In this document: positions 1 through 41,386 of the stretch, one piece after another
Numbering within the stretch: position 1 is the first letter of the stretch
Layout: each line of letters starts with the position of its first letter
IMG/VR virus record: IMGVR_UViG_3300033146_001021
Location: 1 to 41,386 of that record
DNA: 41,386 nt
Reading direction: 5' to 3' (one strand)
Source: a virus
Made by a program: the position numbers and the translations under genes
The notes under the pieces: model-generated
Told to the model about the DNA's origin: nothing
The model's input: only the letters and a program-made list of their open reading frames with translations
The model's database searches: none

Positions 1-117
1 CCAGGATCCAGGTATATGATCCAGGATCCAGGTATTTGATCCAGGATCCAGGTATTTGATCCAGGATCCAGGTATTTGATCCAGGATCCAGGTATTTGAT
101 CCAGGATCCAGGTATTT
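1..117. repeat. 20-bp tandem direct repeat array
   Basis: Five full copies and one 17-base partial copy of the unit CCAGGATCCAGGTATTTGAT lie head to tail. The first copy differs by one base (TATAT instead of TATTT). Each unit holds two CCAGG sites flanking the palindrome GGATCC and is much richer in G+C than the DNA that follows. The array touches the window edge, so it may extend further upstream. It lies about 800 bp before the terminase small subunit gene. Inferred roles are a packaging recognition region, replication iterons or a regulatory array; none can be chosen from the sequence alone. Confidence 0.95.
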
Positions 118-229
118 TGCGTTGCTTTGCTTATTATGCTTTAATCTATACCATTAATTTAATTAATTGCATTATTCAATATAATTTATTTTTATATATA
201 TTATATATATATTCTTTTTTTGCGTTGCT
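115..229. repeat. Duplicated 12-mer TTTTGCGTTGCT
   Basis: The 12-mer TTTTGCGTTGCT occurs at 115-126, fused to the last partial copy of the 20-bp array, and again at 218-229, where it is followed by GGTATT. Both copies sit next to GGTATT sequence, which is also part of the tandem unit. The second copy may therefore mark an ancient end of the array or a duplicated protein-binding site. Confidence 0.7.
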
Positions 230-473
230 GGTATTACTGGATTAATTTTATATTAAAATGTATATACAAGTATAGATATATATTAATTGCTCTTATATTG
301 CTTTATATGCTAAATAATAACGTTGTATATACAATTATTCTTTTTATATCCTATTTTTAAAAAAATAAGAGTTTTTTGGTTAACATAATGTATATTATGC
401 GACGTTACATACATAAGTTGTTAATAATCAATAGGTTACATAAGAGATTTTTTAATTAATCTAATTAATAAAT

Positions 474-493
474 TTAATTAATCGATTAATTAA
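474..493. promoter_or_regulatory. Perfect 20-base palindrome
   Basis: TTAATTAATCGATTAATTAA is its own reverse complement. It overlaps a hairpin, AATCG / CGATT followed by a T run (480-502), that could act as a weak terminator. A further inverted pair follows (TTTTTTCG at 497-504 and CGAAAAAA at 516-523). It could be an operator, a terminator for a gene outside the window, or an unwinding element. It is seen directly, but its function is unknown. Confidence 0.5.
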
Positions 494-619
494 CGATTTT
501 TTCGTGTTTTTCAGTCGAAAAAAAATCATTTTTTGTAAATTTTAATTTCGCAGATTTCGACTTATGTATTTGGGCGATGAACCCACACACATTACAAGAA
601 AAAAATTTAAGACGATTTT

Positions 620-850
620 AAACCAACTCCAAAAAAATTTACAAAAAAATTTAAGACGATTTTGCCCAATTACACCATAAACACCATCACAAACACCTAT
701 AAAAAACGAAATCCCCTATATGCGAAGTTTCATTTAAACAAAAAATGAATATATATAATATATATATATAAAATCGAAAAACCAAAAATAAAAATCGAAA
801 AACAAAAACCAACCTCCAAAAAATTTTCCAAAAAAATTTAAGGTGATTTT
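620..850. repeat. Dispersed imperfect direct repeat, two copies of about 45 bp
   Basis: Copy 1 (620-663) and copy 2 (806-850) share the order AAACCAAC, CTCCAAAAAA, TTT, CAAAAAAATTTAAG, GATTTT with a few substitutions and one-base gaps. A shorter third piece, AAAAATTTAAGACGATTTT, is at 601-619. The repeats end 10-80 bp before the first promoter-like element of the head operon, so they may be regulatory or part of a packaging signal. Confidence 0.7.
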
Positions 851-860
851 TGAACAAAAG

Positions 861-891
861 TTATTTAAAATGCAAAAAATTTGTATATTAT
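861..891 (+). promoter_or_regulatory. Putative promoter before terminase genes (TATATTAT family)
   Basis: TTATTT at 861-866, a 17-bp spacer and TATATTAT at 884-891. The same -10-like octamer with a 17-bp-distant T-rich hexamer occurs before the portal gene, the protease-scaffold gene, the gp10-like gene and a fibre gene. The -35 box is a poor match to the sigma-70 consensus. The match could be chance in AT-rich DNA. Confidence 0.35.
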
Positions 892-930
892 AGGAGAAAG
901 AGTATAATATGTTATAGGAGAACATTGGTT

Positions 931-1722
931 ATGAAAGCTATAGAATTACTTAAAAAATCTAATACTGATAGACGCAGAAGAAATGATAGACGTAGAAGAG
1001 AAAGGGATGACAAGAGAAAGTTCCCTGACCCTACAGAGAATTTAGAACGCTCCGCAAAAAAGATATTGAACCCCTCTCAAATTGGTAAAAACAAAAAAAC
1101 AGAAGCTGTAGTGCATCATACAGAATCACCTATATTGAATGATTTGAATATTGATGATGAAACAAAGTTAGAAGAATTGAAGAAGAGACAATTACTTGAG
1201 AAATATCCATCATTTGCTATGAGTAAGTTTAAACAGTATGATAATGGGTTATTTCCACAGGTAGCATATAGTATTTTGGCTGATGGAAGAACTATACATA
1301 GTGTTATGGCTGAATTAGGAATACCGCAAACTAGATTTAATTCTTGGGTTAAGAAGTATAGGGATTTTAGGGAGGCTGTTGAATTAGGATTGTTAATGAG
1401 TTACCATTGGTGGTTAGAGATTGGTAGAATGAATGTTAATAATAACAGATTTAACAATGTTTTGTATGAATCACAGATGAGGAATAGATTTAAGTGGATT
1501 GAAAAGAATGTGAGTGCTGATAGTGTTGCTGGTACGATTAATATTATTAATAGTTTAGAAATTAATGAGAACAAGGAAAAAGGTATTGATTTAGATAAGT
1601 TGAGTTATGATGATTTGAAGAATCTAAGGGGATTGATACAGAAAAGTACAGGTGATGGAGATAATTATTTGACTAAGAATAATATTATTGATGCAGAAGA
1701 AGTTTCTGAAAAAGGGGAATAA
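931..1722 (+). CDS. terS: Terminase small subunit (putative)
   Basis: 263 aa. The small terminase binds the packaging site and hands DNA to the large subunit and portal. The N-terminal third is charged and low-complexity (Arg-rich at about residues 10-30). The central part (about residues 95-150) looks like a helix-turn-helix: a Leu-Ala-Asp-Gly-Arg-Thr helix, then VMAELGIPQTRFNSWVKKY, as in phage small terminases. The ATG at 931 is chosen because an SD-like TATAGGAG ends 10 bases upstream. An upstream TTG at 850 would add 27 residues read through a promoter-like stretch. The family call rests on the HTH, size and position directly before terL, and not on a specific signature. Confidence 0.7.
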   Translation: MKAIELLKKSNTDRRRRNDRRRRERDDKRKFPDPTENLERSAKKILNPSQIGKNKKTEAVVHHTESPILNDLNIDDETKLEELKKRQLLEKYPSFAMSKFKQYDNGLFPQVAYSILADGRTIHSVMAELGIPQTRFNSWVKKYRDFREAVELGLLMSYHWWLEIGRMNVNNNRFNNVLYESQMRNRFKWIEKNVSADSVAGTINIINSLEINENKEKGIDLDKLSYDDLKNLRGLIQKSTGDGDNYLTKNNIIDAEEVSEKGE

Positions 1723-1727
1723 ATAAT

Positions 1728-3158
1728 ATGTTTGATGGAAAATTACCTAAAATGGAAGAGGTTGACGCTGAAATGGCTAAACGTAATCTTTTATTTATGG
1801 CAAAAAAGACTTGGAGATACATAGAGCCTAAGTTATTTATGAATAATTGGCATATAGAGTGTATTGCAGATCATTTGGAAGCTGTAAAAAGAGGGGAAAT
1901 TAGCAGATTATTGATAAATATACCTCCTAGACACATGAAAAGTTTGCTTAGTAGTGTGTTTTTTCCTGCTTGGGTGTGGTTAAGTGAGCCTGGGACTTCG
2001 TTTTTGTTTGCTTCTTATGCTCAAAGTTTGAGTATTAGGGATAGTATTAAATGTAGACGTATTATCCAAAATCCTATATATGAGAATTTTGTTAAACATT
2101 GCCAACCTGATTTTAAGTTAGTTGATGACCAAAATACAAAGATCAAGTTTGAGAACAATCAAGGGGGTTATAGGGTTGCCACTTCTGTTGGTGGTGCATT
2201 AACGGGTGAGGGTGCTGATATAATTGTAATTGATGATCCGCATAACGTTGTAGAGGGAGAGTCAGAGATTGTTAGAAATATGACTATTCAATGGTGGGAT
2301 GAGTCTATGTCTACTCGTTTAAATAATCCTAGAACAGGTGCTTATATTATAATAATGCAAAGGGTACACGAGGGAGATTTGACAGGACACGTTTTAGCAA
2401 AGAACCATAAAGACTGGAATCACGTTTGCATACCTGCTGAATATGAGGGAGAGAATAGAATCATATCTAGTTTAGGGTGGAAAGACCCAAGAAAAAAAGA
2501 GAATGAATTATTGTGGGAAAGACGTGTTGGTAGAAAAGAAATGGAAGAGGTAAAAAGTGCTTTAGGGGAATATGCTTCCGCTGGACAGCTTCAACAAAGA
2601 CCATCTCCAAGAAAAGGTGGAATGTTCAAACCACATCAAATGGAAATTGTAGATTTACCTCCTGAAAAAATAGTTAAAACTGTTAGATATTGGGATAAAG
2701 CTGGAAGTAAAAATAAAGGAGCTTTTACCGCTGGTGTTAAAGTTGGAAAAATGACTGATGGCAGATTTATTGTATTAGATGTTATTAGAGGTCAATGGGA
2801 AGCATTGGAACGAGAAAAAATAATGAAACAAACCGCTAAACTAGATGGTTTTAATACGAGAATTAGAATAGAGCAAGAGCCAGGTTCAGGAGGAAAAGAA
2901 TCAGCACAAGCTACAATCAGAAATCTTGCAGGACATATCATAGAAGCTGAAAAACCTACAGGAGATAAAGAAGCTAGAGCTGAACCTTTTGCTATTCAGG
3001 TAAATGCTGGTAATGTTTTGTTACTTAAAGCAGATTGGAATAAAGTGTATGTTGAAGAGCTGAAAAAATTCCCTGCTGGTAAATATAAAGATCAGGTTGA
3101 CGCTTCTTCAGGAGCTTTCAATCAGCTACATAGCAAAAAGAAAGTTATTGTTGCTTAA
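1728..3158 (+). CDS. terL: Terminase large subunit
   Basis: 476 aa. This is the ATPase/nuclease motor that cuts concatemers and pumps DNA into the prohead. The Walker A-type loop is PPRHMKS at residues 66-72, with Met where most relatives have Gly; this variant is common in phage terminases of this group. Walker B is ADIIVIDD (163-170). MQRVHEGDLTG (210-220) follows as the usual post-Walker region. The RNase H-like nuclease contributes acidic residues D323 (YWDKAG), E382/E384 (IEQEPGSGGK) and D458 (KDQVDASS). The length is normal. The gene starts 5 bases after terS with an AAAGGGGAA SD. Confidence 0.95.
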   Translation: MFDGKLPKMEEVDAEMAKRNLLFMAKKTWRYIEPKLFMNNWHIECIADHLEAVKRGEISRLLINIPPRHMKSLLSSVFFPAWVWLSEPGTSFLFASYAQSLSIRDSIKCRRIIQNPIYENFVKHCQPDFKLVDDQNTKIKFENNQGGYRVATSVGGALTGEGADIIVIDDPHNVVEGESEIVRNMTIQWWDESMSTRLNNPRTGAYIIIMQRVHEGDLTGHVLAKNHKDWNHVCIPAEYEGENRIISSLGWKDPRKKENELLWERRVGRKEMEEVKSALGEYASAGQLQQRPSPRKGGMFKPHQMEIVDLPPEKIVKTVRYWDKAGSKNKGAFTAGVKVGKMTDGRFIVLDVIRGQWEALEREKIMKQTAKLDGFNTRIRIEQEPGSGGKESAQATIRNLAGHIIEAEKPTGDKEARAEPFAIQVNAGNVLLLKADWNKVYVEELKKFPAGKYKDQVDASSGAFNQLHSKKKVIVA

Positions 3159-3159
3159 A

Positions 3160-3190
3160 TTTGTTAAAAGTGATATTGTGTTTATATTAT
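3160..3190 (+). promoter_or_regulatory. Putative promoter before portal (TATATTAT family)
   Basis: Lies in the 67-bp gap between terL and the portal gene. TATATTAT is at 3183-3190, with TTTGTT/TTGTTA 16-17 bp upstream (3160-3166). TTGTTAAAAG is repeated at 3204, closer to the portal SD. Such a gap in a packed operon supports a control element, but the -35 match is weak. Confidence 0.4.
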
Positions 3191-3225
3191 ACATATACAA
3201 TAATTGTTAAAAGGGAAAATTTATT

Positions 3226-4692
3226 ATGTCTACAAAGAAGAAAAAGAAATCTTTACTTAAAAATGTTAAAGATTTACAGGCTACAGAAAAGTTTAAGTCT
3301 TTATCTGTACTAGAACGTGGAGAACTTTACTATAATATGCTTTTACATTCTAAGAACTTATCTAGGGGAGCTTTGACTGATAGAATAGGTAAATCTTTTG
3401 ATGGGGAAAGGGATTTGTACGCTTCCGCTGGGTATAAAGATAAATTAGACTTTGAAGATTATTATGCTAGATATAGACGACAAGATATTTCCAAAAAAGT
3501 AGTTAATTTTTGGGCTGATGAGACTTGGGCTAAATTTCCTACTGTATTTGATACTGAAGAAGCTGAAAACTCTACATTTGAAACAGAATTTAAAAAACTT
3601 AAAGACAAAATAGGATTGCAAGAATATTTTAAACGAGTTGATAGACTTTCAGGAATAGGAGAGTTTGCTGTTTTATTTTTAGGTTTTGCAGATGGTTTAG
3701 ATTTTGATAAACCTTGTGTAAATGGAAGAGAATTATTGTATGTAACTCCTTATAAACAAAATAATATTACTATTGATAAATATGTTTCAGATATTACCTC
3801 TCCTGATTATGGAAAACCTGAAATGTATACAATTAAAATGCTTGACCCTTTGACAAAAAGCAAAAAGCAAATGAAAGTGCATTATAGCAGAATTTTACAC
3901 GTTGCAGAAAATCCTGAAGAAGTTGATTTTATTGGTACTCCTAGATTGGAAGATGTCTACAATAGACTTCAAGACATAGAAACAACGGTTGCAGGTGCTA
4001 CTGAAATGTTTTGGAAAGGTGGTTTTACAGGTACAATTTATGAAATAGACAAAGAATTTGATATTACTACAGATGAAATTGAGGATATTAAAGGTAGTAT
4101 TTCTGATTTTGAACACGATCTGAAGAGATATTTGTTGACTAAAGGTATTACAGGAAAACAGTTAAATACTTCTGTTGAATCTCCTAAAGAACACGTTGAA
4201 ACAGAACTTGACCTTATAGCAGGAGCTACAGGAATACCAAAACGTATTCTTATAGGTAGTGAAGAGGGTAAACTAGCTGGAGAACAAGATTCTAAACATT
4301 TAATGGGACGTGTAGATAATAGACGACAAACTTTTGCTAATACTGTTATTTTAAGACCTTTTATTGATAGAATGATAGAATTAGGGATTTTAACATCACC
4401 TAAAGCTGAAGAATATACAATACAATGGGAAGATGTTGACGTGGATTCTGTAGCAGAGAAAACAGACGTAGCATTGAAAATAACTAAAGTATTGAGTTCT
4501 TATGTTCAAGATGGAATTGGTAATTTAATTCCTCCTGAATACTTCTTAACCAAAGTTCTAAACTATTCACAGTTAGAAGCTAAAAATATTTTAGAGGCTA
4601 TGGCTAAATCTTATATGGAAGAAGATACAATCGAAGAAGTTACACAACCTGTTGTAACTGAAGATACTACACCTACAGAAGAAACTCAATAA
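3226..4692 (+). CDS. Portal protein
   Basis: 488 aa. The portal forms the dodecameric ring at the unique capsid vertex through which DNA is packaged and to which connectors attach. The sequence resembles the DUF1073-type phage portals: RRQDISKKVVNFWADETWAK near residue 85, the GIGEFAVLFLGFADG segment, and a C-terminal ATGIPKRILIGSEEGKLAGE stretch, typical of the portal clip/crown region with bound-loop Gly/Ser. The acidic C-terminal tail is rich in Glu and Thr. Position between terL and a MuF gene fits. An AAAAGGGA SD precedes ATG 3226. Confidence 0.85.
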   Translation: MSTKKKKKSLLKNVKDLQATEKFKSLSVLERGELYYNMLLHSKNLSRGALTDRIGKSFDGERDLYASAGYKDKLDFEDYYARYRRQDISKKVVNFWADETWAKFPTVFDTEEAENSTFETEFKKLKDKIGLQEYFKRVDRLSGIGEFAVLFLGFADGLDFDKPCVNGRELLYVTPYKQNNITIDKYVSDITSPDYGKPEMYTIKMLDPLTKSKKQMKVHYSRILHVAENPEEVDFIGTPRLEDVYNRLQDIETTVAGATEMFWKGGFTGTIYEIDKEFDITTDEIEDIKGSISDFEHDLKRYLLTKGITGKQLNTSVESPKEHVETELDLIAGATGIPKRILIGSEEGKLAGEQDSKHLMGRVDNRRQTFANTVILRPFIDRMIELGILTSPKAEEYTIQWEDVDVDSVAEKTDVALKITKVLSSYVQDGIGNLIPPEYFLTKVLNYSQLEAKNILEAMAKSYMEEDTIEEVTQPVVTEDTTPTEETQ

Positions 4693-4702
4693 GGGGAATT
4701 TT

Positions 4703-5563
4703 ATGTGTTTAGTTTGTAATAATTTGAAAACTAATAACGTATTGAGAATAGACCCATCACGCACAAAGACATTAAGAGATGCCTTTGTGAGGCAGATGAA
4801 TGTTAGATTTGGTAAAGTTAAAAAAGCTGTTAATAGAGTTTTCAATACCAAAGAACATAGCGAAGTAATTTTAAATATTTATGCTTTTGCTACAGATAAA
4901 GGTAAAATAGAAGAATTTAGAAAATGGTTGGATTCTCAAATAGAATTAAACATATTTGAAAAGGTAACATTGAATCCTGATGGAAGTTATAATGTTGCTC
5001 CTGAACTATGGACTGATTATTATATTGACTCAGCATATAAAAAAGGAATAAGAAGAGGTAAGTCTGAATTGAACAAGATACTACCAGCAGATTCTACTTC
5101 AAGAATTATAGATTATGGTTTTGCTTCTCCTATAGCTGGAGCTACCGTTGAAAACCTTTTCACTAGAACTTTTAATGAGTTAAAAGGTGTTACTGATTAT
5201 ATGGGACAGCAGATCAGTAGAATTTTATCTGATGGACTGATTAACGGACAATCTCCTAGAGTTATTGCAAGAACTATGGCAAAAGAAATAGATACCATAA
5301 CAGCGGTAAGAGCTAGAGTTATTGCAAGAACAGAAATTATCAGGTCTCACCATTTAGCAAATATAGCTGAATATGAAAAAGCTGGTATTCAAGGAGTAAA
5401 AGTTCAAGCTGAATGGAGTACAGCAGGATTTAATGTTTGTCCTGAATGTGATAGTTTAGAGGGTAGAGTTTTTCCTTTGGAAGAGATTAGAGGAATGATT
5501 CCAAAGCACCCAAATTGCCGTTGTGTGGCAATTCCATATCTTGAAGATTTTGCTGAAAAATAA
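4703..5563 (+). CDS. MuF-like minor head protein
   Basis: 286 aa. Proteins of the Mu gpF family are minor capsid components near the portal, thought to assist head morphogenesis or be injected. The diagnostic C-terminus is present: RARVIARTEIIRSHHLA, then NVCPECDSLEGRVFPLEEI and KHPNCRCVAIPY, with the Cys/His pattern of the MuF domain. The N-terminal half is helical. A Cys-Leu-Val-Cys near the N-terminus (residues 2-5) is unusual. AAGGGGAA serves as SD and overlaps the end of the portal gene. Confidence 0.9.
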   Translation: MCLVCNNLKTNNVLRIDPSRTKTLRDAFVRQMNVRFGKVKKAVNRVFNTKEHSEVILNIYAFATDKGKIEEFRKWLDSQIELNIFEKVTLNPDGSYNVAPELWTDYYIDSAYKKGIRRGKSELNKILPADSTSRIIDYGFASPIAGATVENLFTRTFNELKGVTDYMGQQISRILSDGLINGQSPRVIARTMAKEIDTITAVRARVIARTEIIRSHHLANIAEYEKAGIQGVKVQAEWSTAGFNVCPECDSLEGRVFPLEEIRGMIPKHPNCRCVAIPYLEDFAEK

Positions 5564-5571
5564 TTAATAAA

Positions 5572-5602
5572 TTTTTTATATTTAAAAAAAATACTATATT
5601 AT
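5572..5602 (+). promoter_or_regulatory. Putative promoter before protease-scaffold gene (TATATTAT family)
   Basis: TATATTAT at 5595-5602 sits within the imperfect dyad TACTATATTATAAGTA. A run of six T (5572-5577) lies 17 bp upstream. The 66-bp gap is one of the few in the head operon. The -35 element is essentially absent, so a host sigma-70 promoter is doubtful. A phage-directed one is possible. Confidence 0.3.
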
Positions 5603-5629
5603 AAGTAACAACAAAAAGGATTTTTGAAA

Positions 5630-7267
5630 ATGCCTATACCAAAACCTAAAAAAGATGAAAAAGAAAATGATTTTATCAGTCGTTGTGTGAGTGATAGTGT
5701 TATGCTATCAGAATACCCTGATAATAGTCAAAGAACAGCAGTTTGCTCTACTTCTTGGGGAAATAGAACTAAAACTAATAGACAGCATTTTATTTTAAAT
5801 CAAAAAGAATATATCAACGAAGCTATACAGAATATGTCAGCTCTTGTTAAAAAGCAGACTTTAGAAAATACTGAATATTATGTAATTCCTGTTATAATGG
5901 CTAAAGTTGGTGTTATGAATAATTTATTTTATTCTGAAGAAGAGCTTTCTAAATTTCCTGAAAGTTGGAATGGTAGACCTGTTTTATATGACCATCCTAT
6001 TGATAATAAAACAGCAGGTAGACCTGAAATTAAAGAAGAGGTTGAAATAGGTACAGTATATAATAGTAAGTTTGAAGATGAAAAACTTAAAGCTGAAGTT
6101 TGGTTGAATATTGATAAATGCAGTAAAATATGTCCTGCTATTTTAAATAAATTGAACAATAATGAAATGATTGAAGTATCTACAGGACTTTTTGGAGAAT
6201 CTGTAGATGTTTCAGGAACATACAATAATTCAGAATTTGAGGGTTCTGTTATAAATATTAAACCTGACCATTTAGCGGTGCTTCCTTTTGATATAGGAGC
6301 TTGTAGTGTTGCTGATGGAGCTGGTATGCCTAGAATTAACAAGGAGAAAGAAATGCAAGAAGAAAAAAAGAGTTTTATCCAAAGAATAAAGGATATGTTC
6401 GGAATTAAACCTGATCTTATCGAAAATCAAATCAAATCTTTTGATGAAACAAGGGATAATCTAAGAACTTTATTAAGAACTTTAGAAGTAGTAGATGATT
6501 CTGATTATTTATATCTTGATGATGTTTTCCCAGGTTTTGTTATTTATACTTTAGAGAAAATGGGAGATAAACCACAAACATTGATGAGAAATTATGTTAC
6601 AGACTCTAATGGTGATTTTCAACTATCAGGAGACCCTATTCCTGTAAGAATGAGATTTATATATGAAAGATTGGATAATGGTACAATAGTTAATAATAAA
6701 AAAGAGGTAAGTAAAATGGAAAAAGAAACTCTTGTAAACTCACTTATTGAAAGTGAAAAATTCGAGGAAGCTGATAGAGAGGAACTTCTAGCAATGAATG
6801 AATCAATGCTAGAAAAACTTTCAAAGGTTATCGTTAATGAGGAGTCTGATGAAAATGCTGATGAAAATTCTGATGAAAATGTGGAAGAAAATTCAGAGGA
6901 AAATTCTGATGAAAATTCTGATGATGATGCAGAAGAAAATTCTGATGATGAAGAAACTACAAATAACATTGATGAGTTTCTTGATAAAGCACCTAAAGAA
7001 ATTAGAGAAACTTTGAAAGCTGGACTTTCAAAATTACAATCAGAAAAATCTGATTTGATTGCAAACATTCTTAAAGTGAAAAATTGCACTTTCACAGAAG
7101 AGTCTTTAAAAGCAAAAGACCTTGAAGAATTGACAGCAATTAATTCTTTGATTGCACCTGTTAAAAATTATGCAGGAAAAGGTGGAAATGCTGATGAACC
7201 TAAAACAAACAATTCAAAAACAGATGAAGAACCTTTGAAAGTTCCATCATTGTTTGAATCTAAATAA
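5630..7267 (+). CDS. Capsid maturation protease-scaffold fusion (DUF2213-like)
   Basis: 545 aa. The N-terminal 230 residues resemble DUF2213 phage proteins found between MuF and capsid genes: WNGRPVLYDHP, IEVSTGLFG, and a KPDHLAVLPFDIGACSVADG segment, all typical of this putative prohead protease. Residues 242-360 carry an extra globular region. The remainder is a very acidic, helix-forming scaffold with an Asp/Glu/Asn/Ser repeat block (bases 6844-6958). ATG 5630 is chosen with AAAAAGGA nine bases upstream. Two further in-frame ATGs with strong SDs lie inside at 6353 and 6716 and probably make free scaffold, as in lambda C/Nu3. The active-site residues were not identified with certainty. Confidence 0.75.
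   Translation: MPIPKPKKDEKENDFISRCVSDSVMLSEYPDNSQRTAVCSTSWGNRTKTNRQHFILNQKEYINEAIQNMSALVKKQTLENTEYYVIPVIMAKVGVMNNLFYSEEELSKFPESWNGRPVLYDHPIDNKTAGRPEIKEEVEIGTVYNSKFEDEKLKAEVWLNIDKCSKICPAILNKLNNNEMIEVSTGLFGESVDVSGTYNNSEFEGSVINIKPDHLAVLPFDIGACSVADGAGMPRINKEKEMQEEKKSFIQRIKDMFGIKPDLIENQIKSFDETRDNLRTLLRTLEVVDDSDYLYLDDVFPGFVIYTLEKMGDKPQTLMRNYVTDSNGDFQLSGDPIPVRMRFIYERLDNGTIVNNKKEVSKMEKETLVNSLIESEKFEEADREELLAMNESMLEKLSKVIVNEESDENADENSDENVEENSEENSDENSDDDAEENSDDEETTNNIDEFLDKAPKEIRETLKAGLSKLQSEKSDLIANILKVKNCTFTEESLKAKDLEELTAINSLIAPVKNYAGKGGNADEPKTNNSKTDEEPLKVPSLFESK
6353..7267 (+). CDS. Nested in-frame scaffold product, long form (putative)
   Basis: AAGGAG at 6341-6346 is followed seven bases later by ATG 6353, exactly in the reading frame of the protease-scaffold gene (codon 242). 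Translation would give a 304-aa protein starting MQEEKKSFIQRIKDMF, without the protease domain. Internal starts that yield scaffold from the 3' end of a protease gene are known in lambda (Nu3) and relatives. Here the site falls right at the junction after the conserved N-terminal domain. Seen: SD, ATG and frame. Inferred: use in vivo. Confidence 0.55.
   Translation: MQEEKKSFIQRIKDMFGIKPDLIENQIKSFDETRDNLRTLLRTLEVVDDSDYLYLDDVFPGFVIYTLEKMGDKPQTLMRNYVTDSNGDFQLSGDPIPVRMRFIYERLDNGTIVNNKKEVSKMEKETLVNSLIESEKFEEADREELLAMNESMLEKLSKVIVNEESDENADENSDENVEENSEENSDENSDDDAEENSDDEETTNNIDEFLDKAPKEIRETLKAGLSKLQSEKSDLIANILKVKNCTFTEESLKAKDLEELTAINSLIAPVKNYAGKGGNADEPKTNNSKTDEEPLKVPSLFESK
6716..7267 (+). CDS. Nested in-frame scaffold product, short form (putative)
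   Basis: AAAGAGGT at 6701-6708 lies seven bases before ATG 6716 (codon 363 of the full gene). The product would be 183 aa starting MEKETLVNSLIESEKFEEAD. It would consist only of the helical, acidic scaffold with the Asp/Glu-rich repeat and a predicted coiled C-terminal part. This is the kind of composition expected for a free scaffolding protein. Weaker than the 6353 site because no Gly-rich SD core beyond GAGG is present. Confidence 0.45.
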   Translation: MEKETLVNSLIESEKFEEADREELLAMNESMLEKLSKVIVNEESDENADENSDENVEENSEENSDENSDDDAEENSDDEETTNNIDEFLDKAPKEIRETLKAGLSKLQSEKSDLIANILKVKNCTFTEESLKAKDLEELTAINSLIAPVKNYAGKGGNADEPKTNNSKTDEEPLKVPSLFESK

Positions 7268-7294
7268 TTAATATTTAAAAAAGGAGATTGAAAA

Positions 7295-7705
7295 ATGTCT
7301 AGTGAAGCAATTAGAACAATTATCGTGGCTGGTAATGGATTAACAAAAGAAGCGGAAGCTAATTTAGCTATCAAACCTGGAATGTTACTTCAAAGATTGC
7401 CAGGGAATAAAGTAACACCTCACGAGGACGCTGGAGGAGCTGGAGTAGCTTGTTTTGCAGTAGAGGACGACCATCAAGGTAAAACTATTGATGATGACTA
7501 TGCTGTTGGAGATAGAGTTATTCTTGAGTTTGCTGCAAAAGGTGAAGAAATCAACGCTATTTCAGCAGGAGCTATTGACGAGGGTGATTTACTTGAGTCA
7601 GGAACTGCTGGTAAATTCGTTAAACAGACAAGTGGAGTTGCTCTTGCGGTTGCAAAAGAAACTGTTGCTGGTGCTGATGAACGTGTAGTAATTGAAGTAA
7701 TATAA
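7295..7705 (+). CDS. Capsid decoration protein (putative)
   Basis: 136 aa, directly before the major capsid gene, the usual position of gpD-like decoration or stabilising proteins. The composition (many Ala, Gly, Val; no Cys except one; small beta-strand segments such as YAVGDRVILEFAAKG and DERVVIEVI at the C-terminus) fits a small beta-barrel. The motif LAIKPGMLLQR is typical of DUF2190-like/decoration proteins. SD AAAGGAGATT is eight bases upstream. The role is inferred from position and fold type. Confidence 0.6.
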   Translation: MSSEAIRTIIVAGNGLTKEAEANLAIKPGMLLQRLPGNKVTPHEDAGGAGVACFAVEDDHQGKTIDDDYAVGDRVILEFAAKGEEINAISAGAIDEGDLLESGTAGKFVKQTSGVALAVAKETVAGADERVVIEVI

Positions 7706-7732
7706 TAATATTTATTTTAGGAGGAAATTAAA

Positions 7733-8764
7733 ATGAATGATGTAATTATGAATGGACAAGTTCACGGTTCTGTAGGAGAAATCCTATTGCAAAATAACTT
7801 CGACCCTGGAGTTTTAAGACCTTGGATTTCGGATAAAGATGGTAAATTCTATATCACTAATAGCAAAGGGAAAAATATCCTTTGTAATAGTGCTACTCTT
7901 CGTAAAGATGAATGGATTTATCTTGATACTGAATTAGTAGAATCTGCAAAGGCAGTTCTAAATGGTGTTCAAGATTTACTTTCTTTAGGATTATCTTTAG
8001 ATATTGATGGAATGAGTAATACAATTATTCAAAGTCAAACAGTATCAGACTTCGGTCCTGCTAAATTTAGCATTGATGCTGAAACAGTTGATTCTAATGA
8101 TAGAGCTGAATACGGGCTATCTACAATGCCTTTACCAATAGCACATAAAGGATTTAACTTAAATCTTCGTGTTCTTAATATGAGCAGAAAGACTGGTACT
8201 CCTTTAGATACTACACAGGTCAATATGTGCGGTACTGTAATTGGCGAACTTATTGAATCTACCTATTTTATGGGTTCTAATTTCAAATACGGTGGCGGTC
8301 AAGTTTATGGTTTAACAACACACCCTGATAGAGGCACTTTAACTCTCACAGGAGATTGGATGAACCTAACTGGTGAGCAAATCCTTAAAGATGTTCAACG
8401 TATGATAGCGTTACAAATTGCTAATGGATTTAACTCAGCATTTTACCTATATATTCCTACAGTTTGGAATGGTAAACTTGATTCTGATTATAAGTCAGGT
8501 TCTGATATTACTATCAGAGAACGTATAATGAAACTTGATAACATTGGAGCTATCAAAATTTCTGATAAACTAGAAGCTGGTAATGTTTCTCTAGTTAATA
8601 TGGAAAAACGTACAGTTCGAGTTATCAATGGATTAAATCTTCAGAACCTTGAATGGGAATCTAAAGGTGGAATGTTGAAACATTACAAATCACTTGCAAT
8701 TCAAGTTCCTGAAATTCGCTCAGACTTCCGCAAAAAATGCGGTGTAGTTCACGGAAAAGTATAA
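7733..8764 (+). CDS. Major capsid protein, HK97 fold
   Basis: 343 aa. Main shell protein. The central segment PLPIAHKGFNLNLRVLNM and then SRKTGTPLDTTQ matches the encapsulin-related branch of HK97-fold capsid proteins, where a proline/His-Lys strand precedes an Arg-rich helix. A following YGLTTHPDRGTLTLTGDW loop is also characteristic. TAGGAGGAAATT gives a strong SD, fitting high expression. No extra N-terminal delta domain is apparent, consistent with a separate scaffold upstream. The gene is followed by a weak terminator-like hairpin. Confidence 0.85.
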   Translation: MNDVIMNGQVHGSVGEILLQNNFDPGVLRPWISDKDGKFYITNSKGKNILCNSATLRKDEWIYLDTELVESAKAVLNGVQDLLSLGLSLDIDGMSNTIIQSQTVSDFGPAKFSIDAETVDSNDRAEYGLSTMPLPIAHKGFNLNLRVLNMSRKTGTPLDTTQVNMCGTVIGELIESTYFMGSNFKYGGGQVYGLTTHPDRGTLTLTGDWMNLTGEQILKDVQRMIALQIANGFNSAFYLYIPTVWNGKLDSDYKSGSDITIRERIMKLDNIGAIKISDKLEAGNVSLVNMEKRTVRVINGLNLQNLEWESKGGMLKHYKSLAIQVPEIRSDFRKKCGVVHGKV

Positions 8765-8798
8765 TATATAATCTGTTGTTCCCCTACAAGCTAGTTTT

Positions 8799-8826
8799 AA
8801 GGTTCTAGTAATCAAAAACCTTTTTT
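8799..8826 (+). terminator. Weak intrinsic terminator after major capsid gene
   Basis: AAGGTT (8799-8804) pairs with AACCTT (8817-8822) across a 12-base loop and is followed by four more T. The short stem suggests partial termination, which would set the high capsid-to-downstream expression ratio. Confidence 0.4.
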
Positions 8827-8852
8827 ATATATAAAATAGGAGAAATTTTAAA

Positions 8853-9107
8853 ATGAAATTTAAACTTTTAGCTGGTTTATGCGAAATCAATAAAAAAATA
8901 TGTTCGGCAGGAGATATTGTTGAATCTGATGAGAACTTGATTAAAAAATTTGGTTCTGAAAAATTTGAATTGATAATTGAAGAAGAGATAGAAGCTCCTG
9001 AAGAAGAAACTGAAACAGAAGAAACTGAAGAGATAGAAGCTCCTGAAGAAGAAACTGAAGAAGCTCCAAAGAAGCAAAAAAGACGTAATAGGAGAAGAAA
9101 TAACTAA
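8853..9107 (+). CDS. Small acidic protein with basic tail, head-region
   Basis: 84 aa. Residues 1-43 are a compact domain beginning MKFKLLAGLCEINKKICSAG. A Glu/Thr/Pro-rich acidic stretch with a duplicated 11-residue unit (EEIEAPEEETE) follows, and the C-terminus is strongly basic (KKQKRRNRRRNN). The DNA repeat is a 33-mer at 8982-9014 and 9027-9059. Small proteins of this layout occur between capsid and connector genes in siphophages. The function is not recognised. It shares the TAATG overlap with the next gene. Confidence 0.6.
   Translation: MKFKLLAGLCEINKKICSAGDIVESDENLIKKFGSEKFELIIEEEIEAPEEETETEETEEIEAPEEETEEAPKKQKRRNRRRNN
8982..9059 (+). repeat. In-frame 33-bp direct repeat with 45-bp period
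   Basis: An identical 33-base segment occurs at 8982-9014 and 9027-9059, encoding EEIEAPEEETE twice within the small acidic protein. It keeps the reading frame, so copy-number change would lengthen or shorten the acidic linker without breaking the gene. Confidence 0.85.
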
Positions 9108-9463
9108 TGGCTAATAGAGTAACATCTGATGAGGTTAAAGAAATCTTTCCTTTACCTGATAGTGTAGATTTGACAGTTTATTGTGATTCTGCACACCTAA
9201 TAGTAGAACAGCATTTAGGAAATGATGGCTTGTCTGAAGATTTACTTAAAGAGATTGAACGTTGGTTATCTGCACATTTAGCTTCTTCTACATATTCAGT
9301 TAATTCAAAAGAAAGTGTAGGAGAAGTCTCAATCACAAAACAAGGAAAATGGGGTTTAGGATTAGATTCTACAGATTACGGACAAAAGGTTAAATTACTT
9401 GACCCTACAGGTAAATTAGATAAAATAAGTGAAAATCAAAAAATATTATTTGAGGTACTATAA
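9107..9463 (+). CDS. Head-tail connector / head completion protein (putative)
   Basis: 118 aa. Mostly helical: the N-terminal RVTSDEVKEIFPLPDSVD followed by an acidic helix and IERWLSAHLAS matches DUF4054/gp6-like adaptor proteins, which add a ring below the portal. Start and stop overlap both neighbours by one base (TAATG at each end), indicating translational coupling. Its partner connectors lie 6 kb downstream (15667 onward), separated by a fibre and lysis cassette. This is unusual. Confidence 0.65.
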   Translation: MANRVTSDEVKEIFPLPDSVDLTVYCDSAHLIVEQHLGNDGLSEDLLKEIERWLSAHLASSTYSVNSKESVGEVSITKQGKWGLGLDSTDYGQKVKLLDPTGKLDKISENQKILFEVL

Positions 9464-9777
9464 TGAATGATTTATATTTAGTTGATATTACAATAAGTTC
9501 AGCCCCTCCAGCAGATGGAATATGGAGTGATTCTATATTCCCAGGAATGGATAATTCTGATGGATTTGCTAATGTTTCTATAGTCGGAACTTTCGCTGGT
9601 AAAGTTACAATTCAAAGAAGTATAGATGAAGAAGCTACTTGGAATGATGTTGATTATTTTACTGCTCCTGAAGAAATTGATATTATAGATAGAATGAGAA
9701 ATACAGCTTATAGAATAGGAATGAAAGAGGGTGATTTCTCTTCGGGTTCTGTTACAGCTACCATTAAAAAAGATTAA
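9463..9777 (+). CDS. Small beta-rich virion protein (putative)
   Basis: 104 aa. Not assigned to a family. The pattern NVSIVGTFAGKVTIQRS, DEEATWNDV and AYRIGMKEGDFSSGSVTATIKK is that of a small beta-sandwich of the kind used in phage virions as a per-copy surface domain (TFxGxVxIQRSxDxxxTW type). It is coupled to the connector gene by TAATG and lies directly before a large fibre gene. It may be a head-surface or fibre-anchoring protein. Confidence 0.5.
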   Translation: MNDLYLVDITISSAPPADGIWSDSIFPGMDNSDGFANVSIVGTFAGKVTIQRSIDEEATWNDVDYFTAPEEIDIIDRMRNTAYRIGMKEGDFSSGSVTATIKKD

Positions 9778-9790
9778 GAGAGGTGTTCAA

Positions 9791-11800
9791 ATGTTAGATA
9801 ATCCTTTAAAATATAGAAGTTCTAAAGTTCCAGGTCCTCACAGAATACCAGTTGCTAAATCTGATGGGAAATTAGACCCTGCTTGGATAGATGGAGGAGT
9901 TCCAGGAACACCTGTTAATTTTGATGATCTGAATGATGTAACAATAACAAATCCGCAAAATAATGATATTCCTGCTTTTAATTCTGCTCTAGGTATTTGG
10001 GAAAATAAACCAATTCCTTTGCCTAATAATGTCCCTAAAGGAGATTATATAGTTGCAAATGATTTAGCTATCAATGTCGGTCAATATCTTCTTATTGCTA
10101 CTATTCCACAACATACAAGTATGAAAGGTAATATCAAGATAATTTCTGATTACTATGAACCTACAGTTAATATCAATATTGGTAACTGTTGGGATTATAC
10201 TGATATTGATTTTACTATTGCTCAATATCAAGGTAATCCTAATCCTCAATTTGATAAACTTATTATAACTAAAAATGCTACATCTAAACTTGTCAGAGTT
10301 TATTTACGTCTAGCAGAAAAACACGACCCTGCTGATACTATCACAGTAAATTCAAGTGCTATTGTAACAGGTTCGGCTGAACTAAATGCTTATGTATCTG
10401 ATAATATGATTGCACCACTTGAATATGATGTTGATATAGATAATACTAGATTCCGTTATTCAAATATTGGTGCGTTGGATTCTCTAAAATATAGAGATTA
10501 TAATAAATATAAAACAAATGACTTTTGTTCTTATGGTGGTTCTCTTTATAAGTCTTTAGTAGATGATAATAAAGGAAATACACCTGATAGTTCTCCTACA
10601 CAATGGAGTATCTATAGTGAGGGTAATGGTGGTAATTCTGTTCAATATGATATAGTTGTTACTAATTATGCTGAATTGAAAAGTGCTTGTGAAGATGGTT
10701 CATATAGAACAATTTTATGTAGAAATGGAACTTATACTTGGACTGATAATATAGAAACTGCAATCACAGTTCACGAAAACGTGGAACTTATTATTGGAGA
10801 AAGTATTACAGGAGTTATATTTGATGTAAATATGTCTAATCTAGGAGATATGATTACAGCAATTCAATTACACGCTTTTTGTGAATTGAGTACATTCTCT
10901 TTAACTGGTGTAATTCAAATTACTGATTTATCTGCTCAATATCACGGAGTTATTCAAGGAGCTTTTGCAGGAGACGAAAATCCAGCCTTTGCACCTATTT
11001 ATTCAGTTGTTAGGAGAATGTATGTCCCTGCTATCACAAATGCAGTTACAAATCTAAATACTTATAACTCAATAATTGCAAATGCCTCTGTTAGAGATTC
11101 ATTACTTTTTACTGATTATGCTATTGGAGGTCTTGTCTACTGTAAAAGAGTTCATAATGTAACAATTAGAAAGCCTCAAAGAGGATTTAGTGCCTGTTAT
11201 GGTATTTCAGGTTGTTCAGCAGGTTCAGACCCTAATAATTCTAATGAACAAAGATTTGGTTATCCATATCTTAGTTGTAATGATGTAGCAAGTTGTGAAG
11301 CTATTTATGCTAATACTGGATTCTATGGTTGTGATGGAGTCTCCTCTTGTTATGTTTATGCTTGCGTATATTGCTATAGAGGCGGTTCTGATTTTGTTGC
11401 TTGTAGAACAAATGGTGGAGATTATGGATTTGAGGGTTGTATTGGAGTTGATGAAGATTCTTGTGTTACTTCTGCTACTACTCACTATAGGAGTTGTTCT
11501 TTCAGGAGAGAAAGTCGGTCTGATACAGATAATACTGCTATAGGTGAATTTAATTTTAATGATATTGCTAGTGGCAAACATAGAGTTTATACTTTACCTG
11601 ATAAAGATGGTAAAGTATGTATCAAAAGAACTGAAATTAGTGATGGAGATATAGCAAATCTTAAAGCCTTTACAGTAGACCCTAATAATTCTGATTTATT
11701 AGACCACGATTTATTTATACTAGATATAGATGCAGATTCTAAAAAATTGATTTACTTTGATGGAACAGATAGATTTTCCGTTGAATTAACTAAGGAGTAA
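9791..11800 (+). CDS. Tail or head fibre with CBM-like and Cys-rich beta-helix domains
   Basis: 669 aa. The N-terminus has the collagen-like/fibre attachment style PGPHRIPVAKSDGKLDPAWI. In the middle, YNKYKTNDFCSYGGSLYKSL and a Pro/Trp ending resemble a carbohydrate-binding module of the CBM5/12 type. A long right-handed beta-helix follows, with repeated Gly-Tyr/Phe-Cys rungs between about residues 465 and 565 (SACYGISGCSAG, NTGFYGCDGVSSCYVYACVY, YGFEGCIGV), a feature of receptor-binding phage fibres. ATG 9791 is preferred because GAGAGGTG lies just upstream. Whether it is on head or tail is unknown. Confidence 0.7.
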   Translation: MLDNPLKYRSSKVPGPHRIPVAKSDGKLDPAWIDGGVPGTPVNFDDLNDVTITNPQNNDIPAFNSALGIWENKPIPLPNNVPKGDYIVANDLAINVGQYLLIATIPQHTSMKGNIKIISDYYEPTVNINIGNCWDYTDIDFTIAQYQGNPNPQFDKLIITKNATSKLVRVYLRLAEKHDPADTITVNSSAIVTGSAELNAYVSDNMIAPLEYDVDIDNTRFRYSNIGALDSLKYRDYNKYKTNDFCSYGGSLYKSLVDDNKGNTPDSSPTQWSIYSEGNGGNSVQYDIVVTNYAELKSACEDGSYRTILCRNGTYTWTDNIETAITVHENVELIIGESITGVIFDVNMSNLGDMITAIQLHAFCELSTFSLTGVIQITDLSAQYHGVIQGAFAGDENPAFAPIYSVVRRMYVPAITNAVTNLNTYNSIIANASVRDSLLFTDYAIGGLVYCKRVHNVTIRKPQRGFSACYGISGCSAGSDPNNSNEQRFGYPYLSCNDVASCEAIYANTGFYGCDGVSSCYVYACVYCYRGGSDFVACRTNGGDYGFEGCIGVDEDSCVTSATTHYRSCSFRRESRSDTDNTAIGEFNFNDIASGKHRVYTLPDKDGKVCIKRTEISDGDIANLKAFTVDPNNSDLLDHDLFILDIDADSKKLIYFDGTDRFSVELTKE

Positions 11801-11804
11801 TAAA

Positions 11805-12245
11805 ATGAGCGGACATAGCAAAAAACACGGATTTGGAGATCAAGAGAATCACGAACCTACAACTATGGCAGAACTAAATAATCTTATTAGTGATGATAAT
11901 GTGGCTGGTGATGGAACTGTAGTACATAAAACTGGAAATGAAAGTATAGCAGGAGAAAAAACATTTGAAGATGCTATAACATTATTGAGTAATATAATGA
12001 CTGCATTGCCAGGAATCAGAAACCTAATTGCTACAAATAATGGACAATTACAATCTACTTCAATCAGTATTGAGGACGCTCCTGGGGCTGGTTCTATATT
12101 TAATTTCTTGATATATGATGCTGACCCTGATGTTGCTGATTTGAAAGTTGGAGATTTATGGTTGAGTAGAAATGGTGGTAGTGATTTATTTATGAAATTA
12201 TGGGATGGAACTCAGAAATATTCAATGCAATTACCCGTGGAGTAA
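11805..12245 (+). CDS. Fibre-associated virion protein (putative)
   Basis: 146 aa, four bases after the fibre gene. The N-terminus is SGHSKKHGFGDQENHEP, His-rich. The middle GDGTVVHKTGNESIAGEKTF is typical of phage fibre linker sequences (VHxTGNExIxGxKTF). The C-terminus LKVGDLWLSRNGGSDLFMKLWDG resembles the small beta domain that ends many fibre proteins. It probably belongs to the same fibre as a shorter subunit or exchangeable tip. Its exact role is unknown. Confidence 0.6.
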   Translation: MSGHSKKHGFGDQENHEPTTMAELNNLISDDNVAGDGTVVHKTGNESIAGEKTFEDAITLLSNIMTALPGIRNLIATNNGQLQSTSISIEDAPGAGSIFNFLIYDADPDVADLKVGDLWLSRNGGSDLFMKLWDGTQKYSMQLPVE

Positions 12246-12248
12246 ATT

Positions 12249-13586
12249 ATGCACAGGTTGAATGAAAATAATAGTAGATTTATTGTAGGTGATAATCGTA
12301 TCATTGATAATAACAATGTTATGACTATGATTATTGATACTACATATAGAGCAGGAGAGGAAAATTATACAGATGAGTATTCTGTTAATATTCCACTCAA
12401 TACTGATACACACCCTCCTACATCAAACGTAATTTATTGGGGAGATAATACTTGGAATGATTTAACTGGTTTGGACTATAGTGGAATTATACATACATAC
12501 GATACACCTGGAACTTATATAGTAAAAGTATTTGGAGAAATAGCTGGTTTTGGTTATTCTGAGTCTGATATTGATAGAGAGAAACTTAGAGTTGTTTTAT
12601 CTTGGGGGACTTGTAGTCTATCAGGGTTTGCAGGATTTGCTCACGCAAAAACTCTTATTGTTAGTGATATGGCAGGAACATTGAAATTTAGACACTCTTA
12701 TTCAGGAGAATTAACTTTCTATAATACACCTGATTTAAAACGTTTAGACGTGTGGAATTGGGACTATTCAATGATAGATAGATTGAAAGGTACTTTTGAG
12801 GCGAGTGGTATTGAGATACTAAATGGTTTTCAAATTCCTGATAATATAAATTCTTTAGAACATTGCTTTAATGGTTGTGATGATTTAGACTGTGATTTTT
12901 CATTATTAAAAGTAACAAATGTTACTAATATGAAAAACTTTTTTACTAATCAAAATAGTGCTACAGGAGAATATTCTTTACAACCAACTAATTATGATAT
13001 TTTGTTAAATTCAATTTATAATAATATACACCAAATAAATGTAGAATTGAGAGTAGATACTTATTTCACAAATGGTGGTAAAACGTCTCACGATGGTTTA
13101 ATTTCAGATGGTTGGACTATTACTGATTACGGAGAACAGACTGTAACGACTGAAACATATATCACAGGAATTATTAAAGAAGATAAATGGGCTATATTCG
13201 GAGATGCTCTAGGTTATAGTACAGATGTTATTCATAATCAAGCAAGTCAAATGACTTTATCAGGACAACCTGTTATGAGTTATATGGATTCAGAAGCAGG
13301 AATACACGAACTTATAGAAGATACAAACCAAAACAAATATCCTTTCTTTTGGTATGTAGGTTCTAGTAATGATATAGATGATATAGTTACTTTGTTTAAT
13401 GATTTATCAGAAAATTCTGTAACGTATTCTGTTATTAATGGATTAGATAGTGCAATACCTCTAACAGATAAAATGATAGACACATTGCCAAGTAGTGAGC
13501 CTGCTTATGTTATCTTAATGGATAAATTAAATAATACTGTTAAGAAAACAGAAGATCAATTAAGAAATGAGGGTTGGTTTGTTTAA
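12249..13586 (+). CDS. PKD plus BspA/DUF285-like surface protein
   Basis: 445 aa. Residues about 38-95 have a PKD-like pattern: YWGDNTWND ... IIHTYDTPGTYIVKV. A leucine-rich BspA/DUF285-like part follows, with LEHCFNGCDDLDCDFS and KVTNVTNMKNFF. It closes with the signature NYDILLNSIYNN ... DGWTITDYGE that ends BspA-type repeats in bacterial surface proteins. The last 150 residues are unassigned. Such domains bind host or mucus components on bacteria; in a phage they would be exposed on the virion as an adhesive or decoy. TGGAG precedes ATG 12249, overlapping the upstream gene's end. Confidence 0.65.
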   Translation: MHRLNENNSRFIVGDNRIIDNNNVMTMIIDTTYRAGEENYTDEYSVNIPLNTDTHPPTSNVIYWGDNTWNDLTGLDYSGIIHTYDTPGTYIVKVFGEIAGFGYSESDIDREKLRVVLSWGTCSLSGFAGFAHAKTLIVSDMAGTLKFRHSYSGELTFYNTPDLKRLDVWNWDYSMIDRLKGTFEASGIEILNGFQIPDNINSLEHCFNGCDDLDCDFSLLKVTNVTNMKNFFTNQNSATGEYSLQPTNYDILLNSIYNNIHQINVELRVDTYFTNGGKTSHDGLISDGWTITDYGEQTVTTETYITGIIKEDKWAIFGDALGYSTDVIHNQASQMTLSGQPVMSYMDSEAGIHELIEDTNQNKYPFFWYVGSSNDIDDIVTLFNDLSENSVTYSVINGLDSAIPLTDKMIDTLPSSEPAYVILMDKLNNTVKKTEDQLRNEGWFV

Positions 13587-13602
13587 AAAAGGAGGAATGA
13601 GA

Positions 13603-14462
13603 ATGAGTTTTTTTAATTTTAAAAAGAAAAAAAAGGAGGCTAAAATGCCAGCAGAAAACACAAATCTCCTCTATATTCTACAGGTAATTCTAAAATAGGT
13701 TATGCTGTAAATGAATGTGTTGCAAAGCATATTAAAATAAATTGGAGAGGATTTAATGATGCTCTTGAAACTTTTGCTATTACTCGTAATGGTGAGCCAG
13801 TTGAATTTATTACTATTGATGGTGCAAGTGGAACAAAATGTATGGAAATCAAAGAAGAATTTTGCGAGTGTGATATTCTTAATGTGATTTCTTTTGGAAA
13901 ACCTGTAGATGTAGATAAACCTATTTCTCCTGCTGGTTGTTTAACTGTATCTGTATGGATTGAACCTAAATGCAAGATTCAATTTCATAGAGAGGGAGAT
14001 GGAATCATAGAAGCTATAGATACTTCAGGAAATACAGATTTAACTGCTCCATTGACTTGGGTTACAAGAACTCTTGATTCAGTTAGATTGAATACTTTGC
14101 CAGCATTTATGCAATTTATTGATTCAGAAGATTGTATAGAGCTAAAAAATGGTATCTATAAAATCAACTATCAATCAGGTGTTTTATTTGATCAATCAGT
14201 TAATATTGGTTATGAAGTCAAATTGCAAGAATCTATTGATGGTGGTGCTTGGGTTGATATTCCTCAATCAGGTTCAGTTGATTATGCTCTAGGAGTTGGT
14301 GGTAACGTTGATGCAGGAAGAACTTTGACTTATGAAGTTGTTAGAGGCTCAAAAGCTAAACTTCGTATTCAAGAAAAAATAACTGCTGATACATCTATTC
14401 AATCAGGTGGAGCTGGTGCAGGAATCGTTATTGAGAGAATCAAAAACTCAATAGACCTATAA
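13603..14462 (+). pseudogene. Frameshifted head-fibre-like gene
   Basis: Frame A starts at ATG 13603 (GGAGG seven bases upstream) with an in-frame ATG at 13645 (GGAGG five bases upstream) and stops at TAG 13696-13698. The -1 frame is open from 13644 to the TAA at 14460-14462 and has no credible start before 13842. Adding one base near 13665 joins them into 286 aa reading MPAENTN-SPLYSTGNSKIGYAV. So a single-base deletion (real or from sequencing) is likely. The body has ITRNGEPVEFITIDGASGT and a C-terminal jelly-roll-like part (YEVKLQESIDGGAW, RIKNSIDL). It is followed by a strong terminator. It looks like a trimeric fibre subunit. Confidence 0.7.
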
Positions 14463-14481
14463 CAGTTTGAAATGATGATAC

Positions 14482-14524
14482 ACCCCCTAAGCCTATCAAA
14501 GAAGCTCAAATCTTGGGGGTTTTT
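14482..14524 (+). terminator. Intrinsic terminator
   Basis: ACCCCC-T-AAG (14482-14491) pairs with CTTGGGGGT (14512-14520) with one bulged T, followed by TTTTT. It is GC-rich compared with its surroundings. It ends the head/fibre transcription unit. Confidence 0.85.
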
Positions 14525-14549
14525 CTAAATTTATTAAGGAGATTTAAAA

Positions 14550-14774
14550 ATGGGTTTGTTCATAAAAGATAACTTTCTAAATATTGTTTTATCTGCCTTG
14601 ATAGGTTTATCTGCTTATTTAGTCGAAAAAGTTATAACTCACGATACAAAGTTGGTAATGATTGAAAAAGATTTATCAGATATAAAAAACAACCAAGAAG
14701 AAATAATAAAATTACTATTACAGGGTAAAATTTCTTGTGATGTTTATGATTTTAAAGGAATGAAATTAAAATGA
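14550..14774 (+). CDS. Small membrane protein with coiled coil (holin or inner spanin candidate)
   Basis: 74 aa. One hydrophobic segment at residues 9-29 (FLNIVLSALIGLSAYLVEKV) is followed by a heptad-rich helix (KLVMIEKDLSDIKNNQEEI). This layout fits an N-terminally anchored inner spanin or an XhlA/phage-type holin accessory. It overlaps the following lipoprotein gene by four bases (ATGA), as spanin pairs often do. It is the first gene after a strong terminator, so it may have its own promoter in the 14525-14545 stretch, but none was clear. Confidence 0.6.
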   Translation: MGLFIKDNFLNIVLSALIGLSAYLVEKVITHDTKLVMIEKDLSDIKNNQEEIIKLLLQGKISCDVYDFKGMKLK

Positions 14775-15148
14775 AACTTATAATATACTGTTTTTTATTG
14801 TTTCCATTGCTCTCAGGGTGCGTTTCTACAAAAACTGATACTCTTTATAGAGCTGATGGTAAAACAGTCTTAAAAGTCTCTAAAACGACTCAAACAGATA
14901 TAAACTCTTTGTTGATGGAAATGAAAGAAAAGAATATAGTTATGGGTGCAGAGGGAATTGGTTTAAGATTTGAGCTTTCTTTCTTAAATTCTGATACTTT
15001 TGTTCCTGCTTTTACCTGTTGGTTCTATAGCGGTAAAAAATATCATTTATCTTTTAAAAATGATAAAAATATACATAAAACAGTAAAATATTTAATGCAA
15101 AAGAAAAAAGTAGAGATGAATCCTAATGGCGTAAATGTAGAAAGATAA
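14771..15148 (+). CDS. Lipoprotein, outer-spanin candidate
   Basis: 125 aa. The N-terminus is a lipoprotein signal: MKLIIYCFLLFPLLSGC with lipobox LLSGC, lipidation at Cys17. The mature part (about 108 aa) has a short beta stretch and Lys-rich tail, without a recognised domain. With the upstream membrane/coiled-coil protein it could form an inner/outer membrane spanin pair that fuses membranes at lysis. This is larger than typical outer spanins. An immunity or superinfection-exclusion lipoprotein is the alternative. Confidence 0.65.
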   Translation: MKLIIYCFLLFPLLSGCVSTKTDTLYRADGKTVLKVSKTTQTDINSLLMEMKEKNIVMGAEGIGLRFELSFLNSDTFVPAFTCWFYSGKKYHLSFKNDKNIHKTVKYLMQKKKVEMNPNGVNVER

Positions 15149-15163
15149 AACAAAGAAAACAAA

Positions 15164-15670
15164 ATGAAAATTATATTTCAGGAATATGAAGAGAGTAGAA
15201 AGTATTTTAATCTTAATGATATTGCTAATGGAAAATTTAATACTAAAGCTGAATTTAGAGTATTAACTAAAAATTATGACTTCTATATTAAAGGTGTGAA
15301 ATTTACTATATTAAAAGGGTTTTGGTGGGATGGAGCTTCTATTCCTAGAGCTTGTAAAAGTATAGCAGGAGGTTCTTGGGATAGAGATATTTCTCCTGGA
15401 GGTCTAATCCACGATATTTTATATAATACTCAGATTTTTTTAAGATGCTTTTGTGATGATGTTTTATTTAATGTAAATAAACTAAATGATATGTCTTTTA
15501 TAAAAAATCATATCATATATCATTCTGTTAGGATTGGGGGTTGGGTTGCTTGGAATGACAAAGAGTTGACACATATAGACGGCTGTAGAAAGCATTTATT
15601 AATTAATGGTATGAAGTGTAATGATGTACTTCCTTTACCTGGGGTTTTTAATTTTGAGGATATAATATGA
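15164..15670 (+). CDS. DUF1353-like phage protein
   Basis: 168 aa. The core KGFWWDGASIPRAC, GGLIHDILYNT and a later CDDVLFNVNK match the DUF1353 family of phage proteins, whose invariant FxxDGASIPR, HD and acidic residues suggest a metal-dependent hydrolase-like site. Function is unknown experimentally. Such genes usually sit near lysis or tail genes. No peptidoglycan hydrolase is recognised in this window. This gene is a speculative candidate for a lysis-linked enzyme. Confidence 0.7.
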   Translation: MKIIFQEYEESRKYFNLNDIANGKFNTKAEFRVLTKNYDFYIKGVKFTILKGFWWDGASIPRACKSIAGGSWDRDISPGGLIHDILYNTQIFLRCFCDDVLFNVNKLNDMSFIKNHIIYHSVRIGGWVAWNDKELTHIDGCRKHLLINGMKCNDVLPLPGVFNFEDII

Positions 15671-15972
15671 TTACTGACATAATGTATAGAGAAGTTGTAA
15701 CAATAAAAGAAAAACTATCTACTTATACAGATGGAAAACCTGAGTTTGCATTACCTGTAGAGTTCTATGCTATAGAACTTCCTGTAACTTCTGATCTAAG
15801 AGATTCTTTTGGTAATGTAGACGTTTATACCGTTATCCAAGTAAAAACAGATAAGCAAATTCCTGTAAATTCTAAAATAGAACATCAAGGGAAAGAGTAT
15901 GATGTTAAAGGTTGTATAGTTTTAAAAAATACTTCTACTTTAGATATTATAGGTTGTAAATTAGCATTATAA
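15667..15972 (+). CDS. Head-tail connector or stopper protein (putative)
   Basis: 101 aa. Starts four bases inside the previous gene (ATGA). All-beta pattern: VVTIKEKLSTYTDGKPEF, VDVYTVIQVKTDKQIPVNS, EHQGKEYDVKGCIVLKN. This fits the small beta-barrel stopper (gpFII/gp16-like) that closes the capsid after packaging. The next genes, gp10-like and tail terminator-like, strengthen the placement. Confidence 0.55.
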   Translation: MITDIMYREVVTIKEKLSTYTDGKPEFALPVEFYAIELPVTSDLRDSFGNVDVYTVIQVKTDKQIPVNSKIEHQGKEYDVKGCIVLKNTSTLDIIGCKLAL

Positions 15973-16003
15973 TTATTTTTTATCGTTAAAATATGTATAT
16001 TAT
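15973..16003 (+). promoter_or_regulatory. Putative promoter before gp10-like gene (TATATTAT family)
   Basis: TTATTT (15973-15978), 17-bp spacer, TATATTAT (15996-16003). The arrangement is identical to the site at 861-891. The gene's ATG at 16007 is only four bases beyond, so transcripts starting here would skip or shorten that gene's leader. The element may instead serve the downstream tail genes. Confidence 0.3.
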
Positions 16004-16006
16004 CTT

Positions 16007-16378
16007 ATGAATAATACAGAACAAGATATTAATAAAGTGTTTAAAAATATAAACACAGTTTTGAGTAAGAGAGCTGAACAAAGTGCTATTTATACAGCAG
16101 GTTTGTTTGTTAAAGGTTCGGCTCAAAAATTAACTCCTATAGATACTGGAGCTTTAAAAGCTAGTGCTTATGTCAGACCTTTAAAAGGAAGTGGTGTAGG
16201 AGTTAGAGTTGGTTTTACTCAAAATTATGCTGTTTTTGTTCACGAGAGAGTTGAGTTATTTCATAGGGTAGGTCAAGCTAAGTTTTTATCTACCGCTGTA
16301 TTTAATAACAAAGCTAAAATTGAAAAAATAATAGGACGAAAAATTAAAGTAACATTAGATACTGATGGAAGATTATAA
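16007..16378 (+). CDS. HK97 gp10-like tail completion/neck protein
   Basis: 123 aa. The tail-completion motif is clear: AQKLTPIDTGALKASAYVRP, then GFTQNYAVFVHERVE and GQAKFLSTAV. Phage gp10/gpZ family proteins join the finished tail to the head. The N-terminal helix is typical. No SD is evident before ATG 16007, so translation may depend on coupling or another start. It overlaps the next gene by one base (TAATG). Confidence 0.85.
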   Translation: MNNTEQDINKVFKNINTVLSKRAEQSAIYTAGLFVKGSAQKLTPIDTGALKASAYVRPLKGSGVGVRVGFTQNYAVFVHERVELFHRVGQAKFLSTAVFNNKAKIEKIIGRKIKVTLDTDGRL

Positions 16379-16770
16379 TGGCTGTAACACTAATAGAAGT
16401 AGAAAGAGCTTTAACTTATATTTTTGCTGAATGGTTAAATATGACATTAGATGTCGATATTTTCAGAGGTGTTGTTCCTGAAGATAAATTTGATGTTGTA
16501 GGTGTTTATTTACTTGATGATATACAAGAGAATGAAACTTTTATTCCTGTATTTAATTTTCAAGTTAATGGTAAATTTAAGGATAGGGATTTAGCTTTAA
16601 ATATGTGTAATGTTTTTAGAACTAAATTACCTGCTTTTGGTTTAACTATGAATGGAGTTAAGATTTCAGAAATATTAAAATTAAGCGGAGGTCAAATTGT
16701 ACCATTGAAATCTGATGGTAGTAATACTTTTGAAGTTTTTATTTCAGGATTTGTTTATTTTAGAGATTAA
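16378..16770 (+). CDS. Tail terminator / minor tail protein (putative)
   Basis: 130 aa. Follows gp10-like and precedes the tail tube, the usual place of the tail terminator (gpU-like). The sequence has alpha/beta character: IEVERALTYIFAEWLNMTLD, FIPVFNFQVNGKFKDRDLALNM, KISEILKLSGGQIVPLKSDG. Position is the main evidence. Confidence 0.55.
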   Translation: MAVTLIEVERALTYIFAEWLNMTLDVDIFRGVVPEDKFDVVGVYLLDDIQENETFIPVFNFQVNGKFKDRDLALNMCNVFRTKLPAFGLTMNGVKISEILKLSGGQIVPLKSDGSNTFEVFISGFVYFRD

Positions 16771-16790
16771 TTAAATAGGAGGATTTGAAA

Positions 16791-17564
16791 ATGTCAAACA
16801 GACAAGCAAATGCAAAAAATGTGAAGATTGGACCAGCTTGGTGGAGTTATAAAGGTATGGCTCTAGGCTATGTTCAAGATTCGAGTATTAAGAATGAATC
16901 AACTCAGCACGATACATTAGTAGATCAAAATGGACAAACTCCAATAGGTTCTACTTCTCTTGGCGGTAAATATACTGCTGAAGTAGGTTCTGTTGAGCTT
17001 AATCGTGGAATGATTGGTGCTTTAGTGGTTGGAGCTGAAAGTGTACCTGATGCTTCTCCTTATGCTACTGATGGAGATGTTGGAGATGCTGTTGCAAATA
17101 CAATCAAATTTACAGCAGACCCTGGAACTGTTCAGATTGGAGATATAGTTAGTTATACTGATGAAAATGCACAGGTTACTCAAGGAGCTGTTGCTCAATA
17201 TGACCCTGATACTTTCACAGTTACTTTAATGGACACTAATACTCCTCCTGATTCTGCTCCTGCTGGAACTTTAACTGCTGTTGTAGGTGTTAAATTCTAC
17301 AATACAGCTGGAACTGATTTATTTGCTGGTGCTGGTGTATTAATGGCAGTTCCTACAGATGAAGCTGGTGATGATAATATTTATGTCTTGCCTAAAGCAG
17401 GAATGAACTTATCAGCAGATTTCCAATTCAAAGTAGACCAAGAAAGAAAAATTCCATTGACTTTCACAGGATTTCCTGAGGATAAAGTATTGGATAAGAA
17501 AGGTCAAGCTCTTTCATTCTTTATGGGTACTCAAGCTGAATGGGAAGTTATCGACCCTAAATAA
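16791..17564 (+). CDS. Major tail tube protein
   Basis: 257 aa. The siphovirus tail tube is built from stacked hexamers of this protein. Beta-rich, with the sequence GYVQDSSIKNESTQHDTLVDQ near residue 25 and a C-terminal LPKAGMNLSADFQFKVDQER/KIPLTFTGFPEDK pattern typical of tail tube folds. An Ala/Gly/Thr-rich insert of about 75 residues (residues 85-160) looks like an extra surface domain. AGGAGGA at 16777-16783 sets ATG 16791. A TTG six bases earlier is ignored. A strong terminator follows the gene, consistent with high expression. Confidence 0.75.
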   Translation: MSNRQANAKNVKIGPAWWSYKGMALGYVQDSSIKNESTQHDTLVDQNGQTPIGSTSLGGKYTAEVGSVELNRGMIGALVVGAESVPDASPYATDGDVGDAVANTIKFTADPGTVQIGDIVSYTDENAQVTQGAVAQYDPDTFTVTLMDTNTPPDSAPAGTLTAVVGVKFYNTAGTDLFAGAGVLMAVPTDEAGDDNIYVLPKAGMNLSADFQFKVDQERKIPLTFTGFPEDKVLDKKGQALSFFMGTQAEWEVIDPK

Positions 17565-17586
17565 TGGGTTTAATTTCGTAAAGTTA

Positions 17587-17619
17587 AAGAGTTCTCCTTT
17601 TTGGGGAACTCTTATTTTT
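17587..17619 (+). terminator. Strong intrinsic terminator after tail tube gene
   Basis: AAGAGTTCTCC (17587-17597) pairs with GGGGAACTCTT (17603-17613): 11 bp with one G-T wobble and a five-T loop, followed by ATTTTT. It lies 22 bases after the tail tube stop and caps the abundant structural transcript before the low-copy chaperone and tape-measure genes. Confidence 0.9.
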
Positions 17620-17635
17620 AAAAAAGGGAATAACT

Positions 17636-18070
17636 ATGGATTTTGGATATATTAATATAGAAGATGTTGAAGTAAAAGTTAAAGTTGAAAATGAAACTAA
17701 AACAGCAAAAATTCCATTAATGAAAAGCATTGATGGTTTTACTATTTTAAAACTTTGCCCTCTTTCTATGGGTGGTTTTTCAAATGAAAAACTTATGAAT
17801 CTAACTGAAAAACAAGAGACTGAAATACGCAAAACAGAACATCAAATAATGAAAGATATTGTTAAGAACTATTTTCCACCTGATTGGGAAATCATTCTTG
17901 ATAGATTGCCTTATTTTGACTTTTTATCATTATTAGATGTTTTATTATTAGGGGAAAAATTAAGAACTGAAGAAGAAGTGATTAAAGATTTCGGTGTAAA
18001 TTCTCCACAATATATATTATGGAAAGCTACACACCCTGAAATAGAGGAAAAAAAGAAGAAAAAAAAGTAG
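17636..18070 (+). CDS. Tail assembly chaperone, G-type (0-frame product)
   Basis: 144 aa. This chaperone guards the tape-measure protein during tail assembly. It lies immediately after the tail tube, before the tape measure. A slippery A AAA AAG heptamer is present twice near its end (18049-18055 and 18061-18067), the second directly before the TAG stop at 18068. A -1 shift at either allows reading on into the downstream frame. The C-terminus is a Lys-rich tail encoded by that A-rich tract. Confidence 0.8.
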   Translation: MDFGYINIEDVEVKVKVENETKTAKIPLMKSIDGFTILKLCPLSMGGFSNEKLMNLTEKQETEIRKTEHQIMKDIVKNYFPPDWEIILDRLPYFDFLSLLDVLLLGEKLRTEEEVIKDFGVNSPQYILWKATHPEIEEKKKKKK

Positions 18071-18444
18071 TAGGGCATGAGCAGGTAAGATATGAAATAC
18101 AACCTGTTTATGCTATTGCGAAATTTTGCCACTTCTATAATTATAAAATTGAAGAAGTTTACAATGTTTCTTTTTATATGTTTTGGAAAATGCTAAAAGC
18201 TATTCCTGTTATAAGATTGGAATTAATATCTGAAACTGATCTGATATTGAGAAATGCTATCAGTAACTCAAACGGTTCTGAAGTTTTGAGTATTATTGAT
18301 ACTGGATATACAAAAACAATTTATAACAGACCTGAAGAAGAAAGAAAAAGAGACGCTAAAAATGCAAGGATGCAATTTGCACACATGAATAAACTTCTAA
18401 AAAAGAAAAGAGAAGAAAGTGCTAAAATGAAAAGAGGTAAATAA
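17636..18444 (+). CDS. Tail assembly chaperone, GT-type (programmed -1 frameshift product)
   Basis: The -1 frame is open from 18040 across the heptamers to TAA 18442-18444 and has no plausible start before 18178. So its upstream 100 bases encode protein only via frameshifting. The fusion is 269 aa, continuing as KKVVGHEQVRYEIQPVYA. The slip heptamer A AAA AAG is the same type used in E. coli dnaX. G/GT pairs made this way are conserved across siphophages. Frameshift efficiency cannot be judged here; a stimulatory hairpin was not obvious. Confidence 0.75.
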
Positions 18445-21416
18445 TGTTTAATGCTGGTAAGATAAGTGTAGATATGGTTTTAAACGATTCTCAATACAGA
18501 AGAGGATTAGTTAATGCACAAAAAGCTACAAAAAATTCTATGTCAGCTATTAGAACCTCTATGGGTTTTCTTGCTACAGGTATTGTTTTTGCTAAAGCTA
18601 AAAATGCCTTATCTGATTTTGAGGAAGAATTAGCTAACGTAGCAAGTATTGCTTCAGATTTAAACATAAACATAATCAGAGAAGAAATGCTAAAACTAAG
18701 TGATACTCTAGGTTTAGCAAAGGATAATACTTTAGCTTTCTATCAAGCATATTCAGCAGGTATGCGTGGTTCTGAAAAAGAAATGTCAAATTTCACAGGA
18801 ACAATATCCGCTCTTGCTAAAACTATTAGAGCAGATCAATCTATGACTGTTTCTGCTGTTACTTCATTAATGAACGCTTATTCCCTTTCGGTTAAAGACG
18901 CTGGAGAAGTTTCTGATTGGTTCTATCAGGTTATCAAACAAGGTAAAACTACAGGAACAGAACTTGCAGTAAGTTTAGGTAGAATTGTATCTACAGCAAA
19001 TACAGCAGGTTTATCATTAAATGAACTTGGTGCTGGTATAAGTGCATTATCAAGAATAATGCCTACACAACACGCTATTGTAGCATTAAATCAGGCTTTC
19101 CTATCTTTTATTAAACCATCTGAACAAGCTAAAAGAATGGCTGAAGAATTAGGGATAGAATTTTCAGCAACAAGTCTTAAAACCAAAGGACTTATTGGCT
19201 CTTTGAATGAAATTAGAAAAGCATCTAAAGGAAATGTAAGTGTTATGGCACAGTTATTTGGTTCTGTTAGAGCTTTGAAATCTGTATCATTTCTTGCAGG
19301 AGAGGGTTTTGATGATTTGTCTAATATTATGGGTGAATTTGAAAATAAAAGTGGTTCAGCTTTGAAAGCCTTTGAAGTTCAAACTTCAAGAATTAATACT
19401 ACATTCTCTAGTTCTATGGTAGCTATGAATAAAGGGTTAATTAATTTCGGAAATGCTTTTTCTCCTCTTTTAACTGGTTTATATGATGGTATTCACGCTT
19501 TTGGTTCTATGTTGCAAAATATGGATAAATTCGATATTGTTTTAGCTTCTGTTACCGCTGGAGTTTTAGCTTTGAGAAGTGGACTTGTTTCAGGTTCTAT
19601 TATTATGGCTAAAAACATTCAAGCTACTCTAATGGGTACTAAAGCCGTACAACAAGACGCTATAGCTGTTGCTGAAGATACTATAGCAAGAACTTCTTTG
19701 AATAAAGCTATAGTATGGAATATGGAAACTCTTTCTATGTCCATACCAATAGAACAAGAAGAAAATGCTATAAGAATGGGAATGTTAAGAGCTTTGCAAA
19801 TGGAAGTGGTGGGTAGACAAGAAGCTACAGTAGCTACTTTAGAATATGCAGGTGCTTTAGAAATTGCTTCTAATAAAATGAGGTCTTTCTCAAGATATAA
19901 AGGAAGCATGACAAGAGGTATGTCAGGAGGTATAGCAAGTACCACAAAATCTATGGGAATGTTAAATACAGCATTTAGTATATTCCTTGCTTGGGAAGTA
20001 GGAACTACTATAGGTAAATGGTTAATGCAATTCAAATCAGTTAATAAAGCTGTTAAAGGATTTGCAGAAACTATTTCTGATTATTATTTTGGAGGAGCAG
20101 AAGCCAAAGCTGAAGCAAGTTCTATGGATAGTAAAATAACAGCTCAAAGAATGGACGATTTAAAAAAATGGAAAGATGTTCTGATTCAAACAGGAACAAT
20201 GACTGCCACAGAATTTAATAAAGCCTTTGGAAAAATAGGCAATGATGAAGTTTGGAAAAAAGTTAGAAATCAGTATTTATCTATAGATGAGACTATCAGA
20301 AAAGGTGGAGCTGATGTTCAAAAAACACTAAAAGATAATTTATTGAAAAAAATATATGCAGTTGATAAAGGTAAAAGAGATAAATTATATGAAAACTTTA
20401 AAAAAGAAATGGGTTTTGATATAGAGGATTTATTCAATTATGATATTAATTCAGATACTTTTAAAAAAGGTGAAAATCTAATAAAATCAGAATCGGAGAG
20501 ATTAATACAAATCAGTAAACAAGAACAGAAAAGAAGATATATGGAGTTGTTAGGACAAGGAACTGGATTAAATGACGCTCTTGGTAAAATGTCTATGGAA
20601 GCATTTGATCAAATGAATAAAAAATTTAAAATGGAAAAAGGAATCAATATCCTTGATATGATTCATTTAGACCCTAACAGCACGAAATACAAAGAACTTG
20701 AAACATATTTAGAAGATATGGTAAGTGGAGACGCTACAGATAGAGTAGAAGCAAATCTTGATCTGATGGATAAAGAAACTAAATATAAAATGATTCAGAT
20801 TTCAATGGTGTCTAAAAGTGAGAAAGAAGCATTAAGTGCTAAAATAGGTGTTGAAGAAGATGTTATAGCTAGATTAATTTTAAAAAGAAAAGAAGCTATA
20901 GAACAGATAAAAAATGCCGATGCTGATGGAGCTGAAAAAGCAAAACAAGAATGGATAGACGCTTTGATTACCATTGATTCTAAATTAAAAGATTCTGAGA
21001 AAAAACAAAAAGAGTATTTTAAAGAATTAGATAAACCTCTTCAAGATTATTTAGATAAACTGAAAAGTGCTGGAGGAGTAGAAACGGTTAAAGATAAAGC
21101 ATACAACGCTCTTGTCGATAGAGATTTAGCTAAAAGCACTACATTACAAGATTCTACTATTGACCGTATGATGAAAACTATGACATCAGAGCAAAAGGAT
21201 ATGTATAATGAGCTTGTTACCAAGAATTTAGAACAAGGAGATGCACAAGCTACAGCTCAAACAGATGCTATATTAGGGTTGTTGAAAGTTATGGATAGAG
21301 ATTCAAAAGAAAAGGATTCTTCCGCAAATAAACAAATAGATTTATTATCGCAAATCGAAAAACATTTAGCTGATAAAAAAGAAGATGTTATAGATTTCGA
21401 GGGGTTAGGGTTTTAA
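18444..21416 (+). CDS. Tape measure protein
   Basis: 990 aa. It sets tail length (a 990-residue protein corresponds to roughly 150 nm by the usual 1.5 A per residue rule) and enters the cell with DNA. The N-terminal FNAGKISVDMVLNDSQYRRG, the region of TMP core motifs around residues 50-290, two hydrophobic segments (FDIVLASVTAGVLALRSGLV; FSIFLAWEVGTTIGKWLM) and a long Lys/Glu-rich helical C-terminal half agree with TIGR01760-type tape measures. TAATG overlap with the chaperone frame. Confidence 0.9.
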   Translation: MFNAGKISVDMVLNDSQYRRGLVNAQKATKNSMSAIRTSMGFLATGIVFAKAKNALSDFEEELANVASIASDLNINIIREEMLKLSDTLGLAKDNTLAFYQAYSAGMRGSEKEMSNFTGTISALAKTIRADQSMTVSAVTSLMNAYSLSVKDAGEVSDWFYQVIKQGKTTGTELAVSLGRIVSTANTAGLSLNELGAGISALSRIMPTQHAIVALNQAFLSFIKPSEQAKRMAEELGIEFSATSLKTKGLIGSLNEIRKASKGNVSVMAQLFGSVRALKSVSFLAGEGFDDLSNIMGEFENKSGSALKAFEVQTSRINTTFSSSMVAMNKGLINFGNAFSPLLTGLYDGIHAFGSMLQNMDKFDIVLASVTAGVLALRSGLVSGSIIMAKNIQATLMGTKAVQQDAIAVAEDTIARTSLNKAIVWNMETLSMSIPIEQEENAIRMGMLRALQMEVVGRQEATVATLEYAGALEIASNKMRSFSRYKGSMTRGMSGGIASTTKSMGMLNTAFSIFLAWEVGTTIGKWLMQFKSVNKAVKGFAETISDYYFGGAEAKAEASSMDSKITAQRMDDLKKWKDVLIQTGTMTATEFNKAFGKIGNDEVWKKVRNQYLSIDETIRKGGADVQKTLKDNLLKKIYAVDKGKRDKLYENFKKEMGFDIEDLFNYDINSDTFKKGENLIKSESERLIQISKQEQKRRYMELLGQGTGLNDALGKMSMEAFDQMNKKFKMEKGINILDMIHLDPNSTKYKELETYLEDMVSGDATDRVEANLDLMDKETKYKMIQISMVSKSEKEALSAKIGVEEDVIARLILKRKEAIEQIKNADADGAEKAKQEWIDALITIDSKLKDSEKKQKEYFKELDKPLQDYLDKLKSAGGVETVKDKAYNALVDRDLAKSTTLQDSTIDRMMKTMTSEQKDMYNELVTKNLEQGDAQATAQTDAILGLLKVMDRDSKEKDSSANKQIDLLSQIEKHLADKKEDVIDFEGLGF

Positions 21417-21417
21417 A

Positions 21418-22185
21418 ATGTGGTGGTGTAAATTAGATAATACAGATGGTAGCATAGAATTAGAAAGTGAAACTAGAAATTCTAAATGGGAGTTCTATGG
21501 AACTTATGATGAAATGCTAGATTGGCTTCCTGAGCCTAATGATTTTGCTGATTGGACTTTACTAAATTCAAGAGATGAAAGTCTAGGTTATACTTGGGCA
21601 GGTGATAATTATAGAGTTAATTCTATACGTTATACAGCTCTTAGTAGATTCCAATGGACAGTAAACATTACTGCTAGACGTATCAATAATGTTACTGATA
21701 AAAATTCAGGAGGCGGAGGCGGAGGCGGAGGTAAAAGAGGAGGTCAAGCTCTAGGTTCTCTTGTAGAATATGAATGGGGCAACTCTTCTTTTACATTAAC
21801 AGAAGAAATGACTGGATATGTAAAAAGACCTAATACTTTAGCTTATGAGGACGCTTCTTCAGACCCTACAAGCACTTGGACAGAGGGTGTTAATTGTCCT
21901 TTTCATCCAAGACCTGATAGAAATTTAACTAATCATACTTATTCTTTGAGTTGTGTTACTATAACAAGATATATCAAAGGAGACCCAATTCAAAATAAAT
22001 CAGCTTTCAATGAATATAGTGGTGTAATGACTATGAAAGTATATGAAAATGATTGGACTGGTTGGGTTATAGGGCAAGATACAAGATTAGTCTATGATGA
22101 TGATGGAGATGCTTTCACAGCGGTATCTGTTACATTACAACACGCACCTAAAGATATGGAATGGAATCCAGGTTGGGAGGGGTAA
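21418..22185 (+). CDS. Distal tail protein (putative)
   Basis: 255 aa, one base after the tape measure stop. Beta-rich with many Trp (WWCKL, WLPEPNDFADWTLL, DWTGWVIGQDT). Residues around 97-110 hold a run of eight Gly encoded by four GGAGGC/GGAGGT hexamers, separating two domains. Position directly after the tape measure matches the distal tail (Dit-like) hub protein. No family-specific motif was recognised, so the role is inferred from context. Confidence 0.5.
   Translation: MWWCKLDNTDGSIELESETRNSKWEFYGTYDEMLDWLPEPNDFADWTLLNSRDESLGYTWAGDNYRVNSIRYTALSRFQWTVNITARRINNVTDKNSGGGGGGGGKRGGQALGSLVEYEWGNSSFTLTEEMTGYVKRPNTLAYEDASSDPTSTWTEGVNCPFHPRPDRNLTNHTYSLSCVTITRYIKGDPIQNKSAFNEYSGVMTMKVYENDWTGWVIGQDTRLVYDDDGDAFTAVSVTLQHAPKDMEWNPGWEG
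21709..21732 (+). repeat. Hexanucleotide repeat coding polyglycine linker
   Basis: GGAGGC three times and GGAGGT once, coding eight glycines inside the distal tail protein. A perfect short tandem repeat of G-rich hexamers is exceptional in this AT-rich genome. It can slip in frame and change linker length. Confidence 0.9.
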
Positions 22186-22186
22186 A

Positions 22187-22735
22187 ATGAATCTTAAAAC
22201 TTGGAGTAAAAATATAGTTAAACATATAAAAATGTATAGACCTTTGGCAGGAAAAGGAATAACTATAACTAGAAAATTGAGTGGTACAGTAATCAATGTT
22301 TCTGCTCTTGGTAGCGGTTCTGTAGTTGAAGATAGACATTATTTGCAATGCGATTATGACCCTGCTACATATACTATTTCCGTATATGATGGAGTTATGT
22401 ATGATAAATATGATCCTACGCACGATGGAGACCCTAATTATGGTATTGCTGGATATATTGAAAGTGTTACTTCTCTAATTAAAATTCCACAAAAACAATT
22501 AGTATTGACTCCTAATAATCATAATATATTTATTTATGCTGAATTTGGTTTTAATTCTAATACCTATGCAGATGCAGAAATAAAACAAAGTTATATTTTT
22601 CCTGCTTTTGAATTTGGTAAAGCAAAAGTAGTTTTTGCAAGAGTTGATACATACCCAAATAAAAATAAAGTTTATCAAGAAAGAAAAGGTATTATAAGAT
22701 ATGATGTGATTACTTTATGTGATAAAGTATTATAG
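22187..22735 (+). CDS. Tail hub or minor tail protein (putative)
   Basis: 182 aa. GGGAGGGG just before ATG 22187 overlaps the end of the previous gene. A 31-residue upstream extension in the same frame lies inside the previous gene and is ignored. Sequence: ITITRKLSGTVINVSALGSG, then YDPATYTISVYDG and IFIYAEFGFNSN. These look like a beta-sandwich attached to a short helical leader. It ends in one of the few TAG stops (22733-22735), which overlaps the SD of the next gene. Function not recognised. Confidence 0.5.
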   Translation: MNLKTWSKNIVKHIKMYRPLAGKGITITRKLSGTVINVSALGSGSVVEDRHYLQCDYDPATYTISVYDGVMYDKYDPTHDGDPNYGIAGYIESVTSLIKIPQKQLVLTPNNHNIFIYAEFGFNSNTYADAEIKQSYIFPAFEFGKAKVVFARVDTYPNKNKVYQERKGIIRYDVITLCDKVL

Positions 22736-22743
22736 GAGTTATA

Positions 22744-24084
22744 ATGAGTGATTATGGAATGACATTACAAGTTACTGATAATAATGAAGCTGAAAAAGCA
22801 CTAGGATTATCTTATATCTTTGATAGTAGTTATAAAATCCCTTTTAGCTATCCAGTAGACCCTTATAATTATAAATTATGGTGTAATTTATATCCTTTTA
22901 TTGGTAATTTATTAAATGTTGCTGAAAAAGAACACAGATCAGCTTGGTGTTCTAATGTAGATTCTATACCTCCTGAATTAGATAATAGAGTTTTAGTTTT
23001 TAATAATTTTAATGATGCTGTTCAAGATGATGATGTTAGAATTATTTATTGCTCTCCTAATGAAAATATTACTGAAACTTTAGACTTTCAGAATAATATC
23101 GGAAATTATAAAATTATTATACCTTATTCTCACAGTTCTTGGAGTGATACTCCTACAGCAAGGTTTTCGGGGAATATTATATATTATAATGATAATCCTG
23201 ATAATGATGCTCCTTTATCTTTTGTTAATTTTAAAATCACAAATTGTGGTAGACTAGATATTAGTTGTCTTTTCCATTGCGAAATAAGTAATTTACACGC
23301 TGATTCTATATATAAAGATATAAAAATAACCAACGCTTGTTATTGTAAAATAAATGATATTATCAATAATGTAGAAAATGGGGATATTATAATAGGTTTA
23401 TATGGTTGTGAGTGTAATAATATTCAAACAGTAGACTCTTCTATTAATTCAGGTAGTATTGAAATATTGCAGAATTATTCTAATCCTGTATCATCTTCGG
23501 GTTCTACTTTCAGAACAGGAAACGCTGGAACTGGAGATAACAACCAAAAAGGATATAACGCTGGGGATATTGGTATAAGTTATGGGGATTTTTCAGACAT
23601 TCAAGCTGGTAATGGTGGTAATGGCGGTGCTGGTGATTATGATAATTATAGAGATGGTGCTATGGGTGGTAATGGCGGTGCAATTTATCTTTCTGATGGG
23701 GATTTTTCAGATGTAACTGCTGGTGAGGGTGGTGTCGGTGGACGTGGTGGAGATTATACTGGTAATAGTGATGGTACAGGTGGAAAAGGTGGTTTTGGGG
23801 GATATGGCGGAGAAGTTTATTTGAGTAATGGTGATTTTACAAATATATCTGCTGGAGATGGTGGAAATGGAGGAGCTGGTGGAGATTATGCTGGTTCGGG
23901 TCTTGGATATGGTGGAGATGGTGGACACGGAGGAGTCGGTGCTGATTTAGAGAAAGAAAGTAATGCAGTTTGTTATTCTATAAGTGCTGGTAATGGTGGT
24001 GTTGGAGGAACAGGAGGAACTGGTAATTTAGGAGATGGTTCTGATGGAGCTAATGGAGCTAATGGTTCAATCATAGACGTATAA
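22744..24084 (+). CDS. Receptor-binding tip protein with glycine-rich domain
   Basis: 446 aa. The N-terminal 240 residues are Asn/Tyr/Asp-rich beta structure (the DAVQDDDVRIIYC and later short-repeat NNI parts suggest beta-helix). From about residue 260 to the end the chain is packed with Gly-Gly-X repeats (GNGGNGGAGDYDN, GGVGGRGGDYTG, GKGGFGGYGGE, GNGGVGGTGGTG), alternating with short YLSDGDFSDV-type strands that recur about every 60 residues. T-even adhesin gp38 uses polyglycine-II helices of this type to bind outer-membrane receptors. Membership is inferred from composition only. Confidence 0.6.
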   Translation: MSDYGMTLQVTDNNEAEKALGLSYIFDSSYKIPFSYPVDPYNYKLWCNLYPFIGNLLNVAEKEHRSAWCSNVDSIPPELDNRVLVFNNFNDAVQDDDVRIIYCSPNENITETLDFQNNIGNYKIIIPYSHSSWSDTPTARFSGNIIYYNDNPDNDAPLSFVNFKITNCGRLDISCLFHCEISNLHADSIYKDIKITNACYCKINDIINNVENGDIIIGLYGCECNNIQTVDSSINSGSIEILQNYSNPVSSSGSTFRTGNAGTGDNNQKGYNAGDIGISYGDFSDIQAGNGGNGGAGDYDNYRDGAMGGNGGAIYLSDGDFSDVTAGEGGVGGRGGDYTGNSDGTGGKGGFGGYGGEVYLSNGDFTNISAGDGGNGGAGGDYAGSGLGYGGDGGHGGVGADLEKESNAVCYSISAGNGGVGGTGGTGNLGDGSDGANGANGSIIDV

Positions 24085-24086
24085 TA

Positions 24087-24117
24087 TTATTAAATTTATG
24101 AAAAAAGATTATATTAT
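24087..24117 (+). promoter_or_regulatory. Putative promoter before fibre gene (TATATTAT family)
   Basis: TTATTA (24087-24092), 17 bp, TATATTAT (24110-24117), which also contains TATAAT at 24115-24120. It lies in the 53-bp gap between the glycine-rich gene and the next fibre gene. It is the best-placed of the TATATTAT series. Confidence 0.4.
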
Positions 24118-24137
24118 AATAAAAATAGGAGATAGTT

Positions 24138-25292
24138 ATGTTAGGTAGAATATTTTTAAGAGTTGATATATCAACCAAAAAATTTATAGATACAAGTGGG
24201 TATGAGGTGAAGCAAATAGATTTGCCTCGTATTAATTATGCTTCTGAATGTATTTTATGTTTAAAATTTTATTCAGTAGAAAGAAATTCTGAAACACCTT
24301 TGACTCCTTATCCTTTTGATTCAAATGCTTTATTTTCTTGTAGAGGAGATAATAACTTTAATTTTGATGATGACTTAATGTTCTGTTCAGAACAAAGGAT
24401 TTCAAGCCCTCCTGTTTGGTTAGCTAATACAAATTATTTTGCTGGCAATACTATTTCATCTTCTAGCGGAGATTGGTATGTTTGCTATGAATCAGGAACT
24501 TCAGGTGCTTCTGAACCTGCTTGGAATACAAGTCTAGGAGATATTACTAATGATAACAATATAGAATGGATTAGAGTATCAAATAATGATGGTGTTAATC
24601 AACCTAATGACTTCTATGATTGGGATTCTGATAATCCTATAGATGCTACAGCAGACCCTACAAAAGGAGAAGTCTCAATTAGATTAAATACCTTTACTCA
24701 GAAATTCAAATTATTTGTTGAGCAGAATCTCAGTATAACGAAATCAGAAAACGTTAGGACATTGATTCAAGTTTATGTTCTTGGTTCGGGCAATATTAAT
24801 TATTCTCCTATTGTGAGTTCTCCTTTCAGAGCTGGTGGAATTTTAGATTCTAATTATGGTATTCCTATTCCTGCTTATCCTGATTATTTAACAGCTTCAC
24901 AAATATCACAGACCTATGTTAGAAAAGATAAACTCAATCTAGTGAATCCTGTTGAAGTAAATGAAAATTCGGAAACTATTACTGTAAATACACCTTTAAA
25001 TATAATTAATTCATCTTCAAGTTCTGTATCAACTATCAATGGAGCTGTAGCAGGTCAATTAGCTATATTTTATCCTAAAACAGGTCAGAGTATTACTTTT
25101 AAACATCTAACAGGTAATTTGATTCTTTCGGGTGGTAATGATATTGTTATAAGTGATAACGATTCAATACAATTTATGTTTGATGGAAGTTTTTGGAGAA
25201 TGATTGGTTTGTCGGGAGGAGGTTCTTCAAGTGGAGTAACAGAAGAAGAAGCCACAGCAATAGCAAAAAAACAAGCAATTATATTTGGATAA
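24138..25292 (+). CDS. Tail fibre protein with CBM-like domain
   Basis: 384 aa. Domain order: N-terminal part (residues 1-90) with FLRVDISTKKFIDTSGYEVK; a 55-residue carbohydrate-binding-like repeat (VWLANTNYFAGNTISSSSG, YVCYESGTSGASEPAWN, ending in a Trp), common in phage fibres; a beta-rich C-terminal segment with TITVNTPLNIINSSSSS and QSITFKHLTGNLILSGGND; and an end that reads EEATAIAKKQAIIFG. Gly/Ser-rich linker GGGSSSG precedes the final helix. An AATAGGAG SD precedes ATG 24138. Confidence 0.7.
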   Translation: MLGRIFLRVDISTKKFIDTSGYEVKQIDLPRINYASECILCLKFYSVERNSETPLTPYPFDSNALFSCRGDNNFNFDDDLMFCSEQRISSPPVWLANTNYFAGNTISSSSGDWYVCYESGTSGASEPAWNTSLGDITNDNNIEWIRVSNNDGVNQPNDFYDWDSDNPIDATADPTKGEVSIRLNTFTQKFKLFVEQNLSITKSENVRTLIQVYVLGSGNINYSPIVSSPFRAGGILDSNYGIPIPAYPDYLTASQISQTYVRKDKLNLVNPVEVNENSETITVNTPLNIINSSSSSVSTINGAVAGQLAIFYPKTGQSITFKHLTGNLILSGGNDIVISDNDSIQFMFDGSFWRMIGLSGGGSSSGVTEEEATAIAKKQAIIFG

Positions 25293-25304
25293 AAGGAGAA
25301 AAAA

Positions 25305-25859
25305 ATGTTATTCAGAAAAAATAAATTAACAATAGATCAATCAGATGGAAATACTTTTTCTTGGACTGATTTAGGGAGTGATGTTTACCAAGTCGGGAAT
25401 ATGTCTTGGTTGCCTTATATAGCACCTTTAACATTGAGTTATAAAGGAACAGTTATGATAGAAGTTCCTGCTGGTTCTACTCTTAATAGTGGTGAATGGT
25501 TATGGGATAGTGTAAATGGATTACAAGTTAAATTATCAGATGACTCAGACCCAACAAATGCTCCTGATGGAGATTTTAAAATTTCAACTCCTGTTGTTAT
25601 AGTGAATGGTGCTGATTTTACAGCAAACGGAGGAATACAAATTGGAATGAGAATAAGTAATAATTCTGATACAGATATGGATATTGTTCTAATTACTACT
25701 GATAGTAACGGTGTTGCTTCTGATTGTACTTTATTAACAATATCTAAAGCAGAATCTTTTAAAGATTTTGAAATTAAGAATTTTATAGATCAAGAAGATG
25801 TATTAATGATAATGACCTCAAATGAAAATTGTAGTATAAAATTAACAGGAGATAAATAA
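25305..25859 (+). CDS. Tail fibre or tip accessory protein (putative)
   Basis: 184 aa with a strong AAAAGGAG SD. It has an all-beta pattern: TFSWTDLGSDVYQVGNMS, TVMIEVPAGSTLNSGEWLWD and FDIVNGADFTAN-like strands. The final 60 residues resemble a small discoidin or jelly-roll type module. It sits between two fibre-like genes and is probably part of the same distal structure. No family recognised. Confidence 0.45.
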   Translation: MLFRKNKLTIDQSDGNTFSWTDLGSDVYQVGNMSWLPYIAPLTLSYKGTVMIEVPAGSTLNSGEWLWDSVNGLQVKLSDDSDPTNAPDGDFKISTPVVIVNGADFTANGGIQIGMRISNNSDTDMDIVLITTDSNGVASDCTLLTISKAESFKDFEIKNFIDQEDVLMIMTSNENCSIKLTGDK

Positions 25860-25860
25860 A

Positions 25861-27060
25861 ATGTCAGATAGAAATTTTGATTATAACGTGGATTCTTTAA
25901 AGAATTTTAAAGGGTATTTTCCTGATTTATTCATTGGAAATCAAATAACAAGGGCTTTTGATTCATCTTTAGCAGGTTCTCCTCCTGTTGTCAAGGGTAT
26001 TCAAGGAGTTCTTCCAAGTGTGGAATCTGATGATAATTATGTATATGGAGAACCGCAAGCAATACCAACGACTCAAATGGGTAATATGTATACATTCTTT
26101 AAAAAAGATAAAAATACTAATCAATGGACAACCAATATTATTCAATATGATAATGGTTTTGTAATAAGTAATCTAATGCAAGATGTTTTTCCTGTTATTA
26201 CAGATGGGGAAGATATGAATTTCTTATATAGTAATACATTCCAGCCTTTACAAATATATATAGATAACGGAAGTGGTGGCTATGAAGTTCTTAGACTACT
26301 TTTAGTAACTGTTTATACAGATGCAGGAAAGAGAGAACTTAGAGCTTATATTAAAGATTCTATAGAAGATTATTATGTATTATCAGCAGATATAGAAACT
26401 GAACTTGATGGCAGTACAGAATTTCAAGCCTTTTCTATTGGAACAGGTTTAATGGCTTTGGGTGGATTTGATATACACCCAACTACTTATACTGTTGTTA
26501 AACAAGCTGAAAATAGTTATAGTATTACAAAAGTTAATCAAGATACTTCTGATTATTATTGTGGTATATTTGCTATGGGTATGAGATATGGTACTACTGA
26601 TACTAAAGTTATGTGCTATAAACCTAGTGAAATGAAAGATTATTTGTTGACTGTTAATGGTACTACAGGTATGATAGATATGGCAAATCCAATAGCTTCT
26701 AATTATACAGAAAGACAAAATGATATTGAGCTTCAAGTTGTCTGTAATAGCTCTCAAACAGTCTATATGACTTTTAATTGTATGAATTATTGGTATAATT
26801 ATTTTGATGGAACAAATATATCACAGGCGGAACAATTCTCTTGGGAGGGTTTATGTCCTGATGCTTCAGGTTCTCAATTTAAAAAAGGATTTATCTATGA
26901 TGGAACTGATTTTTATGTTTGTACTACAAGAGGAGAATATACTGTATTAATCGACTCAAAAGGTGGTGCTACTACTAATTCAAAGGTTATGAAAACAGCA
27001 GGTTTACCTGAATATGAACGTACTAATGTTCCTGAATTATTGGCAATTTGTAAAGTCTAA
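25861..27060 (+). CDS. Large tail-tip or fibre protein (putative)
   Basis: 399 aa, last large gene of the structural block. Tyr/Asn/Asp-rich and beta-strand rich; repeats of the kind DDNYVYGEPQAIPTTQMGN, FKKDKNTNQWTTNIIQYDNG and KGFIYDGTDFYVCTTRGEY suggest blades of a beta-propeller-like fold. A propeller could bind glycans or proteins on the host surface. No enzyme motif was seen. It starts two bases after the previous stop, with AGGAG overlapping the previous coding end. Confidence 0.45.
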   Translation: MSDRNFDYNVDSLKNFKGYFPDLFIGNQITRAFDSSLAGSPPVVKGIQGVLPSVESDDNYVYGEPQAIPTTQMGNMYTFFKKDKNTNQWTTNIIQYDNGFVISNLMQDVFPVITDGEDMNFLYSNTFQPLQIYIDNGSGGYEVLRLLLVTVYTDAGKRELRAYIKDSIEDYYVLSADIETELDGSTEFQAFSIGTGLMALGGFDIHPTTYTVVKQAENSYSITKVNQDTSDYYCGIFAMGMRYGTTDTKVMCYKPSEMKDYLLTVNGTTGMIDMANPIASNYTERQNDIELQVVCNSSQTVYMTFNCMNYWYNYFDGTNISQAEQFSWEGLCPDASGSQFKKGFIYDGTDFYVCTTRGEYTVLIDSKGGATTNSKVMKTAGLPEYERTNVPELLAICKV

Positions 27061-27074
27061 AAAGGAGATTAAAA

Positions 27075-27251
27075 ATGTATAGAATATGCATTGATAGAAC
27101 GAGACCTAATTCCACAGTCAAGAAGTTAGAAAAAGAATTTCCTGAAACTGTAATTAATGTCTATGATATAACAGGCACAAAGAAGCACAGAATTGAAATA
27201 TTATCTGTTAAAGATATTAGAAAAGAAGTGCATAAATTACTGAAAAAATAA
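27075..27251 (+). CDS. Small hypothetical protein (58 aa)
   Basis: 58 aa, too short for many ORF callers. ATG 27075 has AAAAGGAGATT immediately upstream (27060-27070). Sequence MYRICIDRTRPNSTVKKLEK, then FPETVINVYDITGTKKHRIE and a Lys-rich helix. It is a compact basic alpha/beta-type protein. It is the last gene before the strong terminator of the structural operon. Unknown function; may be a small DNA-binding or late regulatory protein. Confidence 0.6.
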   Translation: MYRICIDRTRPNSTVKKLEKEFPETVINVYDITGTKKHRIEILSVKDIRKEVHKLLKK

Positions 27252-27270
27252 AAAAAGCTCTCCTGGTTTT

Positions 27271-27306
27271 ACCACTTATATCTATTTAGGTATAGGTGGT
27301 TTTTTA
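27271..27306 (+). terminator. Intrinsic terminator ending the structural block
   Basis: ACCACTTATATC (27271-27282) pairs with GGTATAGGTGGT (27289-27300) through two G-T wobbles, six-base loop, and TTTTT follows. It separates the late structural block from the regulator and replication block. Confidence 0.9.
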
Positions 27307-27346
27307 TTGTTTTTAATAAAAATTTAACTTTTTTTAACTAAAGTGC

Positions 27347-27374
27347 TTTACTTTTATTTTCAATGTGTTATAAT
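27347..27374 (+). promoter_or_regulatory. Promoter of the sigma-like gene
   Basis: TTTACT (27347-27352), 16-bp spacer, perfect TATAAT (27369-27374) preceded by TGTGT. The gap 27307-27405 holds nothing else but this and A/T tracts. It is the best host sigma-70-type match in the window, and with 28331 it defines the promoters for the regulator/replication module. The ATG of the sigma-like gene is 32 bases downstream, with a GGAGG SD. Confidence 0.75.
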
Positions 27375-27405
27375 AAACCTGTAACCAATCAATAAGGAGG
27401 TATAA

Positions 27406-27876
27406 ATGAAAACAGAGGAAGTTTGGGAACAGTACGAATTAATGGTGTATAAATATTGTCATTCATTCAACAAAAGCACAGGAATTGCTTTTGATGATCT
27501 GTTAGGAGTGGCTAAAGTAAAGTTTATGAAAATATACAATAAGTATAGTGATAGAGAAATAAACGAAATAGGAAAAATTCTTTATAAGAGTATAAAAAAT
27601 GAATTGATAGATTATATCAAATCTGAATTTAAAAACAGAAATGAAGAATTACCTGAAGATTATAAATTATCTGATTACACAGTTTTTGAAGTTATGAGAT
27701 TTGATTCATTGAAAGGAGAGTTATCAAAAGAATCTAAAGAAGTTGTAGAGTATGTAATAAAAGAAAACATTAGTAATAGAACAGAGGTTACTAAAGTTTT
27801 GAGAAATAAAGGATATTCATATCCTACAATTTGGAATTGCATTAAAGAAATAAAAAAAGTATTAAGAAATTTTTAA
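27406..27876 (+). CDS. Sigma-factor-like protein (putative)
   Basis: 156 aa. Residues about 8-70 resemble sigma-70 region 2: an aromatic core (LMVYKYCHSFN), then FDDLLGVAKVKFMKIYNKY and IGKILYKSIKNELIDYIKS. The C-terminal 60 residues carry a helix-turn-helix-like part: NISNRTEVTKVLRNKGYSYP and IWNCIKEIKKVLRNF, similar to region 4. Total length fits ECF-type sigma proteins. Directly preceded by a good promoter. It could redirect host RNA polymerase to phage promoters. Weak alternative: an HTH regulator without sigma activity. Confidence 0.65.
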   Translation: MKTEEVWEQYELMVYKYCHSFNKSTGIAFDDLLGVAKVKFMKIYNKYSDREINEIGKILYKSIKNELIDYIKSEFKNRNEELPEDYKLSDYTVFEVMRFDSLKGELSKESKEVVEYVIKENISNRTEVTKVLRNKGYSYPTIWNCIKEIKKVLRNF

Positions 27877-27891
27877 AAAAGGAGAGAAAAA

Positions 27892-28227
27892 ATGACTAAG
27901 ACTAAAGGAGCTAAAAGAGGACCTAAAAAAGGTGCTAAGTACAATAAGAGAAAATATTCTTGCTGGAGACTTGATGATTTTCCTACAGAGATTAGAGTTA
28001 GGTTTACTGCTATGGCTAAGATAATTGGTAGAGATAGTGTAGATTTAGTTGTAGAAGCTATTAGAGAATGGTGTGTTAATCATTCTTCAGATATTAAATA
28101 TATTCTTGAAGAAGAAGCTCACGCTATTGTAGAGTTTGAAAGATTAGCAAAAGAACGCAAATCTAATAAAGGAAAAAGTAAAGAAGAAAGTCTTGATGAT
28201 TTAGAAGAATTAGACGAGACTTATTAA
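27892..28227 (+). CDS. Basic DNA-binding protein, ribbon-helix-helix-like (putative)
   Basis: 111 aa. The N-terminus is Lys/Gly-rich (KTKGAKRGPKKGAKYNKRK). A short strand-helix-helix pattern follows (YSCWRLDDFPTEIRVRFTAMAKIIG, then SVDLVVEAIREWCVNH), consistent with a ribbon-helix-helix fold. The C-terminal 45 residues are charged, ending in an acidic tail. It lies 15 bases after the sigma-like gene and is probably cotranscribed. It could be an anti-sigma or repressor acting on the same promoters. The family is not established. Confidence 0.55.
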   Translation: MTKTKGAKRGPKKGAKYNKRKYSCWRLDDFPTEIRVRFTAMAKIIGRDSVDLVVEAIREWCVNHSSDIKYILEEEAHAIVEFERLAKERKSNKGKSKEESLDDLEELDETY

Positions 28228-28248
28228 AATATAATGGGAAGTTAGGGT

Positions 28249-28281
28249 TGGTAGTATTAATTTACTACCAGCTCTTTTTTT
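28249..28281 (+). terminator. Intrinsic terminator after regulator pair
   Basis: TGGTAGTA (28249-28256) and TACTACCA (28263-28270) form a perfect 8-bp stem with a six-base loop TTAATT. GCTC and seven T follow. It makes the regulator pair an independent unit. Confidence 0.9.
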
Positions 28282-28330
28282 ATTTATATTTCAATTTTAA
28301 ACTTTTTTAAACTTTTTTTTACTTTACCAC

Positions 28331-28359
28331 TTTACAAACTAGAAAAGACGTGTTATTAT
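28331..28359 (+). promoter_or_regulatory. Promoter of the replication module
   Basis: TTTACA (28331-28336), 17-bp spacer, TATTAT (28354-28359) preceded by GTGT. The same GTGTTAT-AT context occurs at the sigma-like gene promoter, as do the A/T-tract patches TTTAAACTTTTTTAAAC upstream. The ATG of the helicase is 26 bases downstream. Confidence 0.7.
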
Positions 28360-28385
28360 TACTTCTAAACAATAAAGGAATTATT

Positions 28386-31300
28386 ATGATAAAAGAAATT
28401 AAAGAAGAAATTAGAAGTAATAATACAGCATTGATTAATGCTTTATTAAAAGTCTATAATAATCAGACTTTTGATGAGAAACTATCTAAAACAACCAATA
28501 GGCAAAATGGGGTTGGTTTCAACGGAAGTGATTCTGTTTTTTGCTCTTCACTAGCTGAACAAGTATTAGATGGTAGAAGTCTATCAGATAAACAAATTGA
28601 ATGTTTAAAAAGAATAATGCCTAAATATGCAAGACAAATAGACATTAAAGATTTGTCTGAATTAAAAAAAGATATTAAAATACATAAAAAATCAAATAAT
28701 GAAAATTCAGATTCTGTAAGAGAGAAATTGAATGATGATGATTTTGTTATTTCATCATTATATATGCTGGCTGAAAATAGTCTTTTAAACAGCTTTAACA
28801 GGACTTTTTGTCTTTCTCTATATAATCAGCATAAAAGAACAAAAAACCTCTCAAACAAGCAAATGGAAGCTCTAAAGAAGTGTGTTAGACATCAAATTAG
28901 AGATATTATAGGCAATTTTTCTAAAATTAAGAAAATTAAAAGTGTAGTTAAGGAAGAAGTTGTTGAGATTGAGAATGAAATTGTATTGCAAAAAATTCAA
29001 CCAAAGAATATAAATACTGAATTATATGAATTTCAAAAAGAGGGTTTTAGTTTTTTGCAGTCTGTAAATGGAAAGGGCTTAATAGCAGATCAGATGGGAC
29101 TTGGGAAAGAACATATTAACGGAACTAAAATTTTACACAAAAACGGATGGAAAAAAATAGAAGATATTCGTGTAAACGATAAAATATATGGAAGAAGTGG
29201 AAATCTTATAAAAGTAAATGGAGTATTTCCGCAAGGAATTAAACCTATATACAGAGTCAGCTTCAGCGATAAAACTTATAGTGATGTAGGATTAGATCAT
29301 TTATGGTCTGTACTATCTTCTAATGACAGAAAAAGAGGTAAAGATTTTAGAACTCTAAAAACTAGAGATTTAATGGATGATTTATTTTATAATAATGGCT
29401 CTTCAAAATGGTCTATTCCTTTATGTGAACCGATCAATTACAGTAATAAAAATCTATTAATAGACCCTTATATTTTAGGTGTTTTGATTGCTGATGGGTC
29501 TTTGACTAGCAGTATACGATTTGTTCCTGGGGATAAAGAAGTTCCTGAAATAATACAAAACATATTAAAAGATAACAATGAATATTCATTGTCAGAGGGA
29601 GCTGATTACGGAACTTCTACTGCTTATAGTATAAAATACCATTTAAAAAATAAAAATCCTTATTATGATTATATAAGAAGTGTTAATTTGAATGTAACAG
29701 GTGAATATAAATTTATTCCTGAAAAATATTTATACGGCTCTATAAAACAACGTAAAGATTTATTAGCTGGATTATTGGATTGTGATGGAACTGTAAATGG
29801 AGCTAGAGTTAGATATAGTACATCATCACTAAAATTAGCAGATGATGTTGTGTATTTAGTACAATCATTAGGAGGAATGGCTGTTAAATCCCTAGTTGAG
29901 GGAAGAACTAGAGTTAGAAATGGGAAAATTTCTTATGAATTAGATAATTATAATATATCTATCAGACTTCCTTTTAATCCTTTCAAAAGAGATAGTAATA
30001 GAATAAAATGGAAAGTTAGTTCAAAATTAGTTAGAAGTATTGTGGGTATTGATTATTTGTGCGATGAAGAAGCTACTTGCATATCTGTAGATGCTAAAGA
30101 TAGACTTTACATAATAGAACAGTTTATTGTATCACATAACACTATTCAAGCAATATCTTATATAGCAGAGAATACAGACAAAAGACCTGTTCTAATTGTA
30201 GTTCCTGCTTCTTTGAAAATTAACTGGTTAAGAGAAATTGAAAAATTTATGATTGATATTCCTAGTGTAGAAATACTATCAGGGAAAAAACCTTATGAAA
30301 TAACTTCTGAAATAGTAATTATTAATTATGATATAATTTCTTCTTGGTTAAAACATTTAACAGAATATAAATTTAAAATAATTGTAATTGATGAAGCTCA
30401 CTACATAAAATCCGTTAAAGCTAAAAGAAGCAAAGCTGTAAAAGCTATAGCTAAGGAGATTCCTCACAGAATAGCTTTAACAGGAACTCCTATTTTGAAT
30501 AGACCTATTGAGCTTTTCAATATTGTTGATTTCATTAAACCTAATATGTTTAAGTTTTGGGGATTTGCTCAAAGATATTGTGGAGCTAGAAGAACTATGT
30601 ATGGTTGGGATTTTTCAGGAGCAACAAATAAATCAGAACTCCACGAAAAAATAAATAATAAAATTATGATAAGGAGAAAGAAAAGTGAAGTTTTAACTCA
30701 ATTACCTAACAAACAAAAAATTCCTTTGAATTTTGAATTAGATAATTATAATGAATACACAAAAGCTGAAAATGATTTTATTGCTTGGTTATATACTAAA
30801 AATGCTAAAAAAGCAGAAAAAGCAGAAAGAGCTGAAACTTTAGTTAAAATTGAATATCTAAAACAATTATCAGTCAAAGGTAAAATGAAATCTGTTGAGA
30901 ATTGGATAGATGATTTTTTAGAAACTGGAGAAAAACTTGTAGTATTTGCTACTCACACAAACATAATTAATTCTATTGTAGAAAGATATAAAGACATTTC
31001 CGTAAAAATTGATGGTTCTTGTTCAGGAGCAGATAGAGATTATTCTGTAAATGCTTTTCAAAATAATGATAAGATCAGAATAATCGTTGGTAATATTAAA
31101 GCTATGGGTGTTGGTTTAACTTTAACAAAAGCAAGTAATACTTTATTTGTAGAGTTACCGTGGACTCCAGGGGATTTACAGCAAGCAGAAGATAGGATTC
31201 ATAGAATAGGACAAGAGTCTGAATCAGTTAATATTTATTATGCTGTTGGAGTTGGTTCTATAGATGAAACCATTGTAGATATGTTGAATGAAAAACAAAA

Positions 31301-31388
31301 CAATATTGATGCTATTATTGAGGGTAAAACAGTCTCAAATACAAATATTATATCTAATTTAACAAAGACCTTGAAAAATAAAAAATAA
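28386..31388 (+). CDS. SNF2-type helicase precursor containing an intein
   Basis: 1000 aa precursor (656 aa spliced). ATG 28386 with AAAGGAAT is preferred to a GTG 36 bases earlier. Helicase motifs in order: Walker A GLGK (residues 238-241), interrupted by an intein (residues 242-585), continuing TIQAISYIAEN; LIVVPASLKINWLREIEK; DEAH at motif II (VIDEAHYIK); ALTGTPILNRPIEL; a C-terminal helicase lobe with GVGLTLTKASNTLFVELPW and QAEDRIHRIGQ. This matches SMARCAL1/SNF2-like phage translocases, probably fork-remodelling or recombination. The N-terminal 210 residues are unassigned. Without splicing the P-loop would be broken, so activity depends on it. Confidence 0.9.
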   Translation: MIKEIKEEIRSNNTALINALLKVYNNQTFDEKLSKTTNRQNGVGFNGSDSVFCSSLAEQVLDGRSLSDKQIECLKRIMPKYARQIDIKDLSELKKDIKIHKKSNNENSDSVREKLNDDDFVISSLYMLAENSLLNSFNRTFCLSLYNQHKRTKNLSNKQMEALKKCVRHQIRDIIGNFSKIKKIKSVVKEEVVEIENEIVLQKIQPKNINTELYEFQKEGFSFLQSVNGKGLIADQMGLGKEHINGTKILHKNGWKKIEDIRVNDKIYGRSGNLIKVNGVFPQGIKPIYRVSFSDKTYSDVGLDHLWSVLSSNDRKRGKDFRTLKTRDLMDDLFYNNGSSKWSIPLCEPINYSNKNLLIDPYILGVLIADGSLTSSIRFVPGDKEVPEIIQNILKDNNEYSLSEGADYGTSTAYSIKYHLKNKNPYYDYIRSVNLNVTGEYKFIPEKYLYGSIKQRKDLLAGLLDCDGTVNGARVRYSTSSLKLADDVVYLVQSLGGMAVKSLVEGRTRVRNGKISYELDNYNISIRLPFNPFKRDSNRIKWKVSSKLVRSIVGIDYLCDEEATCISVDAKDRLYIIEQFIVSHNTIQAISYIAENTDKRPVLIVVPASLKINWLREIEKFMIDIPSVEILSGKKPYEITSEIVIINYDIISSWLKHLTEYKFKIIVIDEAHYIKSVKAKRSKAVKAIAKEIPHRIALTGTPILNRPIELFNIVDFIKPNMFKFWGFAQRYCGARRTMYGWDFSGATNKSELHEKINNKIMIRRKKSEVLTQLPNKQKIPLNFELDNYNEYTKAENDFIAWLYTKNAKKAEKAERAETLVKIEYLKQLSVKGKMKSVENWIDDFLETGEKLVVFATHTNIINSIVERYKDISVKIDGSCSGADRDYSVNAFQNNDKIRIIVGNIKAMGVGLTLTKASNTLFVELPWTPGDLQQAEDRIHRIGQESESVNIYYAVGVGSIDETIVDMLNEKQNNIDAIIEGKTVSNTNIISNLTKTLKNKK
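29109..30140 (+). mobile_element. Intein with LAGLIDADG homing endonuclease
   Basis: 344-aa in-frame insertion within the P-loop, between Lys of GLGK and the Thr of TIQA. N-terminal splicing block begins E-HINGTKILHKNGWKKIED, with Glu in place of the usual Cys/Ser nucleophile. Block B is GLDHLWSVL (His64, Trp66). Two LAGLIDADG motifs follow at 123-131 (LGVLIADGS) and 219-227 (LAGLLDCDG). The C-terminal blocks are EEATCISVDAKDRLY (Cys324) and IVSHN, with +1 Thr. Absence of the residue-1 nucleophile, block-B Trp and block-F Cys identify class 3-like chemistry. The Ser342 before HN replaces the Thr of the canonical WCT triplet. The homing nuclease appears intact. Confidence 0.9.
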
Positions 31389-31434
31389 AATAGTTATATT
31401 AAGTTAAGTTTCAATTATTAAAACAGGAGGAAAA

Positions 31435-31638
31435 ATGAAACAGACAGACAGAGTATTGAAGTATCTAATCGAGAACAAAACAATCACACCACTAGAATCT
31501 TGGAGTATTTTAGGAGTTTACAGATTATCTTCTGTAATTCATAAATTAAGAAAGAATCACACCATTATTACCCATAATGCTGAAGTGAAAAACAGATTTG
31601 GTGAGTCTTGTAATGTAGCTTGCTATGAATTGAAGTAA
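31435..31638 (+). CDS. Small helix-turn-helix protein
   Basis: 67 aa with a strong CAGGAGGAAAAATG start. MKQTDRVLKYLIENKTITPL, then ESWSILGVYRLSSVIHKLRK is a winged-helix pattern typical of small phage HTH proteins. The remainder (AEVKNRFGESCNVACYELK) forms a wing-like end. Likely a DNA-binding regulator or replication accessory, cotranscribed with the helicase and primase. Confidence 0.6.
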   Translation: MKQTDRVLKYLIENKTITPLESWSILGVYRLSSVIHKLRKNHTIITHNAEVKNRFGESCNVACYELK

Positions 31639-31641
31639 ATT

Positions 31642-32517
31642 ATGATTGATTTTATTTCTTTTTGCTTAGAAAATAATATACCTTATATGACAGAGGGTAA
31701 GAATATTGGAGCTGATTGGATTCATATATCGTGTCCTTTTTGTTCTGATACTTCTTATCATCTAGGATTTTCTACTGTATACAATACTTTTAAATGCTGG
31801 AGGTGTGGAAAACACCAACCAAAGAAAGTATTTCTTAGATTATCTAATATGCCGTTTAAAGAGATATATAAGAGATATTATAGATTTAACGACTCTAGTA
31901 TCGTAAAACCTATTAAACGTAATGAGAGACGTTATAGAAGCGAAGATATAAAACTTCCTAAAGAATTTAAAGACATTGATATTAGACATATCAAATTTTT
32001 GAAAAAAAGAAACTTTAATTGGAGGGAGATAAAAGACAAATATAAAATAAAAGGAACTGGTATTTTAGGCAATTTTAAGAATAGATTAATTATGCCTGTA
32101 TATCACAATGGAAATTTAGTTACTTTCACAGGAAGAGATATTACAGGTAAAAATGAAACTAGATATAAGAATTGTCCTAGAGATATGGAAAATAGAAGTA
32201 TTAAAAATTGTCTTTACAATTTAGATAATATAAAAGGAGATAAAGTAATAATTGTAGAGGGCATAACAGATGTTTGGAGGTTAGGAAATTGTGCTGTTGC
32301 TACTTTTGGAACAGAATATACTACTGAACAAATACTGTTGATGAAGAAGTTTAAAAAGATATTCATAATGTATGATGAAGATGCAATTAATAAGGCTGAA
32401 TCTCTTGCTTGTGAATTAGGTTTATTCGCTGATGTTGAAGTGTTGGAGATAAGTGGAGACCCTGGAGATTTAACTAAGGAAGAAGTTTTTTCGATAAAAA
32501 GTGAACTTTTTATTTGA
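31642..32517 (+). CDS. DNA primase, CHC2-type zinc finger and TOPRIM
   Basis: 291 aa. Zinc ligands C31-P-F-C34 and C52-W-R-C55 near the N-terminus, the order of CHC2 primase zinc ribbons. RPD-type segment NCPRDMENRSIKN (178-190), then TOPRIM with VIIVEGITDVWRLG (E206) and MYDEDAIN (D245, D247). It lacks a helicase domain, so it would pair with the separate DnaB-type helicase below. It starts three bases after the previous gene with only a weak SD, suggesting coupling. Confidence 0.9.
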   Translation: MIDFISFCLENNIPYMTEGKNIGADWIHISCPFCSDTSYHLGFSTVYNTFKCWRCGKHQPKKVFLRLSNMPFKEIYKRYYRFNDSSIVKPIKRNERRYRSEDIKLPKEFKDIDIRHIKFLKKRNFNWREIKDKYKIKGTGILGNFKNRLIMPVYHNGNLVTFTGRDITGKNETRYKNCPRDMENRSIKNCLYNLDNIKGDKVIIVEGITDVWRLGNCAVATFGTEYTTEQILLMKKFKKIFIMYDEDAINKAESLACELGLFADVEVLEISGDPGDLTKEEVFSIKSELFI

Positions 32518-32541
32518 TAAGTTAATTTTTTGTTGTATTAT
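32514..32541 (+). promoter_or_regulatory. Putative promoter inside the end of the primase gene
   Basis: TTGATA (32514-32519), 16-bp spacer, TATTAT (32536-32541). Transcripts would start near 32548 and meet the strong terminator at 32585-32623 after about 40 bases, giving a RNA of about 75 nt or a regulated readthrough. -35 and -10 are both good matches. Confidence 0.5.
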
Positions 32542-32584
32542 AAAAATAGAGAAATTAATTATAAATTGGTTTTTCCTTTGTTTT

Positions 32585-32623
32585 AACCCATTGGAGTTTT
32601 TTTGTTCTCCAATGGGTTTTTTT
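32585..32623 (+). terminator. Very strong intrinsic terminator or attenuator
   Basis: AACCCATTGGAG (32585-32596) and CTCCAATGGGTT (32607-32618) form a perfect 12-bp stem with a 10-base loop and run into seven T. It is the most stable hairpin in the window. It follows a promoter by about 40 bases, so it can attenuate as well as terminate. Confidence 0.95.
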
Positions 32624-32639
32624 ATTTTAAGGAGAAAAA

Positions 32640-32852
32640 ATGAGTATTAACAAAAATGAATTTAATGTTATGTTTGCTTTGGTTCTAATGGGATTGATCT
32701 GTACTATTGTCAGTTTATTTTTTATTAGGTTGGCTATAGATAAAGGTTTTAAAGATGGATGCAAATATAGCAATAAATGCTGGGTAGAGTATCTTGATAG
32801 TCAGAACATAGATTATAAAAAATTAAAACCAAATAGCAAAGAATACTTGTAA
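32640..32852 (+). CDS. Small single-span membrane protein
   Basis: 70 aa. A hydrophobic segment spans residues 9-30 (NVMFALVLMGLICTIVSLFF). A short Cys/Lys-rich cytoplasmic or periplasmic tail with CKYSNKCW follows. It sits just after the strong terminator with AAGGAGAAAA as SD. Similar tiny membrane proteins in phages act in lysis, superinfection exclusion or host takeover; none is recognisable. Its location in the replication region argues against a holin of the late block. Confidence 0.55.
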   Translation: MSINKNEFNVMFALVLMGLICTIVSLFFIRLAIDKGFKDGCKYSNKCWVEYLDSQNIDYKKLKPNSKEYL

Positions 32853-32879
32853 AATTGAAATAATATTATAAATTTAATT

Positions 32880-33016
32880 TGTGGGCGAGGAGTAGCTACC
32901 TTGAAAATGCCCTATTCTTTTTCCTTTGTCGGAGAAAGGGTTTCCCACACACTATTATTAAGACAAAGATTTCAGACAGAGGAACTTACCGAACTGGCTA
33001 CACGATAGATTCCTTT
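32880..33016 (+). ncRNA. Structured RNA leader with potential pseudoknot (candidate)
   Basis: The 185-base gap before the initiator-like gene is richer in G/C than its surroundings. Directly visible pairings: GTGGG (32881-32885) with CCCAC (32944-32948); CTTTTTCC (32917-32924) with GGAGAAAG (32931-32938), whose loop TTTGTC (32925-32930) is complementary to GACAAA (32962-32967), giving a potential pseudoknot; AGAGGAA (32978-32984) with TTCCTTT (33010-33016). GTAGCT (32892-32897) can also pair with GGCTAC (32996-33001), an alternative fold. The last helix abuts the SD. A 33-codon ORF (32907-33008) overlaps it. Confidence 0.45.
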
Positions 33017-33037
33017 AATTAATTATTGGAGGTAGAA

Positions 33038-34039
33038 ATGATTAATAGATTAAAGGAAAAAATAAATAAGAATTTCACAATAATATCTAATGAATTATTT
33101 GATGGAAGTTTATCCGCAAAAAGTGTTGGTGTATTTGCTTATTTATGTTCAAAAGATGAGGATTGGGATTTTAATGAAATTGAAATTTGTAAGCATTTTA
33201 AAATAGGCAAAACATCATTAAGTAGTAGTATGAAAGAGCTATCAAATGCTAAATTATTACTAAGACATCAAAAAAGAACAGACAAAGGTTTTGGCAATTC
33301 TGAGTACATATTATACCCAAATGATGAAGATTATGAATTATTTAATAAAGTTCCAAAACCTGTTCCCACAAAACCCGATGACACGAAATCAGATAACACA
33401 AAATCTGATACCACAAAATCAGACACTATTAATACTGAATATAATAATACTGAATATAATAAAAAAGAAAATAAAAAAGAAAATAAAAAAGAAAATTTTT
33501 TGAACAATGAAGATTTTGACAAAAATAAAAATATTGATAATAAAAATATTGATAATGAAATAAAAACTTTTGTTGATATGAAAGAATGTAAATCTTTGTT
33601 AAAAATTAATGATACAATATTTTGTTATTTGATAATTGGTAAATGGAATAGTATTGCTTCTAATAAAACTAACTTTCCAAGAATAAGAAAATTATCCTCA
33701 CAACTAAAAAGTAAGATTATTGCTAGAAGAAATGATTTTCCTAATTTTGATGATTGGAAAGATTTTTTCACAGCTATAAGAAAAAGCAAAGTTTTGGGAA
33801 TTGAAAAATTAACTTGGGTAACTCCTATAGGGCTTTTGCGTAATACTCAAAGATTTGAAGATGTAATAAATGGCTGGATGGAATGGAGAGTTGAAGATTC
33901 TGAAACAAAGTCTGAAAAATCAAGAAAGACTAAAAGTGTTGATGAATTTGAAAAAGGAATGGCTTTGTCTACAGATGAGGAAATGGAAGATAAAAGAAAA
34001 AGAACTGAAAAAGATGGTAGATATATCGTTGGGCTTTAA
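33038..34039 (+). CDS. Replication initiator-like winged-helix protein
   Basis: 333 aa. ATG 33038 with TTGGAGGT upstream. The N-terminal 85 residues are a winged helix: FTIISNELFDGSLSAKSVG, then ICKHFKIGKTSLSSSMKELS, as in phage replisome-organiser/DnaD-type and RepA-like proteins. Between about residues 110 and 170 there is a low-complexity linker with TKSD, TEYNN and KKEN units. A DnaD-like basic C-terminal domain follows (IGKWNSIASNKTNFPRIRK). Located just before the loader and helicase, as initiators usually are. Confidence 0.7.
   Translation: MINRLKEKINKNFTIISNELFDGSLSAKSVGVFAYLCSKDEDWDFNEIEICKHFKIGKTSLSSSMKELSNAKLLLRHQKRTDKGFGNSEYILYPNDEDYELFNKVPKPVPTKPDDTKSDNTKSDTTKSDTINTEYNNTEYNKKENKKENKKENFLNNEDFDKNKNIDNKNIDNEIKTFVDMKECKSLLKINDTIFCYLIIGKWNSIASNKTNFPRIRKLSSQLKSKIIARRNDFPNFDDWKDFFTAIRKSKVLGIEKLTWVTPIGLLRNTQRFEDVINGWMEWRVEDSETKSEKSRKTKSVDEFEKGMALSTDEEMEDKRKRTEKDGRYIVGL
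33373..33496 (+). repeat. Low-complexity repeats in the initiator linker
   Basis: Three TKSD-coding units (33383-33424), two TEYN units (33433-33458) and three KKEN units (AAAAAAGAAAAT repeated, 33459-33496) in tandem. All are in frame. They likely form a flexible linker and can change length by slippage. Confidence 0.75.
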
Positions 34040-34055
34040 AAAGTAAATTAATTTG

Positions 34056-34078
34056 CGTTTTATAAATAAAGCGATTTT
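34056..34078 (+). terminator. Weak hairpin after initiator gene
   Basis: CGTTTTA (34056-34062) and TAAAGCG (34067-34073) pair through a G-T wobble, with a four-base loop TAAA and a short ATTTT tail. The rest of the 136-base gap holds no clear promoter or gene. Partial terminator or processing site at best. Confidence 0.35.
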
Positions 34079-34175
34079 AAGATATGGCAAAGGGTTGACC
34101 TAGACAAAGAGTCATAAAACTTTAATAAAGCTCTCAGAATTGCTTAAAACAACAAAAAAAGGAGATTTAGGTGTT

Positions 34176-35030
34176 ATGAATAGTGAGGAAATGATACAAC
34201 AACAAAAAGAAGCTGATTTGCGGTTAATTGATAACGCAAATAGTATTCTTGATGATTTGTCCAAAAATCATTCTCTTAAACTTTCTGAAAAGTTTAAAAA
34301 AGTGATTTCATCTTCTGCTTCAAATTTAAAATTATTTATTGAAGCTGTTAAGAATGATTGGACATACCCAACCAAAATTGATGATAGTAAATGTTTTTGT
34401 GATTGTTGTAATTGCAATTCATATAATATCAAATTGAAAATGTCTGATTTTATGGTTATTGATTTTTATAAAAATCTTTGTGATAAATGCAAAGAGCAAC
34501 ATAAAAATAAATTAAGATCAGAAAGAATTAAATCGAAAGTAGATGAAAGATTACATCTTTCAAAAATACCTAAAAGACATTTATTAGCAGAGTTTGATAA
34601 GTTAAATTCTAAAAGACAAGAATTATTTAATAACGTAGAATTTGAAAATCATTTATGGATTGTAGGTAAAAGTGGAACTGGTAAAACTTATACCGCTGTA
34701 GCTTATCTTAAAAAAATAGCTGAAGATTTTGATGTTTTGTTTGTCAGATTTTCAACTCTATTTGATTCTGATATAAACCAAAGCATAGAGAATTTTATTA
34801 AGATAAGAGATTTTAATGGTGTTCTTTTGATTGATGATGTTGGGGCTATTTCCAGTAAATTTTGGATAGACAAATTTGATGATTTGATTTTATATAGATT
34901 TGAAGAAATGCTTCCTACAATATTCACTTCAAATTTCGAGAATTTAAAAGTTTTGGGTGATTTTTTACCTGAAAGAATTTATAACAGAATACTTAGTTTT
35001 TCATATTCAGTAGTATTTAAGGAGCTTTAA
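34176..35030 (+). CDS. DnaC-like helicase loader ATPase
   Basis: 284 aa. ATG 34176 follows AAAGGAG by eleven bases; an in-frame TTG at 34140 is less likely. A Cys cluster (C73, C75, C77, C78, C80) and C102-C105 form a possible zinc site before the AAA+ core. The Walker A is GKSGTGKT (164-171) and Walker B LLIDDVG. C-terminal LPERIYNRILSFSYSV matches the DnaC/IstB/DnaI sensor region. Loads the DnaB-type helicase encoded immediately downstream. Confidence 0.9.
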   Translation: MNSEEMIQQQKEADLRLIDNANSILDDLSKNHSLKLSEKFKKVISSSASNLKLFIEAVKNDWTYPTKIDDSKCFCDCCNCNSYNIKLKMSDFMVIDFYKNLCDKCKEQHKNKLRSERIKSKVDERLHLSKIPKRHLLAEFDKLNSKRQELFNNVEFENHLWIVGKSGTGKTYTAVAYLKKIAEDFDVLFVRFSTLFDSDINQSIENFIKIRDFNGVLLIDDVGAISSKFWIDKFDDLILYRFEEMLPTIFTSNFENLKVLGDFLPERIYNRILSFSYSVVFKEL

Positions 35031-35032
35031 TA

Positions 35033-36478
35033 ATGAGAAGAAGAAAAGTAAATACTAAATTAGAAAAAGATATAGCCACAGCTTTCATAATGTCAGATGA
35101 TTTTGTTCAGAAAATAAGTTCTGTATATACAGAAGAGTACATATCTTCAAAATTTGTTAAAATAATAATAAATTGGTGTACTGAATATTTTGATAAATAT
35201 GAAAAGACTCCTAAAGCTAATATTCAGAATATTTTTATTCATAAAAAGAAGTCAGTACCTGAAGATGAGATTGAAGTATTAGAAGATTTTTTAGAATTAC
35301 TTTCTGAAGAATTTGACTCAAGTAGTGCTTTTGATTACAGGTTTGTTCTTAATGAATCAGAGAAGTATTTCCAAGAACAGGCTTTGAAAAATCTTAAATC
35401 AGATATGGATTCTCTAATCAAAGCTGGAGAAATTGAAAAGGCTTCTGAATTACAAGAGACTTTTGTATTACCTAAAATAGCAGGTTCAGACTTTTCAGAA
35501 CCTATGCTTGATTATAATGTTATAAGAGAGGCTTTTGAGGAAAATTCAGAACCATTATTTAAGTTTAATGGAGCTTTAGGTCAAATGATAAATCCTTATT
35601 TAACAAGAGCTGGATTTATTGGAATACTAGGACCTGAAAAAAGAGGTAAAACTTGGTGGTTAATCGAGTTTCTTAAAAGAGCTTTATCTTATAGATTGAA
35701 TGTAGTATTTTTTGGTGTAGGAGATATGTCTAAAAAGCAAATGATAAGACGTATTGCTATATCTATTGCAGGAAAATCTGATAGAGAACAATTTTGTGGA
35801 GAAGTTGAAGTTCCTGTATTTGGGGAATGGTTAGAAGATTCTGATTCTGATGATGAAAAGTCTAGTTCAAGATTAGAAGTAAATACTGAAATAGAGAATA
35901 TAAAAACACCATTAACTTGGAGGGAGGCTTGGAAGAAGATCAAGTCTTTCAGAAAATTAATGAGAAAAGGTAAATTCAGATTAGCTTGTTTTCCTACAGA
36001 TACAGTTTCAGCTAGTGATTTGCGTAATATTTGTCTTAATTGGAAAAAAGATGATGGGTTTGTTCCTGATGTAGTTATTATTGATTATGCTGATATTCTT
36101 GCTCCTGAAAAAGGAAATAATGAATTTAGACATCAAGAAAACAAAAAATGGAAAGCATTAAGAAAATGGAGTTTAGATAAAGAACTAAACCAACCTTTGA
36201 TAATAGTTCCAACTCAAGCTGATGCTAAAAGTTATAATCAGAAAACTTTAAATAGAAATAACTTTTCCGAAGATAAAAGAAAATATGCACACGTTACTGG
36301 AATGTTAGCATTGAACCAAACAGATGAAGAGAAGCAAAAACAAGCTATGAGATTGAATTGGTTGCTTCTTAGAGATGGGGATTTTTCTGAAAATGTTTGT
36401 GTAACTGTTCTACAATGTTTGAAGAAAGGACAAGTATGTTTACAATCCTTTTGGAAAAGTTCTGAAGAAAATGAATAA
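35033..36478 (+). CDS. DnaB-type replicative helicase
   Basis: 481 aa, two bases after the loader. N-terminal helical part (residues 1-120), then RecA-like core with Walker A GPEKRGKT (200-207), VVFFGVGDMSKKQMIRRI (H1a-type), Walker B DVVIIDYADIL (346-356), the H3-like VPTQADA and RLNWLLLRDGDFS at the end. Two acidic Ser/Asp/Glu segments near residues 260-285 are unusual insertions. It unwinds DNA at the fork with the separate primase. Confidence 0.85.
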   Translation: MRRRKVNTKLEKDIATAFIMSDDFVQKISSVYTEEYISSKFVKIIINWCTEYFDKYEKTPKANIQNIFIHKKKSVPEDEIEVLEDFLELLSEEFDSSSAFDYRFVLNESEKYFQEQALKNLKSDMDSLIKAGEIEKASELQETFVLPKIAGSDFSEPMLDYNVIREAFEENSEPLFKFNGALGQMINPYLTRAGFIGILGPEKRGKTWWLIEFLKRALSYRLNVVFFGVGDMSKKQMIRRIAISIAGKSDREQFCGEVEVPVFGEWLEDSDSDDEKSSSRLEVNTEIENIKTPLTWREAWKKIKSFRKLMRKGKFRLACFPTDTVSASDLRNICLNWKKDDGFVPDVVIIDYADILAPEKGNNEFRHQENKKWKALRKWSLDKELNQPLIIVPTQADAKSYNQKTLNRNNFSEDKRKYAHVTGMLALNQTDEEKQKQAMRLNWLLLRDGDFSENVCVTVLQCLKKGQVCLQSFWKSSEENE

Positions 36479-36542
36479 AACCTTTAAAAATGAAAAAATG
36501 TTTAGTTATATAGAATGTAACAATTATAAATAAGGAGAATTA

Positions 36543-37544
36543 ATGAAAGTACAAAAGCAAAAACTAAAAGACGTAATTTCCAATTTAAAACCTGGAATAT
36601 CAAAAAAAGCTACAATGGAACAATCAGATGCCATAATTTTTGATACTGATACAGTAAGAACTTATAATGATGAGGTTAGCGTTTTAGCTCCACTTAAAAC
36701 AGGAATTAAAGGAGCTGTATCATCTAAAGAATTAATATCATATTTAGACAAATGCACGGCAGATGAATTTGAATTATCTGTAGATAATAATATTCTTTTG
36801 CTGAAAGGAAAAAGAAGTAAAGCAGGAATTAAAATTGATAGTGATATTAAATTATCTTTTGATGAAATTAGCATAGAGGATAGTTGGCAAGATTTACCTA
36901 AAGATTTTGTAGAAGCAATTAATTTTACTTCGTTTACCACGTCAAATGATATGTCAAAGCCAGTTTTATGTAATATTTATATTAAAGATTCTTATGCTTG
37001 TTCTTCTGATAATAAAAGAGCTACAAAATATGAAATGGAGTCAGAAATTGAAAATGAATTTTTGATTGATAAAGATTCTGCTAAACAATTATGCAATTAT
37101 AGTCCTATAGAGTATATGGTTTCCGATTCTTGGATTCATTTCAGGAATGAGAATAAAGTTATTTTTTCTTGTAGGAATAGTTGTTTAAAGTTTCCTAATA
37201 TAGACTCTATTATGAATGTAAGCGGAGATTCTGTTTCTTTTCCTAGAAATATTGAATCTATGTTAGAAGAAGTTAAACCTTTCGCTGTAGATGATTATGG
37301 TAATGATGCTGTAACTGTTACTCTATCTAAGAATAATATTACTGTTAAAACTCAATCAAGAAAAGGTTTTGCAGAGCATAGCAAGAAGATCAGATTTGAT
37401 GGAGATATTGAGTTTGCTATTAAATTATCCTTTTTGTGTGAGTTAGTAAAATTAGATTCTAAAATACAAATAACAGATTCTTTGTTAAAGATTTCAGGAG
37501 ATAATTTTGAACACGTTTCTTTATTAATGGTTAAAAAAGATTAA
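36543..37544 (+). CDS. Sliding clamp, DnaN-like
   Basis: 333 aa. MKVQKQKLKDVISNLKPGIS begins the first of repeated beta-clamp domains. Later features include ELISYLDKCTADEFELSVDN and KILLKGKRSK-type hairpins, ending ISGDNFEHVSLLMVKKD. Bacterial clamps are about 365 aa; this one is slightly short. Divergent but fits three-domain clamps, and its position between helicase and polymerase, together with a clamp-loader gene downstream, supports it. A promoter-like stretch just before it was rejected. Confidence 0.7.
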   Translation: MKVQKQKLKDVISNLKPGISKKATMEQSDAIIFDTDTVRTYNDEVSVLAPLKTGIKGAVSSKELISYLDKCTADEFELSVDNNILLLKGKRSKAGIKIDSDIKLSFDEISIEDSWQDLPKDFVEAINFTSFTTSNDMSKPVLCNIYIKDSYACSSDNKRATKYEMESEIENEFLIDKDSAKQLCNYSPIEYMVSDSWIHFRNENKVIFSCRNSCLKFPNIDSIMNVSGDSVSFPRNIESMLEEVKPFAVDDYGNDAVTVTLSKNNITVKTQSRKGFAEHSKKIRFDGDIEFAIKLSFLCELVKLDSKIQITDSLLKISGDNFEHVSLLMVKKD

Positions 37545-37571
37545 AATAATTCCTTATTGGTTATTTGGTTA

Positions 37572-37609
37572 TCCTGTTACCGTTCAGGAATATCAAAAAC
37601 GGATTTTTT
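37572..37609 (+). promoter_or_regulatory. RNA leader with overlapping hairpins (pseudoknot/attenuator candidate)
   Basis: TCCTG (37572-37576) pairs with CAGGA (37585-37589). The intervening loop contains CCGTT (37580-37584), which pairs with AACGG (37598-37602), followed by ATTTTTT. Both helices together make an H-type pseudoknot; the second alone makes a terminator hairpin. It lies 17 bases before the polymerase start, so it can regulate translation or transcription of the polymerase. Confidence 0.4.
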
Positions 37610-37626
37610 AAAACATAGGAGAGATT

Positions 37627-40158
37627 ATGGGATTTTTTTCAGTAAATGAGATAGGTCAAAAAGATACTAAACGTAATAAATGCGTACTTTGTGGGTTATA
37701 TAGAAAATGCGAAACACCGAAACAAGACGTATCAGGTTCAGGGGATAAAAAAATATTAATTCTTAATTCAAGAATATCAGCAAATGCGGATAATAAAGGA
37801 AAACATTTAGCTGGTAGTGATAGAATTAAAATAAAATCAATGCTTAAAAAAGCAGGAATTGATTTTGAGAATGATTGTTGGGTTCTTTCCGCTGTTAATT
37901 GCCATACTAAAACAGCTACTTTATTGGACGTTGAGAATTGTAGAAACAGAACTATAAATAAGATTAAAAAATTAAATCCTGATCTGATAATTGCTGTAGG
38001 TATTCAATCTATTCAGTCTTTATTTGGGGATTTCTTTTCAGGTAAAACTGGTTCTATTGAAAAATGGAGGGGTTTTGCAGTTCCTGATAAAAGATTTAAC
38101 TGTTATGTTTGTCCTATTTTAGAGATTAAGCATTTAGAGAATGATAGTATAGATTATACTATAACTGAAAAAGACATTTTAAGAGCTGTTAAGACATTGG
38201 AAAAACCTTTTGTATGTTCAGATATAGAAGAGGATAAAAAGAAGTGTAAACTGCTTAGAAATAAAAAAGAAATATCTGATTTATTAGAGAAGATTGCAAA
38301 GACTGATTGCATAACTGCTTTTGATTATGAAACTTCAGGATTAAAACCTTATGTTAAAGGTCATTTTATCTATTCTTGTTCTGTTTATTTTAAGGGTGTT
38401 TCTTATGCTTTTTTAATGTCTGATGATATAGTACCAGCTTTGAGAAAATATCTATTGTCAGAAAAAGCTAAAAAGATAATGGCAAATATAAAATTTGAAA
38501 TAAAATGGGGAAGAGAGATTTTAAAATGTAATACAAATTCTGTAATATTTGATGTTTGTCTTGCTCCGCATATATTAGATAATAGAGGTGGTATTTCTTC
38601 TGTTAAATTTCAATCTTTTGTTCAATTAGGAATAGCTGATTACTCTTCTAATATCGTGTCTTTCCTGAAGTCTACATCTTCTAAAAAAGAGACTGGAGAA
38701 AATGGTTTTAATAGAATAAAAGAAGCTCCATTAGAGGAATTACTTATATATAATGCTCTTGATTCTTTATATGAATATAGACTTTATAAAAAACAATTTA
38801 AACAATTAACAGATGAAAATTTAATTGATGCTTATGGTTTATTTCATAGAGCTTCTTTGTCTTTGTCTGATGTAGAGCATAACGGATTTTATATTGATGA
38901 AGATTATTTTAATTTGCAAATTGATGTATTGACAAAAAAGATAAATAGATTAGAAAGATTATTAGAAAAAGACCCTATTATTTCTAAATGGAAAGATAAA
39001 TATGGAGCTAAATTTAATATAGATTCCTCTAAACAGATGTCTGATATTTTATATAATGAAATGGGAATAGAACCTGTTAAATTTACAGATAAAGGTAATC
39101 CATCTACAGATAAGGATGCTCTTTCACAAATGAATTTATCTTTTTATGAGAAAAAATTACAACTAGATAAATTAAAAGATGCTAGAGGTACTTTCATACA
39201 TTCTATTCTTTGTGAAACTTCAGAGGGTAGATTACACCCTAATTACAATCTGAATACAACAAGAACATATAGAAGCTCTTGTAATGCTCCTAATTTTCAA
39301 AATATTCCTGTTAGAGACCCTGAAATTAAGAAAATAATAAGATCAGGAATATTTGCTAAAAAAGGATTTATGATAGGGGAATTTGACTATTCAGGACTGG
39401 AGGTTAAAATTGCACATTGCCATCATAAAGACCCTGTAATGGAATCTTATTTATTAGATAAGACAAAAGATATGCACAGAGACGTTTCTATGGATTGTTA
39501 TAAATTACCATTACACGAAATGACAAAAACTATAAGATTTTACGGAAAGAATAGATTTACCTTTGCTGAATTTTATGGAGATTATTTTGTTAATTGTGCT
39601 AAAGGTTTATGGAGTGCTATTTCTGAAATAGATTTAAAAACTAAGTCAGGTATTTCTATGAGAACTTGGCTTAAATCTAAAGGGATAAATGGACTCAAAC
39701 AGTTTACCAATCACATTAAAAAAGTAGAAGATATTTTTTGGAATAAAAGATTTAAAGTTTATTCACAATGGAAAAAGAAAAACTATTCAGATTATCTTAA
39801 AAAAGGATTTATTAGAACTAAGACAGGATTTTTACTTAAAAAAGCAATGGGTAAAAATGATGCAAATAATTATCCTATCCAGGGTTCAGCATTTCATATT
39901 TTATTGATGAGTCTGATCTTAGTAAATGATGAATTTAAAAAAAGAAAAATGAAATCTTATGTTATGGGGCAAATACACGACTCAATGATACTTGGAATAC
40001 ATCCTGAAGAAAAAGAGGAAGTATTTGAAATAGTTAAATACATAATGGAGATTAAAATTAGAAAATTATGGAAATGGATAATTGTTCCTTTAGAGATAGA
40101 GGGAGAATTAACACCTGTAAATGGAAGCTGGTACGAAAAAGAGGAAATAGAGTTATGA
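37627..40158 (+). CDS. UDG-like domain fused to family A DNA polymerase
   Basis: 843 aa. Residues 1-190 resemble a family 4/5-type uracil-DNA glycosylase with Cys ligands C19, C22, C92 and C105 (an iron-sulphur site), but the canonical GEAPG and HPS motifs are missing. Exonuclease: DYETSGL (D233, E235), ANIKFE and YNALDSLYEY. Polymerase: motif A FDYSGLE (D587), motif B FYGKNRFTFAEFYG (638-651), motif C IHDSM (D785). So a proofreading polymerase carries a probably non-catalytic or altered UDG fold. ATG 37627 follows ATAGGAGA. It overlaps the MazG-like gene by four bases. Confidence 0.85.
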   Translation: MGFFSVNEIGQKDTKRNKCVLCGLYRKCETPKQDVSGSGDKKILILNSRISANADNKGKHLAGSDRIKIKSMLKKAGIDFENDCWVLSAVNCHTKTATLLDVENCRNRTINKIKKLNPDLIIAVGIQSIQSLFGDFFSGKTGSIEKWRGFAVPDKRFNCYVCPILEIKHLENDSIDYTITEKDILRAVKTLEKPFVCSDIEEDKKKCKLLRNKKEISDLLEKIAKTDCITAFDYETSGLKPYVKGHFIYSCSVYFKGVSYAFLMSDDIVPALRKYLLSEKAKKIMANIKFEIKWGREILKCNTNSVIFDVCLAPHILDNRGGISSVKFQSFVQLGIADYSSNIVSFLKSTSSKKETGENGFNRIKEAPLEELLIYNALDSLYEYRLYKKQFKQLTDENLIDAYGLFHRASLSLSDVEHNGFYIDEDYFNLQIDVLTKKINRLERLLEKDPIISKWKDKYGAKFNIDSSKQMSDILYNEMGIEPVKFTDKGNPSTDKDALSQMNLSFYEKKLQLDKLKDARGTFIHSILCETSEGRLHPNYNLNTTRTYRSSCNAPNFQNIPVRDPEIKKIIRSGIFAKKGFMIGEFDYSGLEVKIAHCHHKDPVMESYLLDKTKDMHRDVSMDCYKLPLHEMTKTIRFYGKNRFTFAEFYGDYFVNCAKGLWSAISEIDLKTKSGISMRTWLKSKGINGLKQFTNHIKKVEDIFWNKRFKVYSQWKKKNYSDYLKKGFIRTKTGFLLKKAMGKNDANNYPIQGSAFHILLMSLILVNDEFKKRKMKSYVMGQIHDSMILGIHPEEKEEVFEIVKYIMEIKIRKLWKWIIVPLEIEGELTPVNGSWYEKEEIEL

Positions 40159-40433
40159 AAGAAGTAATTGAGAAAGCTACAGATGCTTTTACCTTTGAGA
40201 ATAGATTAGAACATCTACAAGAAGAGTCCGCTGAATTAATTGTAGCAATTAGCCATTTGAGAAGAAATAGAATTTATATTAATGAATTAATTGAGGAATT
40301 AGTAGATGTCAAAATAATTTTAGCACAAATAGAGATGAAATTAGATAGATTAGGATATAAAAATGAAATAAAAAGTATAACAGACTTTAAAATTAGTAGA
40401 TTAGACAAGTTATTAAATAAGAGTAGTAATTAA
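40155..40433 (+). CDS. MazG-like nucleotide pyrophosphohydrolase
   Basis: 92 aa. All-helical with the MazG/dUTPase EExxE...ExxD pattern: LEHLQEESAELIVAI, then INELIEELVDVKIIL. These enzymes hydrolyse non-canonical or excess dNTPs and prevent misincorporation. ATG 40155 lies in the stop of the polymerase gene (ATGA), so the two are coupled. An alternative frame start 29 codons upstream lies in the polymerase sequence and is ignored. Confidence 0.8.
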   Translation: MKEVIEKATDAFTFENRLEHLQEESAELIVAISHLRRNRIYINELIEELVDVKIILAQIEMKLDRLGYKNEIKSITDFKISRLDKLLNKSSN

Positions 40434-40454
40434 TATAAAACAAAGGAGTATAAA

Positions 40455-40685
40455 ATGATTAAATACATTTTAGAAATTAAACAAATTGGAACTAAGTCAG
40501 AAGTTGGGATTCAATTCTCACATAACACAGAAACAGTTGATGAATCTAAACCAATGGAAATTATCTTTGCAGAACTATTGATTCCATTAATAAGAAATGA
40601 AATTGATGATGTTATGAAATACATAACAAAAGAAGCTGATGCAAATGGAATTGGTACTAGACAAGTAATAATAGAAAGAGATTAA
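40455..40685 (+). CDS. Small hypothetical protein
   Basis: 76 aa. MIKYILEIKQIGTKSEVGIQ, an amphipathic helical middle (EIIFAELLIPLIRNEIDDVMKY) and IGTRQVIIERD end form a small alpha/beta protein. No family is recognised. It lies between the MazG-like and clamp loader genes, with AAAGGAG as SD. Could be a replication or nucleotide metabolism accessory. Confidence 0.55.
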   Translation: MIKYILEIKQIGTKSEVGIQFSHNTETVDESKPMEIIFAELLIPLIRNEIDDVMKYITKEADANGIGTRQVIIERD

Positions 40686-40690
40686 TAACA

Positions 40691-41386
40691 ATGAGTTTAT
40701 ATCTAAAATACAGACCTCAAAAGTTAGAAGATTTTGAGGGAAATGAGGATTTGAAATTAAAGTTAGAATCTATGCTTTCAAGAAAAGATGGAATACCACA
40801 TTCCATAATGTTCACAGGTCCTAGCGGAAATGGTAAAACTACTTTAGCAAGAATAATTAAAAATTCTTTGAATTGTTCTAATGAGGATTTTTATGAATAT
40901 AATACCGCTGATTTTAATGGTATTGATACTATTAGAGATATAAGAAGAGCGGTGCAATATAAGCCAGTAAACGGAGATTGTACTGTTTACTTAATAGATG
41001 AGTGCCACGGATTGAGTAAACAAGCTCAAGAAGCTATTTTAAAGTTATTAGAAGAAGCACCTGCTCACGTCTATTTTATTCTTGCTACAACAAATCCTGA
41101 GAAATTATTAAAGACTATAAAGACTAGATGCACCACTTTACAGGTATCAGAGCTTTCTCCTAGACGTATTATAAGACTTTTAAAAAGGATATGTAAAAAA
41201 GAGCAAATAGAAGCTCCTGAAGAGGTTTTGAAGCAGATAGCTACTGATTGTTTAGGTTCTTGTAGAACAGCTCTTGTATTGCTTGATTCTATTAAAGATT
41301 TAGATTCTGAAGAAATGCTAAATGCTTGTAAACAGAAAGCAGAAGAAGAGTCCGAAGTGATAGAACTTTGTAGAGCTTTACTTAAT
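40691..41386 (+). CDS. DnaX-like clamp loader subunit (truncated by window end)
   Basis: The first 232 residues are visible, starting MSLYLKYRPQKLEDFEGN, the hallmark N-terminus of DnaX/gamma-tau proteins. Walker A is TGPSGNGKTT (residues 42-51). Walker B is VYLIDECHGLS, with Cys where DEVH is usual. A TRC motif (KTRCTTL) replaces SRC. The DnaX zinc ligands are not apparent. Starts five bases after the preceding gene. The gene continues beyond the window, so its length and C-terminal domain cannot be judged. Confidence 0.9.
   Translation, partial: MSLYLKYRPQKLEDFEGNEDLKLKLESMLSRKDGIPHSIMFTGPSGNGKTTLARIIKNSLNCSNEDFYEYNTADFNGIDTIRDIRRAVQYKPVNGDCTVYLIDECHGLSKQAQEAILKLLEEAPAHVYFILATTNPEKLLKTIKTRCTTLQVSELSPRRIIRLLKRICKKEQIEAPEEVLKQIATDCLGSCRTALVLLDSIKDLDSEEMLNACKQKAEEESEVIELCRALLN

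Follow-up and report, generated by a model that had tools for sequence, protein, structure and literature searches.

Class 3 inteins at P-loop sites

The junction between the Lys and Thr of the P-loop is a 'classic' site of intein insertion (PMC5050341). Class 3 inteins have a working definition in which Cys at block F:4 is present and Cys at residue 1 is absent, while Thr at block G:5 is not required (PMC7891396). In the MchDnaB1 intein this Thr is part of a Cys-His-Thr triad (PMC7664689). An intein in the Snf2 protein of Deinococcus radiodurans is described as class 3 in the work cited as reference 10 of PMC3196547, with detection of a block F branched intermediate.

We analysed a window of 41,386 bases (30% G+C), the whole of a tailed-phage record in which terminase, portal, head-morphogenesis and tape-measure genes are followed by a replication cluster. 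It carries an intein that splits the P-loop of a phage Snf2-family helicase, very likely belongs to this class, and is probably spliced out and able to home. The likeness to the D. radiodurans intein is one of description only, in that both are class 3 and reside in an Snf2 protein. Inteins of the WCT family in Brevundimonas phage Domovoi, Erythrobacter phage L02 and Vibrio phage K412 agree with the window intein in length, splicing blocks, LAGLIDADG domain, K/T P-loop site, Cys F:4 and Trp B:12, and those of Domovoi and L02 also lie at GLGK/T of a helicase. They are about 33-37% identical to it and differ at both ends, with THN instead of SHN at the C-terminus and Met, Gly or Ala instead of Glu at residue 1. 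The closest relatives, on two IMG/VR contigs (L016 and L017), are 51-52% identical and occupy the same GLGK/T site of an Snf2-type helicase. Both have Thr at G:5, unlike the Ser of the window intein, and L016 starts with Glu as the window intein does. MchDnaB1 (6rix, 6riy) was matched by profile and by fold and has a similar class 3 splicing fold, but it is a mini-intein without endonuclease, resides in DnaB and has Thr at G:5. The window intein is a fresh example of a well-known type, set apart mainly by a conservative exchange of Ser for Thr, and it leaves the definition of class 3 unchanged.

An intein in a phage helicase gene

The helicase ORF encodes 1012 amino acids without interruption (Table 1). 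Its two helicase domains (SNF2-rel_dom, E-value 1.2e-31; Helicase_C, E-value 9.7e-13) are separated by a segment that matches LAGLIDADG_3 and Hom_end_hint, as well as Hom_end when searched alone. The helicase motifs are intact in both exteins. An in-frame ATG at position 28386, downstream of the listed GTG, is preceded by AAAGGA; this ATG is more likely than the GTG to be the real start of the helicase.

Table 1. Coordinates of the helicase gene, its exteins and the residues of the intein.
Feature	Position	Strand	Remark
Snf2-type helicase precursor gene, including intein	28350..31388	+	GTG start as listed
N-extein, ends ADQMGLGK (Walker A up to Lys)	28350..29108	+	compared with intein-free homologues
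Class 3-type intein, 344 aa, with LAGLIDADG endonuclease domain	29109..30140	+	
Intein residue 1, Glu, codon GAA	29109..29111	+	not a usual nucleophile
Block B His64-Leu-Trp66 (B:10, B:12)	29298..29306	+	
Asp129, endonuclease motif 1 (LGVLIADG), presumed metal ligand	29493..29495	+	
Asp226, endonuclease motif 2 (LLAGLLDCDG), presumed metal ligand	29784..29786	+	invariant in 173 sequences
Cys324, block F:4, presumed first nucleophile	30078..30080	+	invariant in 173 sequences
Block G Ser342-His343-Asn344 (G:5 to G:7)	30132..30140	+	Ser in place of usual Thr
Thr+1, Walker A Thr, presumed second nucleophile	30141..30143	+	
C-extein (TIQAISY..., DEAH box, QAEDRIHRIGQ motif VI)	30141..31385	+	

Translation of the intein yields a first residue E and a final SHN between the flanks ADQMGLGK and TIQAISY, so that the Walker A motif is split exactly at GLGK/T. 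Three intein-free phage homologues have an uninterrupted GLGKT, which fixes both boundaries exactly and makes Glu the first residue of the intein. The original prediction had placed the insertion at this point with a Glu start, and had named His64-x-Trp66, Cys324 and an SHN-Thr end with Ser342 in place of Thr; all of these were found at the positions given.

An AlphaFold2 model of the intein, built with 62 sequences, had a mean pLDDT of 93.6 and a pTM of 0.92. Foldseek matched this model to PI-SceI (E-value 3.6e-21), TliVMA and I-DmoI, as well as to the class 3 MchDnaB1 intein 6riy, with a TM-score of 0.75 by target length. Using the intein as a tblastn query, we found matches in 765 of 50,697 phage records, 723 of which covered 80% of the query or more. 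Given this number of matching records and the E-value of 6.8e-124 against a profile built from the relatives, the resemblance to inteins is not due to chance. Elsewhere in the window, no further intein of class 3 was found. It is extremely improbable that the segment is some ordinary domain inserted in frame, or an artefact of the reading frame, as it combines an intein fold with block motifs and exact P-loop junctions, and its relatives, found in unrelated P-loop proteins, number in the hundreds.

Class 3 membership and residue 1

Alignment-based scans contributed 160 further loci. Junctions were readable in 172 relatives, or 173 sequences with the window, a sample picked by query similarity and two endonuclease patterns that does not represent an unbiased survey of class 3. 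Pattern scans of viral contigs found no close relatives of the intein or of the C-extein alone. All 172 relatives have Cys F:4, His B:10, His G:6 and Asn G:7, and 168 of them have Trp B:12. In the alignment with these relatives, Cys324 of the window intein falls on the invariant Cys, and His64, Trp66, His343 and Asn344 also match conserved columns. Residue 1 is Glu and hence not a Cys, Ser or Thr nucleophile, and the closest relatives all have Cys F:4 and THN. At G:5, the Thr of the strict WCT signature is replaced by Ser342. Judged by sequence, membership of class 3 is well supported, though only by relatedness and by the working definition in the literature, not by the strict WCT signature, and the predicted class 3-like character is borne out as a statement of lineage.

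The original prediction also regarded the Glu start as an extension of the class. Residue 1 varies freely across the relatives: Ala is the commonest (122/173, window included), and Ser, Glu, Gly, Leu, Asp, Phe, Val, Pro, Met, Cys and Gln also occur. Glu is found in eight of the 172 relatives besides the window, including the closest, L016 (52% identity). As the window intein shares Glu1 with these eight, its start is ordinary and we rejected it as a novelty. In two further loci (L020 and L065), residue 1 is Ala after the junction was corrected by one residue, and not Glu.

An intein without a nucleophile at residue 1 might also follow a class 2-like route, since this feature is shared with class 2. 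Thr+1 would then attack the N-terminal junction directly and Cys324 would be dispensable. We consider this very unlikely: Trp B:12 and Cys F:4 are both present, Cys F:4 is conserved family-wide, and its replacement by Ala abolished splicing and cleavage in three class 3 inteins (PMC5222942).

We favour a class 3 route, modelled on the class 3 inteins that have been studied. The intein in the P-loop would keep the Snf2-family helicase disabled until splicing. Cys324, activated by His64 and with Ser342 in place of Thr, would attack the Lys-Glu peptide bond, after which the N-extein would be held on Cys324 as a block F thioester. Attack of Thr+1 on this thioester would give a second branched intermediate, Asn344 would cyclise with the assistance of His343, and an O-N acyl shift would link GLGK to T and restore the P-loop. 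Glu1 would have no chemical part in these steps.

Endonuclease domain and mobility

The endonuclease motifs had been predicted to be intact. Both LGVLIADG and LLAGLLDCDG are indeed kept, along with Asp129 and Asp226, which we take to be metal ligands as in PI-SceI-type endonucleases. The fold and a match to PF14528 (E-value 1.2e-08) also identify a LAGLIDADG endonuclease. This domain probably cleaves intein-free helicase alleles, into which the element would then be copied.

The suggestion that the element may be mobile gained support from phylogenetic analysis. In a tree of 21 helicase-borne inteins, the window intein forms a clade with those of L016 and L017 (support 100/100), whereas the C-exteins reject this clade (p-AU 0.0045). 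Grouping the L017 intein with the inteins of the two loci nearest to L017 in the extein tree was rejected far more strongly. The extein topology test alone is moderate evidence, because the clades were named only once the trees were known and the extein tree places L017 on a long branch. The sequence identities agree with it: the inteins of L017 and the window are 51% identical, their C-exteins only 25%, and the L017 C-extein is among the most distant of 20 relatives, with the lowest bit score. Together, these comparisons indicate that the intein has moved between divergent helicase genes and is probably mobile, and they offer a clear example of transfer in which the helicases are much less alike than their inteins. 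The window intein is probably a functional, homing class 3 intein at a classic P-loop site.

Serine at block G:5

Thr occupies G:5 in 172/172 relatives, and Ser occurs only in the window among the 173 sequences; the Ser342 codon, TCA at 30132-30134, is known from one assembled contig. We scanned viral contigs with a pattern that retained the same block F-G skeleton and encoded Ser by TCN codons, which identified two other inteins (L176 and L177). The same scan with AGY codons for Ser found none. As a control scan for Thr recovered at least 120 inteins, the ratio of 2 to at least 120 gives only an upper bound on the share of Ser. Both Ser carriers are class 3-like inteins on IMG/VR contigs that start with Ala, and they reside in a PhoH-like protein (L176) and another P-loop protein (L177). 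The endonuclease motifs are eroded in L176 and the domain is absent from L177, whereas the window intein has kept its motifs. Since neither is specially close to the window intein, the change from Thr to Ser at G:5 probably arose more than once.

In a published set of 1701 class 3 inteins, 4.6% have a residue other than Thr at G:5 (PMC7891396). With this published deviation and the Ser shared by L176 and L177, the view in the original prediction that a WCS triplet would extend the class is not supported. Mutation of Thr G:5 in class 3 inteins can have minimal effect (PMC5222942), and the AceL NrdHF intein still splices with T144A, about tenfold more slowly (PMC7891396). By analogy with the MchDnaB1 triad, the Ser hydroxyl could serve as that of Thr does there. 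Because Ser G:5 was found in 0/172 relatives, reduced activity of the window intein is conceivable. The block F residue before Leu-Tyr is Arg in the window and most commonly His elsewhere (78/173), an exchange that could slow C-terminal cleavage.

Ser342 and Arg332 might therefore mark a decaying intein, with lowered splicing and a helicase that is partly or wholly inactive in the phage. The otherwise invariant Thr G:5 among the sampled relatives would fit such decay, and the class 3 intein Arth_1007 provides a published precedent (PMC3196547). However, Arth_1007 is a pseudogene that lacks Cys F:4 and His B:10 (PMC3196547), both of which the window intein has. The frame of 1012 amino acids is also open, the helicase motifs, remaining catalytic residues and endonuclease motifs are intact, and Ser retains the hydroxyl. 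Decay is accordingly unlikely. We lean towards a naturally working Cys-His-Ser triad, in which an active class 3 intein exchanged Thr for Ser within an endonuclease-bearing lineage. If so, the third member of the triplet has been altered repeatedly in nature, as L176 and L177 also carry Ser, possibly with changed splicing rates. Such a natural Ser variant, rare at this position of the catalytic triad, is useful for gauging the importance of the Thr side chain in class 3 splicing.

The L176 intein (positions 685-1395 of IMGVR_UViG_3300046010_014007) has 237 amino acids and lies in the P-loop of the PhoH-like protein. In L177 (positions 252-1127 of IMGVR_UViG_3300050162_000081), a single frame holds two class 3-type mini-inteins of 148 and 141 amino acids, separated by just three extein residues in a P-loop (PRQ-intein-TGK-intein-TVCALSLT). 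The first has a WCS triplet and the second a WCT triplet. Variation at another triplet position was seen in Lactococcus phage LW81 (L012, positions 286-1347) and Staphylococcus phage CF5 (L014, positions 292-1347), whose class 3-type inteins have Ile for Trp at B:12 and retain Cys F:4 and THN. Residue 1 of the LW81 intein is Cys.
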